Assembly (NCBI GenBank): GCA_021158465.1
Contig: JAGGUN010000037.1
Coordinates: 62,001 to 126,000 of the forward strand
Origin: a bacterium
GTDB taxonomy: Bacteria; UBP14; UBA6098; 4484-93
Length of the DNA stretch: 64,000 nt
Direction: 5' to 3'
The stretch's first letter is position 1. The number at the start of each line of letters is the position of its first letter. This document shows, one piece after another, positions 1-64,000 of this stretch. The notes below the pieces were generated by a model that worked only from the letters and a program-made list of their open reading frames with translations, was not told where the DNA came from and did no database searches. The translations under genes were made by a program, and so were the position numbers.

Positions 1-2723
1 GAGAGATGACGCTTGAGTATTCCCGTCTCTTCTGGGGGATTGATAGGGACAATATTGGTCAAGGTTTTTGGGGTTATTCTCATAACCTTGACAAATTGGG
101 TGCATTTGGTATCTCGGCGGTGGTGTTCGATTCTGAGCGGTTCCGGAATGTGCGGTTCGGGCTTGGATGGTCGCATAAACTGTTTAGCTCTTCCCTTGCA
201 GATGGTTTGTCGGTTGGGTTCACTGGGAAGCTCTTTATAGATAGCTATCGGACGGAGAACTTTGAGGCTGATATGTCTGACCCTCTTCTTGCGAAGGCTT
301 CGAGGGATGTTGTTGCTCCGTCGCTTGATATTGGGCTGATTTACAGGTCGCATAGCGGCTTGTCGCTTGGCATATTCGGTCGGGACCTACTTGAACCTGA
401 TATGTCAGTTGGGTCCGACGGTTCGTCGAGGGTTCCTATGGGGATCTATGGTGGAGGTGCTTATCGCTTTTGGGACAATATGACCTGTGAGCTTGACTTG
501 GGGGTGTTGTTTGACCCTAACCGCGGTGCGACCGAGTTGGAGTATAGCCTGGGTGCTGAGTATTGGCTTCCTGGTAATCAGATAGCGTTTCGTGGAGGGT
601 TAAAGAATATAGATGAAGCAACGGCGGGTATGAGTTATCGAATGAGGAGGAGGCTTGACCTTCAGGTAGATTATGCTATGCTTTTCCCTTTGAGTGATGT
701 TGGCAGGGCGGGAGCGACGAGTCACAAGGTTTCGGTTGTGTGGCGCAGGCCGCCTCCGCCCAAATACTTTGCTGACCTAACCGTCCGGGATTCTGACCTC
801 TCGTTCTCGACCGAGCATTCGATCCTGGGTGAGAAAACGCTGTTCTTTGCCAGGGTTGAGAACATCGGAGATAAAAAAGCAAAGGGTTTCTTTGTTTCGC
901 TTTTTACTTCCCTTAATGGTGGCGATTTTGAGATGTTCGGTACCCCGTTGAGGATAAAGCGTCTCGGTCCTGGTGAGTCGAAGGAGCTTGTGTGGGAGTG
1001 GATTCCGAAGGAGCCTGGAGAATACACATTCTTCGTCAGTGTTGATGATGATGGTTCGAGCTTCCCTGAGCCGGTAGGCACGGTTGATGAACTGGATGAG
1101 AATAACAACACAGCAAAGACATCCCGAGCGGTTTTGAAGCGTCCTGAGGGGAACATAGAGATAGAGCCGAATCTGCTCACGCTTGTCAAGACTACGACGG
1201 TTGTTGAGGAGCGTCCGATGGTACCTGTGTTTTTCTTCCCAAGGCACTCGGATAAGGTTGATGCTCGCTTCGAGGAGATGGCAAGGGTCATACGCTATCG
1301 GCTAAAGAACAATCCGGATATAGGAATCAGGCTCAAGGGTTACTATAATCCGCTCAATGACGAGGTCTACGACTACAAGTCCGGTAAGAAGCTTGCCATC
1401 CGGAGAGCGGAAGCGGCAAAGGATTTCCTTACGAGGGAATATCCGGATATCGCTGACAGGATAGAGGTTGTTCGGGATGGCTACAATTTTGCTCGCTTCT
1501 GGGCATCGGATTCCACGGGTGCTGATAAGACCACTGACCAGCTTCTTGTGGATGCCGAGAACCGCCGTGTGGAGATTGAGGTTGTTACTCCAAATCTCCC
1601 CGAGATAGAAGCAGGTTTTATCCCTGGTTCCTCATCGATCAAGAGATTGGAGATACCAGGTTCCTATATCTCTCGTCTTCGGGGGTTCCTTAATAGGAAC
1701 CCTGAGCTTATTGTTCTCTGTGAGGGTGGGCTTGGTAAAGGTGAAAAGGGCGAGCATCTCGCTTTCACTCGTGCCGTTGCCTTGAAGGACACCCTTACGA
1801 AACTCATAGGTGAGCAGTATTCTGAGCGTGTTTTTCTCGGCACAGCGGACACGGTTGGCGATGCCCCGTACGGTGTTATTGCTCTCGTCGGAGAAGGGCT
1901 CATTTACCGTCCTGTTGAGGGGGGGCTTGTCTCTACGAGCACGGATATTGACAACCCGTTCACCGATGTGTATGTAGAGTATGATGTCCCAGCTGGTGTT
2001 CGTCGGCACAGGATAGAGGTGAGGGAGCATGGAACTGATTCGGTCTTCACTGTCTTGAGGGAAGGAGACGGTCCACCGCCAAAGGTCATCCGCTGGGACT
2101 GGGCAAATGAGAATGGAAATCTGATAGACCCGCACAAGCAGTATTATCTATATGCTTTCCTCGAGGATAGTCTTGGCCAGGTGGCGAGCTTTGTCTCCGA
2201 TACTATTACCACCGAGATAGTTGAGCGTGAGAGGGCGGTTGAGGAGCTGATTATTGTTCAGTTTAACTTTGACACATCCGCTGCTACCAACCGTTTTCAG
2301 GAGGCTCGACTTGAGCATATAGCAAGGAAACTTATCTCGAAGGCAACTGCTCCTCATAGGGAGATAGTGGCAACTGTCCATGGGCACACCGATACAATCG
2401 GGCTTACCTTCCGCAATAACGAACTCTCACTTATGCGGGCAAAGGTGGAGGAAGCTAAGCTTAGAGAGTATCTTATGTATCTTCTGGGGTTCTCATCGAA
2501 GGGTGAGCTTTCCAGATGGCTCTGGCGTCATCGGATCAGGCTTACCTATGAGGGGAGGCGAGATAAGGAACCTTTTGTTGTGAATATGTGGCGGAACGGG
2601 AAGCTTGAGAAGGTAAAGCTCGGTAACGACCTTCTCCCTGAAGGGCGAGCGGTGAACCGCCGGGTTATGATAACGATCGAGAGTGTAACCGAATACAGGA
2701 AACAAAGGGAACAGCAACCATAG
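1..2723 (+). CDS. Outer-membrane barrel / CARDB / triple OmpA protein, 5' end outside window
   Basis: The reading frame is open to the left edge. The first ATG (6) aligns with about residue 56 of the paralogue at 49718-52495, so signal peptide and barrel start lie upstream and this ATG is probably internal. Visible order: PorV-like beta-rich barrel (to about residue 250), a CARDB-type adhesion domain (about 255-375, with a DELDENNN motif), an OmpA-like module (about 405-530, ending in ENRRVEIEV), a weaker OmpA-like module (about 545-630), an FlgD-type Ig segment (about 660-735) and a C-terminal OmpA module with GHTD (about 750-900) ending NRRVMITIE. OmpA modules bind peptidoglycan, so the protein probably ties the outer membrane to the wall. 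Its own upstream partners are outside the window. The architecture is clear; the role is inferred. Confidence 0.85.
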   Translation, partial: EMTLEYSRLFWGIDRDNIGQGFWGYSHNLDKLGAFGISAVVFDSERFRNVRFGLGWSHKLFSSSLADGLSVGFTGKLFIDSYRTENFEADMSDPLLAKASRDVVAPSLDIGLIYRSHSGLSLGIFGRDLLEPDMSVGSDGSSRVPMGIYGGGAYRFWDNMTCELDLGVLFDPNRGATELEYSLGAEYWLPGNQIAFRGGLKNIDEATAGMSYRMRRRLDLQVDYAMLFPLSDVGRAGATSHKVSVVWRRPPPPKYFADLTVRDSDLSFSTEHSILGEKTLFFARVENIGDKKAKGFFVSLFTSLNGGDFEMFGTPLRIKRLGPGESKELVWEWIPKEPGEYTFFVSVDDDGSSFPEPVGTVDELDENNNTAKTSRAVLKRPEGNIEIEPNLLTLVKTTTVVEERPMVPVFFFPRHSDKVDARFEEMARVIRYRLKNNPDIGIRLKGYYNPLNDEVYDYKSGKKLAIRRAEAAKDFLTREYPDIADRIEVVRDGYNFARFWASDSTGADKTTDQLLVDAENRRVEIEVVTPNLPEIEAGFIPGSSSIKRLEIPGSYISRLRGFLNRNPELIVLCEGGLGKGEKGEHLAFTRAVALKDTLTKLIGEQYSERVFLGTADTVGDAPYGVIALVGEGLIYRPVEGGLVSTSTDIDNPFTDVYVEYDVPAGVRRHRIEVREHGTDSVFTVLREGDGPPPKVIRWDWANENGNLIDPHKQYYLYAFLEDSLGQVASFVSDTITTEIVERERAVEELIIVQFNFDTSAATNRFQEARLEHIARKLISKATAPHREIVATVHGHTDTIGLTFRNNELSLMRAKVEEAKLREYLMYLLGFSSKGELSRWLWRHRIRLTYEGRRDKEPFVVNMWRNGKLEKVKLGNDLLPEGRAVNRRVMITIESVTEYRKQREQQP

Positions 2724-2748
2724 TCTTATCTTTGGAGAAGGATAGGGT

Positions 2749-3837
2749 ATGAGAAAGATTGCTTTGGCACTGATATTTGTTCTGGCTCTGGTAAGATGGG
2801 GATATTCAGATTTTGTTTCTATAGAGAACGATGGTGTAAAAGCGATAGTTGAAAGCAGAACTGGTCGTTTTTCCATTGGTACCCCGGATGGAACCCCAGC
2901 CCTCGATGGTTTCCCTGATACTGTGTCCTCACACTTCAATCTCTACATTGATGGTGAGATATATAGCAACGAGCCGGGTATCGGAACGGCTCTGCCGTTG
3001 ATGGAGGCAGCGCAGGTCAATGAAGGAAGATATATAAGCGTCCAGTGGCTTCTCGGTGAGGTCCGGGTCTGGGAGAAGCTATATCTCCTGCCGGAGGATT
3101 CACTCGACAAGTTCATCTATGTTGAGTATCTTATATATAATGGTTCAACCGATACACACTCTGTTGGACTGCTTCAGTATATGGATATAAAGGTTGGCAG
3201 TAGTGATGCCCCGTACACATTTGCTCCGCCATCGGAGGTAATCAACAGCGAGACCCAGTATTCTTACTCGTCGATTCCTGCCTACTGGACGGCTTACGAG
3301 TTCCCACCACCTTACGCGGATACGATGGCAACCGCTCAAGGGATACTCTTTGGTATCGATTATCGCTTCCCAGACAGGATAATATTTGGACCGGCAGAAA
3401 CTTATAGAGGTGTTGTCTGGGTCTACTATCCGTCGGGTCTCGGTTTTGGTGGGGATATGGCGACTCTCACCTGGTGGAGTGAATATCCGCTTGAACCTTA
3501 TGCAATCAGGTTTATGGGTAACTACTACGGCATTGGCTACCCACAGGTAGATGTGGATGAGGTATCCTATTTGCCAGGGGAGATAACACTCGGTGAGGCG
3601 TATCCTAACCCGTTCAATGTGGAGACAACCATTCCTTTTTCCATCTCGAAGGGGGCGGATATTACCCTCGATGTTTTCAATCTCAAGGGGGAGAAGGTTG
3701 CGAATCTTGCATCAGGATATTATGAGGCAGGCTCTTACAGGGTAAAATTCTCTGGTGATTTCCCCTCGGGGGTATATATCTATCGCTTGAATGCACAGAA
3801 CAAAAGCCTTTCTGGGAAATTAATCCTGCTTAAGTGA
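2749..3837 (+). CDS. Secreted protein with C-terminal PNPFN-type sorting domain
   Basis: 362 residues. A signal peptide (about 1-20, MRKIALALIFVLALVRWGYS) is followed by a beta-rich body of unknown function (about 21-275). The last 80 residues are a FlgD/type-A sorting-like beta-sandwich with AYPNPFN, FNLKGEKV and FPSGVYIYRL motifs, ending in LILLK. In FCB bacteria such tails send proteins through the outer membrane or anchor them at the surface. A GGAGAAGGA ribosome site precedes the ATG, 25 nt after the OmpA-type gene and 1 nt before secA, so it is probably cotranscribed with both. The body is not assignable to a known enzyme family by eye. Confidence 0.8.
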   Translation: MRKIALALIFVLALVRWGYSDFVSIENDGVKAIVESRTGRFSIGTPDGTPALDGFPDTVSSHFNLYIDGEIYSNEPGIGTALPLMEAAQVNEGRYISVQWLLGEVRVWEKLYLLPEDSLDKFIYVEYLIYNGSTDTHSVGLLQYMDIKVGSSDAPYTFAPPSEVINSETQYSYSSIPAYWTAYEFPPPYADTMATAQGILFGIDYRFPDRIIFGPAETYRGVVWVYYPSGLGFGGDMATLTWWSEYPLEPYAIRFMGNYYGIGYPQVDVDEVSYLPGEITLGEAYPNPFNVETTIPFSISKGADITLDVFNLKGEKVANLASGYYEAGSYRVKFSGDFPSGVYIYRLNAQNKSLSGKLILLK

Positions 3838-3838
3838 T

Positions 3839-6800
3839 ATGGCACTAACAAGCGTAATGAAGAAGCTGTTTGGCACTGCAAGCCAGCGCCAGATTAAGCG
3901 AATTCTACCTGTTGTAAATGAGATAAACAGGCTGTATGAAGAGTATCATTCCCTTACCGACGATGAGTTGAGGGCAAAAACTGATGAGTTCCGCGCAAGG
4001 ATCAAGGAGAAAACGGAGGGTATTGAGGAGAAGATATCTGAGCTTGTTGCTCGGTTGAAGGAGGATATATCTACTGCCGAGCGGGAGCGTTTGTCTGATG
4101 AGAAGAAGCGTCTTGAGGATGAGCTTTTCAAGACGGAGCAAGAGGTTTTGGATGAGTTGCTTCCAGAGGCTTACGCTGTTGTGAAGGAAGCCTGTCGTCG
4201 CCTTGTTGGGACGGAATATGAGGTAACCGGTCACAAGGTCACCTGGAATATGATTCCCTTCGATGTTCAACTGATAGGTGCAATTGTTCTTCATCAAGGG
4301 AAGATAGCCGAGATGGCAACGGGAGAGGGGAAAACACTTGTTGCAACGATGCCACTTTACCTCAACGCCCTTGTCGGAAAGGGTGCTCATCTTGTTACCG
4401 TTAACGACTATCTTGCCAGGCGCGATGCCGAATGGATGGGAATTGTATATAACTTCCTCGGATTGACCGTCGGATGCATTCAGAGCGATATGGACCCAGA
4501 GGAGAGGAAGAAGGCATATGCTGCCGACATAACCTACGGGACAAACAACGAGTTCGGGTTTGATTACCTTCGGGACAATATGAAGGTCAGGTTTGAGGAC
4601 CTGGTCCAGCGTGGTCATTACTATGCTATAGTGGATGAGGTTGATTCCGTTCTGATAGATGAGGCGAGGACACCGCTTATCATATCTGGTCCAGTCTCCT
4701 CGTCCTCGATGGCTGAGACGCTTCATATCTGGAGGTCCCGCGTCGAGCGGCTATATCATCAGCAGATGATACTTGTGAATAAGTTCCTTGCCGAGGCGGA
4801 GCGTCTGTTATCCTATGACGAGGAGAAGGCGGCGAGGCTTTTACTGCTTGCTAAGAGAGGGTTGCCGAAGAACAAGAAGCTGCTAAAGCTCAAGCAGGAC
4901 GGAAATGTTGTCCGTATGATAGAATCGTTGGAACTCGCCCTTATGAGGGATAAAAAGCTGGCTGAGCTTGATGAGGAGCTTTACTTTGCCGTCGATGAGC
5001 GCGAGAACAGCATAAACCTTACCGAGAAGGGGAGACAGTTCTTATCTCCCAAGCATCCGGAGGTTTTTGTTATACCAGATCTAACCGATGAAATTGCCAA
5101 GATAGAGAGCGATAGTAGCCTCTCCGAAGAAGAGAAGAAGAAGCGTATAGACAAGGCTTATAGGCTCTTTACCGAGCGTTCTGATACGAACCATGCGATA
5201 AGCCAGCTTCTCAAGGCGTATGTTCTGTTCGAGCGCGATGTCGACTATGTTGTCATGAACGGCAAGGTGATAATCGTTGATGAGTTCACCGGTCGCCTTA
5301 TGCCTGGCAGAAGGTATTCTGATGGACTGCATTCCTGCTTGGAGGCGAAGGAGGGTGTGAGGATAGAGAAAGAGACACAGACGCTTGCGACGATCACGCT
5401 TCAGAACTATTTCAGGATGTATCGAAAGCTGGCTGGTATGACAGGGACCGCAGAGACGGAAGCGGAGGAGTTTTGGCAGATATATAAGCTTGATACCGTT
5501 GTTATCCCTACGAATAAACCTGTTAGAAGGGTTGATTACCCGGACAAGATATATCGGACGAAGCGTGAGAAGTACAATGCTGTCATCCGTGAGATAGAAC
5601 GTCTTCACAAGAAGGGTATCCCTGTTCTTGTTGGTACAATCTCTGTTGAGGTTTCCGAGACGCTTTCTCGTATGCTCAAGCGTGTGAACATTCCGCATAA
5701 TGTTCTCAATGCGAAGAACCATGCGAGGGAAGCGGAGATTGTTGCTCTTGCTGGACAGCCGGGGGCTGTAACCATTGCGACGAATATGGCAGGTAGAGGA
5801 ACAGATATCAGGCTTGGTAAGGGAGTTGTTAGGTGTCCGGGGGAGTGTAAGATACAGTCCTCCCTGCCGAAAGGGACCCCGACATCGGATGGGCTTACCC
5901 TTGCTGACTGCCTTAGGGACGTTCCGTGTGGGCTTCATATAATAGGCACAGAGCGGCATGAGGCTCGTAGGATTGACCGTCAGCTGCGTGGCAGGGCGGG
6001 GCGCCAGGGTGACCCCGGCTCGTCGAGGTTCTTTATCTCCTTAGAGGATGACCTTATGCGTCTGTTCGGTGGTGATTCGATCTCCTCCATTATGCTCAAA
6101 CTGGGCGCAAAGGAGGGTGAGGCGATCGAGAGTAAGATGGTATCCTCGGCGATTGAACGCGCGCAGAAACGTGTCGAGGCACAGAACTTCGCGATAAGGA
6201 AGAGATTGCTCGAATACGATGATGTAATGAATCGGCAACGAACGGTCATCTACTCACGTCGCCGGGAGATACTCGAAGGGGAAAACCTAAGGGAAGAGTT
6301 CAAGCGGATGTTTGAGATGGTAATAGATGAGCTGTTAAACAGATATACTGACCCGAAAAGCTACCCGGAAGACTGGAATTGGCAGGGGTTGAAGCGGGAG
6401 TTCAGGGAGATATTCCTTGTCGGTTTTCGCTTCTCTGATGAAGATATTCAGAACCTGACCGTCGATGCACTCAGGGAAAAGCTTATGGAGGTTGTCCTCT
6501 ACTGGTACGGGCAGAAGGAACAGCGCCTTGGTGAGGAGATGATGCGGAACCTCGAGAGGCTTGTTCTGCTTGTTACAATCGATTCACTTTGGAAGGACCA
6601 TCTCTACTTTATGGATCAGTTGAAGGAGGGTATATCGCTTCGGGCGTATGGGCAAAAGGACCCCTTGATTGAGTATAAGAGGGAGGCTTATGAGGCTTTT
6701 TTGAAGCTACTGGATGATATAGATAGGGAGGCGGTGAAGCGGATCTTCCGTGCTGAGCTTGCCGTTCAGAAGGAGAGGGAACATAGCATTTTTGTCCCTT

Positions 6801-7012
6801 CTCGTGAGGAACATGCGGAGGTTTCTGCATATGCAACGGCTGGCAGAAGAGATGTTGCACCGCCCCAGGCTCAACCTTCTCCCGCTCCAACACAGGCTAA
6901 AAAGGTCCCTATTCGTCGTGTGAAGATAGGTAGAAACGACCCCTGTCCTTGCGGCTCTGGAAAGAAATACAAGGACTGCTGCGGTCGTCCGGGTGCAAAG
7001 CGAAAATTCTGA
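3839..7012 (+). CDS. secA: Preprotein translocase ATPase SecA
   Basis: SecA drives proteins through the SecYEG channel. It shows the Walker A region MATGEGKT (about residue 160), the DEVDSVLIDEART Walker B segment, MTGTAETE, AGRGTDIRLG, the RQLRGRAGRQGDPG motif VI and the C-terminal zinc motif CPCGSGKKYKDCC. At 1057 residues it is longer than the roughly 900 of E. coli. One extra stretch sits in the first nucleotide-binding/preprotein region, as in Bacteroidota-type SecAs. A second insert (about 663-700) carries four cysteines between RGTDIRLG and GLHIIGTERHE. The ATG lies 1 nt after the previous stop with no clear Shine-Dalgarno; Met7 is an alternative start. The family call is secure. Confidence 0.97.
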   Translation: MALTSVMKKLFGTASQRQIKRILPVVNEINRLYEEYHSLTDDELRAKTDEFRARIKEKTEGIEEKISELVARLKEDISTAERERLSDEKKRLEDELFKTEQEVLDELLPEAYAVVKEACRRLVGTEYEVTGHKVTWNMIPFDVQLIGAIVLHQGKIAEMATGEGKTLVATMPLYLNALVGKGAHLVTVNDYLARRDAEWMGIVYNFLGLTVGCIQSDMDPEERKKAYAADITYGTNNEFGFDYLRDNMKVRFEDLVQRGHYYAIVDEVDSVLIDEARTPLIISGPVSSSSMAETLHIWRSRVERLYHQQMILVNKFLAEAERLLSYDEEKAARLLLLAKRGLPKNKKLLKLKQDGNVVRMIESLELALMRDKKLAELDEELYFAVDERENSINLTEKGRQFLSPKHPEVFVIPDLTDEIAKIESDSSLSEEEKKKRIDKAYRLFTERSDTNHAISQLLKAYVLFERDVDYVVMNGKVIIVDEFTGRLMPGRRYSDGLHSCLEAKEGVRIEKETQTLATITLQNYFRMYRKLAGMTGTAETEAEEFWQIYKLDTVVIPTNKPVRRVDYPDKIYRTKREKYNAVIREIERLHKKGIPVLVGTISVEVSETLSRMLKRVNIPHNVLNAKNHAREAEIVALAGQPGAVTIATNMAGRGTDIRLGKGVVRCPGECKIQSSLPKGTPTSDGLTLADCLRDVPCGLHIIGTERHEARRIDRQLRGRAGRQGDPGSSRFFISLEDDLMRLFGGDSISSIMLKLGAKEGEAIESKMVSSAIERAQKRVEAQNFAIRKRLLEYDDVMNRQRTVIYSRRREILEGENLREEFKRMFEMVIDELLNRYTDPKSYPEDWNWQGLKREFREIFLVGFRFSDEDIQNLTVDALREKLMEVVLYWYGQKEQRLGEEMMRNLERLVLLVTIDSLWKDHLYFMDQLKEGISLRAYGQKDPLIEYKREAYEAFLKLLDDIDREAVKRIFRAELAVQKEREHSIFVPSREEHAEVSAYATAGRRDVAPPQAQPSPAPTQAKKVPIRRVKIGRNDPCPCGSGKKYKDCCGRPGAKRKF

Positions 7013-7019
7013 CGAAAAG

Positions 7020-8138
7020 ATGAAGAGCAAGGTTTTCTTCGTCGGTCCAGATGTCGGTGGTGTATCTACCCTCTTTGACGCTCTGGACACATCTTTTATC
7101 AAGCCCAAAAGCACTATCTGTGTCAAGCTCCATTGGGGTGAAAAGGGGAATAAGTACTTTGTTTCTCCTTCGTTTGTTGCTCGGATAGTTGAGAAGATAA
7201 GGGAGAAAGGAGCCCGAGCCTTTCTTACCGATACGACCACGCTTTATCATGGTCAGCGTCGAAACGGTGTGGATTCCATTATTCTTGCCCACGAGCATGG
7301 TTTTTCCTATGAGACGGTGGGAGCACCTGTTGTTATAGGTGATGGTATCCTCGGTATGGATACGGTTGACTACCGTGTGAATTTGAAACATTTTAAGTCT
7401 GTTCGGCTTGCATCTGTCCTTTCTAATGCGGATGGTTTTGTTGTTGTTTCGCATTTCAAGGGTCATGTTGGACTGGGGGTGGGGGGAGCGTTGAAGAATA
7501 TCTCTATGGGATTTGCCTCTCGCTCGCAGAAGCAGGCGATGCATGCCGATGTAGAGCCGAGGTTTGTTTCTCCTGACCGCTGCACCGGTTGCGGGGTGTG
7601 TGTAAGGAATTGTCCCACCGGTTCGATAAAGATAGAAGGTGGAAAGGCGAAGTTTGATTATTCGAGCTGTATCGGCTGTGGGGAGTGCATTGCACTCTGT
7701 CCGGAATCCGCCTTGAGGATACTATGGGAGACCGACGCGGAAGCATTTCAGGAGAAGGTCGCAGAAACAGCCTCGGTCGTGTATAATGTTATTAGAGGGA
7801 GGGTGATCTTCTTTAACTTTTTGCTCAGTGTGATGCCGTTCTGCGATTGTATGCCTAAGGATGGTGAACCGATTGTTCCTGATATCGGGATACTTGCTTC
7901 ATCTGACCCGGTGGCTCTGGACTGGGCATCAGCTGAGCTTGTGAACTCCGGATCAGCAGGGACCGATAGAATATCTGCTGCCAACCCTGGCATTCCATGG
8001 TGGATTCATATCGAGTATGCGGAGAAACTTGGTGTCGGAACGAGGGATTATGAAATTATTGAATTAGAGGGTAAAATTGGCAGAGGATACAGATTACAAC
8101 GGGACAGAGCTTGGTCGCCTCGAACGGAAATATCGTGA
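7020..8138 (+). CDS. DUF362 domain protein with 2[4Fe-4S] ferredoxin module
   Basis: About 372 residues. DUF362 regions (KLHWGEKGN; VVVSHFKGHVGLGVGGALKN) surround two 4Fe-4S motifs, CTGCGVCVRNCP and CIGCGECIALCP, separated by about 20 residues. Such proteins are iron-sulfur proteins common in anaerobes and their reaction is generally unknown; a redox role is inferred. I chose the ATG at 7020, 7 nt after the secA stop, over a GTG at 6993 that would overlap secA without a ribosome site. Its 3' end overlaps the next gene by 62 nt, implying cotranscription and possibly coupled translation. Confidence 0.88.
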   Translation: MKSKVFFVGPDVGGVSTLFDALDTSFIKPKSTICVKLHWGEKGNKYFVSPSFVARIVEKIREKGARAFLTDTTTLYHGQRRNGVDSIILAHEHGFSYETVGAPVVIGDGILGMDTVDYRVNLKHFKSVRLASVLSNADGFVVVSHFKGHVGLGVGGALKNISMGFASRSQKQAMHADVEPRFVSPDRCTGCGVCVRNCPTGSIKIEGGKAKFDYSSCIGCGECIALCPESALRILWETDAEAFQEKVAETASVVYNVIRGRVIFFNFLLSVMPFCDCMPKDGEPIVPDIGILASSDPVALDWASAELVNSGSAGTDRISAANPGIPWWIHIEYAEKLGVGTRDYEIIELEGKIGRGYRLQRDRAWSPRTEIS

Positions 8139-9021
8139 CTATCCCAATTCTGATGCATTCATTGGAATAGCACGGCTGTATTATAAGCAGGGTAATGTTT
8201 GCAAGGCGTTTGATGTATTGAAGGAGGGTATAGCCAAGCGCCCTGACATTCCTGAGGCTCAGATCGCATTTGCCCGGATAGCGGTTGAACTTAGGCGGTT
8301 CGGTGATGCAATACTTGCCCTCAGAGAGTGTCTCATCAGGGACCCGGCAAATTTCAAGGCGCTACTGTACCTTTTGCAGATTTACCTTGCCAGGCATGAC
8401 CAGGAGAATGCCCGTCAGACGCTTCTCTTTCTCCTGAGCCGACACCCGGACGACTCGAGGGTTCGTAAGTTCCAGCGGATCTACACCAAGCTTTTTCATG
8501 ATAATACACTGGAGAGGGAGGTTGCAAGGAGAAAAAAGAGGCGCGGTTTTTCCCTCAAGGGGCGGCGATTATCCCTTGGAGCAAAGGAAGAGACAACCAC
8601 GGGGGAGAAGGAAGGGGTTACTGCTCCGATTGCGCCGCCTGCTGGAGTGACATCAGGTGAACGGTTTGTCGTTATTATGGATAGGCTCATACGCACCCAG
8701 ATGGTTAGGGATGTGGTCACGATCGCTCCATCAGGTAGGGTTCTTAAGCCGCGTAGAACAAGCGTTGATGCGGCGAAGTATCTTGCTTACCTTGTGAAGG
8801 GAATAGTAGATGCCCTAAGCTCCTCCAGCCTTGGTAATGCTATCCGCGAGATAGTCTTGGAGACCAACGGGTACAATGTAGTTGTCAGTGGAATGGAAAA
8901 GCACTGGCTTGTCAGCGTTATCCACCCCACCTATTCTGTGGGAGCATACAAGCTTTTTCTTGATTCTTTGCTCGTCTCCTCTGGCTTCAAAGAGCGCTTA
9001 TCTTCCGAAGGCGAGGGATAA
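8077..9021 (+). CDS. TPR protein with C-terminal roadblock/LC7-like domain
   Basis: 314 residues starting at TTG, preceded by AGAGGG (8066-8071) inside the DUF362 gene. Residues about 15-150 are tetratricopeptide-like helical repeats (YYKQGNVCKAFDVLKEG; RRFGDAILALRECL; ARHDQENARQTLLFLLSRHP). A basic, charged linker follows (about 150-200). The last 110 residues alternate helix and strand with IREIVLETNGYNVVVSG and WLVSVIHP, resembling roadblock/LC7 folds that pair with small GTPases or form filaments in bacteria. No GTPase gene is adjacent. The 3' end overlaps the convergent cysteine desulfurase gene by 35 bp. TPR is confident; roadblock is a fold-level guess. Confidence 0.75.
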   Translation: MAEDTDYNGTELGRLERKYRDYPNSDAFIGIARLYYKQGNVCKAFDVLKEGIAKRPDIPEAQIAFARIAVELRRFGDAILALRECLIRDPANFKALLYLLQIYLARHDQENARQTLLFLLSRHPDDSRVRKFQRIYTKLFHDNTLEREVARRKKRRGFSLKGRRLSLGAKEETTTGEKEGVTAPIAPPAGVTSGERFVVIMDRLIRTQMVRDVVTIAPSGRVLKPRRTSVDAAKYLAYLVKGIVDALSSSSLGNAIREIVLETNGYNVVVSGMEKHWLVSVIHPTYSVGAYKLFLDSLLVSSGFKERLSSEGEG

Positions 9022-10141
9022 TCTCTGCAAGAGCATCCACTGTATAGTTGATGTCGTCCTCAGTTGTCTGGTGTCCCAGTGAGAATCGGATAGTTCCAGC
9101 GGCAAGTATAGGTTCTGTTTTCATTGCCTTCAGCACATGCGATATCTTGAGCGATTTTGAGGCGCAAGCAGAGCCTGTTGTCACTGCTATCCCCTTCATA
9201 TCGAGGGCAAGGAGAACCGATTCCCCCTCGACTCCGCGAAAGGAGAGGCTAACGGTGTTCGCTACCGCCTTTTCTCTGTCACCATTAAGATAAACATCTG
9301 GTATTCGATCTGTAATCTTATCGACAAGCAGGTTGCTTAGTCTTCTCAGCCGTTTCTCCTCATCTTCAAGCTCCGCATACCCCAGCTCCAGAGCCTTCGC
9401 AAGCCCGACAATCCCTGGCACGTTGTGCGTCCCTGCGCGCCTGCTCCTCTCGTGTCCTCCGCCATGGATGAGCGGTGTTATCCTCGTTCCGTTCCTAAGA
9501 TAAAGGAATCCAACGCCCTTTGGACCATAGAACTTGTGAGCGGAAGCACTTGCCGCATCGACACCAAGCTTCCCAACATCAACTGGGAGTTTCCCGAACG
9601 CCTGAACCGTGTCCGAGTGGAAGAGAATATTGTGCTCATGAGCGATTTTCGCCATCTCCTCGATAGGCTGGATGGTCCCGACCTCGTTGTTGACATACAT
9701 AATGGAAGCAATGAAGCTGTCGTGTTTAATTGCCTTCTCGAACTCCGTGGGTGATATGATACCGTTTCTGTCTGGCTCAATGTATGTTGCCTCGAAACCG
9801 AACTCGTCTACCAGGAATCTCACCACACTCAACACCGCTGAGTGCTCGATGGCGGATGTTATGATGTGTCCTTTCTTATCCAGGCGTCTGAACGCTACCC
9901 CCTTGATGAACATATTGTTTGCCTCCGACCCCCCAGATGTGAAATACACCTCGTTCGAGGCACAGTTTATGAGTTTTGCGACCTTTCGCCTCGCGGCGCT
10001 TAGAGCCTCTGCCGCCTCCTGCCCAAAGGAATGAAGCGTCTCTGGGTTTGCATATATCCTGTCAAAATAGGGTAGCATCTCATCTATAACCTCTTTCCTC
10101 ATAGGTGTTGTTGCATTGTGGTCGAGGTATACTCGCCTCAT
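8987..10141 (-). CDS. Cysteine desulfurase (NifS/IscS family)
   Basis: This PLP enzyme takes sulfur from cysteine for Fe-S clusters and thio-modified tRNA. It has 384 residues with the N-terminal YLDHNATTP, the PLP lysine in SAHKFYGPKG (Lys203), the substrate site GGGHERSRRAGTHN and the persulfide cysteine Cys326 in TTGSACASKS. The short active-site segment is NifS/IscS class I-like. There is no iscU/nifU, regulator or mnmA beside it, so it appears to be a stand-alone gene. Its own promoter and a GGGAGG ribosome site lie in the divergent spacer with gyrA. The 3' end overlaps the TPR gene in opposite orientation. Confidence 0.95.
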   Translation of the reverse strand: MRRVYLDHNATTPMRKEVIDEMLPYFDRIYANPETLHSFGQEAAEALSAARRKVAKLINCASNEVYFTSGGSEANNMFIKGVAFRRLDKKGHIITSAIEHSAVLSVVRFLVDEFGFEATYIEPDRNGIISPTEFEKAIKHDSFIASIMYVNNEVGTIQPIEEMAKIAHEHNILFHSDTVQAFGKLPVDVGKLGVDAASASAHKFYGPKGVGFLYLRNGTRITPLIHGGGHERSRRAGTHNVPGIVGLAKALELGYAELEDEEKRLRRLSNLLVDKITDRIPDVYLNGDREKAVANTVSLSFRGVEGESVLLALDMKGIAVTTGSACASKSLKISHVLKAMKTEPILAAGTIRFSLGHQTTEDDINYTVDALAEIIPRLRKISAL

Positions 10142-10175
10142 CGTTGCCTCCCTTGTAAGAAATTCCTGTGAAATT

Positions 10176-10205
10176 AATATAATATGTTGTCTACCTTTCT
10201 GTCAA
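10176..10205 (-). promoter_or_regulatory. Sigma70-like promoter of the cysteine desulfurase gene
   Basis: On the minus strand a perfect TTGACA -35 (10200-10205) is followed after 18 bp by TATATT (10176-10181). The start codon is 34 nt downstream with GGGAGG before it. Confidence 0.7.
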
Positions 10206-10236
10206 GTTGTTTGCGTTTGTATATAAGGAATTTCTG

Positions 10237-10264
10237 TTGAGTTTTGTATGTATTTTGTTATATT
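10237..10264 (+). promoter_or_regulatory. Sigma70-like promoter of gyrA
   Basis: TTGAGT (10237-10242) and TATATT (10259-10264) are separated by 16 bp. An AGGGGG ribosome site (10291-10296) precedes the gyrA ATG by 5 nt. Confidence 0.6.
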
Positions 10265-10301
10265 GCAACAACAGTATTATGGCTAAATAAAGGGGGATCG
10301 A

Positions 10302-12728
10302 ATGGATGAGCAGAAAGGGAGGGTAATCCCTCGCAATATTGAGGATGAGATGCGGCGTTCCTATATTGACTATTCTATGAGTGTCATTGTTGGTAGGGCG
10401 CTTCCCAATGTGTGGGACGGGTTGAAGCCTGTGCAGAGGCGGATACTTTTTGCGATGTATCAGATGGGAAATGTGTACAACAAGCCTTACAAGAAATCAG
10501 CGAGGATTGTGGGTGATGTGATAGGGAAGTATCATCCTCATGGTGACCAGGCAGTATATGATGCACTTGTCAGGATGGCACAGCCTTTTACGATGAGGCT
10601 TCCGCTTGTTGATGGACAAGGGAACTTTGGATCAGTGGATGGGGATATGCCAGCGGCTATGCGGTACACCGAAGTGAGGCTCACGAAACTCTCTCAGGAG
10701 CTTGTTAGAGACATTGAGAAGCAGACCGTAGATTTTGCTCCCAACTATGATGGCTCGACTACCGAGCCTGTGGTTCTGCCCACACTTTTCCCGAACCTTC
10801 TGGTAAACGGTGCATCTGGGATAGCTGTTGGTATGGCCACGAATATACCTCCGCACAACTTGGGTGAACTGTGTGATGCTATAATTTACCTTGTTGACCA
10901 TCCTGATGCAACCGTGGATGAGCTTATGCAGTTTGTGAAGGGACCGGATTTTCCAACGGGCGGAATAATTGTCGGGATGCAGGGTATAAAGGACGCCTAC
11001 ACCACGGGGCGGGGCAAGATAAGGGTTCGGGCATCCGCCTTTATTGATGAGGAGAGAGGAAGAAACAGGATTATCATAACCGAGATACCGTATCAGGTCA
11101 ACAAGGCTAATCTCGTGCGTGAGATAGCCTCTCTCGTCAATGAAAAGAAGATTGATGGTATTTCCGAGATTCGTGATGAGTCTGACCGTGAAGGTCTCAG
11201 GGTGGTAGTTGAGCTGAAGAGGACTGCTCCTGCGAGGGTGGTCTTGAATAACCTGTTCAAGAGAACAGGTATGACCACGACCTTTGGGATAATAGTGCTC
11301 GCCATCGAGAACAACCGCCCTGTTCTTTTCAACCTAAGGACATATCTTGAGAGCTTCATCGAGTTTCGGCGTGGTGTGATAGTTCGCAGGACGATATTTG
11401 ATCTTAAGAAGGCTGAGGAACGTCTGCACATCTTGGAGGGGTTGAAGATTGCGCTTGATAATCTTGACACTGTAATATCTGTAATACGCAAGGCAGACAG
11501 TCCTCGGGAGGCGAAGGAAAAGCTCTGTGAGGTGCTTCCTCTATCCGAGCATCAGGTCCAGGCTATATTGGATATGAAGCTTGCTAGGCTCACCGCCCTT
11601 GAACAGGATAAGGTGGTGGATGAGTACAACTCAACCAAGGAATTGATAAAAGAGCTGAAGGAGATTCTCGATACTCCTGAGCGCGTCAGAGAGATAATTA
11701 GGTCCGAGACAGAGAGGATAAAAGCTGAATATGCCACTCCTCGCCGTACGCAGATAGTAGAGGGTGAAGGGGAAATTACCGATGAGGAGTTGATAGCGAA
11801 GGAGAATATGGTTGTTTCGCTAACTGCTGCAGGTTATGTGAAGCGGACGCCTTTGTCCGTGTATCGTACGCAGCACCGTGGTGGCAGGGGAAGGGTTGGT
11901 ATGAGTACCAAGGAAGAAGACTATGTGAAAGACCTGTTTGTCGGTTCCACGCATGATATCGCACTCTTCTTTACCACGAGGGGACGTGTCTTTTCCCTGA
12001 AGACATACCAGATTCCCGAGTCTGGCGCATACGCCAAAGGGATGCCTATTGTGAACCTGCTCGACCTTACTCCTGGTGAAAAGGTCACAACGATGCTCTC
12101 AATCAAAGAGTTTGACGAGCAGACAAGTATTGTCTTTGCCACGGCAAACGGTATGGTGAAGATGACACCGACAAAGGAATATTCCAATGTCAGGAGGCGC
12201 GGGATAATCGCTGCAAACATAGATGAGGATGACAACCTTGTATCCGTTGCCCTGACCCGCAAGGAGGGAGATATCTTCATCGCCACAAGAGAGGGCAAAG
12301 GGATACTTTTCCCGATAGGTGAGCTCCGTGATATGGGCAGGGCTACACGCGGTGTGAGGGGGATAAATCTTCGCCCAGGTGATTCTGTGGTTGGGATGGT
12401 GATAGCGGAGGAGGATACAACACTATGTTTTGTAACATCTAACGGGTTCGGCAAGAGAACGAGGGTATCAGATTTCCCTGTTCAGCATCGGGCAGGATAC
12501 GGGGTCATTGCTGTCAGAGTCACGGAGAAGACAGGTGAACTTATTGGCGTTATTGCACTTGATGGTAAGGAGAGGCAGATTGCCCTAACGACCGACCAGG
12601 GGATGATTATACGTATTCCCGCTAGTGAGATACCCGTAATCGGAAGGGCGACCCAGGGAGTCAAGCTTATATCGCTTGCACCGGAGCAACAGGTAACCTG
12701 TGTCGGTGAGGTCAAAGAGGAAGAATGA
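10302..12728 (+). CDS. gyrA: DNA gyrase subunit A
   Basis: GyrA carries the breakage-reunion activity that introduces negative supercoils together with GyrB (not in this window). It has 808 residues with the catalytic Tyr122 in [10 protein letters not shown], at exactly the E. coli position. The quinolone-resistance region is [17 protein letters not shown], with Gln83 where E. coli has Ser and a conserved Asp87. The C-terminal beta-pinwheel holds a GyrA box QHRGGRG (from about residue 524), which separates gyrase from topoisomerase IV. It is monocistronic: its own promoter lies upstream and a small terminator-like hairpin downstream. Confidence 0.97.
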
Positions 12729-12752
12729 GACAACAATCGTCTCTACTTTTTT
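12727..12752 (+). terminator. Possible short intrinsic terminator after gyrA
   Basis: GAGAC (12727-12731), a 7-nt loop and GTCTC (12739-12743) form a 5-bp stem that begins in the gyrA stop codon and is followed by TAC and six T. The stem is short, so strength is uncertain. Confidence 0.4.
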
Positions 12753-12861
12753 GATATTGGGTGAAATTCGGCTTGAGGACTTAACAATTGAACTTTTTAC
12801 ACATAAGGGAGAATTAGTAGTTGTATTAAAGATTATTATTTAAAAAATGGGGGATGTAAAT

Positions 12862-13038
12862 ATGGAAAGGAAAGAAATCTGTAATGAATGTGGAAGAGAT
12901 GTGAGCTGGGGCAGTGGGTTATTTGTAAATAGAGTTCTTGATTTAAATGATTATGAGACGAGGGTGGAAATGAATAAACCTTTTCCAGAAGGTGATTATA
13001 TTTGTCGAGAATGTGAAGAAAAAAATGCTCGAAATTAG
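12862..13038 (+). CDS. Zinc-ribbon-like small protein
   Basis: 58 residues with two CxxC pairs, CNEC near the N terminus and CREC near the C terminus, typical of a zinc ribbon. I chose the ATG at 12862 because GGGGGA (12849-12854) sits 7 nt upstream; an ATG at 12847 would add five residues but lies inside that ribosome site. The stop overlaps the start of the nuclease gene by 14 nt, so the pair is probably translationally coupled. Base composition is much richer in A+T than gyrA, which points to acquired DNA. The function is unknown; a DNA-binding or accessory partner of the nuclease is an inference. Confidence 0.6.
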   Translation: MERKEICNECGRDVSWGSGLFVNRVLDLNDYETRVEMNKPFPEGDYICRECEEKNARN

Positions 13039-14044
13039 GGAATCACAAATAGAGGATATATTTGCTACACAACTTGATGAAACGAAAAGAATACTCTCGA
13101 TTCGGGGAGATATTTCTCTAATTGCTCGTCAGAAAAGATTACCATCAGGTGGGATTTTAGATTTACTCTTTCTTTCATTGGATAGTCTATTGTTGGTGGA
13201 AGTCAAAGCGGTTGGAAGTAAAAAAATATTTTGTGAACAAGTTGTTCAATATCGTAATGATCTTCTATCTCTTCAAAAAAGGAAAGAGATTCCTAATTTT
13301 CCTATCCGAGCATATTTGGTATGTCCTCAATTTTTAGATGAACACAAACAATTTTGTAAAGAAAACGATGTGGTACCTGTTTTATTTTCGCCTTATGAGT
13401 TATTAAAAAATTATTATTTCAAGGTTAAGGCAATTTCAAGTTTGATTGGTTTAAAGCCTTCGAATCATGGCTTATGGAATCTTCATTTACTTAATCGAAT
13501 CCTTTATTTAATCCGAGAGGAGACAACGAGTGAGGATCTCTCAAGGTTATCAAATCTTTCAGAAAGTACTGTAAGTAGTTACCTCAGCTTATCAACTGAA
13601 TTAGGTCTCACAGTTAAAAAGCCGAAGGTTAAGCTTACAAAATTAGGTTTACGCTATGTTGAGAGTCGAGAGAAGGATAAACCAATAAATTATATCAGTA
13701 ATTCTCAAACTGAGGTATTAAAGGATTTCATTGTTCATAATCCATTTCGTAGCCCAGCTATTTTTGGAATTTATTCAGCAGTTGAAACTATTTTTGCTCT
13801 ATCAAAAAATTTCTATCCTGTTCCGTTAAAAGAGGCAGTTAAATATTTTACCTATTTAACGGGGAAGCACAGCCAATGGGCAGCAAAAGCCGCAAAGGAT
13901 GCGTTTATAATGTATTCAAATTATGGGATTGAATTAGGGCTTTTAGCTAAAGTGGGACAGAACTACTATCTCACTCCAGCAGGAATAAGGTTTATCTTAC
14001 TTCTTGAATTGAACAGGGCGATTTTATTTGTGAACTCGATTTGA
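13025..14044 (+). CDS. PD-(D/E)XK nuclease with winged-helix-like region
   Basis: 339 residues from the ATG at 13025 (a GTG at 12992 is possible but lies deeper in the zinc-ribbon gene). The N-terminal third has the catalytic pattern Asp46 in GGILDLLFL and Glu59-x-Lys61 in LLVEVKAV, plus a downstream QVVQYRNDL helix, as in NucS/DUF91-type and other restriction-like nucleases. A middle region (TSEDLSRLSNLSESTVSSYLSLSTELGL) reads as a winged helix. A C-terminal region of unknown fold ends in a second helical segment. A+T-rich codon use and the neighbouring restriction-enzyme remnant suggest a defence or mobile origin. The substrate is unknown. Confidence 0.65.
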   Translation: MLEIRESQIEDIFATQLDETKRILSIRGDISLIARQKRLPSGGILDLLFLSLDSLLLVEVKAVGSKKIFCEQVVQYRNDLLSLQKRKEIPNFPIRAYLVCPQFLDEHKQFCKENDVVPVLFSPYELLKNYYFKVKAISSLIGLKPSNHGLWNLHLLNRILYLIREETTSEDLSRLSNLSESTVSSYLSLSTELGLTVKKPKVKLTKLGLRYVESREKDKPINYISNSQTEVLKDFIVHNPFRSPAIFGIYSAVETIFALSKNFYPVPLKEAVKYFTYLTGKHSQWAAKAAKDAFIMYSNYGIELGLLAKVGQNYYLTPAGIRFILLLELNRAILFVNSI

Positions 14045-14064
14045 AAATAATAAAGGTGTAGAAA

Positions 14065-14292
14065 GTGAAGAAAACATACAGCTCTGATGAAGAATTTTGG
14101 TTTAACGAAGCATGGTTATTAAGCGGTTTTAATTTTGATAGTTTTGTTCATTTATTGAGAGAGGGAATTATTCTTGTGGATATACGAATAGGACAATACC
14201 CGGATGGAAGACCACATGACCATGGCACAGGATTCAGAGTTTTACCAGATAAATTAGACTTGTGTTTTAGCAATAGAGAAAGGATAATGTGA
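14065..14292 (+). pseudogene. C-terminal remnant of an MvaI/BcnI-type restriction endonuclease
   Basis: 75 residues from a GTG with AAAGG 8 nt upstream. The segment ILVDIRIGQY then RPHDHGTGFRV matches from memory the C-terminal end of MvaI (VDIRIGAY ... THDHGTAFRI), and the preceding FWFNEAWLL ... LLREG also lines up. MvaI is about 246 residues with its catalytic D...ExK in the missing N-terminal part, so this piece should have no cleavage activity. No methyltransferase is visible nearby. It is most simply a truncated relic; a re-used small DNA-binding protein is the alternative, since a ribosome site remains. Confidence 0.6.
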
Positions 14293-14339
14293 CGGGGTCA
14301 AAGATAAATGAGTAAGATAATTGTCAAGCCGAACTCTTT

Positions 14340-14356
14340 GGCAACTTCTTTTATCC
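14340..14356. repeat. 17-bp direct repeat, copy 1
   Basis: GGCAACTTCTTTTATCC occurs here and identically at 15131-15147, on either side of the secreted-protein gene. The flanks also resemble each other (CCGAA about 10 nt upstream). Confidence 0.6.
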
Positions 14357-14395
14357 ACGAGACGCTATACGCCATGCAAAAAGAAGGAGGTTATC

Positions 14396-15070
14396 ATGCG
14401 GAGTAGAATATTTTATTGGCTGATTCTTGCCATCCTTTTTAGTGTTTCCGCTTCTCCATTAGCTTTAGCAGATCAAATTGCTATCACCGAGGATGGCAAA
14501 AAGGTTCTTTTGAAGGATGAGGGAACTTGGGAATACATAAAGGAAGAACCGAAAAAAGAAGAAATGTATGATTTTAGAAAAACTACGTGGGGAATGGGCA
14601 AAATACAGGTAAAGAAAACGGAAAAAGGTAAGATTGTAGAAGAAGATGAGAATCTATTAGCCTATCAAGGGACTGTAGGTGGACTTGACTGTTTTATTCT
14701 TTATATATTTGCGGAAGGGAAACTTGTGAGGGCAAAATATGCATTTACTGAAACTCACTCTAATAAGAACGATTATATCTCCGATTTCAATACATTGAAG
14801 GAGACTTTGACAAAGAAATACGGGAAGCCTGTTAAAGATTCGCGCATTTGGAGAAATGACCTATATGAGGACGATTATCAATATTGGGGATTTGCGGTTA
14901 GTTTGGGGCATTTAGCTTACTTTGCAGAGTGGGAAACACCTAACACTTATATAACTTTGGCATTATATGGAGAAAACTATGAGATTACACTGGCAATTGA
15001 GTATCAGAGCAAAAAACTGAAAAAGTTGGAAGAGAAAGAGAGGGAAAAGAAATCATTAGATGAATTCTGA
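14396..15070 (+). CDS. Small secreted protein of unknown function
   Basis: 224 residues from the ATG at 14396, which has a perfect AAGGAGG (14384-14390); the longer upstream frame lacks support. A signal peptide of about 27 residues ends near SPLALA. A short segment reading ITEDGKKVLLKDEGTWEY, common in small periplasmic proteins, and a lysine/glutamate-rich linker follow. The body (about 60-200) has aromatic beta-strand-like segments, and the C-terminal helix is highly charged (KKLKKLEEKEREKK). It sits in the A+T-rich patch between two copies of a 17-bp repeat, so it may have arrived as a unit. No function is recognised. Confidence 0.7.
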   Translation: MRSRIFYWLILAILFSVSASPLALADQIAITEDGKKVLLKDEGTWEYIKEEPKKEEMYDFRKTTWGMGKIQVKKTEKGKIVEEDENLLAYQGTVGGLDCFILYIFAEGKLVRAKYAFTETHSNKNDYISDFNTLKETLTKKYGKPVKDSRIWRNDLYEDDYQYWGFAVSLGHLAYFAEWETPNTYITLALYGENYEITLAIEYQSKKLKKLEEKEREKKSLDEF

Positions 15071-15089
15071 TTTTGCACGGCGCACAACA

Positions 15090-15149
15090 GCGGATAAAAG
15101 GGAAATCAGAAATTTCCCCGAATTGCCTGCGGCAACTTCTTTTATCCGC
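15090..15149. repeat. Palindromic element with nested hairpins; holds repeat copy 2
   Basis: An 11-bp perfect outer stem, GCGGATAAAAG (15090-15100) with CTTTTATCCGC (15139-15149), encloses two inner hairpins. These are GGGAAAT/ATTTCCC (15100-15106 and 15112-15118) and TTGCC/GGCAA (15123-15127 and 15131-15135). As RNA or single-stranded DNA it would form a three-way junction. The right half contains the repeat shared with 14340. It looks like a small mobile or regulatory repeat. Confidence 0.55.
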
Positions 15150-15370
15150 AAATTGTTAAAGAAACAAACAAAGAACCTCTATCGTTTTATCTTGAAATCA
15201 ACGAACGGCGCAAGAAGGCTGATAAATGGGAAACCCATAGAATACTTGTATTTGATGATGTTCTGCTGGAATTCGTGCAGGAACTGAAGAAGGCAGCAAG
15301 GTTCATAGCGGATAGGGCATTGTCTGCTGTTTTGTTCAAACAACCTACAATTGGGGTAGAACTGTTTTGA
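15098..15370 (+). pseudogene. PUR/DUF3276-like domain, start lost or frameshifted
   Basis: An open frame with no ATG, GTG or TTG start runs from a TAA at 15095 to a TGA at 15368-15370. It encodes FYLEINERRKKADKWETHR followed by ILVFDDVLLEFVQELKKAARFI. This matches the PUR-type nucleic-acid-binding domain (a beta strand with ITESR-like end, then hrIvvf..dl..F...l). The 5' part lies inside the palindromic element, which probably replaced the native start. A one-base shift in TTTCCCC (15113-15119) would join it to an ATG at 15060. Its stop overlaps the TTG start of the next gene, so it was probably once the first gene of that operon. Confidence 0.5.
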
Positions 15371-16962
15371 GGAACATTTTCCTTCTTCTCCTTTTTATCC
15401 CACGGGTTCTTTTTTCTCAGTCTGAGGCGCCTTACATCTATACATCGAGCGACCTCGATGAGGCTCTCGGAACGGGTGTCATCTCTTATGACCAGTTCAA
15501 TCAGCTCTCACTTCTCCTGAAAGAAAAGGTCGATATAAACAGTGGCAACCTCGACAAGCTTCTAATTATCCCTGGCGTTTTCCCGAAGTGCATCGAGGAG
15601 ATTGAAAGGGAGCGCAAATCCATCGGCAGATTCAATAGCCTCGAGGAATTCATCGAATCCTACAGTTGCGACATCGAATACATCATTGCCTTTATAAAAT
15701 ACACTCCTTCCCCTGTTCGTGTTAGGTCGAGGCTGGAGGTGACCACGACCCATAGGCTTGATGTCGACTACGATCCGATGCACTATATTTTCTTGTCCGA
15801 GGGTGTAGGGGATCTGGGGTTTAATATCCGTCTGAAGCAGCGAGGGAAATCGCCACTTCTTGCCCTGAGGCGTTCGGTTTCATACGAGAAGGGTAAAAAC
15901 CGCCTGATACTCGGCAATTTTAACACCGGCTGGGGAGAGGGTCTGCTTGTTGGCACGAGGGCAAAGCTCGTGCATTCTCTAAGGGAAGACTCAAACTTCC
16001 TCTACCCGATGGATGGCTGGCTGAACGGTATGTTCTGCGATTGGCATCTTGGGAAGAGTTCTCTTGGTGTCATTTTCTCGCATACCGAGTACTCCGGCAT
16101 CCGCGATTTTACATTCTCCCCGAAGCTCGAATACAGCGGGTTCGGGCTATCCTTCCTTGTCGAGAGGAGGGATTGGCGCTCGAGCAGATTATCTCTCCTC
16201 GGAGCATCTATTTTCGGCAGACCAAGATTTAGATACGGTCAACTGTTCTTCGAGACAGCGTATCTTTCCAACGGCTCTTTTGCTACAAATGTCCGGTTTC
16301 GCCAGAGGATACTGAAAACCAGGTTTGAGCTGCGTTACTTTTTCTACTCGACCGATTTTTACCCGCTTCATTCTGCTGGTGAAAGTGAAGGTAGTAAGCA
16401 CACAATCTACCCCGATTCGGTCTACCTTGAGACAGAGCAGGCTGGCAAGGAGGGGGCTGTCATCTCTGATGAATTCGTCTGGGGTGAAAGAAAGCTTCGC
16501 CTCGAGGGTAGAGTATATCGGGACAGGCTCGACCTTACATATGGCTCGAGGGGGAGACTCCTGTTTTATTCCCCGTTGTGGAGGGGGAAGTTCCGTTTTA
16601 TCGCAGATTATCTTGCTAAAGGTTCGGTTGGCAACACAAACTCGAAATATGACCTCCGCGCTCTGTATCAGTGGCAGAATGTATCGCTTTATTCCAAATT
16701 CGGCAGGACACTCACTGGCTTGACGCATATTGTCGGCTATGCCAGTTATCGATTCTCTTATCCGAAGGGGAATGAATTTTTTGTTCGTACTCGCTGGATT
16801 CAGACAGATATATCGGACGCTACATCGGGATACCCCGAGCTTCTTCTCCAGCAGATAGTCAGGATAAAGCCTGTTGAGTTCTCGCTGAGATATCTTGTCC
16901 AGCTCAAGCAGAACAAGGATAACCTCAATGAGTTCCGTCTGGAGCTGTCCGTCTCACCGTGA
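15367..16962 (+). CDS. Helix-hairpin-helix plus outer-membrane beta-barrel protein
   Basis: 531 residues starting at TTG, with GGGG 10 nt upstream. A signal peptide (about 1-18) is followed by a helical region (about 25-115) with two helix-hairpin-helix-like segments (VDINSGNLDKLLIIPGVFPKCIEEI; IGRFNSLEEFIESY), like ComEA-type DNA-binding modules. The remaining 400 residues alternate short amphipathic strands and end in LELSVSP, as in outer-membrane barrels. Similar proteins occur in Bacteroidota and relatives with unknown role; DNA handling at the surface is a speculation from the HhH part. It converges on the subtilase gene with a 19-bp gap. Confidence 0.7.
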   Translation: MRNIFLLLLFIPRVLFSQSEAPYIYTSSDLDEALGTGVISYDQFNQLSLLLKEKVDINSGNLDKLLIIPGVFPKCIEEIERERKSIGRFNSLEEFIESYSCDIEYIIAFIKYTPSPVRVRSRLEVTTTHRLDVDYDPMHYIFLSEGVGDLGFNIRLKQRGKSPLLALRRSVSYEKGKNRLILGNFNTGWGEGLLVGTRAKLVHSLREDSNFLYPMDGWLNGMFCDWHLGKSSLGVIFSHTEYSGIRDFTFSPKLEYSGFGLSFLVERRDWRSSRLSLLGASIFGRPRFRYGQLFFETAYLSNGSFATNVRFRQRILKTRFELRYFFYSTDFYPLHSAGESEGSKHTIYPDSVYLETEQAGKEGAVISDEFVWGERKLRLEGRVYRDRLDLTYGSRGRLLFYSPLWRGKFRFIADYLAKGSVGNTNSKYDLRALYQWQNVSLYSKFGRTLTGLTHIVGYASYRFSYPKGNEFFVRTRWIQTDISDATSGYPELLLQQIVRIKPVEFSLRYLVQLKQNKDNLNEFRLELSVSP

Positions 16963-16981
16963 GCTGGGCTACTCTATACGG

Positions 16982-19900
16982 CTATTTCAGATACACCATC
17001 TTCTTTGTCAGCACATTCCCGCCTGCCCTCAGGCGAACAAAATATATCCCGCTTGTTGCATCCTGTGGCTGCCAGATAACCGAATGCTCACCTATGCTGT
17101 TCTCGACGGGCAAGCTCTTAACCTTCGCGCCCAGAATGTTGTATATTGCCAGTTCGAGTGGTGTTTTTCCATTTGCCCTATATGATATCCTTACCGCTGC
17201 GTTGAACGGGTTAGGATACACCGAGAGTTCTGGTTTTTCCGGGGTAAGGTTTTCTTCCTCCAGATCGAGGACATAGGTTGTGTAGGCGTCTCTTGCGGCT
17301 TCTGCGTTATTCTCGAAATCTGAAAGGTTATCTCCTGCGAGTATAGCGTAGGCAACCGTTGTTTCGCCATCTGGTGCAAGTGTGAACGGTCCGTTCACAA
17401 GTATCATTGACCAGTCTTTTCCCTCGCTCTCGGCATCGGTTATATTAAATGCTCCGCTCATAAAATTGTATTTTACGGTATCCACCCAACCCATTCCTGT
17501 GGGATAGACATGCTCCTCGTTATCGACCATACTTCCTCTGGCAAGCGGTGTCAGTCCCGCGAGTCCGACATAGGCAGGCATCTCGGGTGGTGAATCGGAG
17601 TCATACATATAAGCCCACTCGTTTGTAGGGTCGTATCTTCCCTTATCATACCAGACAGGTCCACCAGAATATTCGTAGTGTATATCCCAGTCGGCGTAGT
17701 ATGCTGTGTAGAAGTTGGATATGGTAGACCTGGAGCGGTTCTTCAATCTAAATAGCATAATGACAAAATCGTTATTTGGAGCCGATGCCCAGGCATAGGT
17801 ATGTAGATACACCTCCATTTGATTATCCGGGTCGACAAAATATGTCCAGTAGTCCTGGTCGGATATTCCAGGGATGCTTGAATGTATTAGGTCCGTTGGC
17901 ACAAATTCTGATTCCCTCCCGTTTTCGCCTGTAACGACATTCTCGTATTCATATCCGATGAAGAAGTATCCGCCGAACAGGTAGTTTAGTGTTTCCGATT
18001 CGGCTGGGTAAACGAACCCAGTTCCCTGTGGTGGGTCGGCTACTGGGTTGTAGAACCCGAATGAGCCGAAGTTGGTAACCGTGTATAGCACATTCCCGAT
18101 ATCGTGGTCGATGAATGTCCTCAGGGCTGTCCCCACATTGAGGCTGAATGTATCATAAGTGGAGTAACTACCCGAGGCTGTTATGTGAAGTATAAATTCA
18201 ATCTCCTGTCCGAGCGGGCAGGTGGAGGAGACCGTGATATCGAAACGGTCTGTAGAGTTTGTCTTCATCTCTCCTGTACCGATGCTTCCGTATGATGATG
18301 AGCCGTCCGTTATCGTTATATACGGTGATGGTGAGGTCAGTGTTGCGTTTACAGAGCTTGCTGGGAGCCCGAGGTTCTTCAGTGTAACCTCAAGCTCATC
18401 TGTCTCTCCTGGGTCAAGCCTGTGGTCACTATCGCCTCCTGCGTCGTACACCGTAACATTGTTGAACATAACTGCGGGGGATGTAGCCAGTGGTGTTGCA
18501 TCGACAGCGTCACCAGCACAAACCCTGCCTGCTCCACTGAGGTTGTCTCTTCCAGATGACATGATGTCGAGCGCTGTCAGCTCAAGTATGGAATCTATCT
18601 CCTCTGGTGTCAGTCCAAGGTTCTTCGATAGCATAAGCGCGATCGTTCCTGTAACATGCGGAGCCGCCATACTCGTTCCGCTCATAGTAGTGTAGGAATA
18701 GTCGTTTTCACCGTAGCAGGAATTAATATCCTCTCCGGGTGCAGCGACATCAGGCTTTTTGAGTCCCGGTGTATACGGGTAGTCGTTGTACTCGTCTGTG
18801 TCCCATTCCGTTGGTCCATAGCTGGAGGTGTATTCCCAGGTGTCGGATGAGTTAGTTGACCCGACAGCGATGACTGCTGTGTGTCCACCGGAGCCGTACC
18901 AAGGTGGTGGACAGTCGGCGGGTGAAGAGATGTCATTTGGGACGGAGTAATGTCCTCCCATATTGTTTCCGTTCCCGGCAGAGACAGAGGCTGTTATCCC
19001 GACAGCCAATATCTGCTCGAATGTATATCTCATAGCATCTCTAAGCATATCGGTTCTCGCTTCACCGGAAAAGCCGATACTCAGGTTAAACACACCAGCC
19101 CCGTTGTCCACTCCGTACTGCAACCCGTTGACGAGAGCAGAATATGAACCCATTCCTTCGCTACTGAGCACCTTAATAGCCATAATACTCGCCCCGGGTG
19201 CAACGCCTGTCTGTGTTCCCTCTGTGCCATCTCCTGCTACCGTTCCGGCTGTGTGTGTCCCATGCCAGATACCCCATGCATCGTCCCATGGGTCGCCGTC
19301 ATTGTTATAGGCGTTGTAACCGTAGTAGTCGTCTATTATTCCGTTCTCATCGTCATCGACTCCGTTGTCTGGTATCTCGCCCGGGTTGTGCCACATTCTG
19401 TCCCTGAGGTCGTGATGGGTGTATCTTACTCCGGTATCCAACACACCGGCAACTACACCTGTTCCAGTATATCCACTTGACCAGGCATCCGGTGCGCCTA
19501 TCCGTGAGACCCCCCAGGCTATCTCATCGGGAGCGGCAATCGTGAACGGATTGGTCGGCGGCATATTATCCAGCAGCATAGGAACAGGTTCGTCCAGCAG
19601 AACCCATCTTACCTCTGGCATCTGCGAGATGGAGATAACAACATCCTTTGTCGCCGTGAATGCTATCTGATTCCCGAGCCATAGTGGGAGTATATCGATA
19701 ACCTTCCCGTTTTTCTCCTCCTCAGATAACCGTTCGAGAATCACCTGCTGGCTTCTCTTTGCTTCCCTTTTTAGAAATGCCACCGCTCTTTCTCTTCTTG
19801 CTGGCATAGGTAGTCTGCGAAACTCGCTTAGTGAATCTGCTACATAATCTGCAGGCTCAAGCACCGCAGTAACTGGCACACTCTCAAAATCCTTCATCTG

Positions 19901-19993
19901 GCTTATCTTCCGTGTAAGCTCATCGGAGAGCCTGCCTGCGAAAACTGAACCTGAGAAAAGCATAAGAACGGCAAGAACACAGAACCTTTTCAT
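16982..19993 (-). CDS. Secreted subtilisin-family (S8) protease with sorting domain
   Basis: 1003 residues. A signal peptide (about 1-19) and a pro-region (about 20-145) lead into a peptidase S8 domain with Asp186 in GVLDTGVRYTHHDL, His244 in WHGTHTAG and Ser441 in SGTSMAAPHVTG; the triad is complete. Residues about 505-625 hold a CARDB/FxxxD-like domain, and the following 280 residues a beta-rich region with YxxW motifs. The C terminus is a PNPFN sorting domain (YPNPFNAAVRI ... SGIYFVRL). A perfect AAGGAGG precedes the start, 48 nt after the transglutaminase-like gene in the same operon. Extracellular proteolysis is a firm family inference; the substrate is unknown. Confidence 0.93.
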   Translation of the reverse strand: MKRFCVLAVLMLFSGSVFAGRLSDELTRKISQMKDFESVPVTAVLEPADYVADSLSEFRRLPMPARRERAVAFLKREAKRSQQVILERLSEEEKNGKVIDILPLWLGNQIAFTATKDVVISISQMPEVRWVLLDEPVPMLLDNMPPTNPFTIAAPDEIAWGVSRIGAPDAWSSGYTGTGVVAGVLDTGVRYTHHDLRDRMWHNPGEIPDNGVDDDENGIIDDYYGYNAYNNDGDPWDDAWGIWHGTHTAGTVAGDGTEGTQTGVAPGASIMAIKVLSSEGMGSYSALVNGLQYGVDNGAGVFNLSIGFSGEARTDMLRDAMRYTFEQILAVGITASVSAGNGNNMGGHYSVPNDISSPADCPPPWYGSGGHTAVIAVGSTNSSDTWEYTSSYGPTEWDTDEYNDYPYTPGLKKPDVAAPGEDINSCYGENDYSYTTMSGTSMAAPHVTGTIALMLSKNLGLTPEEIDSILELTALDIMSSGRDNLSGAGRVCAGDAVDATPLATSPAVMFNNVTVYDAGGDSDHRLDPGETDELEVTLKNLGLPASSVNATLTSPSPYITITDGSSSYGSIGTGEMKTNSTDRFDITVSSTCPLGQEIEFILHITASGSYSTYDTFSLNVGTALRTFIDHDIGNVLYTVTNFGSFGFYNPVADPPQGTGFVYPAESETLNYLFGGYFFIGYEYENVVTGENGRESEFVPTDLIHSSIPGISDQDYWTYFVDPDNQMEVYLHTYAWASAPNNDFVIMLFRLKNRSRSTISNFYTAYYADWDIHYEYSGGPVWYDKGRYDPTNEWAYMYDSDSPPEMPAYVGLAGLTPLARGSMVDNEEHVYPTGMGWVDTVKYNFMSGAFNITDAESEGKDWSMILVNGPFTLAPDGETTVAYAILAGDNLSDFENNAEAARDAYTTYVLDLEEENLTPEKPELSVYPNPFNAAVRISYRANGKTPLELAIYNILGAKVKSLPVENSIGEHSVIWQPQDATSGIYFVRLRAGGNVLTKKMVYLK

Positions 19994-20041
19994 CGTTATT
20001 CCTCCTTTTGGGTTGTCGGGAGTTACAAGGTTTCTATCCTC

Positions 20042-21505
20042 TCAGTCAATTTTTTTTCTTGTAATCTTCAGCAAGATTGGCTTGAAGCTTTCTATTTCCT
20101 GTATAGATATGTTTATATTCTGCATATTGAAATTCCCACTGTTTTCTCGAAAGATAAAGTTCTTTTTCTCTCCGTTTTGTGGTTTGGCGATTATGTTAAG
20201 AAGGGAATCTTCCTTTTCGAGCCTGAATTCCCATTCAAAGATTTTCACGCTATCTGGAGGCACAACCCCAGCGAGCGCGAAGTCGAAGTCTGGTATGCTG
20301 TCTGTTCTTTTGACTGCCCATCCGTGGAATATATCCTCTCTTGCTGAGGCGGATAGGGCGATTATGTCGCTATTTTTGAAGTTCTTCGGGCAGGATGTTC
20401 GGCGGAAGCTATCCTTTGCGAGGATGTTGTCTCCGATTTCCACGGGTAGCCATCCGTATCCTTTTATATAGCACTCAGCCCATATTGAGTCCACGCTTCC
20501 CCAGACATATCTTGTTGGAACTCCGGCTGCTCTCGCGAGATGAACGAAGTTCTCCAGTCCATCAGGTGGGGCTGTTTGCCAGAGCTGTATAAGGGTGAGC
20601 AGGGGGTCAATCTCCCTTTCAGGATGCTCTTGTTCCAAACTGGAAACGATTTTCCTCTCCTCCTTTGATAGAGGGGTATGCTCGAGATACCTCTTGGACA
20701 GCGTCAGGCTATCTTTCTGGCTTGTAGTGGAATGGAGTATGATTGGCAGAAAGAGGGAGTTATTGATTGTGGCAGAGTAGTGTTCCCAGACATTGGAAAA
20801 GTTTCCCGACAGCATCAATCCGGGATAATCGAGTGTCGTGTCAGGTGAGAATGTGAAATCCGAGTCGGCGAGTACTATGAACTGCTGATAGGAGAGCGTG
20901 TCGTATATGTCCTGTGGAAAGATAATTGTGAGTGAATTTTGCTCGTTATTCTGCTTTTCGAACAGGAAGCCTTCCTCTTTTTTTATGTTGAACAGCTCTC
21001 CAGAGACATTTCTCCACCTCTTTTCTGCTTCCTCGCGGATGGCGGCTATATCGAACGGCGGGTAGAACCTGTTCTCTTCGGTGCTGATGGCTGGTTCGAG
21101 CCCTGTTATGGTATCGGATGAAACGAGGAAGCTTTCCCCTTCCGCCTCGAGTAGGATAATCTCCGGCTCTACCTGTAGGATACGGACAAATGTCAGGCTA
21201 TCGGGTAGTTTTTGTGATAAGCTCCTTCTTCCATTATAATCGAAGGATAGGATGCTGTTAGGGGTGAGGATAAAGAAATTATCCCCTGCAAGCAGGATGT
21301 CTCTGACCTCATCCGCTTCATCGAGTTGAATAGGGATTACATTTCCGTAAGGGTCGACTATCATGATTCCTGTTTCTGTTCCGAGCCAGATATATCCTGT
21401 AGGATCGACGACTGCGCAATTTGCTCTGTTGAAAGGTTCCCCGTTGAACGGGAAGAGGAGTTGTGGGATAGATATAAGGGTAAGTGAGAGGAAAAGGTTC
21501 TTCAT
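20042..21505 (-). CDS. Secreted propeller / degenerate transglutaminase-like protein
   Basis: 487 residues with a signal peptide (about 1-20). Residues 30-60 carry a two-component-regulator-propeller type repeat ([18 protein letters not shown]). Residues about 300-360 follow the transglutaminase-core pattern ([14 protein letters not shown] ... GYGWLPVE). The expected Cys, His and Asp positions are Leu317, Ser340 and Glu356, so it is not a working cysteine enzyme by this mechanism. It has no sorting tail. The start overlaps the uvrB stop by 4 nt. A binding or structural role is inferred; the fold call rests on motif order only. Confidence 0.65.
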
Positions 21506-23502
21506 CGTTTTGCCATTGCCTTTCGGAGTTTCTTTATCTCGTCCCTGTAGAATGCAGCCTTTTCGAAATCGAGCATCTCGGCGGCGGATTTCATAAGTTT
21601 GGTCAATTCGTGTATAGTATCCTGTAAGGATAGCTTGTCCTCGATGTTCACAGCTGGCATCGGTGGTTTTTCTGTTTTCCCTCTCGTGATAACATCTGCT
21701 ATCGATGTGGTTTCGAGGATCTCTTCTCTTGCCTTCTTGATGGAGCGTGGTGTGATATGATGTTTTTTGTTAAACTCGATTTGGATACTTCTTCTTCTTT
21801 CGGTTTCTGCGATAGCTGCCTTCATTGCGTCTGTTTGTTTATCGGCGTAGAGGATGACCTCTCCTGCGGCGTTTCTTGCTGCTCTTCCTGCGATCTGGAT
21901 GAGTGAGCGTTTGGAGCGCAAGAATCCTTCTCTATCTGCATCTAATATGGCGACGAGGCTTACCTCGGGCAGGTCAAGTCCTTCTCGGAGGAGGTTCACG
22001 CCGACTAACACATCGAACTCACCCAGTCTCAGACCACGCAGTATCTCCACTCGTTCCAGTGCCTGTATCTCTGAGTGGAGGTATCTGACCTTTATGCCGA
22101 ACTCGGCGAGATATTCTGCTAACTCTTCGGATGTTCGCTTTGTCAGCGTTGTGACAAGCACTCGCTCATGCTTTTTTACACGCTCTCTAATTAGTCCAAG
22201 GAGGTCTTCTATCTGTCCTTTTGTCGGTTTGATTGTAATCTTCGGGTCGACCAATCCTGTTGGGCGGACGAGCTGTTCAATGACCCTGCTTTCTGACATC
22301 TTAATTTCCCAGTCGCCTGGGGTAGCAGAGACAAAGACGATCTGAGGGGCGAGTTGGAGAAACTCCTCGAAGAAGAGGGGTCTGTTGTCGAGGCAGGAAG
22401 GCAGTCGGAAACCGTATTCGATGAGCGTTTCTTTTCTTGCTCTGTCACCTCGGTACATCCCTCTCAGCTGCGGAACGGTAACATGGGATTCGTCTATGAA
22501 GACAAGGAAGTTTTTTGGAAAGTAGTCAAGCAGGACTGATGGTCTTGAGCCGGGCGCCCTTCCCGCTATGTGTCGTGAATAATTCTCTATCCCGGGGCAA
22601 TACCCTATCTCGAGCATCATCTCGATGTCGTATCTTGTACGTGTGTCGAGCCTCTCTGCCTCGAGCAACTTTCCTTCTCTTCGCAATTCCTCCAACCGTT
22701 CTTCCAACTCTGCTTTTATGGAATCTATTGCCCTGAGCAATCTATCCCTGGTGGTCAAAAAGTGCCTTGCAGGGTAGATTGTTACCTGCTTCAGGTTATC
22801 TCGAAGGGGTTCTCCTGTGAGTGGGTCTACGATACTTATTCTGTCTACTGTGTCTCCGAAGAATTCTATCCTTATGACCCTATCCTCGTATGCTGGGTAT
22901 ATCTCTACGACATCGCCTCGGACCCGAAAGCTCCCACGCCAGAAATCGATGTCGTTTCTCGTGTAGTGGATATTGACAAGTTGACGAAGTAGCTCCTGAA
23001 TCTCTTTCTCCTCACCGATGTTCACGAATACCAGAAGTTCTCTGTAGTCTTTTGGAGAGCCGAGCCCGTATATGCAGGAGACGCTCGCAACGATTATGAC
23101 ATCATCCCGCTCAAGTAGCGATGCTGTTGCCTTGAGACGCAGTCGATCTATCTCTTCGTTTATTGATGCGTCCTTCTCGATGTATGTGTCGGTTTGGGGG
23201 ATGTATGCCTCTGGCTGATAGTAGTCGTAGTAGCTTATGAAATATTCGACGGCGTTTTCCGGGAAGAATGATTTTAGTTCACCGTAGAGTTGTGCAGCGA
23301 GGGTTTTGTTGTGTGAGATGATGAGTGTGGGCATATTGAGGGCGGCTATAGTATGAGCCATTGTAAATGTTTTTCCGCTACCGGTGACGCCGAGGAGTGT
23401 TTGGTATCTGTGTCCTGCCCGGATACTTTCTGTGAGTTTTCTTATCGCTTCCGGTTGGTCTCCTTGGGGCGAATATCGAGAGACGAGCTTAAACTTCCTC
23501 AC
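21502..23502 (-). CDS. uvrB: Excinuclease ABC subunit B
   Basis: UvrB receives damaged DNA from UvrA and recruits UvrC in nucleotide excision repair. It has 666 residues with Walker A GVTGSGKT (about 39-46), the beta-hairpin [26 protein letters not shown], the helicase motif [15 protein letters not shown] and [11 protein letters not shown]-terminal UVR domain (last 40 residues, [16 protein letters not shown]) binds UvrC. Length is normal. It lies 7 nt after the rodZ-like gene and overlaps the next gene by ATGA, so it is in the dtd-led operon. No LexA-type box was recognised. Confidence 0.97.
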
Positions 23503-23509
23503 CTTACAC

Positions 23510-24397
23510 CTACTCTGCTCTTATGGTTCCTCTCGACTCAAGTTTTGGTTTGGTGGAGTCGGAGGGTATTACCCCTTTCTCTACAAGGGTATCTGTTTGG
23601 CTGGGTCTTTCTTGAATGAGCTGGAGAACATTGCCGCGGTTTATCTCTAAGTCCATCCTCCGCCGTTTCTCCGGTATATTGCGGATGAGGAATCCGTTGA
23701 CCCAGAGTTTTACCATATGTGGTCTTCCGATGGTCAAGAAGAATGCGTTCTTTGCTCGGTATCGCCTGATCTCACCCCTTGGCACTATTCCCTTGAATGT
23801 GCGGGTCTTATAGTCCACCTCGACCAAGAGCCAGGTTTCACCCATCGTCTTTATGATAAGTGTAAGCGAATCTGCTCTTCCTATCGCCCAGACAGGGTTT
23901 ATATCCTCTGGCGGAACGAGAATATCCTGCGAAAGCTCCGCTGCAATCCCTGTGGCACTAAGCCGAATTGCTTCCTCTGGCTCGATAAATTCACCGTTCG
24001 GTTTTTGCTTCCCGCCACTGAATATTCTCGCAAGGATAACAATTAAGAATAGTGTCCCCACTCCAAAGAGTATGTACCGAAAATACCTTTTCTCTCTCTT
24101 TACGGTTTCCTCTTCCTCTGGAGTTATCTCTTCTGGCTCTATCTTTGCATATCTTATCTCTTCTCTTCCTAAGGCTTCATCGAGAGCAGGGGTTATCTCC
24201 TCCAGTGGTATCCCGTAGTACTCGGCGAGGTTTTTTACGAACCCCCGTATGTATATCGGGGCAGGAAGGGCTGATATGTCTCCCTGTTCGATAGCTTTTA
24301 TCCGTTTTGCTGGGATGTTTGTATTGTGTGCCGCCTCCTCGATAGAGATCCCTCGTTCTTCCCTCTTCGTGCGGAGAAGCTCACCCAGTTTTTTCAT
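23510..24397 (-). CDS. RodZ-like cytoskeletal anchor (HTH, one TM, RodZ C-terminal domain)
   Basis: 295 residues. An N-terminal HTH domain (about 1-75, [23 protein letters not shown] ... [14 protein letters not shown]) is the MreB-binding type found in RodZ. A charged linker and one transmembrane helix (about 106-124) follow. The periplasmic domain (about 165-265) ends with [19 protein letters not shown] and VKLWVNG, the DUF4115/RodZ C-terminal pattern. It probably links the MreB cytoskeleton to wall synthesis; mreB is not in view. It overlaps the maf gene by 17 nt. Gene order maf-rodZ-like-uvrB suggests shared transcription only. Confidence 0.82.
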
Positions 24398-24968
24398 ACA
24401 CCCCTCCGAGCAAGCTTTTGCGGCTTATTCCGAACCTCTCGAGTGAGGCGGAAAACCTTTGCACGGGTAGTCCCATAACATTGTAAAAACAGCCGTTTAT
24501 CCTTTTCACGAGGAGCATCCCTTTGTCCTGTATCCCGTAAGCACCAGCCTTGTCGAACGGCTCTCCTGTGGAGATATAGGATCTTATCTCGTCAGCCGAG
24601 AGGTCGGAGAATAGCACATCCGTTACCTCGCAGTCGGTTATTGTCTTTTGTTTATTCTTTATTGCAAACCCTGTTAGCACCTTATGCCATCTCCCAGACA
24701 ATCGTGAGAGCATTGAGAACGCCTCTCTTTCGTCTTTCGGCTTGCCCAGAATCTTGCCATCCAGAAGCACTACCGTGTCAAAACCGGCTATTATCCCTGG
24801 AAGAGAAAGCTCCTCAATCTTCTTTAATGCTACACTCTTGACATACTCCGCCGGGTTCTCACCATGATATTCTGGCTCGTCAGAGCCCTGTTTTACAATC
24901 TCGAACGGTATTCCTATCCTTTTGAGTATCTCGATTCTCCTCGGTGAGCTCGTGACAATGTATATCAT
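24381..24968 (-). CDS. maf: Maf family nucleotide pyrophosphatase
   Basis: Maf proteins hydrolyse non-canonical or modified NTPs to monophosphates. It has 195 residues with the opening TSSPRRIEILKRIGIPFE, a catalytic-region Asp in AGFDTVV, the GKPKDEREA motif and DKAGAYGIQ near the end. Length is usual. It starts 3 nt after dtd and overlaps the rodZ-like gene by 17 nt. Pairing a nucleotide-pool cleaner with dtd, another quality-control enzyme, in one transcript is consistent with housekeeping. Exact substrate (dTTP/UTP or m7GTP type) cannot be told. Confidence 0.92.
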   Translation of the reverse strand: MIYIVTSSPRRIEILKRIGIPFEIVKQGSDEPEYHGENPAEYVKSVALKKIEELSLPGIIAGFDTVVLLDGKILGKPKDEREAFSMLSRLSGRWHKVLTGFAIKNKQKTITDCEVTDVLFSDLSADEIRSYISTGEPFDKAGAYGIQDKGMLLVKRINGCFYNVMGLPVQRFSASLERFGISRKSLLGGVYEKTG

Positions 24969-24971
24969 ATT

Positions 24972-25415
24972 TTACCCTTGGGAGTTGAGGACGAATGTCA
25001 CCGGTCCTGCATTTATAAGCTGGATTTCCATCTTTGCACCGAATATCCCCGATTTCACAGGGATCCCCTCCATTTTTAGGTACTCATTAAATCTTTCGAA
25101 GAGCGGCTCTGCTTTCTCGGGGCTCATTGCGGTCGCAAAGCTCGGTCTTCTACCCTTTTTCGTGCTTCCGGCAAGCGTGAAGTTTGAGACGGAAAGGATC
25201 TCACCGCCTACATCAAGTACAGATAGGTTCATTTTCCCATCTTTGTCCTCGAATATCCTTAGATTGGCTATCTTCTTGGCAAGATAGAAGGCGTCGCTAT
25301 CTGTGTCTTTCCCCTCAATTCCAACGAGGAGTAAAAGCCCTTGTCCTGTTCTGGCAATACTTTTCCCATCAACCCTTACTTCAGCCTCTCTTACCCTTTG
25401 TAGGACCGCAATCAT
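24972..25415 (-). CDS. dtd: D-aminoacyl-tRNA deacylase
   Basis: Dtd removes D-amino acids (and glycine from tRNA-Ala) mis-attached to tRNA. It has 147 residues starting IAVLQRVREAEVRVDG, with GRRPSF and the C-terminal NAGPVTFVL motif that carries the chirality-proofreading Gly-cisPro. The usual SQFTL is SNFTL here, a conservative change. It heads a six-gene operon. No ribosome site precedes the ATG, and the promoter -10 box is 7 nt away, suggesting leaderless translation. Confidence 0.94.
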   Translation of the reverse strand: MIAVLQRVREAEVRVDGKSIARTGQGLLLLVGIEGKDTDSDAFYLAKKIANLRIFEDKDGKMNLSVLDVGGEILSVSNFTLAGSTKKGRRPSFATAMSPEKAEPLFERFNEYLKMEGIPVKSGIFGAKMEIQLINAGPVTFVLNSQG

Positions 25416-25422
25416 AGATTTT

Positions 25423-25450
25423 AATATAAAAGAATTCGTTCCAAAGTCAA
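25423..25450 (-). promoter_or_regulatory. Promoter of the dtd operon, probably leaderless
   Basis: Minus strand TTGACT (25445-25450), 16 bp, TATATT (25423-25428). Only 7 nt separate the -10 box from the dtd ATG and no Shine-Dalgarno is present, so transcription should start at or next to the start codon. Confidence 0.65.
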
Positions 25451-25465
25451 ATCGTAAAAATCTGG

Positions 25466-25494
25466 TTGATTTTCCGATGAAGTAGTAATATATT
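25466..25494 (+). promoter_or_regulatory. Sigma70-like promoter of pdxA
   Basis: TTGATT (25466-25471), 17 bp, TATATT (25489-25494), followed by AGGAGGGAA before the TTG start at 25531. It diverges from the dtd promoter with only 15 bp between the two -35 boxes. Confidence 0.6.
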
Positions 25495-25530
25495 TTAAGG
25501 CTTGAATTATGAAGAGAATGAGGAGGGAAT

Positions 25531-26469
25531 TTGAAGAGGGTAGCGGTAACGATTGGTGACCCGGGCGGGATAGGACCTGAGCTTATAGTCAGGGTTCTAC
25601 CTGATTATATATGTAAGGATGTTCGGTTCACCGTATTTGGCAGGCGGGATATATTTGAAAGCTGTGCAGATTTTATTCCCAAGGAGACGGAGCGATTTTT
25701 CAGGTTTGCTGATTCTGGCGAGCTTTCGCTTGTTGATGTAGGAAAGATGGTCTCTTCTCCGCCGTTTGGTGCCCCGTCTCGAGAGGGAGGGGTAATCTCT
25801 TTTGATGCTGTCAGGAGAGCTGCCGCGGATGCCTTAGCTGGCAATCAAGATGCCCTTGTGACATCTCCTATCTGTAAGGAATCCTGGTATCTTGCTGAGA
25901 AGTTCTATCCGGGGCACACGGAGTTTCTTGCTGAGGTCGCTCGTGTCAAAGATTTTGCTATGGCGTTCGTCAGTGACAGGATAAAGCTTGTTCTTATCAC
26001 GGTTCACATTCCGCTGAGGTATGTTTCTAACTACCTCACTAAGGAGTTGATTGTTTCCAAGGTTTCCCTGGCGGCAGAGTTTTTCAAGGGTGACAAGGTG
26101 TTTATTTCTGGGCTTAATCCTCACGCTGGTGAAGGGGGGATACTCGGCACGGAGGAGAGGAAGACCATCGAGCCGGCGATAGCGGAGCTTCGCTCCCATG
26201 GTGTGGATGTTGAGGGTCCGTTCCCTGCTGATACCCTATTCACCCCACCGATGATTAAGTCGAACAGGGTCTTTGTTGCTATGTATCATGACCAGGGGCT
26301 TATTCCTGTTAAGTTGCTCTCGTTTGGCAGAGCAGTGAATCTGACCCTTGGGCTCCCGTTCCTGAGGACATCTCCTGACCATGGCACAGCCTTTGATATA
26401 GCAGGGCAGGGTAAGGCTGACACATCCAGCTTTAGAAAGGCGGTTGAATTTGCAGTGCAGAAAGGATAG
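25531..26469 (+). CDS. pdxA: 4-hydroxythreonine-4-phosphate dehydrogenase
   Basis: PdxA oxidises 4-phosphohydroxy-L-threonine in the DXP-dependent pyridoxal phosphate pathway. It has 312 residues with TIGDPGGIGPE at the start and three metal-binding histidine motifs: PGHTEFLA, NPHAGEGG and YHDQGLIPVK. The end carries RTSPDHGTAFDIAG. Start is TTG with a strong AGGAGGGAA ribosome site. It is followed after 6 nt by a transketolase half; other pdx genes are not in view. PdxA2-type homologues acting on other phosphorylated acids cannot be fully excluded. Confidence 0.93.
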   Translation: MKRVAVTIGDPGGIGPELIVRVLPDYICKDVRFTVFGRRDIFESCADFIPKETERFFRFADSGELSLVDVGKMVSSPPFGAPSREGGVISFDAVRRAAADALAGNQDALVTSPICKESWYLAEKFYPGHTEFLAEVARVKDFAMAFVSDRIKLVLITVHIPLRYVSNYLTKELIVSKVSLAAEFFKGDKVFISGLNPHAGEGGILGTEERKTIEPAIAELRSHGVDVEGPFPADTLFTPPMIKSNRVFVAMYHDQGLIPVKLLSFGRAVNLTLGLPFLRTSPDHGTAFDIAGQGKADTSSFRKAVEFAVQKG

Positions 26470-26475
26470 GTAGTT

Positions 26476-27417
26476 ATGGAATGCGTTCCTACTCGTCGTG
26501 GGTTTGGTGAGGCTCTCGTTGAGCTTGGAGAGAAGTATGACAATGTCGTTGTTCTTGGTACCGATATCACTGACTCCACCCGGACCTCGTATTTCAAGAA
26601 GCGCTTCCCCGACAGGTTTTTCAGTATCGGTATATCCGAACAGGATGCTGCTGGAGAGGCAGCAGGGCTTGCTATTGCGGGTCTTATACCGTTCTTCTGC
26701 ACATACGGTGTATTCGCCTCCGGCAGGGCATGGGAGCAGATAAGGACAACTATCGCTTACTCCAACCTCAATGTTAAGATAGGTGGTGCGCATGCTGGTA
26801 TTATGACAGGACCCGATGGGGCAACTCATCAAGCGCTCGAGGAGATTGCCATTATGCGTGTTCTACCTCGGATGACAGTCCTTGTTCCCTGTGACTACAA
26901 CGAAACGAAGAAAGCGACTATTGCGTCTGTTGAGGATGTTGTTGGTCCTGTTTATATCCGTTTTGGGCGCCCGCCCGTGCCCGTTATAACTGACGATAGC
27001 TCGCCGTTTAGGATTGGCAAGGCGAAACTGATGCGCGAAGGAAAAGACATATCGATTATAGCTTGTGGAGCGATGGTATATTATTCCCTTCTTGCGGCGG
27101 AGCTTCTCACCAAAGACGGTATATCGGCGGAGGTTATAAACCTGCATACAATAAAGCCCATCGACCGTGATGCCATCGTTTCCACGGCAAAGAAAACGGG
27201 TTGTATCCTGACGGTGGAGGAGCATCAGGTATACGGTGGTATGGGTTCTGCAGTTGCGGAGGTTATTGTGAAGGAATTCCCCGTCCCGATGGACATAATG
27301 GGTATAGATGACCGCTTCGGTGAGTCGGGTGAACCGGATGAACTGATTGAGTATTTCCATCTAAGCGAGCAGGAGATTGCCCGCCGTGCAAGGAGGCTTT
27401 TAGAGAGGAAGAGATGA
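26476..27417 (+). CDS. Transketolase C-terminal subunit
   Basis: 313 residues covering the pyrimidine-binding and C-terminal domains of transketolase. Motifs are GISEQDAAGEAAGLA with the thiamine-activating Glu, FCTYGVFASGRAWEQIR, HAGIMTGPDGATHQALEEIA and VEEHQVYGGMGSA. Split transketolases pair this with an N-terminal, thiamine-diphosphate-binding subunit, usually the gene just upstream; here pdxA is upstream and no N-half is in the window. Transketolase moves two-carbon units in the pentose phosphate pathway. DXP synthase is less likely at this length. The stop overlaps the helicase start by 4 nt. Confidence 0.88.
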   Translation: MECVPTRRGFGEALVELGEKYDNVVVLGTDITDSTRTSYFKKRFPDRFFSIGISEQDAAGEAAGLAIAGLIPFFCTYGVFASGRAWEQIRTTIAYSNLNVKIGGAHAGIMTGPDGATHQALEEIAIMRVLPRMTVLVPCDYNETKKATIASVEDVVGPVYIRFGRPPVPVITDDSSPFRIGKAKLMREGKDISIIACGAMVYYSLLAAELLTKDGISAEVINLHTIKPIDRDAIVSTAKKTGCILTVEEHQVYGGMGSAVAEVIVKEFPVPMDIMGIDDRFGESGEPDELIEYFHLSEQEIARRARRLLERKR

Positions 27418-30380
27418 TAGTTCCCACCGATGAGCAGGAGCGTTGCATCGAGTACACAGATGGTCCGCTCATCGTTGTTGCCGGTGCAGGAACGGGCAAG
27501 ACGACCACGCTCATAGAGAAGATAGCCTATCTTGTCAACGAAAAATGTGTGCATCCTTCCCGGGTACTTGCCGTTACTTACACGGTGAGGGCAGCAAGGG
27601 AGATGGAGAACAAATTAAGAGAGCGTCTCGGTGATAGGTCTTGCGGAGTGTTTGTTGATAACTTCCATTCGTTCTGTTTTATGGTGGTGAGTGAGCATCG
27701 GGCTATTCTTGGTCTTCCAGAAGAGATAAGGATTATGGAGGATACCGAAAAGAGTGTGTTTATGGCAGATGTTATAAGGTCTCTCTCGCCACCTCTTCAT
27801 GTTTTGTCCAGATTCCCGAGGGTGTATGATAAGGTAGGGCAACTTTGTGGGTTCGTTGAAAAGGCGAAGAATTATCTTTCCAACCCTGATAGTCTTGCCC
27901 GACGCCTCGAGGAGGTAAAGGGGGGACTTGAAAAGAAGGAATATCTTGAGCTCGCTGAGGCGGTGAGGATTTTCTCGGAGTATGAGAAGAGGAAAAGGGA
28001 GCTGGGGCTGCTGGACTTCGGTGACTTGGAGGTTATGACATACGACCTCTTCCGCTCATATCCAGAGGTATTGAGGGAGTATCAGAAGGCTTACGATTAT
28101 ATCCTCGTGGATGAGTTTCAGGATGTCAACCGTTTCCAGATAGAGCTAATCAAGATGCTTGCTGGGGGTGGGGCGGTTGTTTCTGCTATCGGTGATGATG
28201 ACCAGGCGATATACGGTTTTCGTGGTGCAAGCACAAGGAGTTTCTCGATATTTCGTGAGATTTTCCCGGATAGCAAGCTCCTTGAATTGACACTCAATCG
28301 TCGCTCGACTCCGCAGATACTCGATAGTGCGAATTCCGTTATAAGGAATAATCACGCAATTGATGCCGATTTCAAGCTGTTGAGGACGGATAACCCTCCG
28401 GGGAAGAAGGTAGAGGTTCTTGTTTTTCCTGACTACGACACGGAAGCGGATGCTGTTGCCAACAGGATAAAGTCGCTTTTAGAATCTGGCGTCCCGGGAA
28501 ATGAGATAGCGGTTTTGGCGAGGGCGAGGAGGCATTATGAGCTTCTTGTTAAGAAGTTGGCTATTCTCGGTATCCCGTACTCCATAGAGGAGAATTTCCT
28601 TCTCACCCGTGAGGGGAAGGATCTTCTTGCTCTGTTGAACCTATTTGCGTATCCGAAGGATTTTGGCAACCTTGTTCGCTTTCTTTACTTCCCAAACATT
28701 GCTCTCACTACCCGTTGGATAACCGAGTTTGTTGGGATGGCATCTCCTGAGGATGATATATTCTCCCTGTTTGATGATGAAAGGCTTTCTTCTTTTCCTG
28801 ACCAGGTGAGGGAGAAGCTTATCTGGTTAAGGGAAGATTTGACCGTTGTTCGCGACTCTGTCGATTCTGGCGAGCCACCTCAAAAGATAGTAAAGCTAAT
28901 CCTTGCCAAGCTTTTCTACCTTCAGTCGCTTGTTCTTCGCTCCGACGAGAGGATTATTGCAGGAACTGGTGAATTTCTGAAGTTTCTTTTCAGGGTTCTG
29001 GATTTCTATCCTGATATAGGCTATATTGATTTTGTTAACCGTGTCAATCGTTTTGTTGAATTGGGTGGACAGGTTCCTATCCCAGGTGAGACGGCTGGTG
29101 TTCGAGTTATGACCGTTCATCAGGCGAAGGGGAAGGAGTTCGATAATGTGTTCATCATTCAGGCGACAAAGGGCAAGTTCCCTCAGGGCAGGAGGGAGAG
29201 GGGGATAAGCGAGTTGCTTGAGTTGCTTGTTCTCGGTGAACCCAAGGATGAGCAGGAGAGGATAGCAGAGGAGAGACGGCTTTTCTTTGTTGCAATGACA
29301 AGGGCAAGGAAGCATCTTGTTGTATCCACAGTTCGTCGTGGTAGGGTAGATTTGAGCCCGTTTGTTGAGGAAATGCTTGAGGCAGAAGGCTCTGTTGAGC
29401 AGAGACAGCTGTCGAGGGAGGATGTCCCTTGTTCTGCTGTGAGGTTTTTGAAAGAGAAGGGGTCTTGTGGGGCTGGTCTGAGAGAGCATTTTCTCACCAT
29501 CTGTTCCGAGATGCTTAAGGCTTCATCCGATAAGCAGAGACTGCTCGACGAGTTTTCCTATATATTCAAGGATGATTTCCTCTCTTCCATTGAAAAGCCT
29601 GTGGCTGAGGAGTTTGCACCTGCATCTGAGCTCTTGCGCTTTATGGATGAGGTGAGCTTTTCTGATATAAGCACCTATCGTTTCTGCCCGAGGAAGTTTT
29701 TCTACTCTGTGATACTTCATATCCCGACGGGCAAGAGATCTTATTCCCTTCTTCTTGGAACGCTCATCCACAGCGTGCTTGCGGACTTTTTGCGAAGTGA
29801 CGAGCAGGGCATGGACAGAGGTCTGGATACCCTCATCGGTCTCTTTAGGAAGAAGGTTAGAGATGTTTCGGTATTTGATAGTTATCTACGCCAGAGGCTT
29901 GTGGACACAGGTGAACGGATGCTTGGCAATTTTTACAAGCATTGGAGCAAGAAACCTACATTTCCTCTCTGTGTGGAGAAGCGTTTTAGGGTTCATGTAG
30001 GTGGAGTTGTTGTCAGCGGCAGGATAGACAGGGTGGACACTTTGGGTGCGGCAGGGATTGAGATAATAGACTACAAGACGGGTAAGCCACCTACAGATAG
30101 GAGGTCGAGGGAGGATGCTAATCTTCAGCTTATGATGTATGCTGTCGCTGCTGGTTCTCTATTTGACAAGAGGGTTTCACGTGTCTCTTTCTGGTATTTG
30201 GGTGAGGATGGTGTGAAGGTTGAGACGCTTTCGCCTGAGGAGGGCTGGAAGTCGGTTGTTAGGGATGCTGTGTCAGATTTTCTTGAAAATGTAAAGGCTC
30301 GCAGGTTTGAGAGAAAGGCTGACCTGTACAAGTGCAGAACCTGCGACTACAGAGGGTTTTGTGAGATGGAGGAGAGATGA
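27414..30380 (+). CDS. UvrD-type helicase fused to a Fe-S PD-(D/E)XK nuclease
   Basis: 988 residues. Superfamily 1A helicase motifs occur in order: GAGTGKTT (24-31), motif II VDEFQDVN, GDDDQAIYGFRGA, TVHQAKGKEFDNVF and FVAMTRARKHL. A RecB-like nuclease follows from about residue 745, with GRIDRVD and the catalytic DYKTG (about 886). Four cysteines, one in FCPRKFFY (about 758) and three in KCRTCDYRGFC (about 973-982), match the Fe-S cluster of AddB, AdnB and Cas4 nucleases. It probably processes DNA ends in recombinational repair, AdnB-like. No second Add/Adn subunit is adjacent. It overlaps its neighbours by 4 nt on both sides. Confidence 0.88.
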   Translation: MIVPTDEQERCIEYTDGPLIVVAGAGTGKTTTLIEKIAYLVNEKCVHPSRVLAVTYTVRAAREMENKLRERLGDRSCGVFVDNFHSFCFMVVSEHRAILGLPEEIRIMEDTEKSVFMADVIRSLSPPLHVLSRFPRVYDKVGQLCGFVEKAKNYLSNPDSLARRLEEVKGGLEKKEYLELAEAVRIFSEYEKRKRELGLLDFGDLEVMTYDLFRSYPEVLREYQKAYDYILVDEFQDVNRFQIELIKMLAGGGAVVSAIGDDDQAIYGFRGASTRSFSIFREIFPDSKLLELTLNRRSTPQILDSANSVIRNNHAIDADFKLLRTDNPPGKKVEVLVFPDYDTEADAVANRIKSLLESGVPGNEIAVLARARRHYELLVKKLAILGIPYSIEENFLLTREGKDLLALLNLFAYPKDFGNLVRFLYFPNIALTTRWITEFVGMASPEDDIFSLFDDERLSSFPDQVREKLIWLREDLTVVRDSVDSGEPPQKIVKLILAKLFYLQSLVLRSDERIIAGTGEFLKFLFRVLDFYPDIGYIDFVNRVNRFVELGGQVPIPGETAGVRVMTVHQAKGKEFDNVFIIQATKGKFPQGRRERGISELLELLVLGEPKDEQERIAEERRLFFVAMTRARKHLVVSTVRRGRVDLSPFVEEMLEAEGSVEQRQLSREDVPCSAVRFLKEKGSCGAGLREHFLTICSEMLKASSDKQRLLDEFSYIFKDDFLSSIEKPVAEEFAPASELLRFMDEVSFSDISTYRFCPRKFFYSVILHIPTGKRSYSLLLGTLIHSVLADFLRSDEQGMDRGLDTLIGLFRKKVRDVSVFDSYLRQRLVDTGERMLGNFYKHWSKKPTFPLCVEKRFRVHVGGVVVSGRIDRVDTLGAAGIEIIDYKTGKPPTDRRSREDANLQLMMYAVAAGSLFDKRVSRVSFWYLGEDGVKVETLSPEEGWKSVVRDAVSDFLENVKARRFERKADLYKCRTCDYRGFCEMEER

Positions 30381-31156
30381 AGCGGTTTTTTCTGGCTTTT
30401 GTTGTATTTCTTGCCTTTGGTTGTGCGAGACCACCTTCTCCTCCGCCTAAGCTGTTTGTCCCAACGGAGGATGTGGAGAATATTCTCGAAAAGGTTTATG
30501 CCAGGGAGGATTCGATAAAGGAGGTAGAGGCGGAGGCTTCGGTTACCCTTTCCAGTCCATCAAACCATTACAAAAAGCGGTTCCGTGTGTATATCTTCTC
30601 TGATACCCTTCGTTTCAAGGCGGAGCTTGCCCAGTTCTTCGGGCTTGTTTCGGGCGAGCTTGTCTGCTTCCCGGAAAGCCTCGTGGTATATGACCCAGCT
30701 AACAACAGGGTATATTACGAATTCTATGATTCTATTCGCTTGAATCCGATAACAGGCGTTCATATGAATATGAGGAGCATCCTTTTCGCTTCTTTGGGGA
30801 AGCTGTTTGCCTTTGATAGGCTTGACACGGTAGAGTCGCTCGAGGTGGCAGGGGATACCTACACGATAAGAGGACGCAGAAATGGAGATGGTTTCATCTG
30901 CACATTCTCCGAGACGGGAATTCCTGCTTCTGTTCAACTTTACAACGATTCCCTCACATCGCTTATTGACATCGGGTATGAGGGGGTAATCGAGGACAAC
31001 GGGTTCTTTCTACCCCAAAAGGTGACAGTGATAAATGTTGCCAACGGTGATATGTTGACAATGGAGTACAAAAATGTTAAAATAAATAGAGGAGTTAGCG
31101 AGAAGATATTTGAGATGGACATTCCCGAGGATGTTGAGAGGTTTCTCTTGGAATGA
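30377..31156 (+). CDS. DUF4292 LolA/LolB-fold lipoprotein
   Basis: 259 residues. A lipoprotein signal with lipobox AFGC (Cys16) is followed by a proline-rich stretch, then a beta-rich domain with helix EDVENILEKVYAREDSIKEVEAE. Strand motifs RVYIFSDTLRFKAELAQFFG and PQKVTVINVANGDMLTMEYKNVKIN are typical of DUF4292, a group with the lipoprotein-carrier fold found in FCB bacteria. It may carry or receive lipoproteins or lipids at the outer membrane; this is a fold-based inference. Start overlaps the helicase stop, and the end overlaps the next gene, by 4 nt each. Confidence 0.75.
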   Translation: MKRFFLAFVVFLAFGCARPPSPPPKLFVPTEDVENILEKVYAREDSIKEVEAEASVTLSSPSNHYKKRFRVYIFSDTLRFKAELAQFFGLVSGELVCFPESLVVYDPANNRVYYEFYDSIRLNPITGVHMNMRSILFASLGKLFAFDRLDTVESLEVAGDTYTIRGRRNGDGFICTFSETGIPASVQLYNDSLTSLIDIGYEGVIEDNGFFLPQKVTVINVANGDMLTMEYKNVKINRGVSEKIFEMDIPEDVERFLLE

Positions 31157-31518
31157 GAGATGAAGAGAAGAGCGGAGTAAGTTGGTTATATTTTCTCCTT
31201 TTATTCATAGTTTTCCTTCTTATTTTTCCTGTTTCCGAGCAGGATACCTATTATAAGGGTCGTATCTCAGAGGAAGGGAGGGTATCGGTTCCACCGAAGG
31301 TGTCGATAGACAGGCTTGTTGAGGAGCTTAAGAGCCGGGGTTTTGAGGTGGAGAATCGGTTTCCAGCCTATGTTGAGGTCAAGGGCGAGAAGTTTATCGG
31401 CTCACCTGTGGATTTTGCCGGCGAGCTCTCCAGAAGGATATACCGTGAGACAGGAAAAAGGGTCAAGGTTATCCTGATTTGTGGCGATGAAAAGTTTGTT
31501 GGTTACTATTCTCCATAG
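31153..31518 (+). CDS. Small single-pass membrane protein, unknown
   Basis: 121 residues. A transmembrane helix at about 10-26 (WLYFLLLFIVFLLIFPV) is followed by a mixed alpha/beta periplasmic domain of about 90 residues. That domain has VSIDRLVEELKSRGFEVENRF and RRIYRETGKRVKVILICGDEKF. No family is recognised. It starts with ATGA overlap after the DUF4292 lipoprotein, so the two probably act or are made together. It ends 3 nt before the convergent VWA gene. Confidence 0.65.
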   Translation: MRDEEKSGVSWLYFLLLFIVFLLIFPVSEQDTYYKGRISEEGRVSVPPKVSIDRLVEELKSRGFEVENRFPAYVEVKGEKFIGSPVDFAGELSRRIYRETGKRVKVILICGDEKFVGYYSP

Positions 31519-31521
31519 CTA

Positions 31522-33657
31522 CTACAGAAGGTCTGACCTTTTGCGGGTGAACCATTCGAGAGATAGTGCCAGTATAAAGAGGAAGAGAAAAACAGGATAG
31601 TCCCATAACGGTTTCTCGATATATTCTGTTCCCGTCATATCTTCAAACTTGACACAGTTAGAGAGCGAGTCTATTTCATCTGGTGTGAAGAATCTTCCGC
31701 CCGTCTTCTCAGCTACGGATATGAGTGCGGGTCTGTTCATTCTGGTATCCTCGAACTCGAGTGAGTACTCCTCCACGATGAGCTTCCCGTTTGCCTTTCC
31801 TATGGTATCGAAGTTGAGTTTTGCTGCCGCATTGAAGCGGTATTCTCCTGGTGGAAGTGATGGTATAACCTTTTCATACTGCCCCTTCCCTATCTCGTCG
31901 AGTGTTATCTCCACGGTATCCTTTCCAAAGAGTTTTACCCCTACCGACGCTGCCTCCACAGGTTTCCCTGACTCATCTGATACCGTTGCTGAGAATAGGA
32001 TAGACTCACCCGAGTGATATATCCGCTTATCCGTCCTCACCACGAGCGGTGATACCTTTTCCTTTACCAGCAGCCACGCCAGCAGATTTTGCACAAGTTG
32101 ATCGTAGCAGTCCTCGAATTTGTGAAACCCTTTTGCGAGGAAGCTCCATTTCCAAAGCGGATAAGCAGAGAAAACAGCCACTTTTCCCCTGCCTACGGTT
32201 CCGATAGAGTATACGGGGATATCTTTCAGTTCTGGATGAACCAGAAGCGGTATTGCATAAGGTTTTATTTCGCCAGCCATCAGGAACTCTTCAAGCGGTG
32301 GCAACCCACTAAACACTCTGTCGGCTGGTTCCTCGAACTGCATAAGTGTGTGCTTCTTCCCTTCAATTGTCGGGAGAGGCGAGAAGCTCTCGCTGACCAT
32401 CTCCGTGTTTGCAGGGTATTCAAACGGTAGAATCTCTGCAAGAATGTTTCTGTCGGTTTCTGGAAGCCTTGAGGCGTTCTGTATAAGCATAAAGACCGAC
32501 CCGCCAGATCTTATATAGTTGAGTAGTTTTTTAAGCAGATTATTTTTCGAGAGTGTCTCAACGGCGTTGAACAGGAATATCGCCTCATACTCCTTCATCC
32601 TGTCGACTGTTCGTGGGAAGGAGGATATCCTGTATCCCTTCTTTACTATCTCCTCTTTGATCTCGATGTTCTTGTTTTTCCCCAACGCCTCCCTGAAGAA
32701 TCTGTATTCGTAGTTGAGCCTTCCCACGAGTAGCATAAGTTTTCTCTTACTTTTGAGGATATTGATACTGAAGCGTTTTCTGTTGTTTTTCCCTGTGAAT
32801 TCCCCAGTGAGGGTTGGTATTCTTGCCGTTAGGTCGACTGTGCCAACTGTATCGAGCGATACAGAAAGGTTCTCCGAGTATATCCTTGTTCCTTTCGATA
32901 TCTCCACTTCTTTCCCTGCCAGAACCTTCTTACCAGAGAGAATTTGAACCCTTGCCTTTCCCTTTTCGAACCCGCTTGCTTGGAATATCACCCTCACGGT
33001 GAACGGTGTATTCCTATAGGCTGTTCTATTTGTCTGGACATCCTTGATGAAGATGTCCCTCGTCGGTTCAGGGTCCCCCACACCGATAGTATATATCTTC
33101 TTTGGGAAATAGGAGGCAGCGAATACAGGGTCTTCGCCTGAGTTTGTCTCACCGTCTGTTATGAGTATCACGCCGCCTATATCTTCCATCTGAGATAATG
33201 AGAGGATTGCGTTCCCAATTGCTGTTACATCACCCGTGAAGTCCGGGGAGGGGCTTGTTGTGTCTATATCACCTGAGAAGAGCAGTGTTTCTGTTGGGTA
33301 GCGGGATTTGAGCTCCTTGATCGGCTTGCTTTCAAGCAGGGCTCGTACGGTTTCTGCTCTATCGCATATACGATCGGTTATTCCAAGGCTCTTTGAATTG
33401 TCTACCAGTATGATAAGTTTCGGTCTTTTTCTCCACTGCTTTATTCCGAACAGCACAGGCTCGGATATGCTCAAAAACAGGAAGAAGAAGGCGAGTGAGC
33501 GTAGGATTACAAGGAGTTTTTTTTTCTTCTGTGGAACAGGTGGATTGGTTATCCTGTATGAAAGGTAGGCGAACCCGACGGATGCAAAGAATAAAAGGAT
33601 TATCAGCCAAAACGCTCTACACTGAAATATGAGCCTTATCCCTTCATAATTTTCCAT
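31522..33657 (-). CDS. VWA-domain membrane protein with amidotransferase-like region
   Basis: 711 residues from the ATG at 33657. Two transmembrane helices (about 15-32 and 48-70) come first, then a von Willebrand A domain with an intact metal site DNSKS, and GGVILITDGETNSGEDP. A CARDB-like strand region and a glutamine-amidotransferase-like region (IRSGGSVFMLIQNASRLPE ... VGRGKVAVFSAYPLWKW) follow, then an Ig-like domain and a last transmembrane helix. Such BatA/YfbK-like proteins sit in the inner membrane beside MoxR systems, but none is adjacent here. A TTG nine bases upstream lies inside the -10 box, so the ATG is preferred. Confidence 0.8.
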   Translation of the reverse strand: MENYEGIRLIFQCRAFWLIILLFFASVGFAYLSYRITNPPVPQKKKKLLVILRSLAFFFLFLSISEPVLFGIKQWRKRPKLIILVDNSKSLGITDRICDRAETVRALLESKPIKELKSRYPTETLLFSGDIDTTSPSPDFTGDVTAIGNAILSLSQMEDIGGVILITDGETNSGEDPVFAASYFPKKIYTIGVGDPEPTRDIFIKDVQTNRTAYRNTPFTVRVIFQASGFEKGKARVQILSGKKVLAGKEVEISKGTRIYSENLSVSLDTVGTVDLTARIPTLTGEFTGKNNRKRFSINILKSKRKLMLLVGRLNYEYRFFREALGKNKNIEIKEEIVKKGYRISSFPRTVDRMKEYEAIFLFNAVETLSKNNLLKKLLNYIRSGGSVFMLIQNASRLPETDRNILAEILPFEYPANTEMVSESFSPLPTIEGKKHTLMQFEEPADRVFSGLPPLEEFLMAGEIKPYAIPLLVHPELKDIPVYSIGTVGRGKVAVFSAYPLWKWSFLAKGFHKFEDCYDQLVQNLLAWLLVKEKVSPLVVRTDKRIYHSGESILFSATVSDESGKPVEAASVGVKLFGKDTVEITLDEIGKGQYEKVIPSLPPGEYRFNAAAKLNFDTIGKANGKLIVEEYSLEFEDTRMNRPALISVAEKTGGRFFTPDEIDSLSNCVKFEDMTGTEYIEKPLWDYPVFLFLFILALSLEWFTRKRSDLL

Positions 33658-33665
33658 AGGTTTCA

Positions 33666-33693
33666 AATATAATCAGGGGTTTAGCTTTTTCAA
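33666..33693 (-). promoter_or_regulatory. Promoter of the VWA gene, probably leaderless
   Basis: Minus strand TTGAAA (33688-33693), 16 bp, TATATT (33666-33671). The ATG at 33657 starts 8 nt beyond the -10 box and lacks a Shine-Dalgarno. Confidence 0.6.
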
Positions 33694-33712
33694 GGGAATA
33701 ATTAGATTATAG

Positions 33713-33741
33713 TTGACTTTCGTCAGTTGAATAATTATTTT
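33713..33741 (+). promoter_or_regulatory. Candidate promoter of the DUF4013 gene
   Basis: TTGACT (33713-33718), 17 bp, TATTTT (33736-33741). A second TTGACA at 33740-33745 has only a poorly spaced TATTTT at 33761, so the first pair is preferred. Confidence 0.45.
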
Positions 33742-33778
33742 GACAAGAACCGGGTGATACTATTTTAAAGGAGGGATT

Positions 33779-34513
33779 ATGGACTTAGCGTTGGCATTTG
33801 GTGGACTTACCTATCTTTTTAAGGACAAATCCTGGGTGGGTAAGCTTCTCTTGGGTGCTGTTATTGCCCTTATCCCGATTATAGGCTGGCTTGCTATCGC
33901 GGGCTGGGGTATAGAGATGCTTCGCCGTCGTGCCAATGGCGAGGAGGGCATCCCGGATTGGGGAAACTTTGGGAAGAAGATAGCCGATGGGTTTTTGATA
34001 TTTGTCATACTTTTAATCTATGCTATCCCGACGATACTTGCGTTCATCCCATGTATCGGCCATGCGATAGCTGTTCTCTACGCTCTGTTCCTTGTAATCT
34101 GGATGTATCCTTGGATATTCATCCAGTATGCGATGGATGGCTTCTCTGCCGCCTTCCAGTGGAAGGAGTTCGGAAGCTATCTCAAGGAGAATGTCGTTGA
34201 ACTGCTCAAAGCCTTTCTCGTTACCTTTGTCGCTGGGATAATTGTTGGCATAATCAATATGATAGTTTGGTCTATATTCGGTGTTGGGCTTGCCGGGCTT
34301 ATGGCTCCCTTTGCCTCGAGATACTCTTATATGGGTGGGATGGGCTATCCCCCAGCTGGTGGCTCGCTCCTCGGTGGAGTCGGGTTCTTTGGATTGCTCG
34401 TTATCTTCTTTGTCTACGGTTTCCTGATGATGTATCAGCAGTCGGTTACAGGTTTTGTCTATGGGCTGCTTTACAGGTCGACATTCCTTAAGTCTGAGGG
34501 TGGAAACGAGTAG
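33779..34513 (+). CDS. DUF4013 polytopic membrane protein
   Basis: 244 residues with AAGGAGGG before the ATG. Transmembrane stretches lie at about 24-46, 72-92, 94-118, 140-180 and 195-225. The pattern (PIIGWLAIAGWGIEMLRRRANGEEGIPDW) is the start of DUF4013, with a GGMGYPPAGGS loop near the end. The family has no known function; it is common in archaea and FCB-type bacteria. It lies 5 nt before rlmN and has its own upstream promoter candidate, so the two form a small operon. Confidence 0.8.
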   Translation: MDLALAFGGLTYLFKDKSWVGKLLLGAVIALIPIIGWLAIAGWGIEMLRRRANGEEGIPDWGNFGKKIADGFLIFVILLIYAIPTILAFIPCIGHAIAVLYALFLVIWMYPWIFIQYAMDGFSAAFQWKEFGSYLKENVVELLKAFLVTFVAGIIVGIINMIVWSIFGVGLAGLMAPFASRYSYMGGMGYPPAGGSLLGGVGFFGLLVIFFVYGFLMMYQQSVTGFVYGLLYRSTFLKSEGGNE

Positions 34514-34518
34514 GTTAT

Positions 34519-35553
34519 ATGAAGGAAAACTTGCTGGGGCTTACCAGAGAGGAAATTGAGCGGTTTGTTGTCTCGCTTGGTCAGAAGCCGTTTCGCGGCA
34601 GGCAGATTATGAAGTGGATTTACGGTAAGGGCGTATTTGATTTCGATGTAATGACCGATATCTCTGTTCCGCTCAGGGATAATCTGAAGGAGGTTGCCTG
34701 TATCGAGGGGATCGAGCTTGCGGAGAGGGTTTCTTCACCTGATGGTTCTGTCAAATATGCCTTTCGCCTTTCGGACGGGAACATAATTGAATCGGTTCTC
34801 ATTTTTGATGCGTCGAGGGTAACGGTTTGTCTATCGAGTCAGGTTGGTTGTCCGCTTGGCTGCCTTTTCTGTGCGACAGGGAAGGTTGGTTTTGTCCGCA
34901 ATCTAACATCGGGTGAGATTGTTGACCAGATAATACAGATTAAGAAGGATATACCGGGTAAGAGGGTAACCAATCTTGTCTTTATGGGGATGGGTGAGCC
35001 GCTTTTGAACTACGATAATCTGGTCCGAGCCCTTCGGGTGATAACATCTGAGTTCGGGTTATCCATTGGTGCGAGGCACATCAATGTTTCCACCGTTGGT
35101 ATTCCTGATAGGATTAGGGCTCTTGCTGATGAAGGGTTTCGGGTTAAGCTTGCCATTTCCCTTAACGCTACAACAAACGAGACTCGTTCCCGCCTTATGC
35201 CGATAAATGAGAAGCATCCGATAGAGGAGCTGCTGTCTGCTGCTTCCTATTTTGCACGCAAGAGCAAACGTTGGGTGACATTTGAGTATGTTTTGATAAG
35301 GGGGATAAACGACTCTGTTGAAGACGCCTCTCGTCTTGCTGGGCTTATTGAGGATATTCCGTCGAAGGTGAACCTCATTCCGTACAATCCGATAGAAGGG
35401 GTCGACCTGTCTCGTCCATCGCTCGAGGTCGTCGAGCGGTTCCAGCGTGTTTTACTGGATAACCATATCACAGCGACTATCCGTTTCTCTAAGGGAACAG
35501 CTATCTCCGCAGCCTGTGGACAGCTATCGGGCAGGCTCAAAAAGAGGAACTGA
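34519..35553 (+). CDS. rlmN: 23S rRNA / tRNA adenine-C2 methyltransferase RlmN
   Basis: This radical SAM enzyme methylates A2503 of 23S rRNA and A37 of some tRNAs. It has 344 residues with the 4Fe-4S cysteines Cys111, Cys115 and Cys118 in GCPLGCLFCATG and the methyl-accepting Cys333 in SAACGQL. Other motifs are MGMGEPLLNYDN, ISLNATTNETR and LIPYNP. The N-terminal RNA-binding part includes KPFRGRQIMKWIY. Cfr-like resistance enzymes are less likely because the sequence keeps RlmN-type CGQL. The 3' end overlaps capA by 17 bp in convergent orientation. Confidence 0.96.
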   Translation: MKENLLGLTREEIERFVVSLGQKPFRGRQIMKWIYGKGVFDFDVMTDISVPLRDNLKEVACIEGIELAERVSSPDGSVKYAFRLSDGNIIESVLIFDASRVTVCLSSQVGCPLGCLFCATGKVGFVRNLTSGEIVDQIIQIKKDIPGKRVTNLVFMGMGEPLLNYDNLVRALRVITSEFGLSIGARHINVSTVGIPDRIRALADEGFRVKLAISLNATTNETRSRLMPINEKHPIEELLSAASYFARKSKRWVTFEYVLIRGINDSVEDASRLAGLIEDIPSKVNLIPYNPIEGVDLSRPSLEVVERFQRVLLDNHITATIRFSKGTAISAACGQLSGRLKKRN

Positions 35554-36574
35554 ATTCCCTCACCATAAACTCTCCGTTATACTCGATAAATTCCGTCCCG
35601 AAATCGTATGATATGTCGTTTAACAGGTCAAGCACAATATTTCTTATTTCCCCTTTTGCAAGACTGGGTGAGGCTTTGTGGCTTATCGTTTCTATCGGAA
35701 TGAGCCTGACCTCGGCTGTGTCTGGAAGGATGTCAATCTCGGCGATGACCGATATGTTGTTCTCGAAGTCGTTCTGGTCGAAGATGAAATTCCCGAGCGA
35801 GTAAAATATAATTCCGCCTTTGTAGAACTCGACCGGCTGTATCCTGTGTGGGTGGCTCCCGATGACGATGTCTGCTCCAAGCTCGATTGTCTCGTGTGCA
35901 AGTTCTATCTGCTCTTCATCGGGTAGAAAGCTATCCTCTTCTCCCCAGTGGAAGTGGACGATAAGTATATCGCAGCTCTGTTTTGCTGAGGGGACTGCTC
36001 TTGTTATATACTCCTTGGATGCTGGAGCGCATCCCCAGTTTCTCTCGCCCAAGAAGTTTGTCCCGGTTGCATTGAACCCGAGAAATCCGATTATATATCC
36101 TTTTATATTGAGCTGTTTCGGTTCGAGCATTGAATAGATATTTTCTCCTGCTCCGACAACCTTCACGCCCGATCTTTCCAGAAGCCTTATCGTATCGAAG
36201 AAAGCATCCTTTCCGTAGTCGAAGGCGTGGTTGTTGGCGAATGTTACGCAGTCGAACCCGACGCGGGATAGGATGTTTGCAAACTCCGGTTTTGCCCTGA
36301 ATACATATTTCTTCTCCATCGGGATTCCCCTGTCGGATATTGTCGTCTCGATATTTCCTGTCAGGAGGTCTGCATCATTCAGTATATCGAATGTCCCGGC
36401 AAAGGGATAAAGATCCCCTGCTGTATCACAGATGGAGGCAACACCGCGGGCAAGCATTATATCCCCAACAGCAAGAATTCTCACTGGGAGTTTATCCGTG
36501 AATGGATTCTCTCCCCTTGTAGTTGTCGGGATGAGGAATAACAGTATCAAGAATAGAGACAATCTCCTCAACAT
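35537..36574 (-). CDS. CapA-family metallophosphatase-fold protein
   Basis: 345 residues with a signal peptide (about 1-20, MLRRLSLFLILLFLIPTTTR). CapA/PgsA motifs are VGDIMLARGV, LTGNIETTIS, TFANNHAFDYG, VHFHWGEE and IGSHPHRIQP ... YSLGNFIFDQ. These supply the metal ligands of a calcineurin-like fold. CapA proteins take part in poly-gamma-glutamate or other capsule export, but no capB or capC is present, so the substrate is open. The signal peptide is encoded wholly inside the 3' end of the DUF116 gene (83-nt overlap, other frame). Starting later would remove the signal, so I keep this ATG. Confidence 0.87.
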   Translation of the reverse strand: MLRRLSLFLILLFLIPTTTRGENPFTDKLPVRILAVGDIMLARGVASICDTAGDLYPFAGTFDILNDADLLTGNIETTISDRGIPMEKKYVFRAKPEFANILSRVGFDCVTFANNHAFDYGKDAFFDTIRLLERSGVKVVGAGENIYSMLEPKQLNIKGYIIGFLGFNATGTNFLGERNWGCAPASKEYITRAVPSAKQSCDILIVHFHWGEEDSFLPDEEQIELAHETIELGADIVIGSHPHRIQPVEFYKGGIIFYSLGNFIFDQNDFENNISVIAEIDILPDTAEVRLIPIETISHKASPSLAKGEIRNIVLDLLNDISYDFGTEFIEYNGEFMVREFSSSF

Positions 36575-37265
36575 CGACCTCCGTATTGTAGCAGGGTCCG
36601 AACGGGCGGCGGTTCATCACGCCTATGATCGGTATCGGGTGAACATCGATTATCCCGGAAAACAGGTCCCTCTCGCAGGCAACGGCAACAATCATCTCCG
36701 GCTGTGTTTCCTTTACGATCCTCCTTGCTATTGTGCCGCCGGTTGCAACGAATGTCGGGATATTGTATCTGCGGGATATTTCTACGAACTTCGCTATACT
36801 GCATTTCCCACAGCCTTTGCAATTTTCTATGTTGAATGTTATCTTCCACGGGCAGTCCGCTGCCTGGAGGCAGTGTGGTAGGAGTAGAAGAACCTTTTTC
36901 GGCTTTTGTTTTGCTATCCGTTTTTTGTTTATCCTGTTTGAGAGGTCAATATATGATTTCTCCAGCAGCTCCCTTTTTACCCCCAGAATCTTGCCCAAAA
37001 GCAGGGTTGATGGTACAAGATAAAAGACAGTTTTGAACGGTAGGTATAGGAAAAGGGGTAGATTTGTGTAGGCGAATAGAATGGTGAGGATGAAGGAGCC
37101 ACAGAGATAAACGGAGAAGAAGATGATAAAGCCCCAGAATATCTTTCCGAGGGGAGAGAAGACGAGGGCGAGTCTCGGTGCAACGCTACCTGCTATGGTA
37201 ATGAGTGCAGCGATGTATATGAGGATAACCAGTCCTGCGAGCAGAGTAAAGGTCTGTTTGCTCAC
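36492..37265 (-). CDS. DUF116 membrane protein with cysteine-rich domain
   Basis: 257 residues. Three hydrophobic helices (about 7-28, 40-65 and 70-92) lead to a basic stretch (RINKKRIAKQKPKK). The DUF116 domain then shows LLLPHCLQAADCPW, ENCKGCGKC and ATGGTIARRIV, with ACERDLFSGI and FGPCYNTEVD. The cysteine cluster suggests an Fe-S or zinc site. The function is not established; the family often sits beside fmt and def, as here. It overlaps fmt by 4 nt and capA by 83 nt. Confidence 0.85.
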   Translation of the reverse strand: MSKQTFTLLAGLVILIYIAALITIAGSVAPRLALVFSPLGKIFWGFIIFFSVYLCGSFILTILFAYTNLPLFLYLPFKTVFYLVPSTLLLGKILGVKRELLEKSYIDLSNRINKKRIAKQKPKKVLLLLPHCLQAADCPWKITFNIENCKGCGKCSIAKFVEISRRYNIPTFVATGGTIARRIVKETQPEMIVAVACERDLFSGIIDVHPIPIIGVMNRRPFGPCYNTEVDVEEIVSILDTVIPHPDNYKGRESIHG

Positions 37266-38194
37266 ATGAAGCTATCTCCCGCTTTTATTCTCAAGCCGTT
37301 CACAAGCTCCCTTCCGGAGACTGTCTGCCGGCTTTCTGGTCTTGCAAAGAGTATCCCTATAAGCCCCTTTCCTGTTTGGATAATTGGAATATCCTCGGTC
37401 GATACCACCTTACCGGGTTTGCCTTCTGTTCGTGTATCCAGGACGATGCTCTTCAGGATTATGACCCTTCTCCCCTTGAATGTCGAAAATGCGCCTGGTC
37501 TCTCGGAGAGTGCGCGAATCCTGTTGTGGATATCTTCTGCTCCTTCGCTCCATTTGATTATCCTATCACTCTTCTTTATCTTTGGAGCAGGTTTTATGTT
37601 TCTTATATCCGGCTGTGGGAAGCTTATGTAGTTCCCTTCGAATATCTTTTCGATGGTTTCTTTCATCGGCTTGATAGAGATTGCCGCGACCCTCTGCTCG
37701 AGTTCTGAGTGTGTTTCGTCTGGGTCGATAGTGATCTCGCTCTGGTAGATAATCTCTCCTGCGTCTACCTCTTTGTTTATGAAGAATATTGTAATACCGC
37801 TTCTCCGGTAGCCGTAGAGGATTGCCCATCTGAGCGGTGCAGGACCTCGGAGGTCGGGCAGAAGCGACGGATGAAGATTGATTGTCCCCTTCTCTGGGAG
37901 AGTGAAGATATCTTCTGGTAGTATCCTAAAGCCGATGACGACACCAAGATACGGCTCAACTTGCTTTATACCCTTTTTCAGCTGTTCTGAGTGTAGGTTT
38001 GTCTCTTCAAGAACGGGAATTTTGAGCCTTTTTGCAACAACCTTTGTTGGCATAGGGGAGAGTTTCCTTCCTCTTCCCTTCGGCTTGTCTGGATATGTGA
38101 TGAGGAGCCTGACCGGGACGCCTGATGTAATAAGCCCCTCAAGGATTCTGGCGGAGAACTCCGATGCCCCGAAATAGACTATGCTATCGTTCAA
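37262..38194 (-). CDS. fmt: Methionyl-tRNA formyltransferase
   Basis: Fmt formylates initiator Met-tRNA for translation start. It has 310 residues with YFGASEFSARILEGL, the catalytic NLHPSLLPDLRGPAPLRWA segment containing Asn and His, and DAGEI with the catalytic Asp. The C-terminal OB-like domain has APKIKKSDRIIKW. It overlaps def and DUF116 by 4 nt each. The def-fmt pair is the common arrangement for adding and removing the formyl group. Confidence 0.95.
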   Translation of the reverse strand: MNDSIVYFGASEFSARILEGLITSGVPVRLLITYPDKPKGRGRKLSPMPTKVVAKRLKIPVLEETNLHSEQLKKGIKQVEPYLGVVIGFRILPEDIFTLPEKGTINLHPSLLPDLRGPAPLRWAILYGYRRSGITIFFINKEVDAGEIIYQSEITIDPDETHSELEQRVAAISIKPMKETIEKIFEGNYISFPQPDIRNIKPAPKIKKSDRIIKWSEGAEDIHNRIRALSERPGAFSTFKGRRVIILKSIVLDTRTEGKPGKVVSTEDIPIIQTGKGLIGILFARPESRQTVSGRELVNGLRIKAGDSFM

Positions 38195-38709
38195 ACTTTG
38201 TTTCCGTATTTTCTTTTTATCTCTCTTAGTGTTTTTGTCAGAAGCTGTCGGCGGATTCTTGATATCCTATCGATGAAGAGTATTCCGTTCAGGTGGTCTA
38301 TCTCATGGCAGAAGACCCTTGCCGTCATTCCTCTTGTTTGGATTGACCGTATCTTATTTTCACCGGGAATTTGTGCCTCGACAACTATTTCTCTCGGACG
38401 TTTAACATCCTCGAATATCCCTGGAATGGAGAGGCAACCCTCCTCGAGTGTTTCTGTTTCCTTGGATTCGCTCACAATTCTCGGGTTCACGAACGGGATT
38501 ATCGTATCGAACAGCGGGTCATCCAGCTTTGAGTAGTCCACGAGGATGACCCTTACATTTTCCCCGACCTGGGGTGCGGCAAGTCCCAGACCACCCTCAT
38601 CTATCAGAACGGTCTTCATATCCTCGATGAGGTCTGCTACATCCTCGCTGGTAATCTCCTTTGACATCCTCCGGAGAATAGGATTGCCGTAGTAGGTAAG
38701 GGTCCTCAT
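38191..38709 (-). CDS. def: Peptide deformylase
   Basis: Def removes the N-formyl group from new proteins. It has 172 residues with all three motifs: GLGLAAPQVG, EEGCLSIPG with the metal cysteine, and CHEIDHLNGILFID with the two metal histidines and catalytic Glu. It ends in a basic tail (TLREIKRKYG). It lies between yajC and fmt with ATGA overlaps on both sides. Confidence 0.96.
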   Translation of the reverse strand: MRTLTYYGNPILRRMSKEITSEDVADLIEDMKTVLIDEGGLGLAAPQVGENVRVILVDYSKLDDPLFDTIIPFVNPRIVSESKETETLEEGCLSIPGIFEDVKRPREIVVEAQIPGENKIRSIQTRGMTARVFCHEIDHLNGILFIDRISRIRRQLLTKTLREIKRKYGNKV

Positions 38710-39032
38710 CTCTCTGTTAGCTTTCCTGTGATATTCTCTCTTCTGACCTCGACCTTGGCATCTCCTGTCTTTATGATAAGGATGCTACCGTCTTCTTTGG
38801 TATCTGTGATAACACCGATAATTCCGCCTGATGTTATAACCCTGTCCCCTTTCTGAAGTGATTCGAGCATCTTCTGGTGTTCTTTCTGTCTCTTTGTCTG
38901 CGGCAGTATAAAGAATATGATGAAGACGACAAAGATGAGTATAATCGGCAGGAGTCCAACAATTCCACCTGTTTGTCCTGTTTCCCCCGTTCCCTGAGGT
39001 TGCTGACCGCACATCGCAATAAGATAGTTCAT
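38706..39032 (-). CDS. yajC: Preprotein translocase accessory protein YajC
   Basis: 108 residues. A glutamine/glycine-rich N terminus is followed by one transmembrane helix (about 24-46, IVGLLPIILIFVVFIIFFIL). The YajC signature is PQTKRQKEHQKMLESLQKGDRVITSGGIIGVI. YajC binds SecDF in the inner membrane; secD and secF are not adjacent, and secA is far away in the window. It overlaps comF and def by 4 nt each. Confidence 0.94.
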   Translation of the reverse strand: MNYLIAMCGQQPQGTGETGQTGGIVGLLPIILIFVVFIIFFILPQTKRQKEHQKMLESLQKGDRVITSGGIIGVITDTKEDGSILIIKTGDAKVEVRRENITGKLTER

Positions 39033-39706
39033 AGATTTTCTCCTTTGCTCTTGGGTCGTCCGATGCAGGCAACCCCAACTCTCCTGGCTCCTGCATCCTT
39101 GAGCACCCTTGTTATCTCTTTTGTAGTTGACCCCGTTGTTACCACATCATCGACTATTATTATGTTTTTTCCGGTTATCTTGTCTGGAGCTTTCACCTTA
39201 AACGCTTCATACACATTCTTCCTTCTCTCCTTTTCGGATAGTTGTGTCTGTGAGCGTGTATTTTTTACCCTTACCACGGTTTTCTTTTCCACTGGTATTC
39301 CCAGTACCTCTGACACCCCTTCCGATATGACAAGCGACTGATTAAACCCGCGTTCCCTTTTTCTTGTGTTGTGTAAAGGGACAGGAAGTAATATATGGAA
39401 TTCTCTCAGAAAATCAACCCTTGAGAGTTTTTCTCCGAGTGTTACACCCAGTTTTCTGCCGAGCCGTTTCCAGCCAGAGTATTTGAGGGTGTGTATTGCC
39501 TCCCGAACATCATCGAAGGGAGCCAGCGGTATAATAAATTCAAGCTCATCTATCTGTTCGATTTGGAGGTTGCTTCTGGCAAGTGCCTCAAGGCATCCTT
39601 TGCAGAAAAGGACATCATCCGGTTCGAGTTCTTTTCCGCAGACACTGCATCTGTTGTCGAAAAGGAAAGAAACAAGGCTGCGAAGAAGGTTATTTATTAC
39701 TCTCAC
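39029..39706 (-). CDS. comF: ComF-family phosphoribosyltransferase-like protein
   Basis: 225 residues. An N-terminal zinc finger (CSVCGKEL ... CKGCLEAL, about 20-40) precedes a type I phosphoribosyltransferase fold. That fold has LLPVPLHNTRKRERGFNQS and the PRPP loop NIIIVDDVVTTGSTT. ComF/GntX proteins support DNA uptake or DNA metabolism, with the biochemical reaction unsettled. It lies in the lgt-comF-yajC stretch of the large operon. No com pilus gene neighbours it. Confidence 0.9.
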   Translation of the reverse strand: MRVINNLLRSLVSFLFDNRCSVCGKELEPDDVLFCKGCLEALARSNLQIEQIDELEFIIPLAPFDDVREAIHTLKYSGWKRLGRKLGVTLGEKLSRVDFLREFHILLPVPLHNTRKRERGFNQSLVISEGVSEVLGIPVEKKTVVRVKNTRSQTQLSEKERRKNVYEAFKVKAPDKITGKNIIIVDDVVTTGSTTKEITRVLKDAGARRVGVACIGRPKSKGENL

Positions 39707-40509
39707 TTCCCTTTCCTTCTGCTATAGTATAGAAGGACAAAGTTACCTATGATGAATAGCAATCCAAGAATTATATGGTTATTAACGATCTGGATATTTC
39801 CGATATGTCCTACTATAACATCCGGTGAATAGTATCTGATGGTATCGATTATCGAGCGGTTGACGGAGTATAGTATGAGAGTTAGCGCGAATGAGTATCC
39901 ATCGAACCTCTTGTGTCTTTCGAGGAGCATAACAGCTGCGAACAGCAAGAACCCCATAAATGATGAGATAAGCTGTGTGGCAAGGATTGGTGTTCCGAAG
40001 AACTGAGTTCCTGCTGGTGAGTTTGGGCTGAACACAAGACATAGGAATCCTTGACAAGGCTTGCCATAGCAACAGCCGTTCAGGAAGCAGCCTATTCTTG
40101 TTATTCCGACGCCGAGCAGAAACTCTGGTGCAATTATGTCTGCTATCTTGAGAAACGATAGCTTCTTAAGTTTTATGTAGATGAACGATGCAAGGATTGC
40201 AAGTGCTATGCCTCCCATCATAGAGAGTCCTGATATGCCGATTGTTCCGTCTGCTTGTATCGGTAGGAATGCTGTAAGTATCGTTTTATATGTCAACTCG
40301 CTGGTGTGTGAGGCGATATAGAACAGCCTTGATCCGACGATGGCGGATATGACGATGATTACGGTGATGTTCAGGATAATATCGGATGGGAGTTTTTGTT
40401 TCTTTGCTCTCTTTGTTGCGAGTATGTATGCTGTTATGAATGCGATAGTGAGCATAACTCCGTAGCTTCTGAGCTCGAACGGTCCGATGCGGAATAGGAT
40501 AGGATGCAT
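39703..40509 (-). CDS. lgt: Prolipoprotein diacylglyceryl transferase, GCCYG variant
   Basis: 268 residues with about seven transmembrane helices. It opens HPILFRIGPFELRSYGVM, typical of Lgt. The core GRIGNF.NGE motif of E. coli reads TRIGCFLNGCCYGKPC, keeping the essential Arg but with Cys in place of Glu151. The HGG loop is MMGG. The C-terminal R-x3-E-x2-R set is R-S-I-I-D-T-I-R. Lgt lipidates the lipobox cysteine of prolipoproteins. This window encodes lipoproteins (30377 and 60362), so a working Lgt is needed, though this could be a divergent paralogue. Confidence 0.88.
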   Translation of the reverse strand: MHPILFRIGPFELRSYGVMLTIAFITAYILATKRAKKQKLPSDIILNITVIIVISAIVGSRLFYIASHTSELTYKTILTAFLPIQADGTIGISGLSMMGGIALAILASFIYIKLKKLSFLKIADIIAPEFLLGVGITRIGCFLNGCCYGKPCQGFLCLVFSPNSPAGTQFFGTPILATQLISSFMGFLLFAAVMLLERHKRFDGYSFALTLILYSVNRSIIDTIRYYSPDVIVGHIGNIQIVNNHIILGLLFIIGNFVLLYYSRRKGK

Positions 40510-41265
40510 CTATTCTCCGGTAATTTGTTCTTCTGTCATACCGAAGCGCCGTTGTCTCCTTGAGTAGCTTCTTATTGCTTGCAGGAGTTCTTCTTCTGTG
40601 AAATCGGGCCAGAGTGTTGGGGTGAAGAAGAGTTCGGAATATGCTCCCTGATACAGGAGAAAATTGCTCAGTCGCATCTCTCCGCTTGTGCGGATGATAA
40701 GGTCTGGGTCAGGGATATCCTTTGTATAAAGGTATTTTTTGAACTGTTCGGTATCAATTTTTCTTATGTTTTCGGTGTTTTCGCTGGCGAGTTTCTTCGC
40801 AGCCTCGAGTATCTCTTCTCTACCGCTGTAGTTCAGTGCTAGGATGAGCGTCAGTCCGGTGTTGTTTTTGAGGCGGTTGATAGTGTACAAGAGCGCCTTT
40901 CTTTGTGCGAGTGGTAGCCCTTCGATGTTGCCGATTACTAACAATCGAACATTGTTCTTTTCCAGTTCTGCAGCCTCTTTTAGGGCGGATTCTCTCAGCA
41001 GCCTCATAAGCTCTTTCACCTCATATCTTGGGCGGCGCCAGTTCTCTTTTGAGAAGGTATAGAGTGTCAGATATTTCAATCCTATTTTTCCCGCAAATCG
41101 GACGATCCTTTTGACCGTTTTCACACCCTCTTTATGTCCCTCGGTTCTGGGGAGGTTGTGTCTTTTTGCCCAGCGCCCGTTGCCGTCCATTATGATGGCG
41201 ATATGAACGGGAAGGTTTTTTATCGAACGGGCTTCTTCCGCGAGGGCATCAAGCTCTTTTTTCAT
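40510..41265 (-). CDS. uppS: Isoprenyl (undecaprenyl) diphosphate synthase
   Basis: This cis-prenyltransferase makes the lipid carrier for peptidoglycan and other glycans. It has 251 residues with IAIIMDGNGRWAKRHNLPRTEGH (catalytic Asp in DGNGRWA), TLYTFSKENWRRP and, near the C terminus, DLIIRTSGEMRLSNFLLYQGAYSEL then TLWPDF. It abuts lgt without a gap and overlaps the upstream GGDEF gene by 17 nt. Chain length cannot be told from sequence alone. Confidence 0.95.
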   Translation of the reverse strand: MKKELDALAEEARSIKNLPVHIAIIMDGNGRWAKRHNLPRTEGHKEGVKTVKRIVRFAGKIGLKYLTLYTFSKENWRRPRYEVKELMRLLRESALKEAAELEKNNVRLLVIGNIEGLPLAQRKALLYTINRLKNNTGLTLILALNYSGREEILEAAKKLASENTENIRKIDTEQFKKYLYTKDIPDPDLIIRTSGEMRLSNFLLYQGAYSELFFTPTLWPDFTEEELLQAIRSYSRRQRRFGMTEEQITGE

Positions 41266-43309
41266 AGGTAATCACCATGTTTCTACCGGAGTTTTTGGCT
41301 CGGTATAGTGCCTCATCGGCACATTCTATTATTTTCTGCTCTTCTGTTGCATCCTCTGGGAAGCTTGCAACTCCGACCGATATCGTTACATTGATAGTCG
41401 TTATACCGTCTGGCGCAAAGAATTTTGTGCTTTCCACCTCCGTTCTTATCCCTTCGGATATCTCCTTTGCTTCTTCTTTTGAGGCTCTTGGTAAGATGAC
41501 AGAGAACTCCTCACCACCGTATCTTGCGACGGTATCGATACCTTCTCGGCTGTTTTTTGCTATGATGTCTGCTACCGCTTTTAATATCTGGTCTCCTTTC
41601 GTATGTCCGAAGCGGTCGTTTATCCTCTTGAAATGGTCGATGTCTGCCATTATGAATGAGAACTTCTCCGAGAAGCGGGAAGCCCTTTTTATCTCGGTCC
41701 TCAGTTGTTGGATGAGGTATCGATGGTTGAATAATCCCGTCAGTCCATCCGTTGTGGCAAGGTCCTCGAGTTTCTGGTATGCGGTGAGGTTTTCCAGTGC
41801 GAATGCAAACTGTTGGGCGAAAAGTTCCAGGAGCTTTGTGTCGAGGTTAGCGAGTTTATCGGCGGACCTTTCCGATATATCCATCACGCCAAGTACTCTT
41901 TCCTGTATCTTGATCGGTATAGCGAGTTCTGCCTTAACATTTGGGTCGGACCCGATATACAGGGGGAACTTTTTTACATCCTCGATTAGCAGTGATTTTC
42001 CGGTGGAGGCAACGATACCTGTCACCCCCTCTTTTCCTATCTTTACCTTTGAGAATTCGATTGCGTCGTCGGCATGTCCGGAGTAGGCTGTCATATTAAG
42101 CTCCTCGCCTGTTTCATCGACGAGGAAGACAGATATTGCGTACAGGTCGAATGTTCGGCGGATGATGTCCAGCCCTTTTCTGAGCATTCTCTGTGGGTTT
42201 CTTGCTGAGCTTATGAGGAGGGATAGTTCTTGTAGAGCATCTCTGGACCTTGCTTCCTGTTCCGATGATCGGCGGAGGTCATTCTGGTCCAGCAGGAATG
42301 CGATATGGTTTGCTATCGAGCGGAAGAATACCCTATCCTCCTGGGAGAATGCGTTTTCCCTTTCACTTTCTACATCGAGCACACCCCAGACCTTCCCTGC
42401 TCTTTTTATTGGGACAGCCAGCTCACTCTGAACCGAATCGAGAAGTTTTATATAGTTTCCGCGGTAGCTCTTGATGTCGTTTATGATCCGATAATGTCCT
42501 GACGATGCGACGGCACCTGCCACTCCTCCTCCCTCACCGATGGCGTATTTTACCCCACGGAATGAGGCGTCGTCCAATCCGCGTTGTGCAATGATTTGGA
42601 GAAACTCCCCCTTGGGGTCTGTCAAAAGCAGTCCGACCCAGGCGTAGTCTGTTCTCTCGTATATCATTTGCACAATGGAATCAAGGGTCCTGTTGAGGTC
42701 ATATGAATCAAGGATTATCTTCGTAATATCGTACAGGAGTGAGAGTTGGGAATGCTTTCTGACGAGGTTCTGGTAGGATTCCAGATTCTGCATAGCGAGT
42801 ACAGCAATCTCTGCAACGATCTCGAGCCTTTTTATAAGTTTCCCGTCCGGCAGGTTGCCGTCTTTCGGGCCATCGAGCGTGAAGAAGCCGAGAATTCCTC
42901 CTTTCTTCCCGTAGAGTGGGACGATGAGAAGGGTGTCAGGACCCCAACTACCGCCTGTTTTGGTGCGGGGTTTTAGCCTATGTATATATGGATCTTTCCG
43001 AATTTCTGGGACGCCCGTTAGAAGGTATGAGCGGCTTACCCTGAACCTCTCTATTGTATATTTTTTCAGGTGCCCTACTGGCACCGTAACCGAGGAGAGC
43101 TTCTCGAACTCCTTTTTTGACAGCCCATAGTAAGCCCTTCTTACATATTGGTTTCCGCTCTTTGTCCTGACACTTATGAGCACGGCATCAAAGCCGAATT
43201 CCCTGGCGATTATGGAGGCAAGCCGCTTCAGTAGCTCGTCGATCGACAAGTCATAGTGGAGCAGCTCGGTGATACTGTAGATCTTTTCTAGCTCTTTTTT
43301 GTCTGCCAT
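41249..43309 (-). CDS. Triple-GAF diguanylate cyclase
   Basis: 686 residues. Three GAF-like sensor domains (about 20-165, 190-330 and 350-505) precede a GGDEF domain. The GGDEF part has GLFNHRYLIQQL, DIDHFKRINDRFGH and the active-site motif GGEEF (about 600), so it should make cyclic di-GMP. The inhibitory I-site position reads EGID rather than RxxD, suggesting no product inhibition at that site. There is no transmembrane helix, so it is cytoplasmic and reads a soluble ligand or redox cue through its GAF domains. It sits between an acyl-CoA dehydrogenase and uppS in the large operon. Confidence 0.9.
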   Translation of the reverse strand: MADKKELEKIYSITELLHYDLSIDELLKRLASIIAREFGFDAVLISVRTKSGNQYVRRAYYGLSKKEFEKLSSVTVPVGHLKKYTIERFRVSRSYLLTGVPEIRKDPYIHRLKPRTKTGGSWGPDTLLIVPLYGKKGGILGFFTLDGPKDGNLPDGKLIKRLEIVAEIAVLAMQNLESYQNLVRKHSQLSLLYDITKIILDSYDLNRTLDSIVQMIYERTDYAWVGLLLTDPKGEFLQIIAQRGLDDASFRGVKYAIGEGGGVAGAVASSGHYRIINDIKSYRGNYIKLLDSVQSELAVPIKRAGKVWGVLDVESERENAFSQEDRVFFRSIANHIAFLLDQNDLRRSSEQEARSRDALQELSLLISSARNPQRMLRKGLDIIRRTFDLYAISVFLVDETGEELNMTAYSGHADDAIEFSKVKIGKEGVTGIVASTGKSLLIEDVKKFPLYIGSDPNVKAELAIPIKIQERVLGVMDISERSADKLANLDTKLLELFAQQFAFALENLTAYQKLEDLATTDGLTGLFNHRYLIQQLRTEIKRASRFSEKFSFIMADIDHFKRINDRFGHTKGDQILKAVADIIAKNSREGIDTVARYGGEEFSVILPRASKEEAKEISEGIRTEVESTKFFAPDGITTINVTISVGVASFPEDATEEQKIIECADEALYRAKNSGRNMVITYEKRA

Positions 43310-43321
43310 ATCAGTTTTCCC

Positions 43322-44467
43322 TCAGAACTCCCTTGTTATGGAGGAACCAATGATGGTCCTTAGGATCTGGTTTGTTCCCTCGTATATCTGTGTTATCTTG
43401 GCATCCCTCATCATCTTTTCGACGGGATATTCCTTCATATACCCATATCCTCCGAAGATTTGCACTGCGTCTGTTGTGACCCTCATAGCGGTATCGGATG
43501 CGAATATCTTCGCTATGGACGATATCTTTGCTATATCCTTTTCTCTTGAGTCAGCGTTTTTTGCGGCTTGGTAGACGAGTGCTCTTGCTGCTTCTATCTG
43601 AATCGCCATGTCTGCAAGCATGAACTGGACTGCCTGGAAGTTTATTATCCTTTTCCCGAACTGCTTGCGCTCCTTAGCATATTTCACAGCTTCTTCGTAG
43701 GCTCCTTGCGCTATTCCGACCGCCTGAGCTGCCACGCCTGGGCGGGATACATCGAATGTTCTCATAGCGATGACGAAACCGAGCCCTTCTTTTCCGAGCA
43801 GGTTCTCTGCTGGGACTTGGCAGTTCTGGAAGATGAGTTCTCTTGTGGTGGAGCCGCGAATACCCATTTTATCTTCCTTCTTACCGAAATCTAATCCTTT
43901 TGTTCCCTTCTCAACAATAAGGGCGGAGATTCCTCGTGCTCCTTTTTCTGGTCTTGTAACGACGAACACGGTGTATATTTCTGCCTCTCCACCGTTGGTA
44001 ATCCACTGTTTTGTCCCGTTTATGATGTAGTAGTTTCCCTCTTTTATTGCTCTTGTCTTCACGGCGGCTGCGTCGCTTCCTGCGTCTGGCTCGGTGAGTG
44101 CAAATGCGGCGAGTCGCTTCCCGGCGGCGATATCGGGAAGATACCGTCTTTTCTGCTCCTCTGACCCGAACAGAATAATCGGATATGCCCCGAGGGCACT
44201 ACCTGCAAATGCAAGTGCTATCCCTCCGCATACTCGTGATAGCTCTTCTGTTACCAGTGCCATCTCGAATACTCCTCCGCCGAGTCCATCGTATTCCTCG
44301 GGGATAAACACCCTGAACATATCGGATCTTGCCAGGACCTCGACGATCTCCCAAGGGAATTCTCCTGTTCTGTCATAATGCTCGCGAACCGGCTTTATCT
44401 TCTCCTCTGCTATCTGTCGAGCCAGTTGCTTTATCATCTTCTGTTCTTCGGTCAGGTAATAGTTCAT
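43322..44467 (-). CDS. Acyl-CoA dehydrogenase
   Basis: 381 residues in the butyryl/short-chain class. FAD-binding and substrate motifs are AFALTEPDAGSDAA and YIINGTKQWITNGGEAEIYTV, with RKQFGKRIINFQAVQFMLADM. The catalytic base Glu is in QIYEGTNQILR. It oxidises acyl-CoA to enoyl-CoA, passing electrons to ETF, or works in reverse in anaerobes; etfAB is not adjacent. It overlaps rnc by 4 nt. Placement beside fabF and acpP may reflect shared acyl metabolism or simple operon packing. Confidence 0.92.
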   Translation of the reverse strand: MNYYLTEEQKMIKQLARQIAEEKIKPVREHYDRTGEFPWEIVEVLARSDMFRVFIPEEYDGLGGGVFEMALVTEELSRVCGGIALAFAGSALGAYPIILFGSEEQKRRYLPDIAAGKRLAAFALTEPDAGSDAAAVKTRAIKEGNYYIINGTKQWITNGGEAEIYTVFVVTRPEKGARGISALIVEKGTKGLDFGKKEDKMGIRGSTTRELIFQNCQVPAENLLGKEGLGFVIAMRTFDVSRPGVAAQAVGIAQGAYEEAVKYAKERKQFGKRIINFQAVQFMLADMAIQIEAARALVYQAAKNADSREKDIAKISSIAKIFASDTAMRVTTDAVQIFGGYGYMKEYPVEKMMRDAKITQIYEGTNQILRTIIGSSITREF

Positions 44468-45225
44468 CTTTTCTCTCCCTTCGATTCTGGCAGATTAACC
44501 TTTCCAGACTTGATATTATTCAACGCATCCTTTGCAGCGCTTTGCTCCGCCAGTTTCTTACTTTCCCCCTTCCCTCTACCGAGCAATGTCCTCCCCACCC
44601 AGGCGGAGACGACAAACTCCTTGGACTGTTTATCTCCTATCTCTTTCTCCAGATTGTATGTTGGAGGGGAGAACCCCTTCGCCTGCAGATGTTCAATCAG
44701 TTCCCCCTTGTAGTTGATGAATGTATCATCTAATATGTCATCCTTTGTCTTCTTTATATGTGTTCTCATAACGAATTCTTTTGCTTTCTTTATTCCGCCA
44801 TCTATAAATATCGCTCCGACGAGAGCTTCATAGACATCGGAGAGGATGCTGTCTATTCCTCGCTGTCCGAAGCTTTTCTCTTTGTTTCCGAGCCTTATGA
44901 ACTGTTCCAGTCCAAGTGAGTGAGCCCTTTTTGTCAGCATATTCCTGGAGACCCAGACGCTCTTTTTCTTCGTGAGTTCTCCCTCGTTGCATTTGGGGAA
45001 GTTTTGGTACAGGTGTTCGCAGACGATAAGTTCGATAACTGCATCTCCAAGGAATTCGAGCCTTTCGTAGGCAAACTCCGCTGGTAGTTTCTTGCTGTGT
45101 GTGAAGCTCTGGTGTGAGAGGGCTTTTTCCAGCAATGATAGGTCGTTGAAACGATAGTTTATTCTCTTTTCCAGTTCGGTTGTTTTCCGCTTGCTCTTGA
45201 GAAATGCTCTGAAGGGGGATATCAT
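44464..45225 (-). CDS. rnc: Ribonuclease III
   Basis: RNase III cleaves double-stranded RNA in rRNA and mRNA processing. It has 253 residues with the catalytic signature YERLEFLGDAVIEL, the second acidic site DVYEALVGAIFIDGG and a C-terminal dsRNA-binding domain (YKGELIEHLQAKGF ... SKKLAEQSAAKDAL). It follows fabF with a 4-nt overlap, the widespread acpP-fabF-rnc order. Confidence 0.96.
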   Translation of the reverse strand: MISPFRAFLKSKRKTTELEKRINYRFNDLSLLEKALSHQSFTHSKKLPAEFAYERLEFLGDAVIELIVCEHLYQNFPKCNEGELTKKKSVWVSRNMLTKRAHSLGLEQFIRLGNKEKSFGQRGIDSILSDVYEALVGAIFIDGGIKKAKEFVMRTHIKKTKDDILDDTFINYKGELIEHLQAKGFSPPTYNLEKEIGDKQSKEFVVSAWVGRTLLGRGKGESKKLAEQSAAKDALNNIKSGKVNLPESKGEKR

Positions 45226-46463
45226 TGCATCTTTTTGAAGACCAGTGAGATGTTATGACCGCCAAATCCGAAGGAGTTAGAGATGGCGTAGTTGAGCTCG
45301 GCTTTTACGGCTTTGTCCGGGACGAAGTTGAGGTCGCATTTCGGGTCGGGATGCTTTATGTTGATTGTTGGTGGGATAATACCTGTTTTCAGCGACATTA
45401 TCGTTGCAATAGATTCTACTGCTCCTGCGGCACCCAGTAGATGTCCCATCTCAGACTTGTTAGCTGTGACGAAGATATCGTAAGCCCTTTTTCCGAAAAC
45501 GGCTTTTATCGCATTCACCTCCGCTATATCACCTGTCGGTGTGGATGTGGCGTGGGCGTTAATCAACTGTATCTCCTCTGGTGGTATCTCTGCATCATTC
45601 AGGGCGTTCTGCATAGCGAGTGCTGCGCCGTTACCATCCTCTGGTGGTGCTGTTATGTGATATGCATCTGCCGAGGCTCCAACTCCGACTATCTCAGCGT
45701 GAACCTTTGCACCACGGTTGAGCGCGTGTTCCATCTCCTCGAGCACAAGGACCCCTGCTCCCTCGCCCATAACGAAACCGTCTCGAGTGGCGTCAAACGG
45801 GCGTGAGGCAGTCTCCGGCTCATCGTTCCTGAAGGAGACCGCTCTGTTTGCCGAGAACCCGGCGAGGGATATGGGAACGATTGGCGCCTCCGTTCCACCT
45901 GTCAGCATAACATCTGCCATTCCAGTGCGGATGAGGAGCGTGGAATCGAGTATAGCGTGTGCTCCAGACGCGCAGGCGGAGGTAGTGGAGTAGTTTGGTC
46001 CCTTAAGCCCATATCGTATGGCAAGATATCCTGACGCCATATCTGCTATCATCATGGTTATGAAGAACGGCGATACCCTATGTGCTCCTCTTTCGAGGAA
46101 CCGTTTCTCCTGCACCTCGAAAGTACCTATTCCCCCAATTCCCGAGCCGACGATCGCGCCTGCCTTTGTGGTATCCAATTTTGAGAAGTCGATCTCTGCG
46201 TCTTCGATAGCCATCTTTGCTGCTGCCGCCGCATACTGTACGAACAAGTCGTTTCTGCTGACCTCTCTCGGAGGCATATACAGGCTCGGCTCAAACCCCT
46301 TCACCTCGCAGGCGATCTTACAGGGTATATCCTTTGCGTCAAATCTTGTTATGATTCCACCTGCACTCTTGCCGGCAACGAGCTTCTCCCAAAAACAGGC
46401 AACATCGTTCCCCAGAGGGGTAACGACTCCCATTCCTGTGATAACAACTCTGCGCTTATGCAT
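45222..46463 (-). CDS. fabF: Beta-ketoacyl-ACP synthase II
   Basis: FabF condenses malonyl-ACP with acyl-ACP in fatty-acid elongation. It has 413 residues with the nucleophile in STTSACASGAHAI, the first catalytic His in NAHATSTPTGD, the second in ANKSEMGHLLGAAGAVE, and the C-terminal NSFGFGGHN. The start overlaps the acpP stop by one base (TAATG), and the end overlaps rnc. Confidence 0.96.
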   Translation of the reverse strand: MHKRRVVITGMGVVTPLGNDVACFWEKLVAGKSAGGIITRFDAKDIPCKIACEVKGFEPSLYMPPREVSRNDLFVQYAAAAAKMAIEDAEIDFSKLDTTKAGAIVGSGIGGIGTFEVQEKRFLERGAHRVSPFFITMMIADMASGYLAIRYGLKGPNYSTTSACASGAHAILDSTLLIRTGMADVMLTGGTEAPIVPISLAGFSANRAVSFRNDEPETASRPFDATRDGFVMGEGAGVLVLEEMEHALNRGAKVHAEIVGVGASADAYHITAPPEDGNGAALAMQNALNDAEIPPEEIQLINAHATSTPTGDIAEVNAIKAVFGKRAYDIFVTANKSEMGHLLGAAGAVESIATIMSLKTGIIPPTINIKHPDPKCDLNFVPDKAVKAELNYAISNSFGFGGHNISLVFKKMQ

Positions 46464-46705
46464 TATGGGGTTTTGCTCTTTTTCTTTTCGATGTATTTTA
46501 TTGCGTCGCCTACTGTGCGGATATTTTCTGTGTCCTCGTCTGGTATCTCTATGTCGAACTTCTCCTCGAACGCCATCACAAGCTCCACCGTATCGAGTGA
46601 GTCGGCGCCCAGGTCGTCGATGAAGCTGGCACTGTCGACAATCTGTTTCGGATCAACACCGAGTTTCTCAATGATTATCTGCTTTACCTCTTCCCTGATA
46701 TCCAT
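46463..46705 (-). CDS. acpP: Acyl carrier protein
   Basis: 80 residues, acidic and helical, with the phosphopantetheine-accepting Ser36 in [13 protein letters not shown]. It carries growing fatty-acyl chains for FabF, encoded directly downstream. A GGAGG ribosome site precedes the ATG. A 34-nt gap separates it from purC. Confidence 0.96.
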
Positions 46706-46739
46706 TCCTTGCTACCTCCTTGCAGTTTTTGCTTGAGAG

Positions 46740-47663
46740 TTAATTCTTAAATTTAAATAGAATTCCTTCCTTGTCAACATAATTTCTCCCGACAAGTCTG
46801 GAATAGAGGGTAAAGTAAAGCTTTTGTGTTCTGGCGACAATATCCTTTGGAAGCGGGGGTGGAGCTCCTTCTCCTGTCCAGTTGATGCTCCGCAGGTATC
46901 CTCGCACAAACTCCTTGTCAAAGCCATCCTGTTCCTTCCCCTCTTTGTATCTTTCCTTCGTCCAGAATCTGGATGAGTCCGGTGTCAGTGCCTCGTCAAT
47001 GAGGATAATCTTATTTCCTCTCTTCCCGAACTCGAACTTTGTATCTGCAATGATAATACCCTTTCTGTCTGCATACTCGGATGCTTCCCGGTAGAGTTCG
47101 AGCGATTTTTCCCTGATGAATCTTGCTGTTTCCTTGCCGACTAATCTTTCTGTCTCCTCGAATGTAATATTTATATCATGCCCTGTTTTGCTCTTTGTTG
47201 AAGGTGTGAATATCGGCTCGGGGAGCCGTGATGATATTTTGAGTCCGGCGGGAATCTGCACTCCACAGATGGAACCATATCTTTTGTATTCCTTGTATCC
47301 TCCCCCTGCGAGGTATCCTCGGACTATGCACTCGACGGGAAGCGGATCTGCTTTCTTGACCAGCATCGAGCGGTGGATAAGCTCTTTCCTGTATTTTCCA
47401 AGCGGTTCGGGGAACTCATCGATATCGATCGTTATCCTGTGGTTCGGGACGATGTGCGAAAGCTTTCTAAACCAGAAATCTGAGATAAGGTTCAGTATCT
47501 TTCCTCTCCCGGGAATGGGTGTCGGCAATACCGAGTCGAACGCTGATATCCTATCTGTTGTGATGATGAGCAGCGTTTCACTGTCAATTTCGTATATATC
47601 CCTCACCTTTCCGCGTCGGACAAGTGGAAATTCCTGTATATCTGTTTCAGTCAATCTGTCCAT
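46740..47663 (-). CDS. purC: SAICAR synthetase (phosphoribosylaminoimidazole-succinocarboxamide synthase)
   Basis: PurC adds aspartate to CAIR in purine synthesis. It is 307 residues, the longer eukaryote/FCB-like form. Motifs are VRRGKVRDIYEI, TTDRISAFDSVLPTPIPGRG, VECIVRGYLAGGGYKEY, the GHD in SKTGHDINI and ADTKFEFG then DEALTPDSSRFW. It overlaps purN by 17 nt, forming a purine pair at the head of the large operon. Confidence 0.95.
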   Translation of the reverse strand: MDRLTETDIQEFPLVRRGKVRDIYEIDSETLLIITTDRISAFDSVLPTPIPGRGKILNLISDFWFRKLSHIVPNHRITIDIDEFPEPLGKYRKELIHRSMLVKKADPLPVECIVRGYLAGGGYKEYKRYGSICGVQIPAGLKISSRLPEPIFTPSTKSKTGHDINITFEETERLVGKETARFIREKSLELYREASEYADRKGIIIADTKFEFGKRGNKIILIDEALTPDSSRFWTKERYKEGKEQDGFDKEFVRGYLRSINWTGEGAPPPLPKDIVARTQKLYFTLYSRLVGRNYVDKEGILFKFKN

Positions 47664-48273
47664 CTATCCTTACCTTGTTGTCTATTACCGATATTTTCCC
47701 CGTAGCGAGTTTCTCGATTATCCTCGGATACAGGTAATGCTCTCTTTCAAGCACGCGAGCCTGAAGTGTTTCCGGTGTGTCTCCGAAGAGTATAGGAACG
47801 CATTCCTGATATATTATCTCTCCTCTGTCGTACTCCTCATTGACAAAGTGTATAGTAACACCTGAGAGTTTCATTCCGCTTGCGAGCACCCTTCTGTGCA
47901 CCTCTATTCCGTAGAACCCTTTTCCGCCGAAAAACGGCAGGAGAGCCGGATGGATATTGACTATCCTGTGTCGGTATTCCTGTATTATCTCGGGTGGCAC
48001 CTTTCTTGTGTACCCCGCCAGAGCGATGATGTCTATTCTGTGTTCCGAGAGCAGTTTTTTCAGTTTTTTGATGAACTCATCCCGTGTGTTGAAATCTCCT
48101 CTTGCAAACGAGAAGGTTGGGATGTTCGCCCTTTTTGCCCTGATGAGTCCGTAGGCGTCTTTTTTGTTTGAGAAGACAAGCGCCACCTGTGCAACGGTTG
48201 ACTGCCTGAAGTAATCGATGATTGCCTGTAGGTTTGTTCCTCTTCCTGATATAAAGATTGCTATATTCTTCAA
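47647..48273 (-). CDS. purN: Phosphoribosylglycinamide formyltransferase
   Basis: PurN formylates GAR using 10-formyl-THF. It has 208 residues with the opening IAIFISGRGTNLQAI, the catalytic NIHPALLPFFGGKGFYG segment (Asn, His) and VTIHFVNEEYDRGEII, where the Asp is in YDRG. Start is TTG with an AGGAG site. It is the first gene of the 15-gene minus-strand run and lies just downstream of a good promoter. Confidence 0.95.
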   Translation of the reverse strand: MKNIAIFISGRGTNLQAIIDYFRQSTVAQVALVFSNKKDAYGLIRAKRANIPTFSFARGDFNTRDEFIKKLKKLLSEHRIDIIALAGYTRKVPPEIIQEYRHRIVNIHPALLPFFGGKGFYGIEVHRRVLASGMKLSGVTIHFVNEEYDRGEIIYQECVPILFGDTPETLQARVLEREHYLYPRIIEKLATGKISVIDNKVRIDGQID

Positions 48274-48300
48274 GGAAATCTCCTACTCTCTGTTGCTCAT

Positions 48301-48329
48301 TTAATATAGTTAGAAATTCCAAAAGTCAA
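48301..48329 (-). promoter_or_regulatory. Promoter of the purN-capA gene run
   Basis: Minus strand TTGACT (48324-48329), 17 bp, TATTAA (48301-48306); TATATT at 48303-48308 is an alternative with 15-bp spacing. It lies about 28 nt before the purN start and its ribosome site. Confidence 0.55.
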
Positions 48330-48367
48330 AGCATTTATAGCCCTTCTGTTCAGAGCTGGTAATTTGC

Positions 48368-48382
48368 TTGACAATTGGTCAA
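48368..48382. repeat. Inverted repeat over a -35 box, operator-like
   Basis: TTGAC, 5 nt, GTCAA (48368-48382). The left arm is the first five bases of the -35 box of the next gene, so a protein bound here would block RNA polymerase. Confidence 0.4.
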
Positions 48383-48396
48383 TTCTATGATAAATT
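48368..48396 (+). promoter_or_regulatory. Strong sigma70-like promoter of the 48436 gene
   Basis: TTGACA (48368-48373), exactly 17 bp, TAAATT (48391-48396). Confidence 0.65.
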
Positions 48397-48435
48397 GATG
48401 CATTGTAGAAATATTTGCAGGAAAGGCGGCATTCT

Positions 48436-48912
48436 ATGAAGGAGAAGGGGTATTTCTTACCATCGCTTCTTGGCGGACTGCTTCTCGCTCTGCTCTCTGT
48501 CACACCTTACATTATGGTGGGTAATCTTTTCTGCTTTATGTGGGTGATAGCGGGTGGGGTGGTTGCTGCTCTCATCTTCTATCACACGGCTCCGAAGATG
48601 ATAACCCCCGGTCAGGGTGCGATGGCAGGCTTTTTGGCTGCCCTTTGGGGAACGCTGTTCGAGATTATTCTTGTCATTGTGCTCTGGAAACTGTTCTATG
48701 TCGGGAGACTTGCTCATCTGTCCGAGCTCTCGCTTGAGGGTATCCTACCGGAGGAATTCGGGCAGTTCGCAGAGTTCGCATCTACGGGATATGCCGGCTT
48801 CTTCGCAGGGATTGCACTGTCCGCTATGTTCATAGTGAATATGGTGTTCTCTACTATTGGAGGTCTCATCGTCGGGCTTATCCTGAAGGGAAAAGAGAAA
48901 GCGGAGGAGTAA
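48436..48912 (+). CDS. Small polytopic membrane protein, unknown
   Basis: 158 residues from the ATG at 48436, with GGAAAGG upstream; a TTG at 48415 would add seven residues before the ribosome site. Four hydrophobic segments lie at about 6-28, 31-50, 58-80 and 112-150, with glycine- and alanine-rich helices. An amphipathic stretch (HLSELSLEGILPEEFGQFAEFA) sits between the third and fourth. No family is recognised; the layout resembles small DUF4199-like or DUF5671-like membrane proteins without specific motifs. It is a single gene with its own promoter and possible operator. Confidence 0.65.
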   Translation: MKEKGYFLPSLLGGLLLALLSVTPYIMVGNLFCFMWVIAGGVVAALIFYHTAPKMITPGQGAMAGFLAALWGTLFEIILVIVLWKLFYVGRLAHLSELSLEGILPEEFGQFAEFASTGYAGFFAGIALSAMFIVNMVFSTIGGLIVGLILKGKEKAEE

Positions 48913-48931
48913 TCTTGCTTAGGTTTTTTCC

Positions 48932-48961
48932 TTGACATCAGGTTCATTTTGGATTTAGTAT
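48932..48961 (+). promoter_or_regulatory. Promoter of the DUF4190/pilin-like gene
   Basis: TTGACA (48932-48937), 18 bp, TAGTAT (48956-48961), followed by AAGGAGG before the ATG at 48988. Confidence 0.55.
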
Positions 48962-48987
48962 AAAAGAAGATAAAACAAGGAGGTAAT

Positions 48988-49626
48988 ATGCCTGAAGGGG
49001 GTGAGATTGTTCAACAGCCCCGGAAGACCACAAGTGGACTGGCGGTAGCATCGCTTGTATTGGGTATTCTTGCTGTATTAACAGGCTGGATTGTTGTAGG
49101 TGGGGTTCTTGGCATCCTGGCTATAATCTTTGGTGCTGTCTCCCTGTCAAATATAAAGAAGGACCCGAGCAAAACTGGTAAGGGAATGGCAATTGCTGGA
49201 CTTATAACCGGAATTATCGGGGTTATAATAACGGTGGTTGTTTTGTTTCTTGTTACCAGCACGGGCTTTCTGATTTCGAGGTTCACAAGAGCAAGTGAGG
49301 AGGCGAGGGTCTCGGAGGCAAAAATGATACTTAAGCAGCTTTGGACGCTTTCCCAGACATATTATGAGGAGTATGGTTACTTTCCTGTCGATAGGGAATT
49401 TCAGCTCACGGATGAGTTTGGCTGGGCGTCCGATGAAGCAGAAAGCCTGGCTGAGCAGATGGGGTTTTCCTTGCCCTCTGGTGAGCGAAGGTTCAATTTT
49501 TACCTTTTGCCGGATGGTGGTGCAAGGGCTACACCAAATCTCAATGCTCGTGGAAAGCTCCGAAGCGTAACAGATATTGTTATTGATGGAGAAGGGAATA
49601 TCACTGGCGGGCTATTTTTAGAGTAG
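48988..49626 (+). CDS. DUF4190 membrane protein with pseudopilin-like tail
   Basis: 212 residues. A DUF4190 unit with two transmembrane helices (about 15-50 and 65-95) has the signature GLAVASLVLGILAVLTGW ... GAVSLSNIKKDPSKTGKGMAIAGLITGIIGV. The rest reads ASEEARVSEAKMILKQLWTL, SQTYYEEYGYFP and NFYLLPDGGARATPN, the alpha1-C/beta layout of type IV pilin and GspG-like globular domains. It may be a membrane-embedded pilin-like subunit that never needs prepilin cleavage. The gene precedes tRNA-Gly by 14 nt. Confidence 0.7.
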   Translation: MPEGGEIVQQPRKTTSGLAVASLVLGILAVLTGWIVVGGVLGILAIIFGAVSLSNIKKDPSKTGKGMAIAGLITGIIGVIITVVVLFLVTSTGFLISRFTRASEEARVSEAKMILKQLWTLSQTYYEEYGYFPVDREFQLTDEFGWASDEAESLAEQMGFSLPSGERRFNFYLLPDGGARATPNLNARGKLRSVTDIVIDGEGNITGGLFLE

Positions 49627-49640
49627 GTTTATAGATTTAA

Positions 49641-49713
49641 GCGGGCGTAACTCAGTTGGCAGAGTGCTGGCTTCCCAAGCCAGTTGTCGCGGGTTCGATT
49701 CCCGTCGCCCGCT
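49641..49713 (+). tRNA. tRNA-Gly (anticodon CCC)
   Basis: A full cloverleaf can be drawn: 7-bp acceptor GCGGGCG/CGCCCGC (49641-49647 and 49706-49712), D arm ACTC/GAGT, anticodon stem CTGGC/GCCAG with loop TTCCCAA (anticodon 49674-49676), and T arm GCGGG-TTCGATT-CCCGT. The discriminator is T and no CCA is encoded. It reads GGG codons. It ends 4 nt before the convergent OmpA-type gene. Confidence 0.96.
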
Positions 49714-49717
49714 TCTT

Positions 49718-52495
49718 TTATTTCCCGACAAACTCTATCTCAACACGTCTGTTGGCTATCCTGCCTGCCGGGGTTCTGTTATCACCGTAGAGAATTTCGG
49801 TAAGATTTTCTCCCTGCCATCTGTTGATATGATATGGCTTGCTGTCGCTGTATCCTTTCGGGATAATCTGTGTCCTGTGAGCGGTGAGGAAATCGTTTAG
49901 GTCTTTTGTCCCTTTGAGATTCTCATACAGTATGAAGTATCGCTTGAGGTTATTCAGCTGTTCTTCGGCTCGTCTTTGTGATAATCTCTCGTTTCCGGCT
50001 TTCACCCCGACATTATCCGTATGCCCGGCGACGATTACCTTCTTCGGTGAGTCTGTTCTCTCTATCCTTGCGAGTATCCTCTTTGCCATCCTCTGGAGGC
50101 GTGCATCGTTGTATTCTGCCTCACTCTTTGTTCCCCCAAAGATAAACTGCACGAGTATAAACCGCTCGCTCAATTCCTCACGGTTTTTTACCTCCACATG
50201 GAGGGCTTCTGTTGTATCTGCCGCTGTCTGTCCTGCCTCGTCGGTAGCGCTCAGGATGGCGAAATAGGTTCGCTCGGGGTCGGCAAAACTCCCATCAGGT
50301 AGTTTCCAGTCCCAGGAAAGCCTTTCTTTGAGCCTCTTTCCGCTTGCAAGCTTGAGAATGCTGTGTCCCTGGTCGTCTATTATCGTCACGGTAAATTTTT
50401 CTGGTTTCAGTTCGCCTTTGAATTTTGTATGGAAGCTGACACGGTTGAACTCCGGGTCGACCTCGAAATCTTTGTGCAGTTTTTTCCTCTTTGGGGGGTT
50501 GTAGAATATCCCGTCGGCAGTTAGCTTAAGTGATATGTTGAGCGGTTCCTCGATTGTTCTTTCCCCTCTTATGTAAGCTCTTCTTGCAATCTCTTCAGGA
50601 AGGCTCTTGCGGAACTCCTCTGCAAAGAAGAGTAACGAATCCACAAGATCGATCGTTGGATAGTTTCCTCTTGCTGTTATCTCCAGTTCGATGTCTGGAT
50701 TCCGTGAGAATATGTTGGATAGCTCGTCCAGCTTATCCTCTGTGAGTGGTGGGACGAGGGTAATCTCTGGTGGCAGGAGTGTTAGTTCCACCCTTCGATT
50801 TTCCTCTGCCACAAGATGCTTGCCCCTTCTTGTTCCTTCGAAGTCCTGCTTCTCGACGCGCCTTTCCCACGGCTTGTATGACGATATGTCCGCAACGGTT
50901 ATCTGGTCTTCTATCTTTGGGAATTGCTCGACAAACTTCTTCCGGACGAATTCTGCGCGTCTGTATGCCAGTTTCTCGCCCTCTGCCTTATCTCTGATGC
51001 TATCACCTATGGTATCGTAGAAGCCTGTAATCAGGAGTTTTACATCGGGGTTTCTTGCGAGTCGTTCACCTATAATCTTGATAGTCCTTTCCGAGTGGTC
51101 TATCTGTGTGTCCTCTGGCGGTGGGAGTAGTAGCGCCTTTCTGCTCTGAAAGAACAAGAGCGGGACAATCGGCTCATCCTCGATGATTGAGGCGACCTGT
51201 GTCAGCTTCAGAACGGGCTTTTCTGCCGTGATCGAGACAGTTGGTCTCGGGTATATGTGGAATCTCGCTGTCTTTGAGTTGTCGTCTTTGTATATCTCAA
51301 GATTCTCATTATTCGGGTCTGCTGTGGCGGTCAGTTCTATGTCGCCTGAATTTTCTGGCACAAACTCAAACTTGTGGATTTTCTTTTCTCCCTCTTTCAG
51401 CCCATGGAGCCTCTCTTTTATCGCTGTATCAGGGAGTGAAAGCTCTATCTCGAATGCGCCTATATCCTTTTTCCCGTTATTCTCGAGTGTTATCTCAAGC
51501 GGCACAGGTTGTCCGGTTATCGGTTTGTCGGATTTTGCCTTGATGTCGACGATTTTTATGTTTGGGTATTGAGGGAGCGGTTTTCTGAACCGGTATCCGA
51601 TGCTTATCCTGTGTGTTGTTCCTATTGAGAACGGGATTATGAGGCTATATTCGACGAATATTCCTCCTTTCTCCCTTGCCGTAAAGTATGTTGCTCCTAT
51701 CCCGCCGAATAGCCTGTTTACTCCGCCTCTGGCTACAAGTTTGCTATCTAAGAAGTATGCTTCTATCCCAGCTGCGGGGTTTATCCGCTCATCCACCGGT
51801 AGGTTGGGGTCGTTTGAGTACTCGATATTTGTGTATATTCTTGCCAAGTCGCGTATATCGAAGCTTGCGCCGAGATTAGCTTCGAGAGGGACGGGGCTTT
51901 TCTCCTCATCGGATAGCGCTATACTTGGCTGGTTAGCATCCTTTAAGAATGCTCCGATACAGAGATTTCTCTTCCTGAAGATTACCCCGAGGTCGAATGA
52001 GAATACCCCTTTTGAATAGCCGTATTCCAAGAACAGCGGGTCGTCTGGGTTTTCCAGGCGGAACTTCTCCTTGATATAGTCCTCCATAAGGTATTTTATT
52101 CTCACTCCGGCAAATGTTCCCCATCGGGCTTCGTCTGCCTCAATTGTTTTCGGTGAAAGTAGCCTCGTCGATGCGGAGAGAGAGAATGTCTTTTCCTGTT
52201 GCATTTCATTCCCAAGAAGGCAGAAGGATGCTCCGATGGAGTGTGGGAAGAGATGGAAGAACCCGCCGACACTCTGCTGGTAGATATCTGTTTTTGCTCC
52301 CAGGTACAGCCTGCTGTAGTCTATGATAACAAAGCTCCTCTTTGCTGGTCCCATACCTGCTGGGTTGTAGAAGGCTGACGAATAGTCCCAGCTTGCTCCT
52401 ACCGATGAGTTTCCGAGTGAGCTTTTGCCGGAAAACCCTATCTGCCCGCAAAGTGGTGTAGGCAAAAGGAATAGAATAAGAATGAGCCTTCTCAT
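49718..52495 (-). CDS. Outer-membrane barrel / CARDB / triple OmpA protein
   Basis: 925 residues, full length, paralogue of the partial gene at the window start. A signal peptide (about 1-17) is followed by a PorV-like barrel (about 20-305, with SSAFYNPAGMG). Then come a CARDB-type domain (about 312-420), a first OmpA module (about 450-570), a weaker one (about 575-640), an FlgD-type Ig segment (about 685-755) and a last OmpA module with AGHTDNVG and NRRVEIEF. It is the last gene of a pilin-like/PilM/PilN-O operon, 2 nt after its neighbour. It could be the outer-membrane and peptidoglycan end of that complex; this is inferred from gene order. Confidence 0.88.
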   Translation of the reverse strand: MRRLILILFLLPTPLCGQIGFSGKSSLGNSSVGASWDYSSAFYNPAGMGPAKRSFVIIDYSRLYLGAKTDIYQQSVGGFFHLFPHSIGASFCLLGNEMQQEKTFSLSASTRLLSPKTIEADEARWGTFAGVRIKYLMEDYIKEKFRLENPDDPLFLEYGYSKGVFSFDLGVIFRKRNLCIGAFLKDANQPSIALSDEEKSPVPLEANLGASFDIRDLARIYTNIEYSNDPNLPVDERINPAAGIEAYFLDSKLVARGGVNRLFGGIGATYFTAREKGGIFVEYSLIIPFSIGTTHRISIGYRFRKPLPQYPNIKIVDIKAKSDKPITGQPVPLEITLENNGKKDIGAFEIELSLPDTAIKERLHGLKEGEKKIHKFEFVPENSGDIELTATADPNNENLEIYKDDNSKTARFHIYPRPTVSITAEKPVLKLTQVASIIEDEPIVPLLFFQSRKALLLPPPEDTQIDHSERTIKIIGERLARNPDVKLLITGFYDTIGDSIRDKAEGEKLAYRRAEFVRKKFVEQFPKIEDQITVADISSYKPWERRVEKQDFEGTRRGKHLVAEENRRVELTLLPPEITLVPPLTEDKLDELSNIFSRNPDIELEITARGNYPTIDLVDSLLFFAEEFRKSLPEEIARRAYIRGERTIEEPLNISLKLTADGIFYNPPKRKKLHKDFEVDPEFNRVSFHTKFKGELKPEKFTVTIIDDQGHSILKLASGKRLKERLSWDWKLPDGSFADPERTYFAILSATDEAGQTAADTTEALHVEVKNREELSERFILVQFIFGGTKSEAEYNDARLQRMAKRILARIERTDSPKKVIVAGHTDNVGVKAGNERLSQRRAEEQLNNLKRYFILYENLKGTKDLNDFLTAHRTQIIPKGYSDSKPYHINRWQGENLTEILYGDNRTPAGRIANRRVEIEFVGK

Positions 52496-52497
52496 GA

Positions 52498-53376
52498 CTA
52501 CACAGAGTACACGGCGAGGCTGATGGTGAAGCTAAAACCTCCTACTACCTTTTCTATTCCGAACCCTTCTACCTCGATGAGTTTCTCGCTCCTGTTGAGT
52601 TCTCTGATGAACTGGATGATTGCATTGGGCTTTCCAGTTCCGCGGATGACGAACGAGAGTTTCTTCCCCAACGGGGTTTTTTCCTCCTTGTATTTGGGGA
52701 ATGAAAGGAGATCGACACCAAGTCTTTTTGCCTCTTCTATGATAGATTGGGTAAAGTTGTCGATGAGGTATTCCGGCACCACTCCATCTTGGAGGACTAC
52801 GGTGCTTGGAACCTCGTATAGCGGTGCAATCCGCTTCGAAATAAGGACAAACTCTGTTCCTGTTCTTCTTCTCTTCTCCACGAGGGGTGAAAAGGGTAGT
52901 CCTTTCAGGTAACCACCTGTTGTGTCTGTGGTTGAGCCTTCGATATACAGTGCGGGTGCTTCTATATTGAAACACAGCCGATTAAAGGGCAGCGGGATGC
53001 TATCCAGGACCTGGAGGTATCCTAAGAGTGCAGCTCTTCTTTCATACAGGGTTTTGATTGGAGAACTGCTCGCCTCTGGTGGTTTGGTGGCGACTGGAGT
53101 GGGTGTAACCTGCGCTGTGGTCTCCACAGGGATGGTGGTTGTTTCCACGGGTGCAGCTGGAACCCGTGTTGTTGTATCAGCTTTTGCAACCTCTTCCTTT
53201 TCTGGTTTCTTCGACTCTTCTTTTATCTTTGGTGCAAGGAGGTATAATCCACCGAATAGCGCCATTACCGCAGCCACGGGGATAATCAGGTATATTGGTT
53301 TAAACGGCAGTTCCTTTTTCGGTTTTGGGGTTTCGGGTGGTGGTGTCCAGAGGTTGAATTTGATGATGTCGGTCAT
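52498..53376 (-). CDS. PilN/PilO-like inner-membrane protein
   Basis: 292 residues from the ATG at 53376, which overlaps the PilM-like stop as ATGA; a longer frame upstream is unlikely. It opens TDIIKFNLW, like the short cytoplasmic PilN tail that binds PilM, then has one transmembrane helix (about 28-48). A Thr/Pro/Val-rich linker (about 60-105) and a helix (LYERRAALLGYLQVL) follow. The final alpha/beta domain ends IQFIRELNRSEKLIEVEGFGIEK, the ferredoxin-like fold pattern of PilO/PilN. It looks like a fused PilN-PilO, placing it in the periplasm between the PilM-like protein and the OmpA protein. Confidence 0.62.
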   Translation of the reverse strand: MTDIIKFNLWTPPPETPKPKKELPFKPIYLIIPVAAVMALFGGLYLLAPKIKEESKKPEKEEVAKADTTTRVPAAPVETTTIPVETTAQVTPTPVATKPPEASSSPIKTLYERRAALLGYLQVLDSIPLPFNRLCFNIEAPALYIEGSTTDTTGGYLKGLPFSPLVEKRRRTGTEFVLISKRIAPLYEVPSTVVLQDGVVPEYLIDNFTQSIIEEAKRLGVDLLSFPKYKEEKTPLGKKLSFVIRGTGKPNAIIQFIRELNRSEKLIEVEGFGIEKVVGGFSFTISLAVYSV

Positions 53377-54308
53377 ACAGTTCCCTCGATTGCGAGTCCG
53401 ACAGGGACAAGCCATTCGTCGATATCGTTCTCCTCGTATCCCACCTGTTTTGCAACATGGCTAAGGTCCACCAGTGGAATGTTTATTGCAGCAGAGAGCA
53501 GTTTTCCGAACTGTGATGTTGCACCGACCTTTCCGGTTACAAGAAGCCCCTCGAACTTGTGCTTGGTTGGGGAGAATCCGAGGCTCTTTGTGATAACGGT
53601 AAAGACCGGCAAGAACCCCTGAAGATAATCGTTGTTGCTGGTGGTTTTGATGAAGAAATGCCCGATGTATTTGAATCTCCCGTCGATCACAACAGAGACC
53701 GATGTGAACTGCTCGTCTATTACCATCATTAGAAGGTTTTTTGAATATTTCCTGTTGAAATAGGTAAATGCGTTATGCATGGCGATGGCGGATGGCTCAA
53801 CGCCTTTTGGGGATACCCCTGCAAGTCTGAGCAGTTCTATTCTCTGGGATATGATCTTCTTTGGGACTGCTGCTCCGTAGATGGATTTATCGTTTATCGA
53901 GAACCAAGAGACCGCATACTGCTCCACAGGTTTTATAAGGTAGTGCGATAGCTCCCAGTTCATCCAGTCAGGGACGATTTCTGGCAGTTCTGGTGGGATA
54001 GCAAACTCCTTTATGACGGTGAACTGGTCTGGGATATTAACATATCCTGCGGATGTCTTTATTCCTGCTCGGGTTATGAGGTCCATCGTGTAATCGCCAA
54101 GCTGTTCTGCTCTCGTAACGATTCCCCTGTGGAGCATACCGCTTGAGAATTCTCCTCGAACCCTATTCAAGAGCAGGATCTCTTCCATAGTAAAACCAAG
54201 CTCTACAACCTTCACTACATTCTCGAATAGGGCAATGCCGAGTGTTCTGTTCCTTATCTTTCCTGCTGCTTTTTTCTGCTTTGTTCCGCTGGCAACGGTT
54301 TTTTTCAT
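53373..54308 (-). CDS. PilM-like actin-fold protein
   Basis: 311 residues from the ATG at 54308, 4 nt after the pilin-like gene stops; earlier ATGs lie inside that gene. A basic N terminus precedes TLGIALFENVVKVVEL, which corresponds to the VGIDIGSSSVKVVEL start of PilM but with the phosphate-binding DIGS lost. NIPDQFTVIKEFAIPP, MNWELSHYLIKP and GVEPSAIAMHNAF match PilM landmarks, and LLVTGKVGATSQFGKLLS resembles the late GGGA region. ATP binding is therefore doubtful. In type IV pili PilM forms a cytoplasmic ring bound to PilN; a similar role is inferred. Confidence 0.65.
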   Translation of the reverse strand: MKKTVASGTKQKKAAGKIRNRTLGIALFENVVKVVELGFTMEEILLLNRVRGEFSSGMLHRGIVTRAEQLGDYTMDLITRAGIKTSAGYVNIPDQFTVIKEFAIPPELPEIVPDWMNWELSHYLIKPVEQYAVSWFSINDKSIYGAAVPKKIISQRIELLRLAGVSPKGVEPSAIAMHNAFTYFNRKYSKNLLMMVIDEQFTSVSVVIDGRFKYIGHFFIKTTSNNDYLQGFLPVFTVITKSLGFSPTKHKFEGLLVTGKVGATSQFGKLLSAAINIPLVDLSHVAKQVGYEENDIDEWLVPVGLAIEGTV

Positions 54309-54312
54309 ACCA

Positions 54313-54738
54313 CTATTTTTCCCAGGAGGCTTGTCCGTTGACAATGGCGCCATACCCGTTTGGGTCAACGATGACGAAGTATGATGAGTCTCTGGCAAAT
54401 ATAATAAATTCACTACTATCCTTTGGGGAGACAGGGTGGAACCCCTCCGGCAGGAACGGTTTCAACGAATCAAAACTTGTGGTGTAGAGGTGTGGATGAA
54501 CAGCTGGCTGTGTTGCTTTTGCCTCTCCTGTTGTGTCTGCTTCGCTTGGCGGAACGCCTCCAGTAGAGAAGTACCTTAGCTCAGCCTCGGATAAGAGTTT
54601 CATTCTCTCTCGGGTCTCTTTCTCCAAGAACTCTTTTCTCTCCTGGCGTGCCTTTGGGATGAGAAGTGCTGCGATAACTCCTATACCCAGAACAATTATC
54701 AGGGCATCGAGCAGAACAGATTGGAACTTCTGGGACAT
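54313..54738 (-). CDS. Uncleaved pilin-like protein
   Basis: 141 residues. The N-terminal helix LLDALIIVLGIGVIAALLIP aligns with the type IV pilin helix from Glu5 to Pro22. Glu5 is replaced by Asp11, and the Gly before the prepilin cut is Gln6, so PilD-type processing is unlikely. The rest of the helix is charged (KARQERKEFLEKETRERMKLL), and the globular part (about 75-141) is beta-rich with DSSYFVIVDPNGYGAIVNG. It leads a four-gene operon with a GGAGG ribosome site and an upstream promoter. Confidence 0.6.
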   Translation of the reverse strand: MSQKFQSVLLDALIIVLGIGVIAALLIPKARQERKEFLEKETRERMKLLSEAELRYFSTGGVPPSEADTTGEAKATQPAVHPHLYTTSFDSLKPFLPEGFHPVSPKDSSEFIIFARDSSYFVIVDPNGYGAIVNGQASWEK

Positions 54739-54784
54739 TTTGCCTCCTTTAGGGGGTTATATTTATCTACTCCGCTTCTAAAGA

Positions 54785-54812
54785 AATAAATCAAATTTGG
54801 GCGGTTTGTCAA
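54785..54812 (-). promoter_or_regulatory. Candidate promoter of the pilin-like operon
   Basis: Minus strand TTGACA (54807-54812), 16 bp, TTTATT (54785-54790), about 46 nt before the pilin-like start. Confidence 0.45.
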
Positions 54813-54840
54813 ATAAAAACTCTATTTGCTGGATATTGTA

Positions 54841-54869
54841 TTGACTTTCGGTGATGATTTTTTTATTAT
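54841..54869 (+). promoter_or_regulatory. Promoter of the secreted transglutaminase-like gene
   Basis: TTGACT (54841-54846), 17 bp, TATTAT (54864-54869). GGAGGTGG follows before the ATG at 54907. Confidence 0.6.
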
Positions 54870-54906
54870 TAAACTGCGTTACTATAAAAAGCTGGAGGTG
54901 GTAGAT

Positions 54907-57099
54907 ATGTGGCGTATATTTTTAGTCTTTGCTTTGGTCGTTCTGAGTTCGCCGGTTTTTGCCAGGGATGGGGTAACGATAAGGGAATTTCCTCCGCTTG
55001 TTTCTGTGGAGAGGGAACCTGTTTTTTGCGCTTATGAGCCGGAGAGGGCAATTTATCCTGATGTGTTTTATGAGCCTCTTCGCTGGGAGCTTGTGGACAC
55101 GGTATCTGCTCACATCATTGTTCCTCCTGGTTCGACATACTCTATTCTTGCTGATGTTTGGGATAAGTCGCTCACTGAGTATTTGCCTGAACCGTATCTG
55201 ACAGATTCTGCTCGAAGTGCGATAGAGCATTCTCCTGGCTGGCTTCGGCAAGATTTGGTAATCACATTCTCACGAATGAACGAGATATTTCAGGATATGT
55301 TTGCTGAGGTTATCCTTGAGGCTGATTCGCCGTATGTGGATGAGGTTGCTTTTTCTGTTGCGAGGATGCCAGCTGAGATCCTCTCCTGTAGTTATCTTTC
55401 CCCGGGGCTTCTTCTTGAGAACGCACAGGATATTTACTATCAGGCGAGCCTGCTCAGCTATGTTGAGCTGGTTGAGTATGGTGATTATACCACTGCTCGG
55501 TATCGCGTAGCTTCTGATGGCGACACATCCTGGGTCGAGATTCCGAGGGATATCTACTACTGGTATGTTGTTCATCCGAAGATAACCGATGAGACGCCTA
55601 TGTATCTTGACAGGTTTGTCTCGCTTGCCAGTGACCCGTTTGCGGGTTACAATGAGCCTCCGTTTGGTGCCTGGTGGCGGAGTTTTCTCTGGAGTGAGTC
55701 GGATGCGGGTTATTCACCCCTGTGTGAGTATCTTGATACGATAGATGTCCTGTGGGCGGGGCTATACAATACGATTGATGGTAATGGCGCGGTTGGGGCG
55801 GTCACGCAGTTTGTTCAGGATGTTCTCGAGTTTGATTCCGGGATGGAGAGACCTCATCAGCCGTTGAGGATATATACGCTTCATATGGGTCGCTGTGGCG
55901 AGCATGAGGATTTCACAGTTGCTGCGGCGAGGACCGCTCTCATTCCGAGCCGGGGGGCGGAGGCGATCTCCACAGACCATGTCTGGAACGAATTCTATGA
56001 TGGTTTTGGCTGGCATCAGTGGGAGCCTGTCAACACCTATATTGATGATTACTTCGTGTATGAGGACCGCTGGGGCAAGGTGTTTGCCTCTGTCTATGCT
56101 CCTCGCTCGGACGGATACACGGAGAATGTAACATACAATTATTCCCATGATACCTGTGATATAAAGGTGTATGTTTTGGACGGAGCGGGTCGACGTGTTG
56201 ACGGAGCAGATGTTATACTTGCTGCTGAGTACGATGACCATTTATATTTTGATACTTGGGGCACCACAGCCTCGAGTGGTGTTACCATTTTCAGGCTTGG
56301 GGCAGGTGTCAGGATGTATGGGCGGGTTGAGCACCCGATAGGTAGCTATCCTACCAGTCCATCGACCGTTGCGCCTCTTCTTTCTGGTCCGGGTTCAGAC
56401 GGGCGAACATACACGAGGACGATGAACATCTCATCTGGTAGGATGCCGTATCTATATTACACAGAGGCTGAGCTGCCCGACACCGCCTGGGGTATGATGA
56501 AGCTTGTGGTGGACTATTCTGTTCCATATGAGAAGGTTCTTGGAACATCCTTCTTTGATGATGTCGATGATGCGATGTATATCCAAAAGGTCGATTCTGG
56601 TTCTATCTATTTGTTTGTTCTCGATGAAGCGAACTACTCGCTCTGTCTTGCTGGCGAGCCTTTTGAGGCATACTTTGCCGAGCCGGAGGCAGATTCAGGA
56701 AGCTTTGAGTTTGTCTTTCCGAGAGAGGAGAACGTATATCTTGTTCTTTCCAACTATCCGAGGATGCGGACATACGAGGCGATCGATTTGGATGTCAAAC
56801 TGTTCGATGGAGTATCTGAGATTGCAGAGTCTTCTACTTCTCATCCGAGAGTGGTTTCCATCTCTCCTGCTTATCCTAACCCGTTCAATGCAAAGACAAG
56901 TTTCAACTATAGCATAGGAGGTTCATCTGGCAGGCTCAGGATATACAGTCTTGCGGGTGAGTGTGTGTTTGACTGCGGGATAATCGGACCTGTTGGTAGG
57001 TTCACCTGGGATGCCGGTGGGTTCCCTTCGGGGGTTTATTTTGCTTCTGTGACGGACGGGGAAAGGTCTGCCACCACACGCCTCCTCCTTTTGAAGTGA
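54907..57099 (+). CDS. Secreted transglutaminase-like protein with sorting domain
   Basis: 730 residues from the ATG at 54907, chosen for its GGAGGTGG site and because it begins the signal peptide (MWRIFLVFALVVLSSPVFA). A transglutaminase-like core has Cys330 in GRCGEHEDF and His358 in DHVWNEFY. The third position is Asn376 (EPVNTY) instead of Asp. A carboxypeptidase-regulatory-like beta domain (about 410-500) follows. The C terminus is a PNPFN sorting domain (AYPNPFNAKTSF ... FPSGVYFASV). Unlike the homologue at 20042 it keeps Cys and His, so it may be an active extracellular protease or cross-linker. Confidence 0.8.
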   Translation: MWRIFLVFALVVLSSPVFARDGVTIREFPPLVSVEREPVFCAYEPERAIYPDVFYEPLRWELVDTVSAHIIVPPGSTYSILADVWDKSLTEYLPEPYLTDSARSAIEHSPGWLRQDLVITFSRMNEIFQDMFAEVILEADSPYVDEVAFSVARMPAEILSCSYLSPGLLLENAQDIYYQASLLSYVELVEYGDYTTARYRVASDGDTSWVEIPRDIYYWYVVHPKITDETPMYLDRFVSLASDPFAGYNEPPFGAWWRSFLWSESDAGYSPLCEYLDTIDVLWAGLYNTIDGNGAVGAVTQFVQDVLEFDSGMERPHQPLRIYTLHMGRCGEHEDFTVAAARTALIPSRGAEAISTDHVWNEFYDGFGWHQWEPVNTYIDDYFVYEDRWGKVFASVYAPRSDGYTENVTYNYSHDTCDIKVYVLDGAGRRVDGADVILAAEYDDHLYFDTWGTTASSGVTIFRLGAGVRMYGRVEHPIGSYPTSPSTVAPLLSGPGSDGRTYTRTMNISSGRMPYLYYTEAELPDTAWGMMKLVVDYSVPYEKVLGTSFFDDVDDAMYIQKVDSGSIYLFVLDEANYSLCLAGEPFEAYFAEPEADSGSFEFVFPREENVYLVLSNYPRMRTYEAIDLDVKLFDGVSEIAESSTSHPRVVSISPAYPNPFNAKTSFNYSIGGSSGRLRIYSLAGECVFDCGIIGPVGRFTWDAGGFPSGVYFASVTDGERSATTRLLLLK

Positions 57100-57105
57100 G
57101 ACAGG

Positions 57106-58554
57106 ATGAAACGGTTATTGTCATTCTTGTTGATTCTGTTTCCGCTTTCCGCTCCTGCGATAGAGGGTAACAGACCTGTCCGTGGTGAGCATGCACCTGA
57201 GATCTCTGTAGAGGAGGATAAGATATCCTCACCTGATGAGCTTTATCTCCTTTTATCCTCCTCCTTTGATGAGTATCTTGCCAGGCGTTTGCCTGATAAG
57301 CTCTCTTTGGGTGGGTACCTTGGTCAAGATGCGGTTTCGGGTATCTATTTCTGTAGGAATGTGTATAGAAAAGACACCTTTTTTGAAACCGATATTTTCT
57401 CAAGGACGGATTTCAATGCAGGTAAGGTCTACAACATCTCAGGTGAAGCGTCGGGTGGGTTTTATTTTCGGTGTGTTCGCATTCTACCCAGTTTTCGGGC
57501 GTTTTATATCAAGCGCGAGATGAGAGGGTCGTTTTGCCCGTTCAACTGGGCTTTATTGCCTTCTTTTTCTGCTTCCGGCAAGTTTGGCAGATTATCTCTC
57601 TTGCTTCAGGGCAGATACTCCCTTTTCTCCCAGCGTCGGGAAACGGATTACTTTAGGCAGCACCTTGTCGTGTCTGATATCGGTTCATTCTATAAATTGT
57701 CGGAGCAGTTTTCTCCCGGTGTATACATTAGCATATCGAGGGGGGCTTTCTCCCATATAGATTATTGTGGCAACAGGTACACGGTATCTTCTGTTGTTCC
57801 CTATGTTGGGCTCAGCCTCGGGAGCTTTGGTGTTAAGCTTGGCGGCTCATACAGCTGGTATGCTGGGGACAGCTTTATTTCACCTTATGCTGTTCTTGAG
57901 TGTGGTTTCCCTGCGGTTGACCTAAGGATTAATCTCTATTCATCGTATTCCATTATAGACTACGCCGATTTTCCCGACCCGTTTCTCCGTTTCACTGAAT
58001 CTATCTCTCCGCAGACGGAGAGGAACAGGTTAGAGGCAAAGCTAAATATCTTCATCCCAGGAAACAACAGGCTCCTTGTCTCGGCTGTTCATTCGGATGT
58101 TGATAACAGCTATTTTTCGACATCATCCGGTGACTCGCTTATTGTGATCGGGGCTGATGTTGATATGACGGAACTGGAGTTTGCTCTCTTTAGTTTTCCG
58201 AGGAAGGGGGTTAAGAACATAGCCACGGTTTTGTACAGAAGGATGCTGACCGCGGATGACAAGGAGCTTCCGTTTGTGAGCAGGTTAGCCATTGAGGATA
58301 CGCTTGATGTTGTTTTTGGCTCAGCAGGTATAATGACAGCGGTCTCTTATGGCTCACGTTACAAAACGCATCTCACCTATGAGGAGGACTACTGTAAGCC
58401 GTATTTTCTCTTCTCTGTTAGCGTTAGATATGGTGTTTCCCCGTTTGTCTTCGATCTTGGGGTGGAGAATCTGTTTGATACGGTGATATTTCGGACGGAG
58501 GAATCCTTTTATTCTGGCAGATGTATCCGGTTTGGGGTTGGTCTGGAGTTCTGA
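57106..58554 (+). CDS. Outer-membrane beta-barrel protein, unknown
   Basis: 482 residues. A signal peptide (about 1-18) is followed by a short acidic segment (EISVEEDKISSPDELYLLLS) and about 400 residues of alternating amphipathic strands rich in Tyr, Ser and Gly. It ends in RCIRFGVGLEF with the terminal aromatic residue typical of outer-membrane barrels. It resembles TonB-receptor barrels without plug or TonB box. It lies 6 nt after the transglutaminase-like gene and overlaps the amidohydrolase by one base. Confidence 0.65.
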   Translation: MKRLLSFLLILFPLSAPAIEGNRPVRGEHAPEISVEEDKISSPDELYLLLSSSFDEYLARRLPDKLSLGGYLGQDAVSGIYFCRNVYRKDTFFETDIFSRTDFNAGKVYNISGEASGGFYFRCVRILPSFRAFYIKREMRGSFCPFNWALLPSFSASGKFGRLSLLLQGRYSLFSQRRETDYFRQHLVVSDIGSFYKLSEQFSPGVYISISRGAFSHIDYCGNRYTVSSVVPYVGLSLGSFGVKLGGSYSWYAGDSFISPYAVLECGFPAVDLRINLYSSYSIIDYADFPDPFLRFTESISPQTERNRLEAKLNIFIPGNNRLLVSAVHSDVDNSYFSTSSGDSLIVIGADVDMTELEFALFSFPRKGVKNIATVLYRRMLTADDKELPFVSRLAIEDTLDVVFGSAGIMTAVSYGSRYKTHLTYEEDYCKPYFLFSVSVRYGVSPFVFDLGVENLFDTVIFRTEESFYSGRCIRFGVGLEF

Positions 58555-59762
58555 TGGCACGTTATCTTTCGAACATATTCAATCCGCTTTCGCCCGATGT
58601 TCATCGGTACTTTTTCCCTGGCGTGCTTGAGATAGATGGTGGCAAGATCATATCCGTTTCGGAATACAAGCGTAACATCCAGTATGATGAGGACTTGACG
58701 GAATATCTTCTCACTCCCGCCTTTGTTGACACACACACTCATCTGTCGCAATTTCGCATCCGCTCAAAAGCAGGCTTCACCTTGCTTGATTGGCTATCGA
58801 ATTTTGTATTTGAGGAGGAAGCACGCTTTTCCTCGCGGGAATATGCAAGAGATGTTGCTCGTGAGTTCTTCAGGGAGGCGCTTTCCTGTGGGGTAACAAG
58901 CGTTGCGCTTTATGTAACCGTTCACGATTCCGCTGTTGAGGAGGTGTTCAATGTTGCTTCTTCTTTGCCTGTGAGGGGGTATATTGCCAAGGTCTGGATG
59001 GACAGGGATGCTCCTGATGCGCTGCTTGAGCCGCCGGATGTCTCGTATCGCTCGTCCTATGAACTGTTCAAGCGGTATAACAACACGGATAGAAGACTTT
59101 TCTTTTCTGTTGCCGTCCGTTTCCCGATAACATCGAGTGAATGGGGTATGAAGCTTGCTTCCCGCTTCCAGAATGAGACAGGAACCTTGCTGCAGCTTCA
59201 CATAGCAGAGAACAGGGATGAGGTCAAGAAGGTGAAAAAGCTCTTCCCGAGTTTCTCGTATACTGAGCTCTACTGGAGGATGGGTCTCTTGTCCGACAGA
59301 ACGGTTGTTGCACATGCTATTCATCTGGTGGATGATGAGCTTGATATCCTGAAATCGAGCGGTGCGTACATCTCCCATTGTCCTGCTGCGAACCTTTTTC
59401 TGCATTCGGGGCGGTTCCCGCTAACCAGGATTAAGGGTAAGGGTATTCCTATTTCTCTCGGTTCCGATGTCGGAGCGGGTCCATATATGCTGCCGATTGC
59501 TCTTATGCGCGATATGTATTATCTCAATCCGACAGCACCGTCGGAGATGTTTTATTACGCCACACTTGGTGGTGCAAACGCTCTTGGTTTTGGTAATGTT
59601 GTAGGAAATTTTGCTCCTGGCAAGGAGGCGGATTTTGTTCTCTTTTCTCCCCGTATTCTCTCCCGTGATATAGAGACCACCCTCTCCAGTCTCATCTTTG
59701 AGGGGGAACGCTCGTCTGTCCGTTCGGTCTACTTCCGCGGCAGGAAGGTCAAGCTCCCTTAA
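58554..59762 (+). CDS. Amidohydrolase, guanine deaminase-like
   Basis: 402 residues from the ATG at 58554 (GGAG upstream; overlaps the previous stop). The metal site is complete: HxH in FVDTHTHLSQFR, His and Glu in LQLHIAENRDEV, His in VVAHAIHL and Asp in SLGSDVGAG. HCPAANLFLHSGRFPL resembles the CPTSNLFLGSGLF segment of guanine deaminase, and SDVGAG the TDVGGG. It would convert guanine to xanthine. Other amino-hydrolases of the same class (TRZ/ATZ, chlorohydrolase-like) remain possible. The gene is not next to purine genes. Confidence 0.8.
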   Translation: MARYLSNIFNPLSPDVHRYFFPGVLEIDGGKIISVSEYKRNIQYDEDLTEYLLTPAFVDTHTHLSQFRIRSKAGFTLLDWLSNFVFEEEARFSSREYARDVAREFFREALSCGVTSVALYVTVHDSAVEEVFNVASSLPVRGYIAKVWMDRDAPDALLEPPDVSYRSSYELFKRYNNTDRRLFFSVAVRFPITSSEWGMKLASRFQNETGTLLQLHIAENRDEVKKVKKLFPSFSYTELYWRMGLLSDRTVVAHAIHLVDDELDILKSSGAYISHCPAANLFLHSGRFPLTRIKGKGIPISLGSDVGAGPYMLPIALMRDMYYLNPTAPSEMFYYATLGGANALGFGNVVGNFAPGKEADFVLFSPRILSRDIETTLSSLIFEGERSSVRSVYFRGRKVKLP

Positions 59763-59766
59763 TTTC

Positions 59767-59795
59767 TTGACAATATGTATAACTTGGTATATATT
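59767..59795 (+). promoter_or_regulatory. Consensus promoter of yigZ, probably leaderless
   Basis: A perfect TTGACA (59767-59772), 17 bp, TATATT (59790-59795). The ATG at 59806 is 10 nt beyond the -10 box with no ribosome site. Confidence 0.7.
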
Positions 59796-59805
59796 ATCAA
59801 CTTCT

Positions 59806-60396
59806 ATGGTGGAGCGGAGGATTATATCATCTGCTGGTGAAGGTGTGATAAGTGTTAAGGGTTCGCGATTTTACTCCTTTGCTGTATCGGTTGTCTCGCA
59901 GGATGAGGTTAGGGAGTATCTTTCTGAGTTGCGTTCTCGTTTCCCTGGTGCAACGCACATTGTTTGGGCGTACAGATTGCTTTCCGATGAGGCGTTCTCG
60001 GATGCTGGTGAGCCGAGGAGGACGGCAGGATTACCGCTTTTGAACCTATTGAGATCAAACTCTCTTGTCAACTCTGCCATCTTTGTTGTCAGGTATTTCG
60101 GTGGCAAGAAGCTTGGTATTCCTGGGCTTATTGAGGCTTACACCAAGTCAGGGAGGATTGCTCTTTCGGTAGCCAAAGTCAGCAGGTATGAGAAGAAACA
60201 GAATTTTTCCATTTCCGTCTCCTGGGCGGACTATAATAATATTCGGTCTCTTGTTAGCAGGCTTGGTTGCGATCTGTTAGATGAGGATTTCGGCGATAAG
60301 GTTACGCTTTCCCTATCTGTATCGGAGAGGTTGTTCCCTGCAATTAAGGAAAGGATACTGGATGCGACATCTGGTAGGGTTCATTTTGGCTGTTAG
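59806..60396 (+). CDS. YigZ/IMPACT family protein
   Basis: 196 residues from the ATG at 59806; a longer frame would overlap the amidohydrolase and the promoter. The N-terminal UPF0029/IMPACT domain has KGSRFYSF, AFSDAGEPRRTAGLPLL and FVVRYFGGKKLG. The second, ferredoxin-like DUF1949 domain follows (about 125-196). IMPACT proteins influence translation control in eukaryotes; the bacterial role is unsettled. It overlaps the thioredoxin-like gene by 35 nt. Confidence 0.88.
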   Translation: MVERRIISSAGEGVISVKGSRFYSFAVSVVSQDEVREYLSELRSRFPGATHIVWAYRLLSDEAFSDAGEPRRTAGLPLLNLLRSNSLVNSAIFVVRYFGGKKLGIPGLIEAYTKSGRIALSVAKVSRYEKKQNFSISVSWADYNNIRSLVSRLGCDLLDEDFGDKVTLSLSVSERLFPAIKERILDATSGRVHFGC

Positions 60397-60838
60397 TTTT
60401 CTGCTGGTTTCCTGCTCGAGTGGTGGTAAGGTCGAGCCACCGGATACCGTTGCTCGTTTTAGGGTAAAGACATCCGACGGCAGAACGATAACGGAGAGGG
60501 ATATACTTGGCAAGCCGACAGTTCTTGTCTTTGCTGTCTCCTGGTGCGATGCTTGCACACTTGAATTTGCCTTTGCGGAGTCACTCAAATCTGCCTGGGG
60601 AGATAGTCTCAATATCTTTATCTTCACACCTGAGCCGGAGAGTGTCTTTGCAAAGGGGTATAGGTTCTCTATACCTTATGCGAGTGTGGACAAGTCGATT
60701 TTCCAAGCGTTCGATGTTAGCTCTGTGCCGCAACGGATACTGTTGGATAAAGACGGGAATGAGCTCATCCGTGTTTTGGGTGCTGACCGGAGTATGGATG
60801 ACGAGTTCGTGGCAAACCTTCTTGGGAATAAGGAATAG
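60362..60838 (+). CDS. TlpA/thioredoxin-like lipoprotein
   Basis: 158 residues from the ATG at 60362, with AAGGAAAGG upstream, inside the end of yigZ. A lipoprotein signal with lipobox LVSC (Cys18) is followed by a thioredoxin fold of the AhpC/TlpA type. The redox pair lies in SWCDAC, and SVPQRILLDKDG gives the cis-Pro region. It likely reduces disulfides outside the cytoplasm. It is 2 nt before trxB, so the two thiol-redox genes are probably coexpressed, though TrxB itself is cytoplasmic. Confidence 0.85.
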   Translation: MRHLVGFILAVSFLLVSCSSGGKVEPPDTVARFRVKTSDGRTITERDILGKPTVLVFAVSWCDACTLEFAFAESLKSAWGDSLNIFIFTPEPESVFAKGYRFSIPYASVDKSIFQAFDVSSVPQRILLDKDGNELIRVLGADRSMDDEFVANLLGNKE

Positions 60839-60840
60839 AG

Positions 60841-61761
60841 ATGGATAGGGTGGAATTAGTAGTTGTTGGTGCTGGTCCCGCTGGTATGACTGCCGCGCTT
60901 TATGCTGCCAGGGGTGGACTCTCGACGGTTGTCTACGATAAGGGTATGCCTGGTGGACTCATTGCATCGACTGACAGGATAGAGAATTACCCTGGTGTGG
61001 AGTCTATTTCTGGCTTCGAGCTTGCCGGTCGTATGAGGAAACAGGCGGAATCGTTTGGTGCGAGATTCAGGTCTGGTGAGTTGAAATCGATTAGAAAGGA
61101 AGGTTCCGTCTTTAGTATGGATTTCTCAGGGGAGAGTGTTGAATCAAAAGCGGTTATCTTTGCTGCAGGTTCTGTCCCGAGGAAGCTGGGTGTCGATGGC
61201 GAGGAGAGGCTTACAGGCAGGGGGGTCTCATATTGTGCCACCTGTGATGGGCCGTTTTTCCGTGGTAAGGATATCGTTGTTGTCGGATGTGGGAGTTCGG
61301 GTTTGCAGGAGGGGCTTTTCCTGCTTGGATTTGTTCGCTCGATAACCTATGTTGAGTTCCTTCCGTATGTAACGGGAGAGAGGGTTCTCTATGAGCGTAA
61401 CAAAGAGAGGGAGAATGTTAGTTTCTTGCTTAACCATAAGGTTGTCAGAATAGAGGGAGAAGACTCTGTCGAATCGGTTGTTGTAGTGGACAGAAGGACA
61501 GGAGAGGAGAAAAGGATTTCTGTTAGCGGGGTATTTATCTATGTCGGTTTTTTGCCGGCGAGTGGTCCTGTTGCTGGGCTTGTTGAGCGTGATAAGGATG
61601 GCTACATCATAACCGATGAGGGTATGGCAACATCTACTCCTGGTCTCTTTGCTGCTGGAGATATAAGGAAGAAGCCTCTTCGTCAGGTGGTGACAGCTGC
61701 TTCCGATGGAGCGAGTGCTGCATTTTCTGCAATTGAATACATAAAGGAGCTTGGAAAATGA
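60841..61761 (+). CDS. trxB: Thioredoxin reductase
   Basis: 306 residues. FAD-binding GAGPAGMTAALYAARGG at the start, IENYPG, the redox-active CATC in SYCATCDGPFF, the NAD(P)-binding GCGSSGLQEG and the C-terminal AAGDIRKKPLRQV with SDGASAAFSA. The second nucleotide motif differs from the usual GGGDSA, so cofactor preference (NADPH, NADH or ferredoxin/flavin type) is uncertain. It overlaps the PorV-like gene by 4 nt. Confidence 0.92.
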   Translation: MDRVELVVVGAGPAGMTAALYAARGGLSTVVYDKGMPGGLIASTDRIENYPGVESISGFELAGRMRKQAESFGARFRSGELKSIRKEGSVFSMDFSGESVESKAVIFAAGSVPRKLGVDGEERLTGRGVSYCATCDGPFFRGKDIVVVGCGSSGLQEGLFLLGFVRSITYVEFLPYVTGERVLYERNKERENVSFLLNHKVVRIEGEDSVESVVVVDRRTGEEKRISVSGVFIYVGFLPASGPVAGLVERDKDGYIITDEGMATSTPGLFAAGDIRKKPLRQVVTAASDGASAAFSAIEYIKELGK

Positions 61762-62591
61762 AGAAGATACTTTTGTTATCTTTTTCCGTTCTGTTCTTCT
61801 CATCTTATCTATGGGCCGCGTTTGACAGGCTTCCGCCGTCTCTCACGGACAACTCGGTGCTCTCCTCTCGTGCCGATGCAATCTTCTACAATCCAGCCCT
61901 GCTTGTCAGAAGGGATGGAGTTAGTTCGTCTGTTGCGTATCTTATGCCGTATGCGGAGTCGGAGCTTATTTTCGTGTCCGGAGCGTTCTCTTACCCGCTT
62001 GGACGGTGGGGAACGGTTGCAGTCGGTTTAGCCAATCTCTCCACAGGCTCGCTTTCTAATGAGTTTAGAGCATCGTTTGGGCACTCGCTTTTCCTGGGGA
62101 AAAAGGTAACCTATGAGATTGCCGGCGGATACTCTCTAAATATCTATAACCTATCATTCGGGAAGAGCATCACAGGTGTCTCTTGTGGTTCAGCCTCTGC
62201 TGTTGACCTCTCTGTGGGGTTGTATGGGAGTGTGAATCCGGGCATCTCGTTTGGACTCTTTGGCGACAACCTACTTGCCGCCAATTTCTCCGGTGAGCAA
62301 ACAACAACGCTTGAAAGAAGGCTTATCTTTGGGGCATCGTATGCACCGTATGAGGAGCTGACAGGATTTGTCTCTGTGGAGAAGCTGGAGGGGAAAGATA
62401 CCAGGTTTTGCCTTGGTGTTAGGTTCTTACCTGTAGAGTGGGCGAGGGTCTATTCATCGATTAAATCTTCTCCTGAGGTATTTTCGTTGAATCTTGAGTT
62501 CGGCAAGGGTAGTTTCTGGTTTGGATACGGTGTCTCGACCCATCCGAGGCTTCCTGTTTCGCATACCGTGGGCATCTCCTACGAAGGGTAA
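61758..62591 (+). CDS. PorV/UPF0164-like outer-membrane protein
   Basis: 277 residues with a signal peptide (about 1-20). LSSRADAIFYNPALLVRRDGVS is the PorV-type N-terminal motif (YNPAG-like), and alternating strands continue to HTVGISYEG. PorV-type proteins carry or hold cargo of the type IX secretion system at the outer membrane; sorted proteins are encoded in this window. The barrel part of the two triple-OmpA proteins is related. It is followed after 6 nt by a TolC gene. Confidence 0.7.
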   Translation: MKKILLLSFSVLFFSSYLWAAFDRLPPSLTDNSVLSSRADAIFYNPALLVRRDGVSSSVAYLMPYAESELIFVSGAFSYPLGRWGTVAVGLANLSTGSLSNEFRASFGHSLFLGKKVTYEIAGGYSLNIYNLSFGKSITGVSCGSASAVDLSVGLYGSVNPGISFGLFGDNLLAANFSGEQTTTLERRLIFGASYAPYEELTGFVSVEKLEGKDTRFCLGVRFLPVEWARVYSSIKSSPEVFSLNLEFGKGSFWFGYGVSTHPRLPVSHTVGISYEG

Positions 62592-62597
62592 GCGGTT

Positions 62598-63896
62598 ATG
62601 AAACATATTTTTCAGATTTTCGGTGGGGGACTGCTTTTGCTTATTTTGGCAAGCTGGGGTTTCTCGCAGGATACGCTTTTCCTTTCTGACTGTATCAGGA
62701 TAGCGCTTGAGAGGAATCCTGAGCTTGCCTCGGAGCAAGAATCCTATCTTTCGGAGAGAGCTGGGTTTCTCGGTTCCTGGTCTAGATTTCTGCCGAATGC
62801 ATCCTTGTCCGGTGGGTACTCGCGTTCCAGCGGAGGATCGATGAGGATGTCTGGCTCTGGTTTCGAGCCCTCGGATAAGGGTTATTCGCTCTCTTTTTCT
62901 GCATCCTGGAACCCGTTTCGTGGTGGCTCAAATGTTCTTGAACTGCTTTCAGACCGTGGCGGTGTCTTGCTTGCCCGTCTATCCTATCATTCGGAGATAA
63001 GAAGTATTATAAGCAATGTCAAACGAAGTTACCTTGACATCTTGAGATATCAAGCTCTTGTGGCTCTGGCGGATTCATCGCTTGTTAGAGCGAAGGTGGA
63101 GCGGGAATTTATCGAGGAGAAGAATAGGCTTGGTGCTGCGTCTGAGCTTGAACTGGCTCAGGCTCGCGTCGAGGAGAAATCGAGGGAACTTTCACTCATT
63201 CAGGCGAGGAATAGCTTGAACTCATCCAGGGAGCATCTCAATTTTCTACTCGGGATACCTCCGGATACTGTATATACCGTTGTGTTTGATACGTCGCTTA
63301 GCATAGAGCTCCCGCCGCTTGAGGAATGTATTCGGATTGCACTTGATTCCTCCTGTGAATACCGCTCGGCTCTCATCTCCGAGGAGATTGCTCATATGAA
63401 TTATCTTGCATCCTTTTCCTCCTTTTTACCGAATATCAGTTTTAGCTATAACTATTCTTGGAACGGCTTATCATCCCCGAGAGGGATAGGTGAGATAAGG
63501 GATGAGGGGTATTCGACTGTTGGGATATCCGTTTCTCTGCCGGTGTTTGAGGGGTTGTCGAGGTTGTCTCGCACGGCGTCTGCCCGTCATCGGTACCTTG
63601 AGGCGCGCTGGCGGAGGTTGAACACAAGGGCTTCTGTTGAAGAGTCAGTTCGCTCGGTATATAAACGGATAGAGGAGGCAGATGCAAGCCTTTCGCTTTT
63701 CCGTATGAAGCTTGATGAGGCATCGCGTTCGCTTCGGCTCGCATGGGAGATGTATCGCCTCGGTTCCATCTCTTACATTGAGCTTGTGGCAAGCGAGCTG
63801 GATTTTGTCCAGAGCAGAAGTGAGCTTATAGAGGGTCGGTATAACTATCTTGTTGCTATATCGGAGCTCGAGCTTTACACAGGGAGCCTGTATTAG
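62598..63896 (+). CDS. TolC-family outer-membrane efflux protein
   Basis: 432 residues. A signal peptide (about 1-24) is followed by SDCIRIALERNPELASEQE, the usual TolC start. Two long helical repeats occur (KVEREFIEEKNRLGAASELELAQARVEE and the late SLRLAWEMYRLGSISYIELVASELDF), joined by strand segments. It forms the outer-membrane channel of a tripartite exporter. The membrane-fusion and pump genes are not in the window; aspS follows after 8 nt. Confidence 0.9.
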   Translation: MKHIFQIFGGGLLLLILASWGFSQDTLFLSDCIRIALERNPELASEQESYLSERAGFLGSWSRFLPNASLSGGYSRSSGGSMRMSGSGFEPSDKGYSLSFSASWNPFRGGSNVLELLSDRGGVLLARLSYHSEIRSIISNVKRSYLDILRYQALVALADSSLVRAKVEREFIEEKNRLGAASELELAQARVEEKSRELSLIQARNSLNSSREHLNFLLGIPPDTVYTVVFDTSLSIELPPLEECIRIALDSSCEYRSALISEEIAHMNYLASFSSFLPNISFSYNYSWNGLSSPRGIGEIRDEGYSTVGISVSLPVFEGLSRLSRTASARHRYLEARWRRLNTRASVEESVRSVYKRIEEADASLSLFRMKLDEASRSLRLAWEMYRLGSISYIELVASELDFVQSRSELIEGRYNYLVAISELELYTGSLY

Positions 63897-63904
63897 GGGG
63901 AGAT

Positions 63905-64000
63905 ATGAGGATAAAGCGGACGTTTACCTGTGGTGAATTGCGCTCTAAGGATGTGGGTAAAAAGGTGTCGCTTTCCGGTTGGGTTCACTCGAAGAGGCTT
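63905..64000 (+). CDS. aspS: Aspartyl-tRNA synthetase, N-terminal fragment cut by window end
   Basis: The ATG has AGGGGGAG upstream. The 32 visible codons read RTFTCGELRSKDVGKKV then SLSGWVHSKRL, matching the first strands of the anticodon-binding OB domain of bacterial AspRS. The rest lies outside the window, so the discriminating or non-discriminating type cannot be judged. Confidence 0.8.
   Translation, partial: MRIKRTFTCGELRSKDVGKKVSLSGWVHSKRL

Follow-up and report, generated by a model that had tools for sequence, protein, structure and literature searches.

A predicted PD-(D/E)XK nuclease and a two-CxxC miniprotein appear to take the place of the methyltransferase-endonuclease junction in MvaI/BcnI-type restriction-modification cassettes

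A two-gene pair, made of a 58-residue two-CxxC protein and a PD-(D/E)XK nuclease, appears from sequence comparison to substitute for the junction between the methyltransferase (M) and the restriction endonuclease (R) of MvaI/BcnI-type restriction-modification (RM) cassettes, breaking both genes. The explanation that we prefer, and that we hold tentatively, is that the pair is a mobile module replacing the M-R junction of such cassettes, and that its nuclease may be type IV-like and hostile to the modification that the cassette makes. The pair was met in the window, by which we mean the whole stretch of 64,000 nucleotides that was analysed. The initial annotation had stated that the nuclease has no methylase partner, which is misleading, as the pair sits among MvaI/BcnI-type RM remnants. 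The features of the locus are as follows.

12750..15250, no strand: low-G+C stretch that contains pair, remnants and another ORF (500-base windows)
12766..12822, + strand: possible 19-residue remnant of the cassette methyltransferase, from the stretch before motif I (local score, weak)
12862..13038, + strand: small partner, a 58-aa two-CxxC protein, putative zinc ribbon (ORF with ATG start)
13025..14044, + strand: predicted PD-(D/E)XK nuclease, 339 aa (ATG start; active-site conservation and model)
14065..14292, + strand: C-terminal remnant of an MvaI/BcnI-family restriction endonuclease, 75-aa frame (PF15515 and tblastn)

The two ORFs of the pair overlap by 14 nt on the same strand (13025-13038), so that the coordinates first given for a 58-residue protein ending inside the nuclease gene were correct. 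Each has an alternative start, an in-frame ATG at 12847 for the small partner (63 aa) and a GTG at 12992 for the nuclease (350 aa). The R remnant matched PF15515 in a profile search (E 6e-11, 43.2 bits, profile positions 163-227 of 227) and intact plasmid endonucleases by tblastn. Since it is only 19 residues long, the stretch at 12766-12822 is graded as a possible methyltransferase remnant; its local score of 52 was reached by none of 300 shuffles (maximum 51) and by none of 186 other stretches of the window (maximum 50; methyltransferase references only), and it was absent from the tblastn output at E 0.05. Where an MvaI/BcnI RM system has an intact R and an intact cognate M, the window thus has a partial R and a methyltransferase scrap of at most 19 residues. 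The G+C content is 0.320-0.378 in the 500-base windows of 12750-15249, against about 0.46-0.53 in most flanking ones, and the pair is lower in G+C than its own locus in all 10 loci compared (at L011 by 0.9 points only). An 808-aa ORF, presumably gyrA, ends at 12728, and a 531-aa ORF begins at 15367. The low-G+C stretch also holds a 225-aa frame (14393-15070, + strand) with a sub-threshold DUF3157 match (E 3.3e-4).

We compared 22 loci of the nuclease family (the window, L002, L004, L005, L007-L019 and L073-L077). This set omits L078, where the nuclease is cut by the contig edge and has a RadC frame 5', as well as same-place duplicates (L001, L003, L006, L020-L029 etc.) and weak short matches; at L076, remnants were sought in the first tblastn survey only. 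Remnants of M and/or R, with M assigned to three families (M-i, M-ii and M-iii), were found at 15 of the 22 loci and are listed by residues of the reference frame.

Window: upstream none; downstream R 358-423 of an extended 428-residue frame, that is, from about residue 166 of 236
L002: upstream R 10-50 of 226; downstream M-iii 235-414 of 414
L005: upstream R 194-222 of 244; downstream none
L007: upstream M-iii 5-395 of 423; downstream R 39-89 of 237
L008: upstream R 8-56 of 244; downstream M-iii 257-285 and 388-421 of 423
L009: upstream M-i 2-153 of 297; downstream R 64-219 of 226
L010: upstream none; downstream R 113-274 of 281
L011: upstream M-ii 10-130 of 251; downstream R 219-277 of 277
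L012: upstream M-ii 9-74 of 251; downstream contig end
L013: upstream M-i 17-255 of 314; downstream R 38-279 of 281
L016: upstream M-i 15-132 of 314; downstream R 171-267 of 268
L017: upstream none (RadC frame); downstream M-iii 68-420 of 423
L019: upstream none; downstream R 183-215 of 281
L074: upstream M-ii 3-65 of 267; downstream R 235-277 of 277
L075: upstream an apparently complete methyltransferase of another family; downstream R 234-276 of 277

No cassette remnant was found at the remaining seven (L004, L014, L015, L018, L073, L076 and L077). Remnants occur at 14 of the 15 loci where a small partner lies beside the nuclease and at one of the seven where none does (Fisher p 6e-4). Each of the 23 M and R fragments lacks its pair-facing end and lies on the strand of the nuclease, whereas 20 have kept the far end; the comparison of pair-facing and far ends gives a Fisher p of 6e-10, which is overstated since the loci share ancestry. 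Ends were scored by eye, "kept" meaning at most 20 residues from the reference end, and the reference frames carry some residues preceding the true start. This count omits the methyltransferase scrap of the window, the upstream methyltransferase of L075, cross-matches to non-best methyltransferase families and an extra R piece at L074 (E 0.01). At L007 the contig stops about 200 bases past the R fragment, so that the far end missing there may be an artefact. Such regular sparing of the far ends fits substitution of the junction and is not expected from random decay around a resident pair. The break points differ between loci, with no common target position, and the loci involve all three methyltransferase families and both gene orders.

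Cassettes elsewhere are mostly free of the pair. A PF15515 search gave matches in 26 of 290 genomes, and 30 of the 35 matches were returned with their locus; the survey covers those 30. Near-full-length M and R adjoin each other at 14 of them (L093, L094, L096-L098, L100-L104, L106-L108 and L119; the R of L103 has an internal stop). The complete frames read comprise six M-i methyltransferases (about 300 aa) and three of M-ii. A family nuclease is present at only two MvaI/BcnI loci, both already known (L099 is the place of L013, and L114 is the window), leaving 28 of the 30 without it, and no such pair lay between M and R in the six plasmid regions opened. We found no near-identical empty and occupied cassette sites; intact cassettes without the pair are comparable only at the level of protein similarity, with varying break points. 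In the compared set, no locus has the nuclease together with an intact methyltransferase of family M-i, M-ii or M-iii. A cassette in which R alone has been lost by nature was also seen (L152:2056-3761): this MvaI/BcnI cassette lacks the N-terminal part of R, keeps M near full length and has no pair. In the host genome, none of eight PF01555 places is closely related to the cassette methyltransferases, and at least three of its other PF01555 methyltransferases are free of internal stops. Two of its PF01555 places (G000, contigs C17 and C31) have stop codons inside the match, so that other host RM loci also look decayed.

On sequence and model, the larger protein is a member of the PD-(D/E)XK superfamily of RecB/NucS type, with the D...ExK residues and a QxxxY helix placed on the predicted fold. 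The spacing of QxxxY seen here is typical of RecB/NucS-type PD-(D/E)XK enzymes. E10, D46, E59, K61, Q72 and Y76 are invariant across 15 aligned family nucleases, which bears out the D46...E59-x-K61 site proposed by the initial annotation; a second nuclease alignment includes one fragment row that begins after D46. The AlphaFold2 model (mean pLDDT 86, pTM 0.60) places a NucS/EndoMS-like domain at about residues 1-125, a winged helix at about 153-216, where a winged-helix-like middle had been expected, and a second winged helix in the C-terminal third, at about 233-339. The catalytic domain aligns with 5gke (Z 15.4, rmsd 2.3 over 113 residues) and 2vld (Z 14.9, rmsd 1.9 over 107 residues; Foldseek E 1.9e-4), residues 153-216 match the winged helix of Csa3 (Z 9.4), and residues 233-339 match the MarR-type and Rio2 winged helices (Z about 9-10). 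From these features we infer a DNA endonuclease whose winged helices would place the catalytic domain on DNA.

None of the four profile libraries searched (Pfam, NCBIfam, PADLOC and PHROGs) names the nuclease; the matches listed for it are weak (for example Lectin_N, E 0.0057) or cover winged-helix profiles in part. PADLOC-DB 2.0.0 gave no near-full-length match, the best for the nuclease being Csa3 (E 2.9e-4, residues 159-208 only), and none for the zinc ribbon. The Pfam search with the nuclease matched no homing-endonuclease profile and, at E up to 10, no NucS profile, and the nuclease did not match PF15515. Pfam and PADLOC recognised no modified-base-reading domain in the pair and no AAA or McrB profile in the nuclease or the small partner. 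A PDB sequence search with the nuclease returned a single match (E 0.47), and its model had no match in the viral structure library at E up to 1e-3. The two outcomes that would have spoken against the original proposal were therefore absent: the pair recurs in other genomes, and no housekeeping family was matched in the four libraries.

The term zinc ribbon for the small partner refers to its CxxC pattern and to weak zinc-finger profile matches below the cut-off. Its cysteines are C7, C10, C48 and C51, of which C7, C48 and C51 are invariant in the eight sequences aligned, and C10 is replaced by Phe in L005. The model has a mean pLDDT of 61.6 and Foldseek returned nothing for it at E up to 1e-3, so we claim no fold. 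A partner lies beside the nuclease at 15 of the 22 loci, being the zinc ribbon at eight (the window, L002, L005, L007, L008, L009, L074 and L075) and an unrelated protein of about 65-76 aa, hereafter the ~70-aa protein, at seven (L010-L014, L016 and L019, where the copy enters masked sequence); seven loci have neither. In the nuclease tree, the ~70-aa partner is restricted to one clade, two members of which lack it, and the zinc ribbon occurs in three lineages. In the 21 assemblies searched, the zinc ribbon was present in nine and the ~70-aa partner in seven; neither was found in G106, G108, G109, G688, G837 and G855, assemblies that may be incomplete. The nuclease is full-length in G108, G837 and G855, and in G106 its C-terminus diverges from the family. 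We infer that the small protein is an accessory that would assist the nuclease in locating or holding its target.

Viral contigs contain relatives of the zinc ribbon: 113 stretches were confirmed and 80 kept, with identities reaching 55%; in the three contigs inspected, they lie amid small unnamed genes. The ~70-aa protein has relatives in three viral-contig stretches, and the M, R and nuclease references had no match at E 1e-4 in those 83 viral loci. An orphan zinc ribbon (L147:3668-3886; G393, contig C30) is about 60% identical to that of the window over 52 residues. It overlaps the end of an unnamed 385-aa gene, itself 3' of a methyltransferase with a full-length PF01555 match. It has no adjoining family nuclease, and the solo family nuclease of G393 is on another contig (L073).

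The pair is more than a chance arrangement: four other genomes (L002, L005, L007 and L008) have a relative of the nuclease that is 61-68% identical, with the zinc ribbon adjoining in all four. Between the nucleases of these loci and the window, NG86 dN is 0.225-0.340; dS was computable in one of 10 nuclease pairs (2.24) and six of 10 zinc-ribbon pairs, with all values at least 1.09, so only the low dN is used here. Among 98 genomes of host relatives, a match was found in two, that of the host and G011, from the host's class. G011 has two copies and carries at L002 a zinc ribbon with a clade-1 nuclease and at L013 a ~70-aa protein with another nuclease that is only 38% identical to that of the window. 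A GTDB contig scan confirmed 15 loci from 138 pattern matches, two of the 15 being the G011 copies. A wider draw, seed genomes included, gave full-length strong matches in four of 395 genomes and 19 matches at E 1e-3, the other 15 being weak; a second, also with seeds, gave three of 392 (G108, G837 and G855) and 21 at E 1e-3, with the nuclease of G688 cut at a contig edge and that of G109 broken. In two further draws the seed alone was strong (1/296 and 1/301), with four and three matches at E 1e-3. These few strong matches indicate that the family is rare. Viral contigs yielded no relative of the nuclease (one scan had no pattern match, another had 66, none confirmed), nor did the phage collection; the plasmid collection yielded one (Halobaculum).

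The nuclease tree mixes several host phyla, which points to horizontal transfer; the branch of the window (100/100) groups it with G011, a Zixiibacteriota, a Neomarinimicrobiota and a Treponema MAG. Two solo haloarchaeal relatives (L004:7284-8369 and L076:5995-7062) adjoin DpdA-like transglycosylase genes of 7-deazaguanine DNA modification, a further link of the family to DNA modification; at L076, a BrxC/BrxD-like ATPase gene lies between the two. An ANME-1 copy (L018:7995-8735) is split into several frames. Whether the two genes travel together in defence islands had been put forward as a check. The pair is indeed a recurrent unit in other genomes, kept together even where the order is reversed (L009, with the zinc ribbon 3' of the nuclease), but the locus in the window is no defence island: its low-G+C stretch is about 2.5 kb long and is bounded by the 808-aa and 531-aa ORFs. 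An anti-DNA role of the predicted nuclease pair is plausible.

On the comparison of loci, the module appears to take the place of the M-R junction in MvaI/BcnI-type cassettes, breaking both genes; we propose, tentatively, that the NucS-type nuclease would attack DNA bearing the modification made by such cassettes, in the manner of a type IV restriction enzyme. The pair would then be tolerated only where the cognate methyltransferase had disappeared in that event or before it, and the survivors would carry the pair instead of the cassette core. Such a module would spread horizontally and may serve as a small defence against modified DNA. R without M is expected to be lethal (RM addiction), and loss of R alone, with M intact, should be viable. 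This is why the joint breakage of M and R matters, and since loss of R alone is seen without the pair (L152) and never with it, the pair and a live cognate methyltransferase may not coexist. The loci make this only suggestive, as the sample is small and the apparently complete other-family methyltransferase of L075 adjoins the pair on its 5' side; the modification genes beside the haloarchaeal relatives also look intact. Moreover, as PF15515 is present in only 26 of the 290 genomes, hostility to methylation alone fails to explain insertion at cassettes rather than anywhere. The seven loci with no cassette remnant, the PF01555 methyltransferases of the host genome that are free of internal stops and the lack of a recognised modified-base-reading domain also speak against this reading. 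With slightly more reserve, we would also entertain that the pair represents an undescribed class of mobile two-gene elements that hunt RM cassettes, have a swappable miniprotein and break both cassette genes in one step, thereby escaping death by loss of M.

The main rival explanation is a homing-like invader, whose nuclease would cut pair-less cassettes, after which the break would be resected on both sides and repair would copy the pair in; the element would be selfish, with defence secondary. This accounts for the cassette-specific location better than methylation hostility does, and also for the sequence loss near the pair on both sides, the constant orientation and the mixture of host phyla in the nuclease tree. 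However, the variable break points show no shared target, the broken cassettes span three methyltransferase families and both gene orders, near-identical empty and occupied sites were not found among the cassettes compared, and no homing-endonuclease profile was matched in Pfam. We consider it somewhat unlikely as the main explanation, and it could hold together with methylation hostility. Alternatively, the pair was once the regular third component of an M-pair-R operon and was kept by selection as M and R decayed. It is always co-directional with the remnants, which erode internally at, for example, L008 and L074; at L013 the greater part of M and almost the whole of R survive beside it, and the orphan zinc ribbon of L147 follows an intact methyltransferase and the 385-aa gene. 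Such decay should nevertheless hit far ends equally, whereas near ends are missing in 23 of 23 fragments and far ends in three, no complete M-pair-R locus was seen at the loci surveyed, and 28 of the 30 MvaI/BcnI loci lack the nuclease, which together make this origin improbable.

Very unlikely, in our judgement, is a toxin-antitoxin system in which a DNase toxin is restrained by the overlapping small protein, even though the small gene comes first and is overlapping or closely coupled in most loci, and two unrelated partner families are found, as in partner-swapping toxin systems. The strict form of this reading, raised by the initial annotation, is weakened by G108, G837 and G855, which keep a full-length nuclease with neither partner family found in assemblies that are possibly incomplete and may hold other partners. 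The order is reversed in L009, and the nuclease is intact both at L002, where the zinc-ribbon frame has no ATG, GTG or TTG 5' of its conserved part, and at L005, where the zinc ribbon lacks one cysteine. Vsr accompanies Dcm, and by this parallel the nuclease might once have been a companion of the cassette methyltransferase, as a NucS-like endonuclease acting on mismatches or lesions. EndoMS/NucS is indeed closest to the catalytic domain, but winged helices follow that domain in place of the NucS N-terminal domain, and the cassette methyltransferases to be served are broken; we give this repair role the least credence.

What appears new is an RM-displacing mobile nuclease module made of an unnamed nuclease and a miniprotein, and RM displacement itself is already known; we recognised no description of this pair in the literature searched, which omits most subscription journals. 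If the preferred reading is true, a module that repeatedly removes M and R together would reveal how RM addiction is overcome in nature, and the antagonism between DNA-modification systems and the nucleases that attack them could be studied in a manageable example. How partner proteins are exchanged could be examined with the two unrelated small proteins, each of which has viral-contig relatives; the nuclease family itself is absent from the four profile libraries searched.

Among known systems, NucS/EndoMS (2vld and 5gke) shares the fold of the catalytic domain, but its N-terminal DNA-binding domain is absent here, the catalytic fold starting at about residue 5 of the model. Other structural likenesses are weak and generic, namely the winged-helix DNA-binding domain of BpuJI (5hnh; Foldseek TMq 0.33, E 0.028) and SspB (6juf; Z 9.0, rmsd 3.8 over 165 residues, model residues 139-317). 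MvaI/BcnI type II RM systems (PF15515) contribute the endonuclease and methyltransferase remnants that flank the pair, whose own nuclease has no PF15515 match. According to Fukuda et al. (2008; PMC2614495), McrBC homologues have been found as inserts in RM gene complexes, likewise as a mobile two-gene nuclease unit. The same paper describes that McrBC can kill cells that gain certain methyltransferases, with death upon genome methylation, argues that it competes with methylation systems, and expects linked methyltransferases not to create McrBC targets. McrBC has an AAA+ GTPase, in place of which the present nuclease has a 58-aa CxxC partner, and McrBC is modification-dependent, whereas such dependence would be a predicted property of this nuclease. 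That paper treats the McrBC inserts mostly as helpers of type I complexes; the cassettes in the present loci are type II, of the MvaI/BcnI kind, and both their M and R are broken. An RM site at which the R gene is replaced by a PabI-family pair, reported in PMC10273834, is likewise a case in which a restriction element gives way to another at its own site; R alone is replaced there, whereas here M and R are both broken by a predicted PD-(D/E)XK nuclease with a miniprotein.

Follow-up and report, generated by a model that had tools for sequence, protein, structure and literature searches.

The closest described relatives of the locus considered here are the PilM/PilN/PilO complex of type IVa pili (T4aP), the type II secretion system, the PorP/SprF and PorE components of type IX secretion (T9SS), and the ComEA/ComG competence pilus. 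According to a review (PMC10191384), the last residue of a prepilin leader is invariably Gly or Ala; Glu5 is frequent but not universal. In type IX secretion, complexes of PorP, PorE and a type B C-terminal domain (CTD) are known (PMC9143113). Among the papers searched, none combined PilM, PilN, PilO, type IX secretion and OmpA, and for the phylum name UBP14 only unrelated proteins called UBP14 were found among the matches listed. The DNA analysed here (a stretch of 64,000 nucleotides, hereafter the window) belongs to a bacterium of UBP14, a little-known bacterial phylum. It harbours four genes encoding a reduced pilus-base set and a type IX-like outer-membrane barrel, products that together probably bridge the cell envelope.

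Organisation and conservation of the operon

The minus strand between positions 49718 and 54738 carries four open reading frames encoding a pilin-like protein, a PilM-like protein, a fused PilN/PilO-like protein (PilNO) and an outer-membrane (OM) OmpA protein (Table 1). The pilin and PilM genes are separated by 4 nt, the PilM and PilNO genes overlap by 4 nt (ATGA) and the OmpA gene follows PilNO after 2 nt; with such spacing, the four genes very probably constitute one operon. An earlier reading of the sequence alone (the sequence-only reading) had described four tightly spaced genes with no PilB, PilC or secretin beside them, and both observations are borne out. Between the two species of the window's genus (the window's species and G001), dN/dS is 0.12 for the pilin, 0.16 for PilM, 0.18 for PilNO and 0.13 for the OM protein, and purifying selection thus acts on all four genes.

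Table 1. Coordinates of the operon, its domains and other genes of interest within the window
Feature	Position	Strand	Basis
Pilin-like protein, 141 aa	54313..54738	-	ORF, alignment, matches to solved pilins/GspG
AGGAGG ribosome-binding site of the pilin gene	54743..54748	-	read directly
PilM-like protein, 311 aa, ATG at 54308	53373..54308	-	profile, solved-PilM match, Foldseek
Fused PilN/PilO-like protein, 292 aa	52498..53376	-	alignment, model, PilO 2rjz match
PorP/SprF-like barrel + CARDB + OmpA outer-membrane protein, 925 aa	49718..52495	-	domain profiles, own clade
PorP/SprF-like (FadL/PorV-type) beta-barrel, residues 42-306	51578..52372	-	PF11751 31.5 bits, cut-off 22.3
CARDB domain, residues 317-409	51269..51547	-	PF07705 40.6 bits
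First OmpA-type domain, about residues 446-575	50771..51160	-	domain comparison
Degenerate OmpA-like stretch, residues 587-643	50567..50737	-	hhalign match to domain 1 at a probability of just 46%
C-terminal OmpA domain, residues 783-925, motif GHTDNVG...NERLSQRRA	49721..50149	-	domain profiles
DUF4190-pilin fusion	48988..49626	+	
Transglutaminase-like protein with T9SS type A CTD	54826..57099	+	
PorP-CARDB-OmpA paralogue, start just ahead of the window	3..2723	+	

Conservation of the gene order in related genomes, which the sequence-only reading had proposed as a check, extends across the class. The order pilin-PilM-PilNO is found in 16 of the 17 class genomes (the exception, G016, is 59% complete), and the OM gene lies next, downstream of PilNO, in 11 of the 16 loci. 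The recurrence of this order, together with the low dN/dS, indicates that the operon is more than a chance arrangement. Outside the window's genus, each of the 14 loci has a ComEA-like helix-hairpin-helix (HhH) gene (HHH_3, PF12836) directly upstream of the pilin; within the genus, no such gene lies at the locus. Some relatives carry a T2SSK-like HhH. PilP and PilQ are absent from the class loci. G010 and G015 carry the OM gene away from the locus, and G003, G006 and G012 yielded no orthologue of it; thus, the OM protein is not indispensable to the pilin-PilM-PilNO core. In G011, a seemingly detached OM gene was attributed to a contig break, as its two ends lie on different contigs. A scan with the OmpA alignment recovered, as named relatives, UBP14_UBA6098 and metagenome-assembled genomes filed as Zixibacteria or as unclassified bacteria.

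Two plus-strand genes flank the operon. The convergent one, 91 bp away, encodes a double-transmembrane DUF4190 anchor followed in the same chain by a near duplicate of the major type IV pilin of this genome, which runs from the pilin helix to the C-terminus with 55% identity over 134 aa. The product is a membrane-anchored pilin head devoid of a cleavage motif. The divergent one encodes the transglutaminase-like protein with a type A CTD, a homologue of which also adjoins the operon in G001.

Pilin-like and inner-membrane components

The pilin-like protein begins with MSQKFQ-SVLLDALIIVLGIGVIAALLIP..., in which Gln6 replaces the Gly ahead of the hydrophobic helix and Asp11 (mature position 5) stands in place of Glu5, both substitutions being as originally described. 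Its matches to solved pilins and to GspG (E 3e-4 to 2e-3) fall chiefly in the N-terminal helix. In an alignment of 16 loci, the cleavage Gly is kept in 14/14 loci outside the window's genus and is Gln in both genomes of the genus, while Asp5 is invariant (16/16). The class III prepilin signal (Gly or Ala before the helix, usually with Glu5) is therefore lacking in this genus, although its Gly part is present in the relatives. Judged from this alignment, the loss of Gly is a change local to the window's genus and Asp5 is class-wide. Given this invariable Gly or Ala at the end of prepilin leaders (PMC10191384), Gln6 should block cleavage, and the window's pilin is probably not processed; the ancestral pilin of the class is a plausible prepilin. 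The proposal of an uncleaved pilin probably holds for the window's genus, but not as the nature of the system: a pilin uncleaved by design, as a class trait, is ruled out by the Gly kept in those 14 loci. A CP...CPNGHG cysteine pair occurs in 12 of the 16 pilins; the window's genus and one other have lost it.

The PilM-like protein scores 35.9 bits against TIGR01175, under the cut-off of 133. Its class alignment matches solved PilM over the full length (E 3e-23), and its structural model (pLDDT 86) retrieves solved PilM by Foldseek (E 4e-21), ranking above FtsA and GspL. The PilM identity put forward by the sequence-only reading is hence confirmed by both profile and fold. As that reading had also pointed out, the DIGS motif is missing, LGIALFENV occupying its place. 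DIGS and the later GGG motif are missing from every alignment row covering them (GG being left in one row), whereas the canonical PilM of the same genome retains both; as read from the alignment, the nucleotide (ATP-site) motifs are degenerate throughout the class. A profile of the PilM-like family gives 333 bits on the window's protein as against 29 bits on the canonical PilM, which marks the former as a distinct paralogue.

PilNO is one fused chain in place of separate ferredoxin-like PilN and PilO proteins. It consists of an INL-type N-terminal peptide (INLYRS in some relatives, IRLNLF or IKFNLW in others), one transmembrane helix (residues 28-53), a Pro-rich linker and two tandem alpha/beta domains (residues 106-180 and 202-291; model pLDDT 72). 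In a fold search, the C-terminal domain matches PilO 2rjz (probability 1.00, TM 0.62 over PilO), and weak profile matches to solved PilO were obtained. No significant profile match emerged when PilNO was compared with the single PilN and PilO sequences of the same genome, so the assignment relies on the fold search and the solved-PilO matches. The suggested PilN/PilO fusion is thereby upheld for its PilO half by fold; the INL peptide and the order of secondary-structure elements point to a PilN half, for which no profile match was significant.

Outer-membrane protein

The sequence-only reading had described the fourth product as a triple-OmpA protein. Two OmpA domains are clear, but the middle stretch is weak and devoid of the TD and NxxLSxxRA motifs; moreover, the protein carries an N-terminal PorP/SprF-like barrel and a CARDB domain, neither of which had been mentioned. 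Against NCBIfam TIGR03519, the barrel scores 34.2 bits, under the cut-off of 90.55. In a phylogenetic tree of this PorP-OmpA family, the operon-linked OM proteins, along with unlinked ones, form a clade of their own, apart from the paralogues (support 100/100).

The same genome encodes seven more full-length PorP-CARDB-OmpA paralogues, six of which lie in clusters with large (secreted) proteins; paralogue sites are on contigs C11, C41, C36, C40 and C9 (loci L090-L095). Among five paralogue neighbours scanned, four have type-B-like CTDs (CHU_C over cut-off in two, TIGR04131 under cut-off in four). These clusters recall the SprB-SprF and PorP-PorE-type B CTD complexes (PMC9143113) and represent SprB/SprF-like pairs outside Bacteroidota with the PorE-like OmpA part built in. 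One of the paralogues begins just ahead of the window and extends into it, with no giant cargo gene adjoining.

Relation to the main type IVa pilus

The genome possesses a complete ordinary T4aP set: a canonical PilM-N-O-AMIN-PilQ cluster on contig C4, PilB, PilT and PilC on contig C24 and minor pilins on contig C38. In addition there are two further ATPases of the PilT kind, a peptidase resembling PilD, and pilins with Gly and Glu5 on C4. The sequence-only reading had counted against itself any complete PilB/PilC/PilQ set elsewhere in the genome to which its proteins clearly belonged. Such a set (with PilD) does exist, but it has its own PilM, PilN and PilO, and the window's proteins are not clearly its parts. 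The operon is, for the same reason, a paralogous second platform beside the main T4aP. In its neighbourhood there is no secretin or ATPase dedicated to it; to assemble anything, the second platform would need PilB, PilC and PilD borrowed from the main pilus, and such borrowing is our assumption.

Proposed function and alternative explanations

The reading that we favour, with roughly even confidence, is that the operon encodes a dedicated alignment platform, akin to that of type IV filaments, which spans the envelope, ancestrally included a short pseudopilus and is probably static in the window's genus. In such a platform, the degenerate PilM would lie on the cytoplasmic side of the inner membrane and bind the INL peptide of PilNO, while the two periplasmic domains of PilNO would reach toward the peptidoglycan-bound PorP-OmpA barrel in the outer membrane; the pilin would be an inner-membrane protein. 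Across most of the class, the Gly-bearing pilin could build a short pseudopilus using PilB, PilC and PilD of the main pilus, and the HhH protein may act as its periplasmic partner. The Gly kept in most loci and the ComEA-like HhH gene ahead of the pilin make the ancestral unit look like a pseudopilus or pilus-accessory module. The static bridge of the sequence-only reading is accordingly not class-wide and may hold for the window's genus only. There, with the Gly lost, the HhH gene absent at the locus and the other parts under selection, a static trans-envelope tether is most likely, which would link the wall and the outer-membrane barrel with the inner membrane and the cytoplasm. The loci offer a natural series that begins with a pilin having the cleavage Gly and an HhH partner and ends with one that lacks both; along it, a pseudopilus may be becoming a static bridge.

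DNA uptake is the strongest rival owing to the HhH gene, although we consider it unlikely. Here, the operon would encode a competence pseudopilus, in which the pilin with PilM and PilNO forms a dedicated base, incoming DNA is bound in the periplasm by the HhH/ComEA-like protein and ComEC imports it. The constant position of the HhH gene outside the window's genus is consistent with this, as is ComEC in 13 of the 17 class genomes, the window's included. The explanation is weakened by three genomes that carry the HhH operon, in which ComEC was not detected (G008, 95% complete; G010, 92%; G015, 74%), and by the window's genus, which retains the operon with no HhH gene at the locus. A PorP-OmpA barrel is not known to take part in DNA uptake. 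Less probable still is that the proteins are spare subunits of the main T4aP, with PilM and PilNO forming mixed or alternative platforms and the pilin serving as a minor pilin of the same pilus. A complete T4aP elsewhere and the Gly of the relatives' pilins would suit such a role; nevertheless, the PilN/PilO fusion, degenerate ATP site, separate OM partner and loss of Gly in one genus are unlike interchangeable subunits, and the window's PilM and PilNO resemble the canonical PilM, PilN and PilO of the same genome only very slightly.

An accessory role in type IX secretion or surface-adhesin display is also improbable, somewhat more so than DNA uptake. The barrel would hold type B cargo or meet the SprA translocon, and PilM, PilNO and the pilin would be its inner-membrane partner in the place that GldL/GldM take in Bacteroidota. 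SprA was matched in 16 of the 17 class genomes, including the window's, and neither GldL nor GldM gave a match in the 17, while the GldL_N and GldM models did match the positive control, G077. Further, the OM protein resembles a PorP-PorE fusion, PorP-PorE-type B CTD complexes being known (PMC9143113), and most of its own-genome paralogues cluster with large proteins, several with type-B-like CTDs. However, no cognate type B CTD gene lies in or beside the operon (the divergent neighbour has a type A CTD), and the core persists in genomes lacking this OM protein. SprA with no GldM match is common in many other phyla, so the missing motor is not class-specific and the models may be too narrow; absence of GldL/GldM as proof of a replacement motor was ruled out on this ground. 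That the GldL, GldM and SprA models miss things is evident from G077, which has GldM yet gave no SprA match.

Beyond the favoured alignment platform, a bolder and very doubtful extension is that the alignment platform of a type IV filament has become connected to an outer-membrane module (PorP/SprF-OmpA) of the type IX kind and now supplies the envelope-spanning part of secretion of the T9SS type, or of adhesin anchoring, in a phylum with no detectable GldL/GldM motor. If the favoured reading is right, the PilMNO platform would be a portable trans-envelope module, and pilus-base proteins would be separable from secretin and ATPase and joinable to the peptidoglycan-bound barrel of another secretion system.

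Comparison with known systems

With the type IVa PilM/PilN/PilO complex, the operon shares a full-length PilM fold, an INL-like PilN peptide, a PilO-type periplasmic domain and a pilin in the operon. It differs in the fusion of PilN and PilO, the loss of the PilM nucleotide motifs, the lack of PilP/PilQ, a PorP-OmpA barrel instead of a secretin as OM partner, and its presence as a second set in a genome that also has a complete T4aP. Type II secretion (GspL/GspM/GspG/GspK) likewise shows fusion of platform subunits, an HhH-containing partner (as in some relatives) and a pilin of the GspG kind; here, however, the fusion is PilN-PilO and not PilM-PilN, PilM is a separate protein with a fold closer to PilM than to GspL, and GspD/E/F are absent. 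The ComEA/ComG competence pilus resembles the relatives' loci in placing a membrane-anchored HhH protein beside a pilin, but in the operon PilM and PilNO are present, ComGA/GB do not adjoin and, in the window's genus, the HhH gene is missing at the locus. As for PorP/SprF with PorE of the T9SS, the PorP-type barrel, the OmpA peptidoglycan-binding module and paralogues adjoining type-B-like CTD proteins are held in common; in the present operon, barrel and OmpA form one chain, which has no cargo gene and is linked to the genes of a pilus base.
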